From: Candidatus Bathyarchaeota archaeon
Lineage (GTDB): Archaea > Thermoproteota > Bathyarchaeia > TCS64
Direction: 5' to 3'
Assembly: GCA_014729945.1 (NCBI GenBank)
Contig: WJJC01000203.1
Coordinates: 1 to 11,180, forward strand
DNA length: 11,180 nt
The translations under genes and the position numbers were made by a program. Positions 1 through 11,180 of the stretch are shown one piece after another; within the stretch, counting starts at the first letter, position 1; each line of letters begins with the position of its first letter. Under the pieces are notes generated by a model, which was not told the DNA's origin, made no database searches, and was given only the letters and a program-made list of their open reading frames with translations.

Positions 1-1269
1 ATTATACATTGATTCAAAACCATAACCACTAGCCCTGATGTCACGATAAAGAATAGTAATATCCGCGCTAGGATCCCGTAGTTCTTTTATCACTGAAGCA
101 TGTTTTATCGCAGCCATACAACAATATTTACTACAATATGACTGATATTCAGGGTCTCGACTGCCCACGCACTGAATCATGACTATTTTTCGAGGCGACT
201 TTGTGTCACTTGGCCTAACCACAGACCCGGCTGTGGGTCCAAAGGGGTCGAGCAATCTAGCTAATTGATACTGCGTTATTACGTTATCGAGACCATATCC
301 CCATTTGGGTATACCCCTCGGGTCAAAGTCCTCGAAACCTGTTGCCAGTATAACGGAACCTACCTCGATGGTTTTTTCTCCTGTTTCTTCTTCAGGACTT
401 AGTAAAGCTGCAGGATAAACGCTTGTACACTTACCACATTTACTATTTTTTACGTGTTTCAATGCAGTCTTTGAAGGTCCTTCAGAATATACCAGTTCAT
501 AGGCTCCAGAGGCATCTGGAATAACTTCAACTGGCTGACCCTTACCTTTTTTACGTGATAGATCAAGTTTCACTGGTTTTTTCTCATAGGTTACCTTCAA
601 GCCTTGTGGAGTTCTCTCCACTTGTTTGATTATGCTATTAACATGATACTCTATACTTGGTCTTGTGAGTAACTCGATCATCCTCGGACCGCGAAGACAC
701 ATTGTGCAGTCTTCTTCAGGATAAGTCTTGCTGATGAGAGGCATAGCCCCCCCTATTGCGGGGCTCTTCTCTACTACATGGACCTTATATCCCTGATCAG
801 ATAACTCTGATGCTGCCGTCAAACCAGCTATCCCGCCGCCTACCACAAGAGCCTCTTGTGCTCTCTGATAAGTCATAATCTCTAGTGGTTCGGCTAGGTT
901 TACTTTAACTACTGCAGCATTTAACAACATTTTGGCTTTCTGTGTAGCATATGTTCTATTGGAATGAACGGAGGCTATCTGTTCTTTGGCGTTTACTAGT
1001 ACATACTTATCTGTGTGTAAACCAGCTTCTTGTATTGCTGCCTCAATTGGTTTACTGCACACGCTTCGTGTGCAAGCTAAAAAGACTAATCTATCATGAT
1101 TTTTTATCTTGTTAACTAACTTTTTCCTGTCTCCTGCTGTGCATAGAGCTCTCATCTGTTCTACTTCTTTTACCCCGGCTAGATTTCTAGCGTAATCGGT
1201 TAAAGCATTATAGTCTATATTATCGTTTAATGTGTCTCCACACGTGCATAAGATTATTTTTGTACTCAT
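1..1269 (-). CDS. hdrA: HdrA-like heterodisulfide reductase subunit A, 5'-end only (3' part beyond left edge)
   Basis: FAD-containing iron-sulfur subunit that receives electrons from the hydrogenase and distributes them (cytoplasm). 423 codons are visible, without a stop. The N-terminal region has C8/C10, LCTAG near 42-46 and an ACTRSVC segment near 65-71, followed by an NAKEQ block, as in HdrA N-terminal domains. The FAD-binding GGGIAG is at 144-149, then VEKSPAIGGAM and DCTMC (C188, C191). CVGSRD with C367, C379, C383 and C384 matches the CxnCxxxCC cluster motif of HdrA. Oddity: the inserted ferredoxin domain (about 225-295) has only C278 and C281, and the usual VCP reads VYP (Y285), so two [4Fe-4S] clusters cannot be bound there. 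ATG 1269 directly follows the mvhA stop and has AGGAGG 8 bases upstream. QmoA-like flavoproteins are the nearest alternative, but they lack this N-terminal region. The family is sure; the exact electron partners are not. Confidence 0.9.
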   Translation of the reverse strand, partial: MSTKIILCTCGDTLNDNIDYNALTDYARNLAGVKEVEQMRALCTAGDRKKLVNKIKNHDRLVFLACTRSVCSKPIEAAIQEAGLHTDKYVLVNAKEQIASVHSNRTYATQKAKMLLNAAVVKVNLAEPLEIMTYQRAQEALVVGGGIAGLTAASELSDQGYKVHVVEKSPAIGGAMPLISKTYPEEDCTMCLRGPRMIELLTRPSIEYHVNSIIKQVERTPQGLKVTYEKKPVKLDLSRKKGKGQPVEVIPDASGAYELVYSEGPSKTALKHVKNSKCGKCTSVYPAALLSPEEETGEKTIEVGSVILATGFEDFDPRGIPKWGYGLDNVITQYQLARLLDPFGPTAGSVVRPSDTKSPRKIVMIQCVGSRDPEYQSYCSKYCCMAAIKHASVIKELRDPSADITILYRDIRASGYGFESMYN

Positions 1270-2670
1270 CTAGGCTGCCTCCTTTACCTGGACCCGTTTT
1301 CCATCAACTTTCACATCAAAATCCACCATGTGGACACTGCAACTGGTGCACGGATCATAAGCTCTAACGATTTTCTCCAGTCTCCAGCATGCCTCATCTC
1401 TTTTTTCCTTTTCCACAAACTCAGGAGCATATATCTTAGCGTTTTCGTACAAATCTTGTTGAATTAAGGGATGATTGTACGTTGTTGGTGCCATAATGTT
1501 AGCATATTTGATCAACCCGTTATCATTAATCACATAGTGATGAGTCAATATACCTCTAGGAGCCTCAATGAAGGAAGCCCCCTCACCACCCCGGCTCTTA
1601 ACCGGGACCCTTATATCTGTACCAGTTATTCCAGGATCCTTAAGCATCTCCAAGACTTCTTCTTGTCCAGCGATCAATTCAGGTATTCTTGCTAGGTTAA
1701 AGCTCTGAACCTGTAGACAGGTTCTAGGGAATAATTTGAGGTATCTTTCCTCATATTCCCGGGAAACGGGCCAAGGTAATTTACTTGCGACATTAAGCCT
1801 CGCCATAGGCCCAACTCTTAGGTTTCCGTTTACGCCTTCTGGTTTATAGTATGGAACTTTTGTACTGCTGTGTTCCCATACGGCTTCCTGAATGTGATTG
1901 TAATAAAAATTTGGGTTGAATTGTTCTAGGGTTTTACCTGTCCCTGAGATTATTTTTCCCTCCCCATCATAAATATCATAGTGGTCATCGGTGCCGTTCA
2001 CCAGAGCCATAAAATTGGTTTCCACATCAGGGAACTGACTGCACACTAACCTATCCTCTTCATAAATATCGAAAACCCAGTCAGCGTAAACCTTCATGAG
2101 TTCCAATATTTCTTCCCCTTCTTCTAGAAGCTCCCGTCTACGTTCCTCTTTTAAAGCTAAGGTTTGCCCTCCGGGAACCGAGGTTACTACTTGTACTATT
2201 CGTCCTCCTACAGCCTCAACGACTTTGTTCCCATAAGCGTGAATCTTTAACGCCGCTTTACCTATCTCAGGGTATTCACCCATTAACGCGATGAAGTTAC
2301 GTGCATCTGCGGGTAATCCAACTAGATCAGGTATTGCTAAGAACGCGCTATGGAGACTATGACTAGTTACAAATCCCCCTGCATTCATTAATCGTCTTAG
2401 TTTGATTGCTGTCTCAGGCGGGGTCACACTCCATGCGTTTTCTATTGCTTTTACTGATGCAAGATGGTGACTGACATAACATATTCCACATATTCTCTGT
2501 GTTAACCTGGGAGCTTCCTCTGCTCTTTTCCCTGTGACCAAGTATTCAAAAAAACGTGGAGCCACTGTTACTTGAAATTTCAGGTCTTTTAACTCGTTAT
2601 CTTCTACTTCTACCTTTATCTTGCCCATTCCTTCTATTCGTGTTAATGGATCGATCTCTACTTTGGTCAC
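1270..2670 (-). CDS. mvhA: F420-non-reducing [NiFe] hydrogenase large subunit (MvhA-type)
   Basis: Catalytic subunit carrying the Ni-Fe active site, which splits H2 and passes electrons through MvhG towards Hdr. The start of the family signature, RIEG, is at 11-14. The L1 motif RICGIC is at 59-64 (C61, C64) and the L2 motif DPCTSCSVH at 439-447 (C441, C444, H447), so all four Ni-ligating cysteines are present and none is selenocysteine. Length (466) is normal for group 3 enzymes. A 19-residue tail follows H447; in most [NiFe] enzymes such a tail is cut off by a maturation endopeptidase, and no such protease gene lies in this window. The start is GTG 2670, overlapping the mvhG stop by 4 bases (GTGA), with AGGAGG 8 bases upstream. 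hdrA follows with no gap. Subgroup 3c is inferred from the HdrA neighbour and the similarity to MvhA. Confidence 0.95.
   Translation of the reverse strand: MTKVEIDPLTRIEGMGKIKVEVEDNELKDLKFQVTVAPRFFEYLVTGKRAEEAPRLTQRICGICYVSHHLASVKAIENAWSVTPPETAIKLRRLMNAGGFVTSHSLHSAFLAIPDLVGLPADARNFIALMGEYPEIGKAALKIHAYGNKVVEAVGGRIVQVVTSVPGGQTLALKEERRRELLEEGEEILELMKVYADWVFDIYEEDRLVCSQFPDVETNFMALVNGTDDHYDIYDGEGKIISGTGKTLEQFNPNFYYNHIQEAVWEHSSTKVPYYKPEGVNGNLRVGPMARLNVASKLPWPVSREYEERYLKLFPRTCLQVQSFNLARIPELIAGQEEVLEMLKDPGITGTDIRVPVKSRGGEGASFIEAPRGILTHHYVINDNGLIKYANIMAPTTYNHPLIQQDLYENAKIYAPEFVEKEKRDEACWRLEKIVRAYDPCTSCSVHMVDFDVKVDGKRVQVKEAA
1278..1283 (-). promoter_or_regulatory. Shine-Dalgarno of hdrA, embedded in the last mvhA codons
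   Basis: AGGAGG lies 8 bases before ATG 1269 and is part of the codons for the final Lys-Glu-Ala of MvhA. It decides the hdrA start and ties hdrA expression to the operon mRNA. Confidence 0.7.
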
Positions 2671-3536
2671 TTGTTTTTCCTCCTAGCTATCTCCGATAAA
2701 ACAGACTCAGCATAAGTGAATCTGTATAATTGCCCGGTTTGGGTCTGTGTTGAGAACTCTTTGTTTAACTGGGTTAAGAGCCCTGTCATGGCATCTATCA
2801 TAGCCATTCCCTGATCCGTTACATCTAGGCATGCTCCTCTGCATCCTTCACATGTGTTTCCTGATTGTGGACAGGGAGCACCACATCCACCCATAGTTGC
2901 TGGACCCATGCAGAAGTATCCTTGCTCCAGTAAACATCTATCTGTATCAGGTAGGTCTTCATGAATCCTCTTCAACTCTGGATCATATTCACCGAGACGA
3001 TCCCTTGGACAGTCATCACATACTTGGGTTGAATTAATCTCAGGTTCTTCGCCACTCAGAAGCGATGTTAATGTATTGGCTATATCAGTTACTTCTGGGG
3101 GACATCCGGGTATCACATACTCTACTTTTACAAAGTTCTTGATAGGATGTTGTTCTGGTAAAGATTGAAGATGCGTGGGTATCGTACCTTTGTCTGTTCC
3201 CCTCCAGTTATTGTAAATAAGATCCATAAGCTCTTCCCCTTTCTTTAAGTTAGCTAGCCCGGGGATGCCACCAAAAGCTGAACAAGCCCCAAGGGCGATA
3301 ACGATACTAGATTTCTCACGTATCTCTTTGATAATTTCTTCCTCATGAGTATTCCTTATTCCACCCTCTACTAGTGCCACATCAATATTATCAGGTATAT
3401 CTTTGGCATCAAGGAGTGTGGGAGCATAAACAGGCTCGTTGGCAGCTAATATTTCTATAAGTGCCTCATGGAGACCAAGCGCAGCTACTTGACAGCCACT
3501 GTCTCCGGCAAGCCCAATTAATAATATTCTGGCCAT
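2667..3536 (-). CDS. mvhG: F420-non-reducing [NiFe] hydrogenase small subunit (MvhG-type) with Asp in the proximal cluster motif
   Basis: Electron-transfer subunit with three iron-sulfur clusters, paired with MvhA. From memory, the sequence tracks methanogen MvhG closely: VEGGI at 56-60, GACSAFGGIPGL with C85, IPGCPPE with C145, VCDDC (C173, C176), then C201, the QGYFCMGPATMGGCGAPC block (C209, C218, C222) and CEGC (C229, C232). These supply the medial and distal clusters. The proximal motif, normally CSGC, reads DSGC: D12 (GAC codon), C15. The three other proximal ligands are intact. ATG 3536 is the only reasonable start, because an in-frame TGA lies three codons upstream; no convincing Shine-Dalgarno precedes it, unlike mvhA and hdrA. 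It is the first gene of the mvhG-mvhA-hdrA operon. No mvhD gene is seen before or between these genes. Confidence 0.94.
   Translation of the reverse strand: MARILLIGLAGDSGCQVAALGLHEALIEILAANEPVYAPTLLDAKDIPDNIDVALVEGGIRNTHEEEIIKEIREKSSIVIALGACSAFGGIPGLANLKKGEELMDLIYNNWRGTDKGTIPTHLQSLPEQHPIKNFVKVEYVIPGCPPEVTDIANTLTSLLSGEEPEINSTQVCDDCPRDRLGEYDPELKRIHEDLPDTDRCLLEQGYFCMGPATMGGCGAPCPQSGNTCEGCRGACLDVTDQGMAMIDAMTGLLTQLNKEFSTQTQTGQLYRFTYAESVLSEIARRKNK
2679..2684 (-). promoter_or_regulatory. Shine-Dalgarno of mvhA, embedded in mvhG
   Basis: AGGAGG lies 8 bases before the GTG start at 2670 and encodes part of the Arg-Arg near the MvhG C-terminus. It supports the GTG start and the GTGA overlap with mvhG. 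Confidence 0.7.
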
Positions 3537-3607
3537 TTTACATCATACCGTATTTTGAATCTAACCCAATTGCATGGTGCATATCTAATGGATCTACGCA
3601 TCTCCAT
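3518..3607 (-). CDS. Possible 29-codon leader ORF overlapping the mvhG start
   Basis: A short ORF with ATG at 3607, preceded at 5 bases by GAGGT (3613-3617), a good archaeal Shine-Dalgarno match. It is out of frame with mvhG and stops (TAA, 3518-3520) inside the first codons of mvhG, so it overlaps that start by about 19 bases. The peptide is rich in Arg, Tyr and Trp and resembles nothing I recognise. Because mvhG has no good ribosome-binding site, the small ORF could load ribosomes that reinitiate at mvhG. It could also be a chance ORF; no coding conservation can be judged from one sequence. Confidence 0.3.
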   Translation of the reverse strand: MEMRRSIRYAPCNWVRFKIRYDVKWPEYY

Positions 3608-3648
3608 TTTTTACCTCTTTATTGTGCATCTTGGGAATCTAATACCAG

Positions 3649-3676
3649 TTTAAATGTAATAATATATGATTTTCGT
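3649..3676 (-). promoter_or_regulatory. Candidate promoter region for the mvhG-mvhA-hdrA operon
   Basis: Read on the minus strand, this stretch has a purine-rich ACGAAAA followed by CATATATTA (about 3660-3668), and then TTTAAA (3649-3654). Either could be the TATA element, putting the transcript start near 3625-3640, upstream of the leader ORF at 3607. No AT-rich box lies at the right distance for a start just before mvhG itself, so the leader ORF is probably inside the mRNA. Inferred from composition and spacing only. Confidence 0.35.
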
Positions 3677-3731
3677 ATGTTTAGATGTACAATGTTGAAA
3701 AAGTATAGATTGTAAATACTAATGGTCTATT

Positions 3732-4106
3732 TTATCTAGTTAGATACTCTATAATATCCTGCACATCTCCTCTAATCTGCACCTGAATCGGGTCCAAGGG
3801 ATCCTCATTAGTTAGATTCAATGATACATGACCAGCATATGCTGCTTGTCGATTAAATCCAAAACTAAGATAATCTTCATCCGCCCACCTAGATAAAGTG
3901 CGGTTTAGAGTAGATCTTATTCTATCACGGGCAATAGTGTTTCGTAGATTATGTAACTGTTCTTTTTCATTAATAACCCCATAAAGAAGACCTTTTTCTT
4001 CATCAAGTCGAAGTTCAATATCACCAAATAGGTTAGTAATAGCTACTGCTACCTTTTCAGGATCTTCTGTAGGGTGTAAACGAGCCTTTACTTTTATAGT
4101 CGTCAT
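3732..4106 (-). CDS. UPF0201 family protein (COG1931), putative RNA-binding fold
   Basis: A 124-residue archaeal protein of the UPF0201 family. Seen: the start VKARLHPTEDPEKVAVAITN, matching the family pattern of a beta strand, then PTED and a helix ending near Asn24, and a central Arg-rich segment (about 55-70). From memory, crystal structures of family members show a dimer with a fold resembling RNA-binding proteins, but no biochemical role is established. It is somewhat short for the family (about 140). ATG 4106 lies 2 bases after the UPF0200 stop, with AAGGA about 14 bases upstream; it is the last gene of a three-gene cluster. I would not name a function beyond possible RNA binding. Confidence 0.85.
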   Translation of the reverse strand: MTTIKVKARLHPTEDPEKVAVAITNLFGDIELRLDEEKGLLYGVINEKEQLHNLRNTIARDRIRSTLNRTLSRWADEDYLSFGFNRQAAYAGHVSLNLTNEDPLDPIQVQIRGDVQDIIEYLTR

Positions 4107-4108
4107 TT

Positions 4109-4657
4109 TTAAATTAATTTCCTTAAGAGTTTATCCAATTCTTTCTCCAAGTTATCTAAACCATCATCGTTAGGAACGATGTAATCACTCAAAGCGATGG
4201 CATCACCCATACCAAACCCTAGTTCCCTCTGATCTCTCTCTCGGAAGACTTGTCTATTAGAGGGATCATCACTTCGTCCTCTTTCTTTGAGTCTCTGATA
4301 TCTAGTGTCAGGTGATGCATGTACTGCAACGAGGAAGGTTTTGAATGCTTCTTGAAAGGTATACACCTCGTCTAGGCTTCTTATACCATCTATAGCTACC
4401 TTCTTACTGGGTTCTCCTATTATAAGAGGTATGCATTTTTGGGCTACGGCAGCGTCACCCCCGGATTGTCTTATCTCTTCAGCCATTTTACCCAAGTTTT
4501 CTGGAGTGGGATCCATGTTTCTCATTCTAACCTCATGGCGGATCACATCACCCATAGTAAAGACCTTGTAACTTTTCTCTCTAAACATATCTGCCAATGT
4601 GGATTTACCTGAACCCGCCATACCCGTGATTAAAATTACTGTCCTATTTATACTCAT
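4109..4657 (-). CDS. UPF0200 family P-loop nucleotide kinase-like protein
   Basis: A cytosolic P-loop protein of the archaeal UPF0200 family, distantly related to dephospho-CoA kinase (CoaE) and small nucleotide kinases. Walker A is GMAGSGKS (12-19). Family signatures follow: MGDVIRHEV (35-43), PTPENLG (50-56), VAIDGIRSLDEV (87-98), HASPDTRYQRLKERGRSDDP (113-132) and ERDQRELGFGMGDAIALSD. Length 182 is typical. ATG 4657 overlaps the upstream radical SAM gene by 4 bases (ATGA), with GGAG 8 bases before it, so the genes are translationally coupled. The substrate is not known. I do not call it dephospho-CoA kinase, because archaea use an unrelated GTP-dependent enzyme for that step, as far as I know. 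The family assignment is strong. Confidence 0.9.
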   Translation of the reverse strand: MSINRTVILITGMAGSGKSTLADMFREKSYKVFTMGDVIRHEVRMRNMDPTPENLGKMAEEIRQSGGDAAVAQKCIPLIIGEPSKKVAIDGIRSLDEVYTFQEAFKTFLVAVHASPDTRYQRLKERGRSDDPSNRQVFRERDQRELGFGMGDAIALSDYIVPNDDGLDNLEKELDKLLRKLI

Positions 4658-5433
4658 TTTATTCTCTCCAACCCCTCAAACCTTGTTTTTATATAAACAC
4701 GTGAGACGCCTTGTTCCAATGCAATCTCCGCAAGTTTAATTAAATGTTCTTTCGTGGGTGGATCTTTTTCTTTAAGTTTTGGATCCAGTATTTCACCCTG
4801 GTTATCGAATTGTTGCAGATAATATACATCAATTTTATCCACTAGTTCAGACGCTATATGCCGGATATATTCTTCTCTATCTGACACCCCTGGGGCGACT
4901 GTTGTTCTAGCCTCTACGGGAATGTTAAGCATTTTACTGATCTTTATAGTCTTTTTTATAGATGAGACATATTCCTCGGCTAAATTAGGCACCCCTGATA
5001 GTTTTCCAAACGCTTCTTTGTTTAATGGACTTTTGACATCTAGGGCTACTCTATCAAATAAACCAGTTTTTAGGGTTTTTTCAGCGGCTTCACCTAGGGT
5101 ACCATTGGTGTCCATCATGATCTTGAGACCATATTTTTTGACCAGTTTTGCTGCCTCTATCACCTTCTCATACTGGAGTAAGGGTTCTCCGCCGGTGAAG
5201 ACGACAGCATCGAGACTGGGTACTGGATACATTCCTCGTTCAAGGCGATCTTTCAGGTAGTATAGGTTTACTTCGGTACCTGAGTCTGTGGGAATTAATG
5301 TTGAGTTGTGACAGTATGGGCACTTTATATTACATCCAGCCCAGAAGACTACTAAGGATACGTTTCCATACCAGTCTACTGTGCTCATATCGGTTATTCC
5401 ACCGATCCTGATCTTGGTATCAAGTTCTACCAA
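4654..5433 (-). CDS. Radical SAM activating enzyme, NrdG2-like (anaerobic ribonucleotide reductase activase family)
   Basis: A radical SAM enzyme: C34-xxx-C38-xx-C41 binds the [4Fe-4S] cluster that cleaves S-adenosylmethionine, GGEP is at 81-84, and the N-terminal IGGITDMSTVDWYGN block precedes GCNIKCPYCHN as in NrdG2-type activases (COG1180/TIGR02495 type). Such proteins install a glycyl radical on a partner enzyme, usually anaerobic ribonucleotide reductase NrdD. No nrdD or other glycyl-radical enzyme is in this window, so the target is inferred from family only. The start is TTG 5433: it keeps the conserved IGG segment, and a stop codon (TAG) lies ten codons upstream. ATG 5388 (Met16) is a weaker alternative, as it would remove IGG. 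Upstream is AAGGCGAG, a partial Shine-Dalgarno. First gene of the cluster with UPF0200 and UPF0201. Confidence 0.85.
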   Translation of the reverse strand: MVELDTKIRIGGITDMSTVDWYGNVSLVVFWAGCNIKCPYCHNSTLIPTDSGTEVNLYYLKDRLERGMYPVPSLDAVVFTGGEPLLQYEKVIEAAKLVKKYGLKIMMDTNGTLGEAAEKTLKTGLFDRVALDVKSPLNKEAFGKLSGVPNLAEEYVSSIKKTIKISKMLNIPVEARTTVAPGVSDREEYIRHIASELVDKIDVYYLQQFDNQGEILDPKLKEKDPPTKEHLIKLAEIALEQGVSRVYIKTRFEGLERIK

Positions 5434-5518
5434 TTCGTCTCGCCTTGATCTGTGTTTTACCTAGATTTAAGTCTGGATCAAATATGGAATTATATGTACC
5501 CCCTCCATATTCTTAAGT
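5434..5518. promoter_or_regulatory. Divergent promoter region between the radical SAM gene and thpR
   Basis: An 85-base spacer serving two divergent operons. On the plus strand, AATTATATG (5489-5497) is centred about 26 bases before the thpR ATG, so its transcript would start at or within a few bases of the start codon. On the minus strand, ACTTAAATC (about 5463-5471) sits where a TATA box would give a leader of about 8 bases for the radical SAM gene. The same 5489-5497 box could also serve the minus strand with a longer leader. Assigned by composition and spacing. Confidence 0.5.
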
Positions 5519-6076
5519 ATGGTAAGATGCTTCATCGCGGTTGAATGTAACGAGGCTAAGATTATCACAGGCATCAGAAATGTTCAAGGGCTTTTAGAAA
5601 CCACGGGAGGTAAACTAAAACACGTTGAACCAGAGAATATACATCTAACCCTGAAATTCCTAGGAGAAATAGAGCATAATAAGGCAGATCAGGTTAAGAA
5701 GATAATCGAAGAGATCTCATTCAAGCCTTTCTGGGTTAAAGTGGAAGGCGTTGGAGTCTTCCCGAATTTGAGTCGACCCAGAACAGTATGGGCGGGGGTA
5801 TCTAAGGGAAAGGAAGAGTTAACTGAGATCTTTGAAGAGGTTGATGAGAAAATGTTTGAGTTAGGGTTTGATAAAGAGAGAAGAAGGTTCCACCCCCATT
5901 TTACTATCAGCAGAGTACGCAGTGGAAGAAATAGAGAATCTCTCGTTGAGGAGTTGATGCGACTTCAAGATCATCCATTCGGTGAGATCAATGTAGATCA
6001 CATCGAGTTGAAGAAAAGCGTATTAACCCCCAGTGGTCCAATTTATTCCACTCTCGCTAAAAGCAAACAAAAATAA
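5519..6076 (+). CDS. thpR: RNA 2',3'-cyclic phosphodiesterase / 2'-5' RNA ligase, ThpR (2H family)
   Basis: A 2H phosphoesterase that opens 2',3'-cyclic phosphate ends of RNA to 2'-phosphates and in some homologues joins tRNA halves through 2'-5' linkages. The start RCFIAVE is typical. The two catalytic HxTx motifs are H42-L-T44, followed by LKFLG, and H127-F-T129 within HPHFTISRVR. VGVFPNLSRPRTVWAGV (78-94) is the usual central block. Length 185 is normal. No Shine-Dalgarno precedes ATG 5519, and the TATA box spacing suggests a leaderless mRNA. It is followed after 30 bases by the CCA-adding enzyme, so both act on RNA 3' ends; this fits a tRNA repair or processing operon. Confidence 0.92.
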   Translation: MVRCFIAVECNEAKIITGIRNVQGLLETTGGKLKHVEPENIHLTLKFLGEIEHNKADQVKKIIEEISFKPFWVKVEGVGVFPNLSRPRTVWAGVSKGKEELTEIFEEVDEKMFELGFDKERRRFHPHFTISRVRSGRNRESLVEELMRLQDHPFGEINVDHIELKKSVLTPSGPIYSTLAKSKQK

Positions 6077-6097
6077 AGAGCATCAGGAAAGTTTCGC

Positions 6098-6102
6098 GGT
6101 GA
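6098..6102 (+). promoter_or_regulatory. Shine-Dalgarno GGTGA of the CCA-adding enzyme gene
   Basis: GGTGA lies 4 bases before ATG 6107 and matches the anti-Shine-Dalgarno end of archaeal 16S rRNA. It supports this start and shows that internal operon genes use leadered initiation while the first gene appears leaderless. Confidence 0.6.
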
Positions 6103-6106
6103 AAAC

Positions 6107-7489
6107 ATGTCAATATGGAACGAGATAAAGAAAGATATTATTCAAGATATAAAGCCATCAACTAAAGAAAGAAAGCAGTTAATGAATTTCACTGAGGAAC
6201 TAATCCATGACATTAACGTCGTTCTCTCTCGTTCGGGGCTTGATGTCGTGGCCGAGTTACATGGGAGCATAGTCCATGATACATGGATTAGCGGTCAGCA
6301 GGATATCGATGTCTTTCTAGTTATAGAAGAATACAGTGAGAAAAAACAGTTAAAACAGGTACTCGACATTCTGAGAGAGAAACTGGATTGGACGTTCACC
6401 ATGGCTTATGCTGAGCATCCGTATCTAAAGACAAAGATTAATGGTTATAAACTGGATATAGTTCCCTGTTATCGAGTGGGAAAAAATGAAACGCTTTACA
6501 GCTCAACTGACAGAACCCCTCTACACACCAGATGGATAGCAACTCACCTAAAAGATCTAGGAAATGAGGTGAGACTGTTGAAACAGTTCTTGAAAACTCT
6601 CGATCTATACGGGGCTGAGATAAGGGTAGGTGGTTTCAGTGGGTACCTCTGTGAATTACTGGTGATTTATTACGGGGGTTTTTACGAGTTGATGAAAGCC
6701 ACATCTAGTTGGGGTAAAAAAGCGGTTATTACCTTTACGGATGAGGAGCCAAAGGACTTCAAAGACCCATTGATAGTTATTGATCCAGTTGATAGGTATA
6801 GAAATGTGGCCTCAGCGCTTAGAAAAGAATCATATTACCATTTTATCTCAGCAGCAAATAGTTTCATCAAAGATCCCAGCATGATCTTCTTTGAAGAAGA
6901 GCCGATTGATGCCTCCAGTGAGAGGATATTATCAATATTAAAGAAGAGGCCATCCGATATCCTCTTTTTAATTATAGAAGAAAGTAAAGCAAATGTTGCT
7001 GATGTTTTATGGGGGCAGCTACGTAAATCAAAAAAAGCCTTAAAACAAAAAATAGATAAAAAAGGTTTCAAGGTATTACGATCTACAGCTTGGAGTAATG
7101 AAGATACACGCCACATTTTGATATTCGAGTTAGAGTCCCAAAATATATCTGATGTCCTGAAACACATGGGTCCTCCAGCATATATGCTAAATAACGTGGA
7201 AGAATTCATTGAAATTTACCGGGATAACCCGGATACAATCGCCGGCCCCGAGATAAGGGGTGACAGATGGTATGTTATTATTAGACGTGATTATGCAAAC
7301 ATCAAGGATTTGATGGGGGAGCTACTCTCTGATGGAGGGAGATCCATAGGGGTCTCCAAGAAGCTGGCTGTTCGTATACTCCAGCATCACAGGGTTTTAG
7401 TGAACCAGGAGATTGAAAGCTATCTTATTGAAGGTTTTGAGGATTTTCTGTGTAAATGGTTAAGAGGAAGACCGATCTGGATTGAATAA
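6107..7489 (+). CDS. cca: Archaeal (class I) CCA tRNA nucleotidyltransferase
   Basis: Adds or repairs the 3' terminal CCA of tRNAs from CTP and ATP without a nucleic-acid template. The nucleotidyltransferase core has GS at 53-54, the two metal-binding aspartates in QQDIDVF (D66, D68) and the third in KLDIVPCYRV (D117). EIRVGGFSGYLCELL (171-185) is a family block of the central domain, and the rest forms the tail and body domains. Length 460 is in the usual range (about 430-460). From memory, A. fulgidus has Glu at the first metal ligand; here it is Asp. It has a good Shine-Dalgarno, follows thpR by 30 bases, and overlaps the next gene by 8 bases. The only tRNA gene in the window already encodes CCA, so the role there would be repair. 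Confidence 0.94.
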   Translation: MSIWNEIKKDIIQDIKPSTKERKQLMNFTEELIHDINVVLSRSGLDVVAELHGSIVHDTWISGQQDIDVFLVIEEYSEKKQLKQVLDILREKLDWTFTMAYAEHPYLKTKINGYKLDIVPCYRVGKNETLYSSTDRTPLHTRWIATHLKDLGNEVRLLKQFLKTLDLYGAEIRVGGFSGYLCELLVIYYGGFYELMKATSSWGKKAVITFTDEEPKDFKDPLIVIDPVDRYRNVASALRKESYYHFISAANSFIKDPSMIFFEEEPIDASSERILSILKKRPSDILFLIIEESKANVADVLWGQLRKSKKALKQKIDKKGFKVLRSTAWSNEDTRHILIFELESQNISDVLKHMGPPAYMLNNVEEFIEIYRDNPDTIAGPEIRGDRWYVIIRRDYANIKDLMGELLSDGGRSIGVSKKLAVRILQHHRVLVNQEIESYLIEGFEDFLCKWLRGRPIWIE

Positions 7490-8234
7490 ATACATTCCAC
7501 TGGGTGAAACACTGGATAACAAGGTAGGCGAGTTCCTGTGCTGGCCTCAATACGAGGAGAAGAGAGCCAAGAATAGAATGAGTCAATTAGAAAAGCTTGG
7601 CGTTGAAGCAGTAGCTATTGGGGGACCTCATGTCGTACTTGGAACTCCTATTCTAGGAAAGGGCCACACTGGTGTAGTGTTAAGAGCATTATATCGTGGA
7701 CAAGAGGTAGCGCTTAAGGTTCTTCGAACAGATACTAATAGACAGAGTATGAGGCGTGAAGCGGGTTTTCTATCCCATGCTAATGAGCATGGTTTGGGGC
7801 CTGAGATGTTTTGTTTTAGTCATGATTTCATTGTAATGGAGTTAATACAGGGCGAGTATTTCGGTGAGTGGGTTAGAGATAACCTAGATAATCCTTCTAT
7901 AGTACGAGCGCACATCAGGGAGATCCTAGATATTTCCTGGCGTCTTGACAGGTCTGGTCTGGATCATGGTGAATTAAACCGTATAAGGCGTCATTATATA
8001 GTTACGGAGGAGGGAATTAGGATTATTGACTTTGAGTCATCCAGTTTTGAGAGAACCCCCAGTAATCTTACCAGCACGGTACAGAGCATATTCTTGAATC
8101 ATCGCTTCGCCACTCTTCTAAAAAAGGTTCACTCAATACCTAATAAGAAGGAATTAATTGGTGCTGTTAGAGAATATAAGGGGAATTTCTCTCAGGAAGA
8201 ATATGATAGGGTTTTGCGTGTTTGTAACCTGTGA
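7482..8234 (+). CDS. COG2112 RIO-like predicted serine/threonine protein kinase
   Basis: A small archaeal kinase-like protein. Seen: the N-terminal family block ending in RMSQLEKLGVEAVAIGG (about 32-48), the glycine-rich loop GKGHTGVV (59-66), the ATP lysine in VALK (K79), a helix-C glutamate (E93), VMELIQGEYFGEW (118-130), the catalytic-loop segment GLDHGELNR (159-167) and IDFES (182-186) in place of DFG. The catalytic aspartate position of the RIO/Bud32 HGD motif is Glu164 here; I recall HGE as the norm in COG2112. The start is TTG 7482, overlapping the end of cca by 8 bases; the next in-frame ATG (codon 33) would remove conserved residues. GAGGA lies about 13 bases upstream. The substrate is unknown; the operon suggests tRNA or ribosome-related work. 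Confidence 0.85.
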   Translation: MNKYIPLGETLDNKVGEFLCWPQYEEKRAKNRMSQLEKLGVEAVAIGGPHVVLGTPILGKGHTGVVLRALYRGQEVALKVLRTDTNRQSMRREAGFLSHANEHGLGPEMFCFSHDFIVMELIQGEYFGEWVRDNLDNPSIVRAHIREILDISWRLDRSGLDHGELNRIRRHYIVTEEGIRIIDFESSSFERTPSNLTSTVQSIFLNHRFATLLKKVHSIPNKKELIGAVREYKGNFSQEEYDRVLRVCNL

Positions 8235-8254
8235 TTATAAGGAATATAGGCTGA

Positions 8255-8261
8255 TTTTTTT
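8255..8261 (+). terminator. Oligo-T terminator of the thpR-cca-kinase operon
   Basis: Seven consecutive T residues start about 20 bases after the kinase stop codon. Archaeal RNA polymerase typically stops at such U-tracts without needing a hairpin. The inverted repeat just downstream could assist, but it lies on the wrong side for a classical intrinsic terminator. Confidence 0.5.
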
Positions 8262-8268
8262 ATCGGGA

Positions 8269-8284
8269 TATACGATTTCGTATA
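8269..8284. repeat. Perfect 16-base inverted repeat TATACGA-TT-TCGTATA
   Basis: Two 7-base arms separated by TT, with no mismatch. The size and symmetry are like an operator for a dimeric regulator, and a two-base loop makes an RNA hairpin unlikely without opening a pair. It lies 35 bases after the kinase stop and about 230 bases before the tRNA, far from any clear promoter. Confidence 0.6.
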
Positions 8285-8478
8285 CATTAAGCAGTATTAG
8301 TACACTTTTTGATTAAATCTTTATCATAAATAAGCTGTTATGAAAGTTCGTTTAGTGAAAGAAAGTGTAATCTAGGTGGGACGATATTACCTCTGTTTGG
8401 TATACATTTGTTAACAAGCCGATATTGGATTTAAAAAATTGTTTTAATATAAATCTCAGTATCCCAATCATGTAGGAA

Positions 8479-8488
8479 GATTTAAAGT
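8479..8488 (+). promoter_or_regulatory. TATA box of the tRNA-Pro gene
   Basis: GATTTAAAGT with its TTTAAA core at 8481-8486 sits about 34 bases before the mature tRNA 5' end, leaving a leader of a few bases for RNase P to remove. It is preceded by purine-rich AGGAA, a possible BRE. Assigned by position and composition. Confidence 0.55.
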
Positions 8489-8516
8489 TTGGATGCTGAT
8501 TCTATGGTTCTGGACT

Positions 8517-8593
8517 GGGGCCGTGGTCTAGCTTGGTATGATCCGCGCTTGGGGTGTGCGAGATCGTGAGTTCAAATCTCACCGGTCCCACCA
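8517..8593 (+). tRNA. tRNA-Pro (anticodon GGG), 3' CCA encoded
   Basis: A complete cloverleaf can be drawn. The acceptor GGGGCCG (8517-8523) pairs with CGGTCCC (8583-8589) with one G-U pair. The D arm starts at 8526. The anticodon stem CGCGC/GTGCG (8544-8548, 8556-8560) closes the 7-base loop TTGGGGT with anticodon GGG at 8551-8553. The variable loop is 8561-8565. The T arm GTGAG-TTCAAAT-CTCAC is 8566-8582. A73 is 8590 and CCA 8591-8593 is in the genome. It reads CCC and CCU codons. No intron is present. It is convergent with panB, whose stop is only 10 bases away. Confidence 0.96.
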
Positions 8594-8603
8594 TTTTCCC
8601 CTT
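8594..8603 (+). terminator. T-rich terminator after tRNA-Pro
   Basis: TTTTCCCCTT follows directly after the CCA end. The short T-tract in the 10-base gap before the convergent panB stop is the only available termination signal for the tRNA transcript. Confidence 0.4.
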
Positions 8604-9470
8604 TCACTCATAGTCACCACTGTAACAGTGTTCACTTGAGGGAAAGACCTCGTTTCTTACATCATAACAGTATTTACCGATGGAGTCAATGATTATTGAG
8701 GCTAAGTCAGCGTACTGTTTCACGAAAGACGGTTTCTTCAATAGCGCTGGATCCTGTAATCCCAGTATATCATGCAGAATTAATAATTGTCCATCAAGAT
8801 GCGGACCCGCTCCGATCCCATAAACGGGTATATCAACAGATTCTTTCAGATATTTACCGGCCTCAGGTGGCATAGCTTCAAGGAGAACCAAGTGACACCC
8901 GGCCTCCTCCAATGACAATATATCCTTTTTCAGCATCTCTATTTGATCCTTGTTCTTGCCCTGAATCCTGTATCCACCTAACTGAGCTAGGTTTTGGGGT
9001 GTTAATCCAAGATGCCCCATAACCACGATGCCTGCATCTACCATCGCTTTAACCCTTGGCGCGATGCGTCTCCCGCCTTCGCATTTTACTGCGTCACATC
9101 CAGCCTCTGAGATGAAACGCCCAGCGTTTCTTATCGCTGATTCATCAGATGGCTGATAGGACATGAAGGGCATATCGCCTATTACGAAAGCCCTACTTGT
9201 AGCCTTAGTTACTGCTTTACAGTGATGTATCATCTCATCCATACCAACAGAAACAGTTGACTTAAAACCTAACGTGGTGTTTGCAACACTGTCACCAACT
9301 AGAAGCATATCCACCCCAGCGAGATCAGCAAACTTAGCCATAGGATAATCATAGGCTGTTAAGAAGACCGCTTTCTTCCTTTTTTGTTTATTTTTTTCTA
9401 AAGTATATAGAGATACTTTTTTGATTAGTCTTTTCTTCTTAGAAGAATCTTTCTTGTGTTTTATATTCAC
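8604..9470 (-). CDS. panB: 3-methyl-2-oxobutanoate hydroxymethyltransferase (ketopantoate hydroxymethyltransferase)
   Basis: Transfers a hydroxymethyl group from methylenetetrahydropterin to 2-oxoisovalerate to give ketopantoate, the first committed step towards pantothenate and CoA. Motifs in order: TAYDYPMAKFAD (38-49), LVGDS with metal ligand D60, IGDMPF with D99, AVKCEGG with E131, MGHLGLTPQ (151-159), LEAMPPE with the catalytic Glu position E198, and GIGAGPHLDGQLLILHDILGL (218-238). All four residues that match the E. coli metal and catalytic residues are present. Residues 1-33 form an unusually lysine-rich N-terminus. The start is GTG 9470: an in-frame TAA lies four codons upstream, and the first in-frame ATG (codon 44) is already past the conserved TAYD. 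The only strong Shine-Dalgarno, AGGAGAT, is 13 bases away and is better placed for a short out-of-frame ORF. The flavodoxin gene is 104 bases upstream. Confidence 0.95.
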   Translation of the reverse strand: MNIKHKKDSSKKKRLIKKVSLYTLEKNKQKRKKAVFLTAYDYPMAKFADLAGVDMLLVGDSVANTTLGFKSTVSVGMDEMIHHCKAVTKATSRAFVIGDMPFMSYQPSDESAIRNAGRFISEAGCDAVKCEGGRRIAPRVKAMVDAGIVVMGHLGLTPQNLAQLGGYRIQGKNKDQIEMLKKDILSLEEAGCHLVLLEAMPPEAGKYLKESVDIPVYGIGAGPHLDGQLLILHDILGLQDPALLKKPSFVKQYADLASIIIDSIGKYCYDVRNEVFPSSEHCYSGDYE

Positions 9471-9477
9471 CAGGCAT
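9439..9477 (-). CDS. Possible 12-codon leader ORF overlapping the panB start
   Basis: ATG 9477 is preceded at 6 bases by AGGAGAT (9482-9488), the best Shine-Dalgarno near panB. The ORF encodes MPGEYKTQERFF and ends with TAA at 9439-9441, inside the panB N-terminus, in the other frame. The panB GTG lies 7 bases after this ATG. It could couple or compete with panB initiation, or its TTC-TAA end could be a +1 shift site into the panB frame. Chance cannot be excluded. Confidence 0.3.
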   Translation of the reverse strand: MPGEYKTQERFF

Positions 9478-9514
9478 TTTTATCTCCTGCTAGTCCCTTC
9501 AAACTAATTATGCG

Positions 9515-9522
9515 GTTATAAG
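9515..9522 (-). promoter_or_regulatory. Candidate TATA box for panB
   Basis: On the minus strand CCTTATAACC (core TTATAA, 9516-9521) would place a transcript start near 9492, just upstream of the AGGAGAT element. A separate promoter is plausible because an oligo-T tract lies between the flavodoxin stop and panB. Assigned by spacing only. Confidence 0.35.
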
Positions 9523-9567
9523 GATGGTTCACCGAAACTAGGTAAAGCACTTTAAAAACAAACTCAT

Positions 9568-9574
9568 AAAAAAA
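9568..9574 (-). terminator. Oligo-T terminator after the flavodoxin gene
   Basis: On the minus strand seven T residues follow immediately after the flavodoxin TAA, and a second T-rich stretch (GTTTGTTTTT) follows at about 9551-9561. This is the form of an archaeal terminator and separates the gene from panB. Confidence 0.55.
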
Positions 9575-10039
9575 TTAAGAAACTAGGGTTTTAGCCCAAC
9601 TAAAAGCTTTCTCTACCTCTCCCTCTCGTAGAGGACCTTCCCTACCCGTAACGACAAAACCCTTGTTTTCGCCAACCAAATCACCACCCTTCTTGACAAG
9701 CTTATCTCCAATGGGTTTGGCTGCATAACCAAAGATTTTAACCATAAACTTCAGAAAGGGGTTACCAACATCCTCTGGATCCATTCTCGTATCAAACCCC
9801 GCTACCTTAACGCCTTCTAAGCTTTTTGATGGTATCTCATTAAGGAAGCTCTTTATGGCGTCCGACGGCCTAAATCCTCGTGTGGGGGAGCCAACTATTA
9901 AGAGATCCCATTCACTTAGAGTGCCTAACTCAACACCTTCCGGGCGCTTAACCACGCTGCCTTCAATTGATTCTCCTATCGCTTGGGCAACCTTCTCTGT
10001 ATTACCAAAATATGAATCATAAACTACTAAGGTTTTCAT
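9575..10039 (-). CDS. Flavodoxin-like FMN protein
   Basis: A small cytosolic electron carrier. The N-terminal strand LVVYDS is followed by the FMN phosphate loop, here DSYFGNTEKVA (8-18), where the usual first Thr/Ser of the loop is Ser9 and the final Thr is Thr14. DLLIVGSPTRGF (45-56) is the second FMN-contacting loop and VKVAGFDTRM (77-86) the third strand. Length 154 is typical for a short-chain flavodoxin-domain protein. ATG 10039 has GGATG about 8 bases upstream. It stands alone between a terminator and a divergent promoter shared with the TusA-like gene. The partner is unknown; hydrogenase-Hdr, a ferredoxin-dependent enzyme or a radical SAM protein are all possible. Nothing indicates a haem or di-iron domain. 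Confidence 0.88.
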   Translation of the reverse strand: MKTLVVYDSYFGNTEKVAQAIGESIEGSVVKRPEGVELGTLSEWDLLIVGSPTRGFRPSDAIKSFLNEIPSKSLEGVKVAGFDTRMDPEDVGNPFLKFMVKIFGYAAKPIGDKLVKKGGDLVGENKGFVVTGREGPLREGEVEKAFSWAKTLVS

Positions 10040-10145
10040 CTTAAAAACATCCTTACATGGCTAAGATTAAATTTCTTTCTAAAATAGTTACACCCATCCA
10101 TCAGTTTAGCTTATATCAAACCGTATTGTTTAACAATAGAGCACC
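10040..10145. promoter_or_regulatory. Divergent promoter region between the flavodoxin and TusA-like genes
   Basis: A 106-base spacer. On the plus strand GCTTATATC (10109-10117) lies about 32 bases before the TTG start, giving a leader of only about 7 bases. On the minus strand GAAAGAAATTTAATC (10065-10079), with a BRE-like purine run, is centred about 31 bases before the flavodoxin ATG. Neither strand shows a longer operator-like repeat. Confidence 0.45.
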
Positions 10146-10370
10146 TTGAAACCAGACAAAGAAATAGACTGCCTTGGTCTCTTCTGCCCCGAACCAATAT
10201 TCAGAACAAGAAGGGCCCTGGATGAACTGGAAAAAGGACAGATTCTAAAAATAACCGCAGACGATCCAGCAGCTGAAGAAGACTTAAAGAGGATAGCCAA
10301 GAGATTAGATTACACAATACTCGAGATAAGCCATGATGGGCCTGAAGTGACCATCTATATAAAAAAATAG
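10146..10370 (+). CDS. TusA/SirA-family sulfur carrier protein
   Basis: A 74-residue protein of the TusA family, which carries persulfide sulfur on one cysteine. The signature is DCLGLFCPEPIFRTRRAL: C14-P15-x-P17 is the CPxP active site, followed by helix 1, then LKITADDPAAEEDLKRIAKR (35-54). Cys9 is a second cysteine near the N-terminus. The start is TTG 10146, since an in-frame TAG lies three codons upstream and no other start precedes Cys14. There is no Shine-Dalgarno, and the TATA box spacing suggests a nearly leaderless mRNA. The IscS-like gene begins 51 bases later on the same strand, so sulfur transfer or Fe-S assembly is the likely context, although that partner seems catalytically impaired. 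Confidence 0.9.
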   Translation: MKPDKEIDCLGLFCPEPIFRTRRALDELEKGQILKITADDPAAEEDLKRIAKRLDYTILEISHDGPEVTIYIKK

Positions 10371-10421
10371 AAAAACCCACCAATGTTTTAATCTAATAAA
10401 TGACATGAGTTCTTGAATAAT

Positions 10422-11180
10422 ATGCAGGTCTATTTAGATTATGGGGCCGGTAAACCAGTTGATCCAAGAATAATTGATGTGATGAATAAAGGGCACACTG
10501 AGATTTATGGGAATCCAGCTAGTTTTCACAACAAAGGATTTGAAGCACTCAATATTCTCAACGAATCAAGAGCAACTGTCGCTAGACTCATTAATGCAGA
10601 GCCTGAGGAAATAATCTTTACTTCAGGAGCTACGGAAGCCAATAATCTAGCGTTAAAAGGAGCGGCAAACAGATACAGAAAGAAGGGAAACAAGATAGTA
10701 ATATCTGCTGTTGAACATATCAGCGTAATTAACATAACGAAGACACTTACAAGAGAAGGTTTCAACATAGAGACATGCCCAGTAAATGAATACGGTGTTA
10801 TTAAGCTAAAAGAGCTGGAGAAACTTGTTGATGCAGATACAGTACTCGTATCAGTAATGACGGCTAATGGCGAGATAGGCACCATACAACCCATTAAAGA
10901 GATAGCAGAAATAACTCACAGCCATGACGCAATATTTCACACCGATGCAACAGCGGCGATAGGGCAAATAAAACTGGATGCTAAAGACCTGAAAGCCGAT
11001 CTAATGACGCTGAGCAGTAACGATATATATGGACCCAAGGGTGTTGGGGCACTTTACATTAGAAAAGGGATTAGATTAACCCCGCATATGATCGGAGGAG
11101 GACAAGAAAATGGCCTCAGATCAGGGACTGAGAACATCCCCGGAATAATGGGATTAGCAAAAGCAGTTGAAATAGCATTA
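10422..11180 (+). CDS. IscS/NifS-like cysteine desulfurase homologue lacking the PLP lysine (3' end beyond right edge)
   Basis: A fold-type I aminotransferase-like protein of the NifS/IscS group; 253 codons are visible. Family motifs: YLDYGAGKPVDP (4-15), YGNPASFH (29-36), FTSGATEANNLALKG (66-80), SAVEH with H99, HTDATAAIG (173-181), IYGPKGVGALYIRKG (202-216) and GGGQENGLRSGTENIPG (225-241). The Schiff-base lysine in the canonical HK-x-x-GPKG motif is Asp201, and the preceding His is Asn200. The Gln of DAxQA is Ala178, and ANNE reads ANGE (G150). Reading frame and flanks are intact, so this is not a sequencing slip. It matches what is reported for A. fulgidus IscS, which has Asp in place of the lysine and no desulfurase activity. 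The persulfide Cys loop would lie beyond the window. ATG 10422 was chosen; TTG 10413 is possible. No clear Shine-Dalgarno. Confidence 0.9.
   Translation, partial: MQVYLDYGAGKPVDPRIIDVMNKGHTEIYGNPASFHNKGFEALNILNESRATVARLINAEPEEIIFTSGATEANNLALKGAANRYRKKGNKIVISAVEHISVINITKTLTREGFNIETCPVNEYGVIKLKELEKLVDADTVLVSVMTANGEIGTIQPIKEIAEITHSHDAIFHTDATAAIGQIKLDAKDLKADLMTLSSNDIYGPKGVGALYIRKGIRLTPHMIGGGQENGLRSGTENIPGIMGLAKAVEIAL

Follow-up and report, generated by a model that had tools for sequence, protein, structure and literature searches.

An aspartate at the first proximal-cluster position in a group 3c-like [NiFe]-hydrogenase small subunit from a lineage close to Bathyarchaeia

The window, i.e. the whole stretch of 11,180 nucleotides that was analyzed, harbors on its minus strand a gene for a hydrogenase small subunit, the gene of the large subunit directly downstream of it and part of an HdrA2-like gene (Table 1). 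Since the large subunit retains all four cysteines of the Ni-Fe site, the enzyme looks intact. The small-subunit region at 3489-3506 translates as G-D-S-G-C-Q.

Table 1. Features of the hydrogenase locus within the window
Feature	Position	Strand	Basis or remark
HdrA2-like flavoprotein, 423 aa, cut by window edge	1..1269	(-)	NCBIfam HdrA2, 310.4 bits, model positions 4-438 of 777
Large subunit, MvhA/VhuA type, 466 aa	1270..2670	(-)	Ni-Fe ligands C61, C64, C441, C444 present
Gln160 (CAA) in GGRxxH motif, His in most relatives	2191..2193	(-)	Alignment of large subunits
Small subunit, MvhG/VhuG type, 289 aa	2667..3536	(-)	ORF
Asp12 (GAC), first proximal-cluster ligand position	3501..3503	(-)	Column 12: D 126, C 146, gap 10 (282 rows, best-hit sample)
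Cys15, second proximal ligand position	3492..3494	(-)	Cys in 272/282 rows, others gap
Cys85, third proximal ligand position	3282..3284	(-)	Cys in 280/282 rows, others gap
Cys145, fourth proximal ligand position	3102..3104	(-)	Cys in 282/282 rows
Eight further Cys: 173, 176, 201, 209, 218, 222, 229, 232	2841..3020	(-)	Cys in all rows with a letter

The original prediction, which had reported an Asp codon (GAC) at residue 12 of an MvhG protein keeping C15, C85, C145 and the eight cysteines of the other two clusters, was correct in all these points, and the family was borne out by alignment with solved Mvh/Vhu-type chains. In pairwise alignments, Asp12 pairs with the first cysteine of the CSGC motif in PDB 9sfi_I, 5odc_E and 9sw2_E. 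The AlphaFold model is of low confidence at residues 11-30 (mean pLDDT 62 and 64). It was confirmed that Asp12 is a real residue of an otherwise intact MvhG/VhuG-type small subunit. A sequencing error, already thought improbable beforehand, is very unlikely, because many separately sequenced relatives share the Asp and use both possible codons (GAC in 10 and GAT in 4 of the 14 distinct Asp-type loci available at the DNA level). As neither the remaining ligands nor either reading frame is damaged, and no point in favor of an error, a frameshift or a pseudogene was found, explanations of this kind can practically be dismissed. A first ligand located elsewhere, the alternative named in the original prediction, was ruled out, since C15 is the only cysteine between residue 1 and C85. 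The sole additional cysteine beyond the ligand positions, Cys236, lies in the C-terminal domain. A rescue by a cysteine at residue 87 was rejected as well. Cys occupies this residue in 75 of the 126 Asp rows but also in 59 of the 146 Cys rows, and the window has Ala there.

Judged by its sequence features, the enzyme is a putative [NiFe]-hydrogenase resembling those of group 3c (Mvh/Vhu type, linked to Hdr), and its lineage is close to Bathyarchaeia. The small subunit is related to MvhG/VhuG and contains the eight further C-terminal cluster cysteines, the large subunit has the RICGIC and DPCxxC ligands of the Ni-Fe site, and the genes are linked to hdrA. With an NCBIfam VhuG score of 273.6 bits, which is below the cut-off of 450, the small subunit is a relative of VhuG rather than VhuG proper; the large subunit reached 322.7 against a VhuA cut-off of 800. 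The proximal cluster, which has four cysteines in group 3c, deviates by Asp12. Membership in group 1h is contradicted by the best PDB matches of both subunits, all group 3 chains, and membership in the Frh family (group 3a) by an FrhG score of 76.6 bits (cut-off 245.5). Compared with the reference enzymes, MvhAG of the HdrABC-MvhAGD complex of Methanothermococcus thermolithotrophicus (PDB 5odc) and the VhuG-type chain of 9sfi, the window differs in two respects: the references possess Cys12 and a His in the GGRxxH motif, while the window encodes Asp and Gln.

The distribution of the residue was determined in an alignment of homologues. Three protein searches, from which the best 120 of 1085, 5422 and 791 matches were taken, yielded 185 different proteins. 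With the loci added, 356 sequences were available, 320 of which scored at least 240 bits; after removal of duplicates 282 remained, made up of the window, 97 rows from loci and 184 of the proteins listed. In this best-hit sample, column 12 is occupied by Asp or Cys and by no other residue, the ten gaps stemming from sequences that end before this column, and the other 11 cluster columns contain Cys wherever a letter stands. Since the best hits are biased towards relatives of the window, the ratio of 126:146 is no census. A FastTree phylogeny of 268 rows placed the window in a clade of 106 rows (103 Asp, three Cys) with a sister group of 70 (21 Asp, 49 Cys), and the remaining 92 rows are all Cys. 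Asp thus occurs almost throughout the close relatives, the three Cys rows being the exceptions. The original prediction had named such an occurrence as a refutation, provided that it was already known to characterize a described subgroup. What stood of the original interpretation are the residue, the family and the likely role at the proximal cluster, but the Asp is a trait of a whole clade and not a peculiarity of one protein.

Among the matches listed, most of which are nameless, the named rows in or near the clade of the window belong mostly to Bathyarchaeota/Bathyarchaeia. Exceptions are P0054 (Patescibacteria bacterium) and P0068 (Promethearchaeota), labels that may be due to binning errors. 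In the class of genome G003 (Bathyarchaeota, source of locus L003), 18 of 256 genomes gave a match at E 1e-60 or better, 13 of them with Asp (eleven within the clade of the window, plus L115 and L116) and five with Cys (L113, L114, L117, L118, L119). An organism-wide explanation was rejected: genomes G003, G005 and G007 also carry a Cys-type homologue (L090, L091 and L089, respectively), hence the Asp belongs to the enzyme and not to the organism. Column 16, which is either Gln or His, was discarded as a ligand marker, because the three Cys-type members of the clade retain Gln; it marks the clade. In some rows from other lineages (L115, L116, L013, P0185), the Asp is followed by GCH rather than GCQ. 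These rows perhaps represent separate gains of Asp.

The original prediction had proposed to align the homologues and to map the two states on a tree. On a more careful tree of 94 rows, built without column 12, Cys and Asp forms interleave, and the state changes six times (bootstrap range 6-7), with at least four changes forced by the starred branches. Since both forms are mixed on one tree, the Asp form is regarded as a variant of group 3c. In topology tests, whose two groups were named after the data had been seen, a single clade of all Asp rows was rejected (AU p 9.3e-5), as was a tree in which the main clade's 60 Asp rows form a group without the Cys rows P0078, P0085 and P0079 (p 0.005). 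Asp12 is inherited, and the exchange took place more than once. Outside the main clade the branches are long and one long-branch join was flagged, so that we are unsure of the number of Asp gains there. Because the outgroups contain Cys, a gain of Asp followed by few Asp-to-Cys reversals is the simplest reading, even though change counts alone prove no direction. When the three Cys rows, metagenome proteins known from their protein sequence alone, were compared with 14 chosen Asp neighbors, column 12 was the sole column without a common residue. Thus, the exchange does not require a companion change.

The most plausible role of Asp12 is that of an iron ligand, because its column accepts only Cys or Asp, adjoins an invariant cysteine and belongs to an otherwise invariant cluster site. 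It is likely, with a probability of roughly 0.75, that Asp12 completes the ligand set of a proximal [4Fe-4S] cluster of the 3Cys-1Asp kind and tunes the electron flow from the Ni-Fe site to HdrA/MvhD. Its carboxylate and the three cysteines would hold a complete [4Fe-4S] cluster, in which Asp would be functionally close to Cys. The substitution would shift the potential of the cluster or the rate of electron transfer between the Ni-Fe site and the HdrA-bound flavin, and it would neither abolish activity nor confer O2 tolerance. A precedent exists in archaeal group 3: FrhG of the F420-reducing hydrogenase (group 3a) has a 3Cys-1Asp proximal cluster (PMC3591093, PMC3930138), and its Asp60 is reported to show clear density as a ligand (PMC3930138). 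In FrhG, however, the Asp is located at the second position of the motif (CTGD; alignment u58279) and in the window at the first (DSGC). On the other hand, Cys and Asp at column 12 could share a role other than that of a ligand. If Asp12 does not bind iron, the site would contain a [3Fe-4S] cluster, or a [4Fe-4S] cluster with water or hydroxide on the fourth iron, and Asp12 would belong to the second shell. Asp-for-Cys exchanges in other proteins can indeed yield labile iron or a three-iron cluster (PMC4070099). We consider this unlikely, since both the strict Cys/Asp alphabet and the repeated exchange are what an interchangeable ligand predicts, and since Asp60 of FrhG shows clear ligand density.

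Experiments on the Alteromonas macleodii hydrogenase point to the capability of Asp to replace a cluster cysteine. In a survey of 48 variants, Asp was nearly always the best-tolerated substitute (PMC4070099). The C78D variant was active, C78 being termed 'privileged', as of four substitutes tested none or only Asp gave activity; the reduced activity of the substituted enzymes was attributed to poor maturation (PMC4070099). C78, matched from the text of that report to its Table 1, corresponds to position 1 like Asp12, but C78D is an engineered variant in an enzyme of another group. Concerning the effect of mixed ligands on the potential, the literature is described as lacking a clear consensus, and the role of such clusters in bifurcation as poorly understood (PMC9503767). 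The carboxylate-ligated clusters of the bifurcating NfnSL (PMC9503767) occur in an unrelated protein and serve as an analogy only. Among the Cys and Asp forms of the hydrogenase studied here, sister enzymes whose only consistent difference is one ligand are a natural experiment on a carboxylate at the relay nearest to the Ni-Fe site, in an Hdr-linked system whose relay potentials should govern the splitting of energy.

In the large subunit, residue 160 is presumably the position of the histidine beside the proximal cluster (GGRxxH motif). For 98 distinct large subunits, paired with their small subunits by locus (a few loci, e.g. L010, L044 and L069, hold a second hydrogenase), raw counts that ignore kinship gave ten His and six Gln in the 16 Asp-type loci, the six Gln cases being clustered. 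The 82 Cys-type loci contained 71 His, four Asn, three Ile, two Ser and two gaps, and no Gln. A conserved histidine of the large subunit has been described to interact with the proximal cluster (PMC10017518), and in sensory hydrogenases a Gln replaces the His conserved in all others (PMC5665086); either histidine may correspond to residue 160. These data also bear on neutral drift, according to which Asp binds the cluster, the choice between Cys and Asp having no functional consequence. The reversals without consistent companion change and the general tolerance of the A. macleodii enzyme towards Asp (PMC4070099) would fit this explanation. By contrast, the restriction of Gln160 to Asp types, in the same raw counts, and the retention of Asp in all but three of the 106 members of a deep clade, despite possible reversal, do not, and drift is a possible but not a probable alternative to the ligand that tunes electron flow.

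The gene neighborhood gives hints on the partner of the enzyme. In loci L002 and L007, mvhA is followed by two HdrA2-like genes, each with a terminal MvhD (FlpD) domain. In L002, L003 and L007, HdrA terminates with this domain, and the window stops before the corresponding region. As HdrA occurs with MvhD, the partner is likely an electron-bifurcating or -confurcating complex. Judged by lengths, L133 has the same gene order as L002 and L007, with pyruvate:ferredoxin oxidoreductase-type genes upstream, and L138, which is a sister Asp type, adjoins genes for CODH and acetyl-CoA synthase. For a Bathyarchaeia genome encoding Mvh and Hdr, the electron acceptor is stated to be unknown (PMC7886697). 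CCG (HdrB-type) domains proved too unspecific as an acceptor marker, since they occur in 13 of 14 genomes. Partner architecture as the cause of Asp was also rejected, as Asp types are found with HdrA-fused MvhD (L002, L003, L007) and also alongside an additional, unfused MvhD (L013). Operon structure varies: in L004, the HdrA-like ORF after mvhA (L004:10404-11381) encodes just 326 aa, no second HdrA gene lies behind it, and this HdrA is a shortened or broken partner. In the HdrA fragment of the window, only Cys278 and Cys281 (CGKC) are present where L007 matches Fer4 domains (238-308). The domain scan gave no Fer4 match for HdrA of the window, L002 and L003. The inserted ferredoxin of the window's HdrA copy thus seems to be lost.

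The original prediction named group 1h, whose proximal cluster carries an Asp (PMC7174314, PMC5364354), as the known case of a 3Cys-1Asp cluster; this was incomplete, as FrhG provides a precedent within group 3. In group 1h (actinobacterial-type), the Asp is thought to help to cope with O2 (PMC7174314, PMC5364354). An analogous function in the enzyme studied here is highly improbable, because the neighboring genes of its relatives encode HdrA fusions, pyruvate:ferredoxin oxidoreductase and CODH/acetyl-CoA synthase. These systems are anaerobic and O2-labile. The group 1h enzyme differs from that of the window in being a group 1 hydrogenase tied to O2 tolerance; the two were compared at the level of the cluster.

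For groups 1f, 1h, 2a and 3a, replacement of a single proximal cysteine by Asp or Asn is on record (PMC3930138, PMC3591093, PMC7174314, PMC5364354). At position 1, Asp is listed for one Methanosarcina barkeri protein, YP_305362, in a table of 2014 that marks the cluster assignment as unconfirmed (PMC4070099). In the literature searched, mostly outside subscription journals, no title or abstract start described an Asp ligand for MvhG or for Bathyarchaeia, in agreement with the original prediction, according to which it is not known to be a described trait of MvhG/Hdr-linked enzymes; nor was it found there as the feature of a described subgroup. The present case adds to the known ones where the Asp sits and in which enzyme group, as well as its near-fixation within one clade and its repeated exchange with Cys. 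Tentatively, and with considerable doubt, one may go further and see here a naturally evolved switch of ligands in a hydrogenase that is linked to HdrA and probably bifurcating. In this archaeal lineage and its relatives, Cys and Asp would have been swapped several times in both directions, on some branches together with a change of the neighboring large-subunit His to Gln, so as to set the potential of the first relay or its gating. Viewed as a natural switch, the residue is of more interest than as a single oddity. Annotators should not label Asp-type sequences defective.

Proximal motifs were also inspected in other hydrogenases. In the order of L064, 17 of 149 genomes gave 21 FrhG matches, 20 of them above the cut-off with the motif CTGC (19) or CTGD (one, L189); L191, below the cut-off, has CEGC. 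The M. barkeri protein was sought among these matches, but none of the 21 has Asp at position 1. L189, compared with the 19 others, reveals a Cys/Asp exchange at position 2 in Frh too. Genomes G002, G003 and G004 encode a second, group 3b-like small subunit (L094:1489-2259, L096:1492-2253 and L095:1252-2028) of the ShyD/HydD type, scoring below the NCBIfam cut-offs, with the motif Cys-x-Gly-Asp, i.e. Asp at position 2. As the counterparts in G006 (L092) and G008 (L093) have Cys-x-Gly-Cys, this is perhaps a parallel case but not a rule. Finally, the window contains at 7482-8234 (+) an ORF of 250 aa without Pfam match, kinase-like by eye, that adjoins the CCA-adding enzyme gene, and an ORF of similar length and start is present at the corresponding place in L003, L004 and L006.
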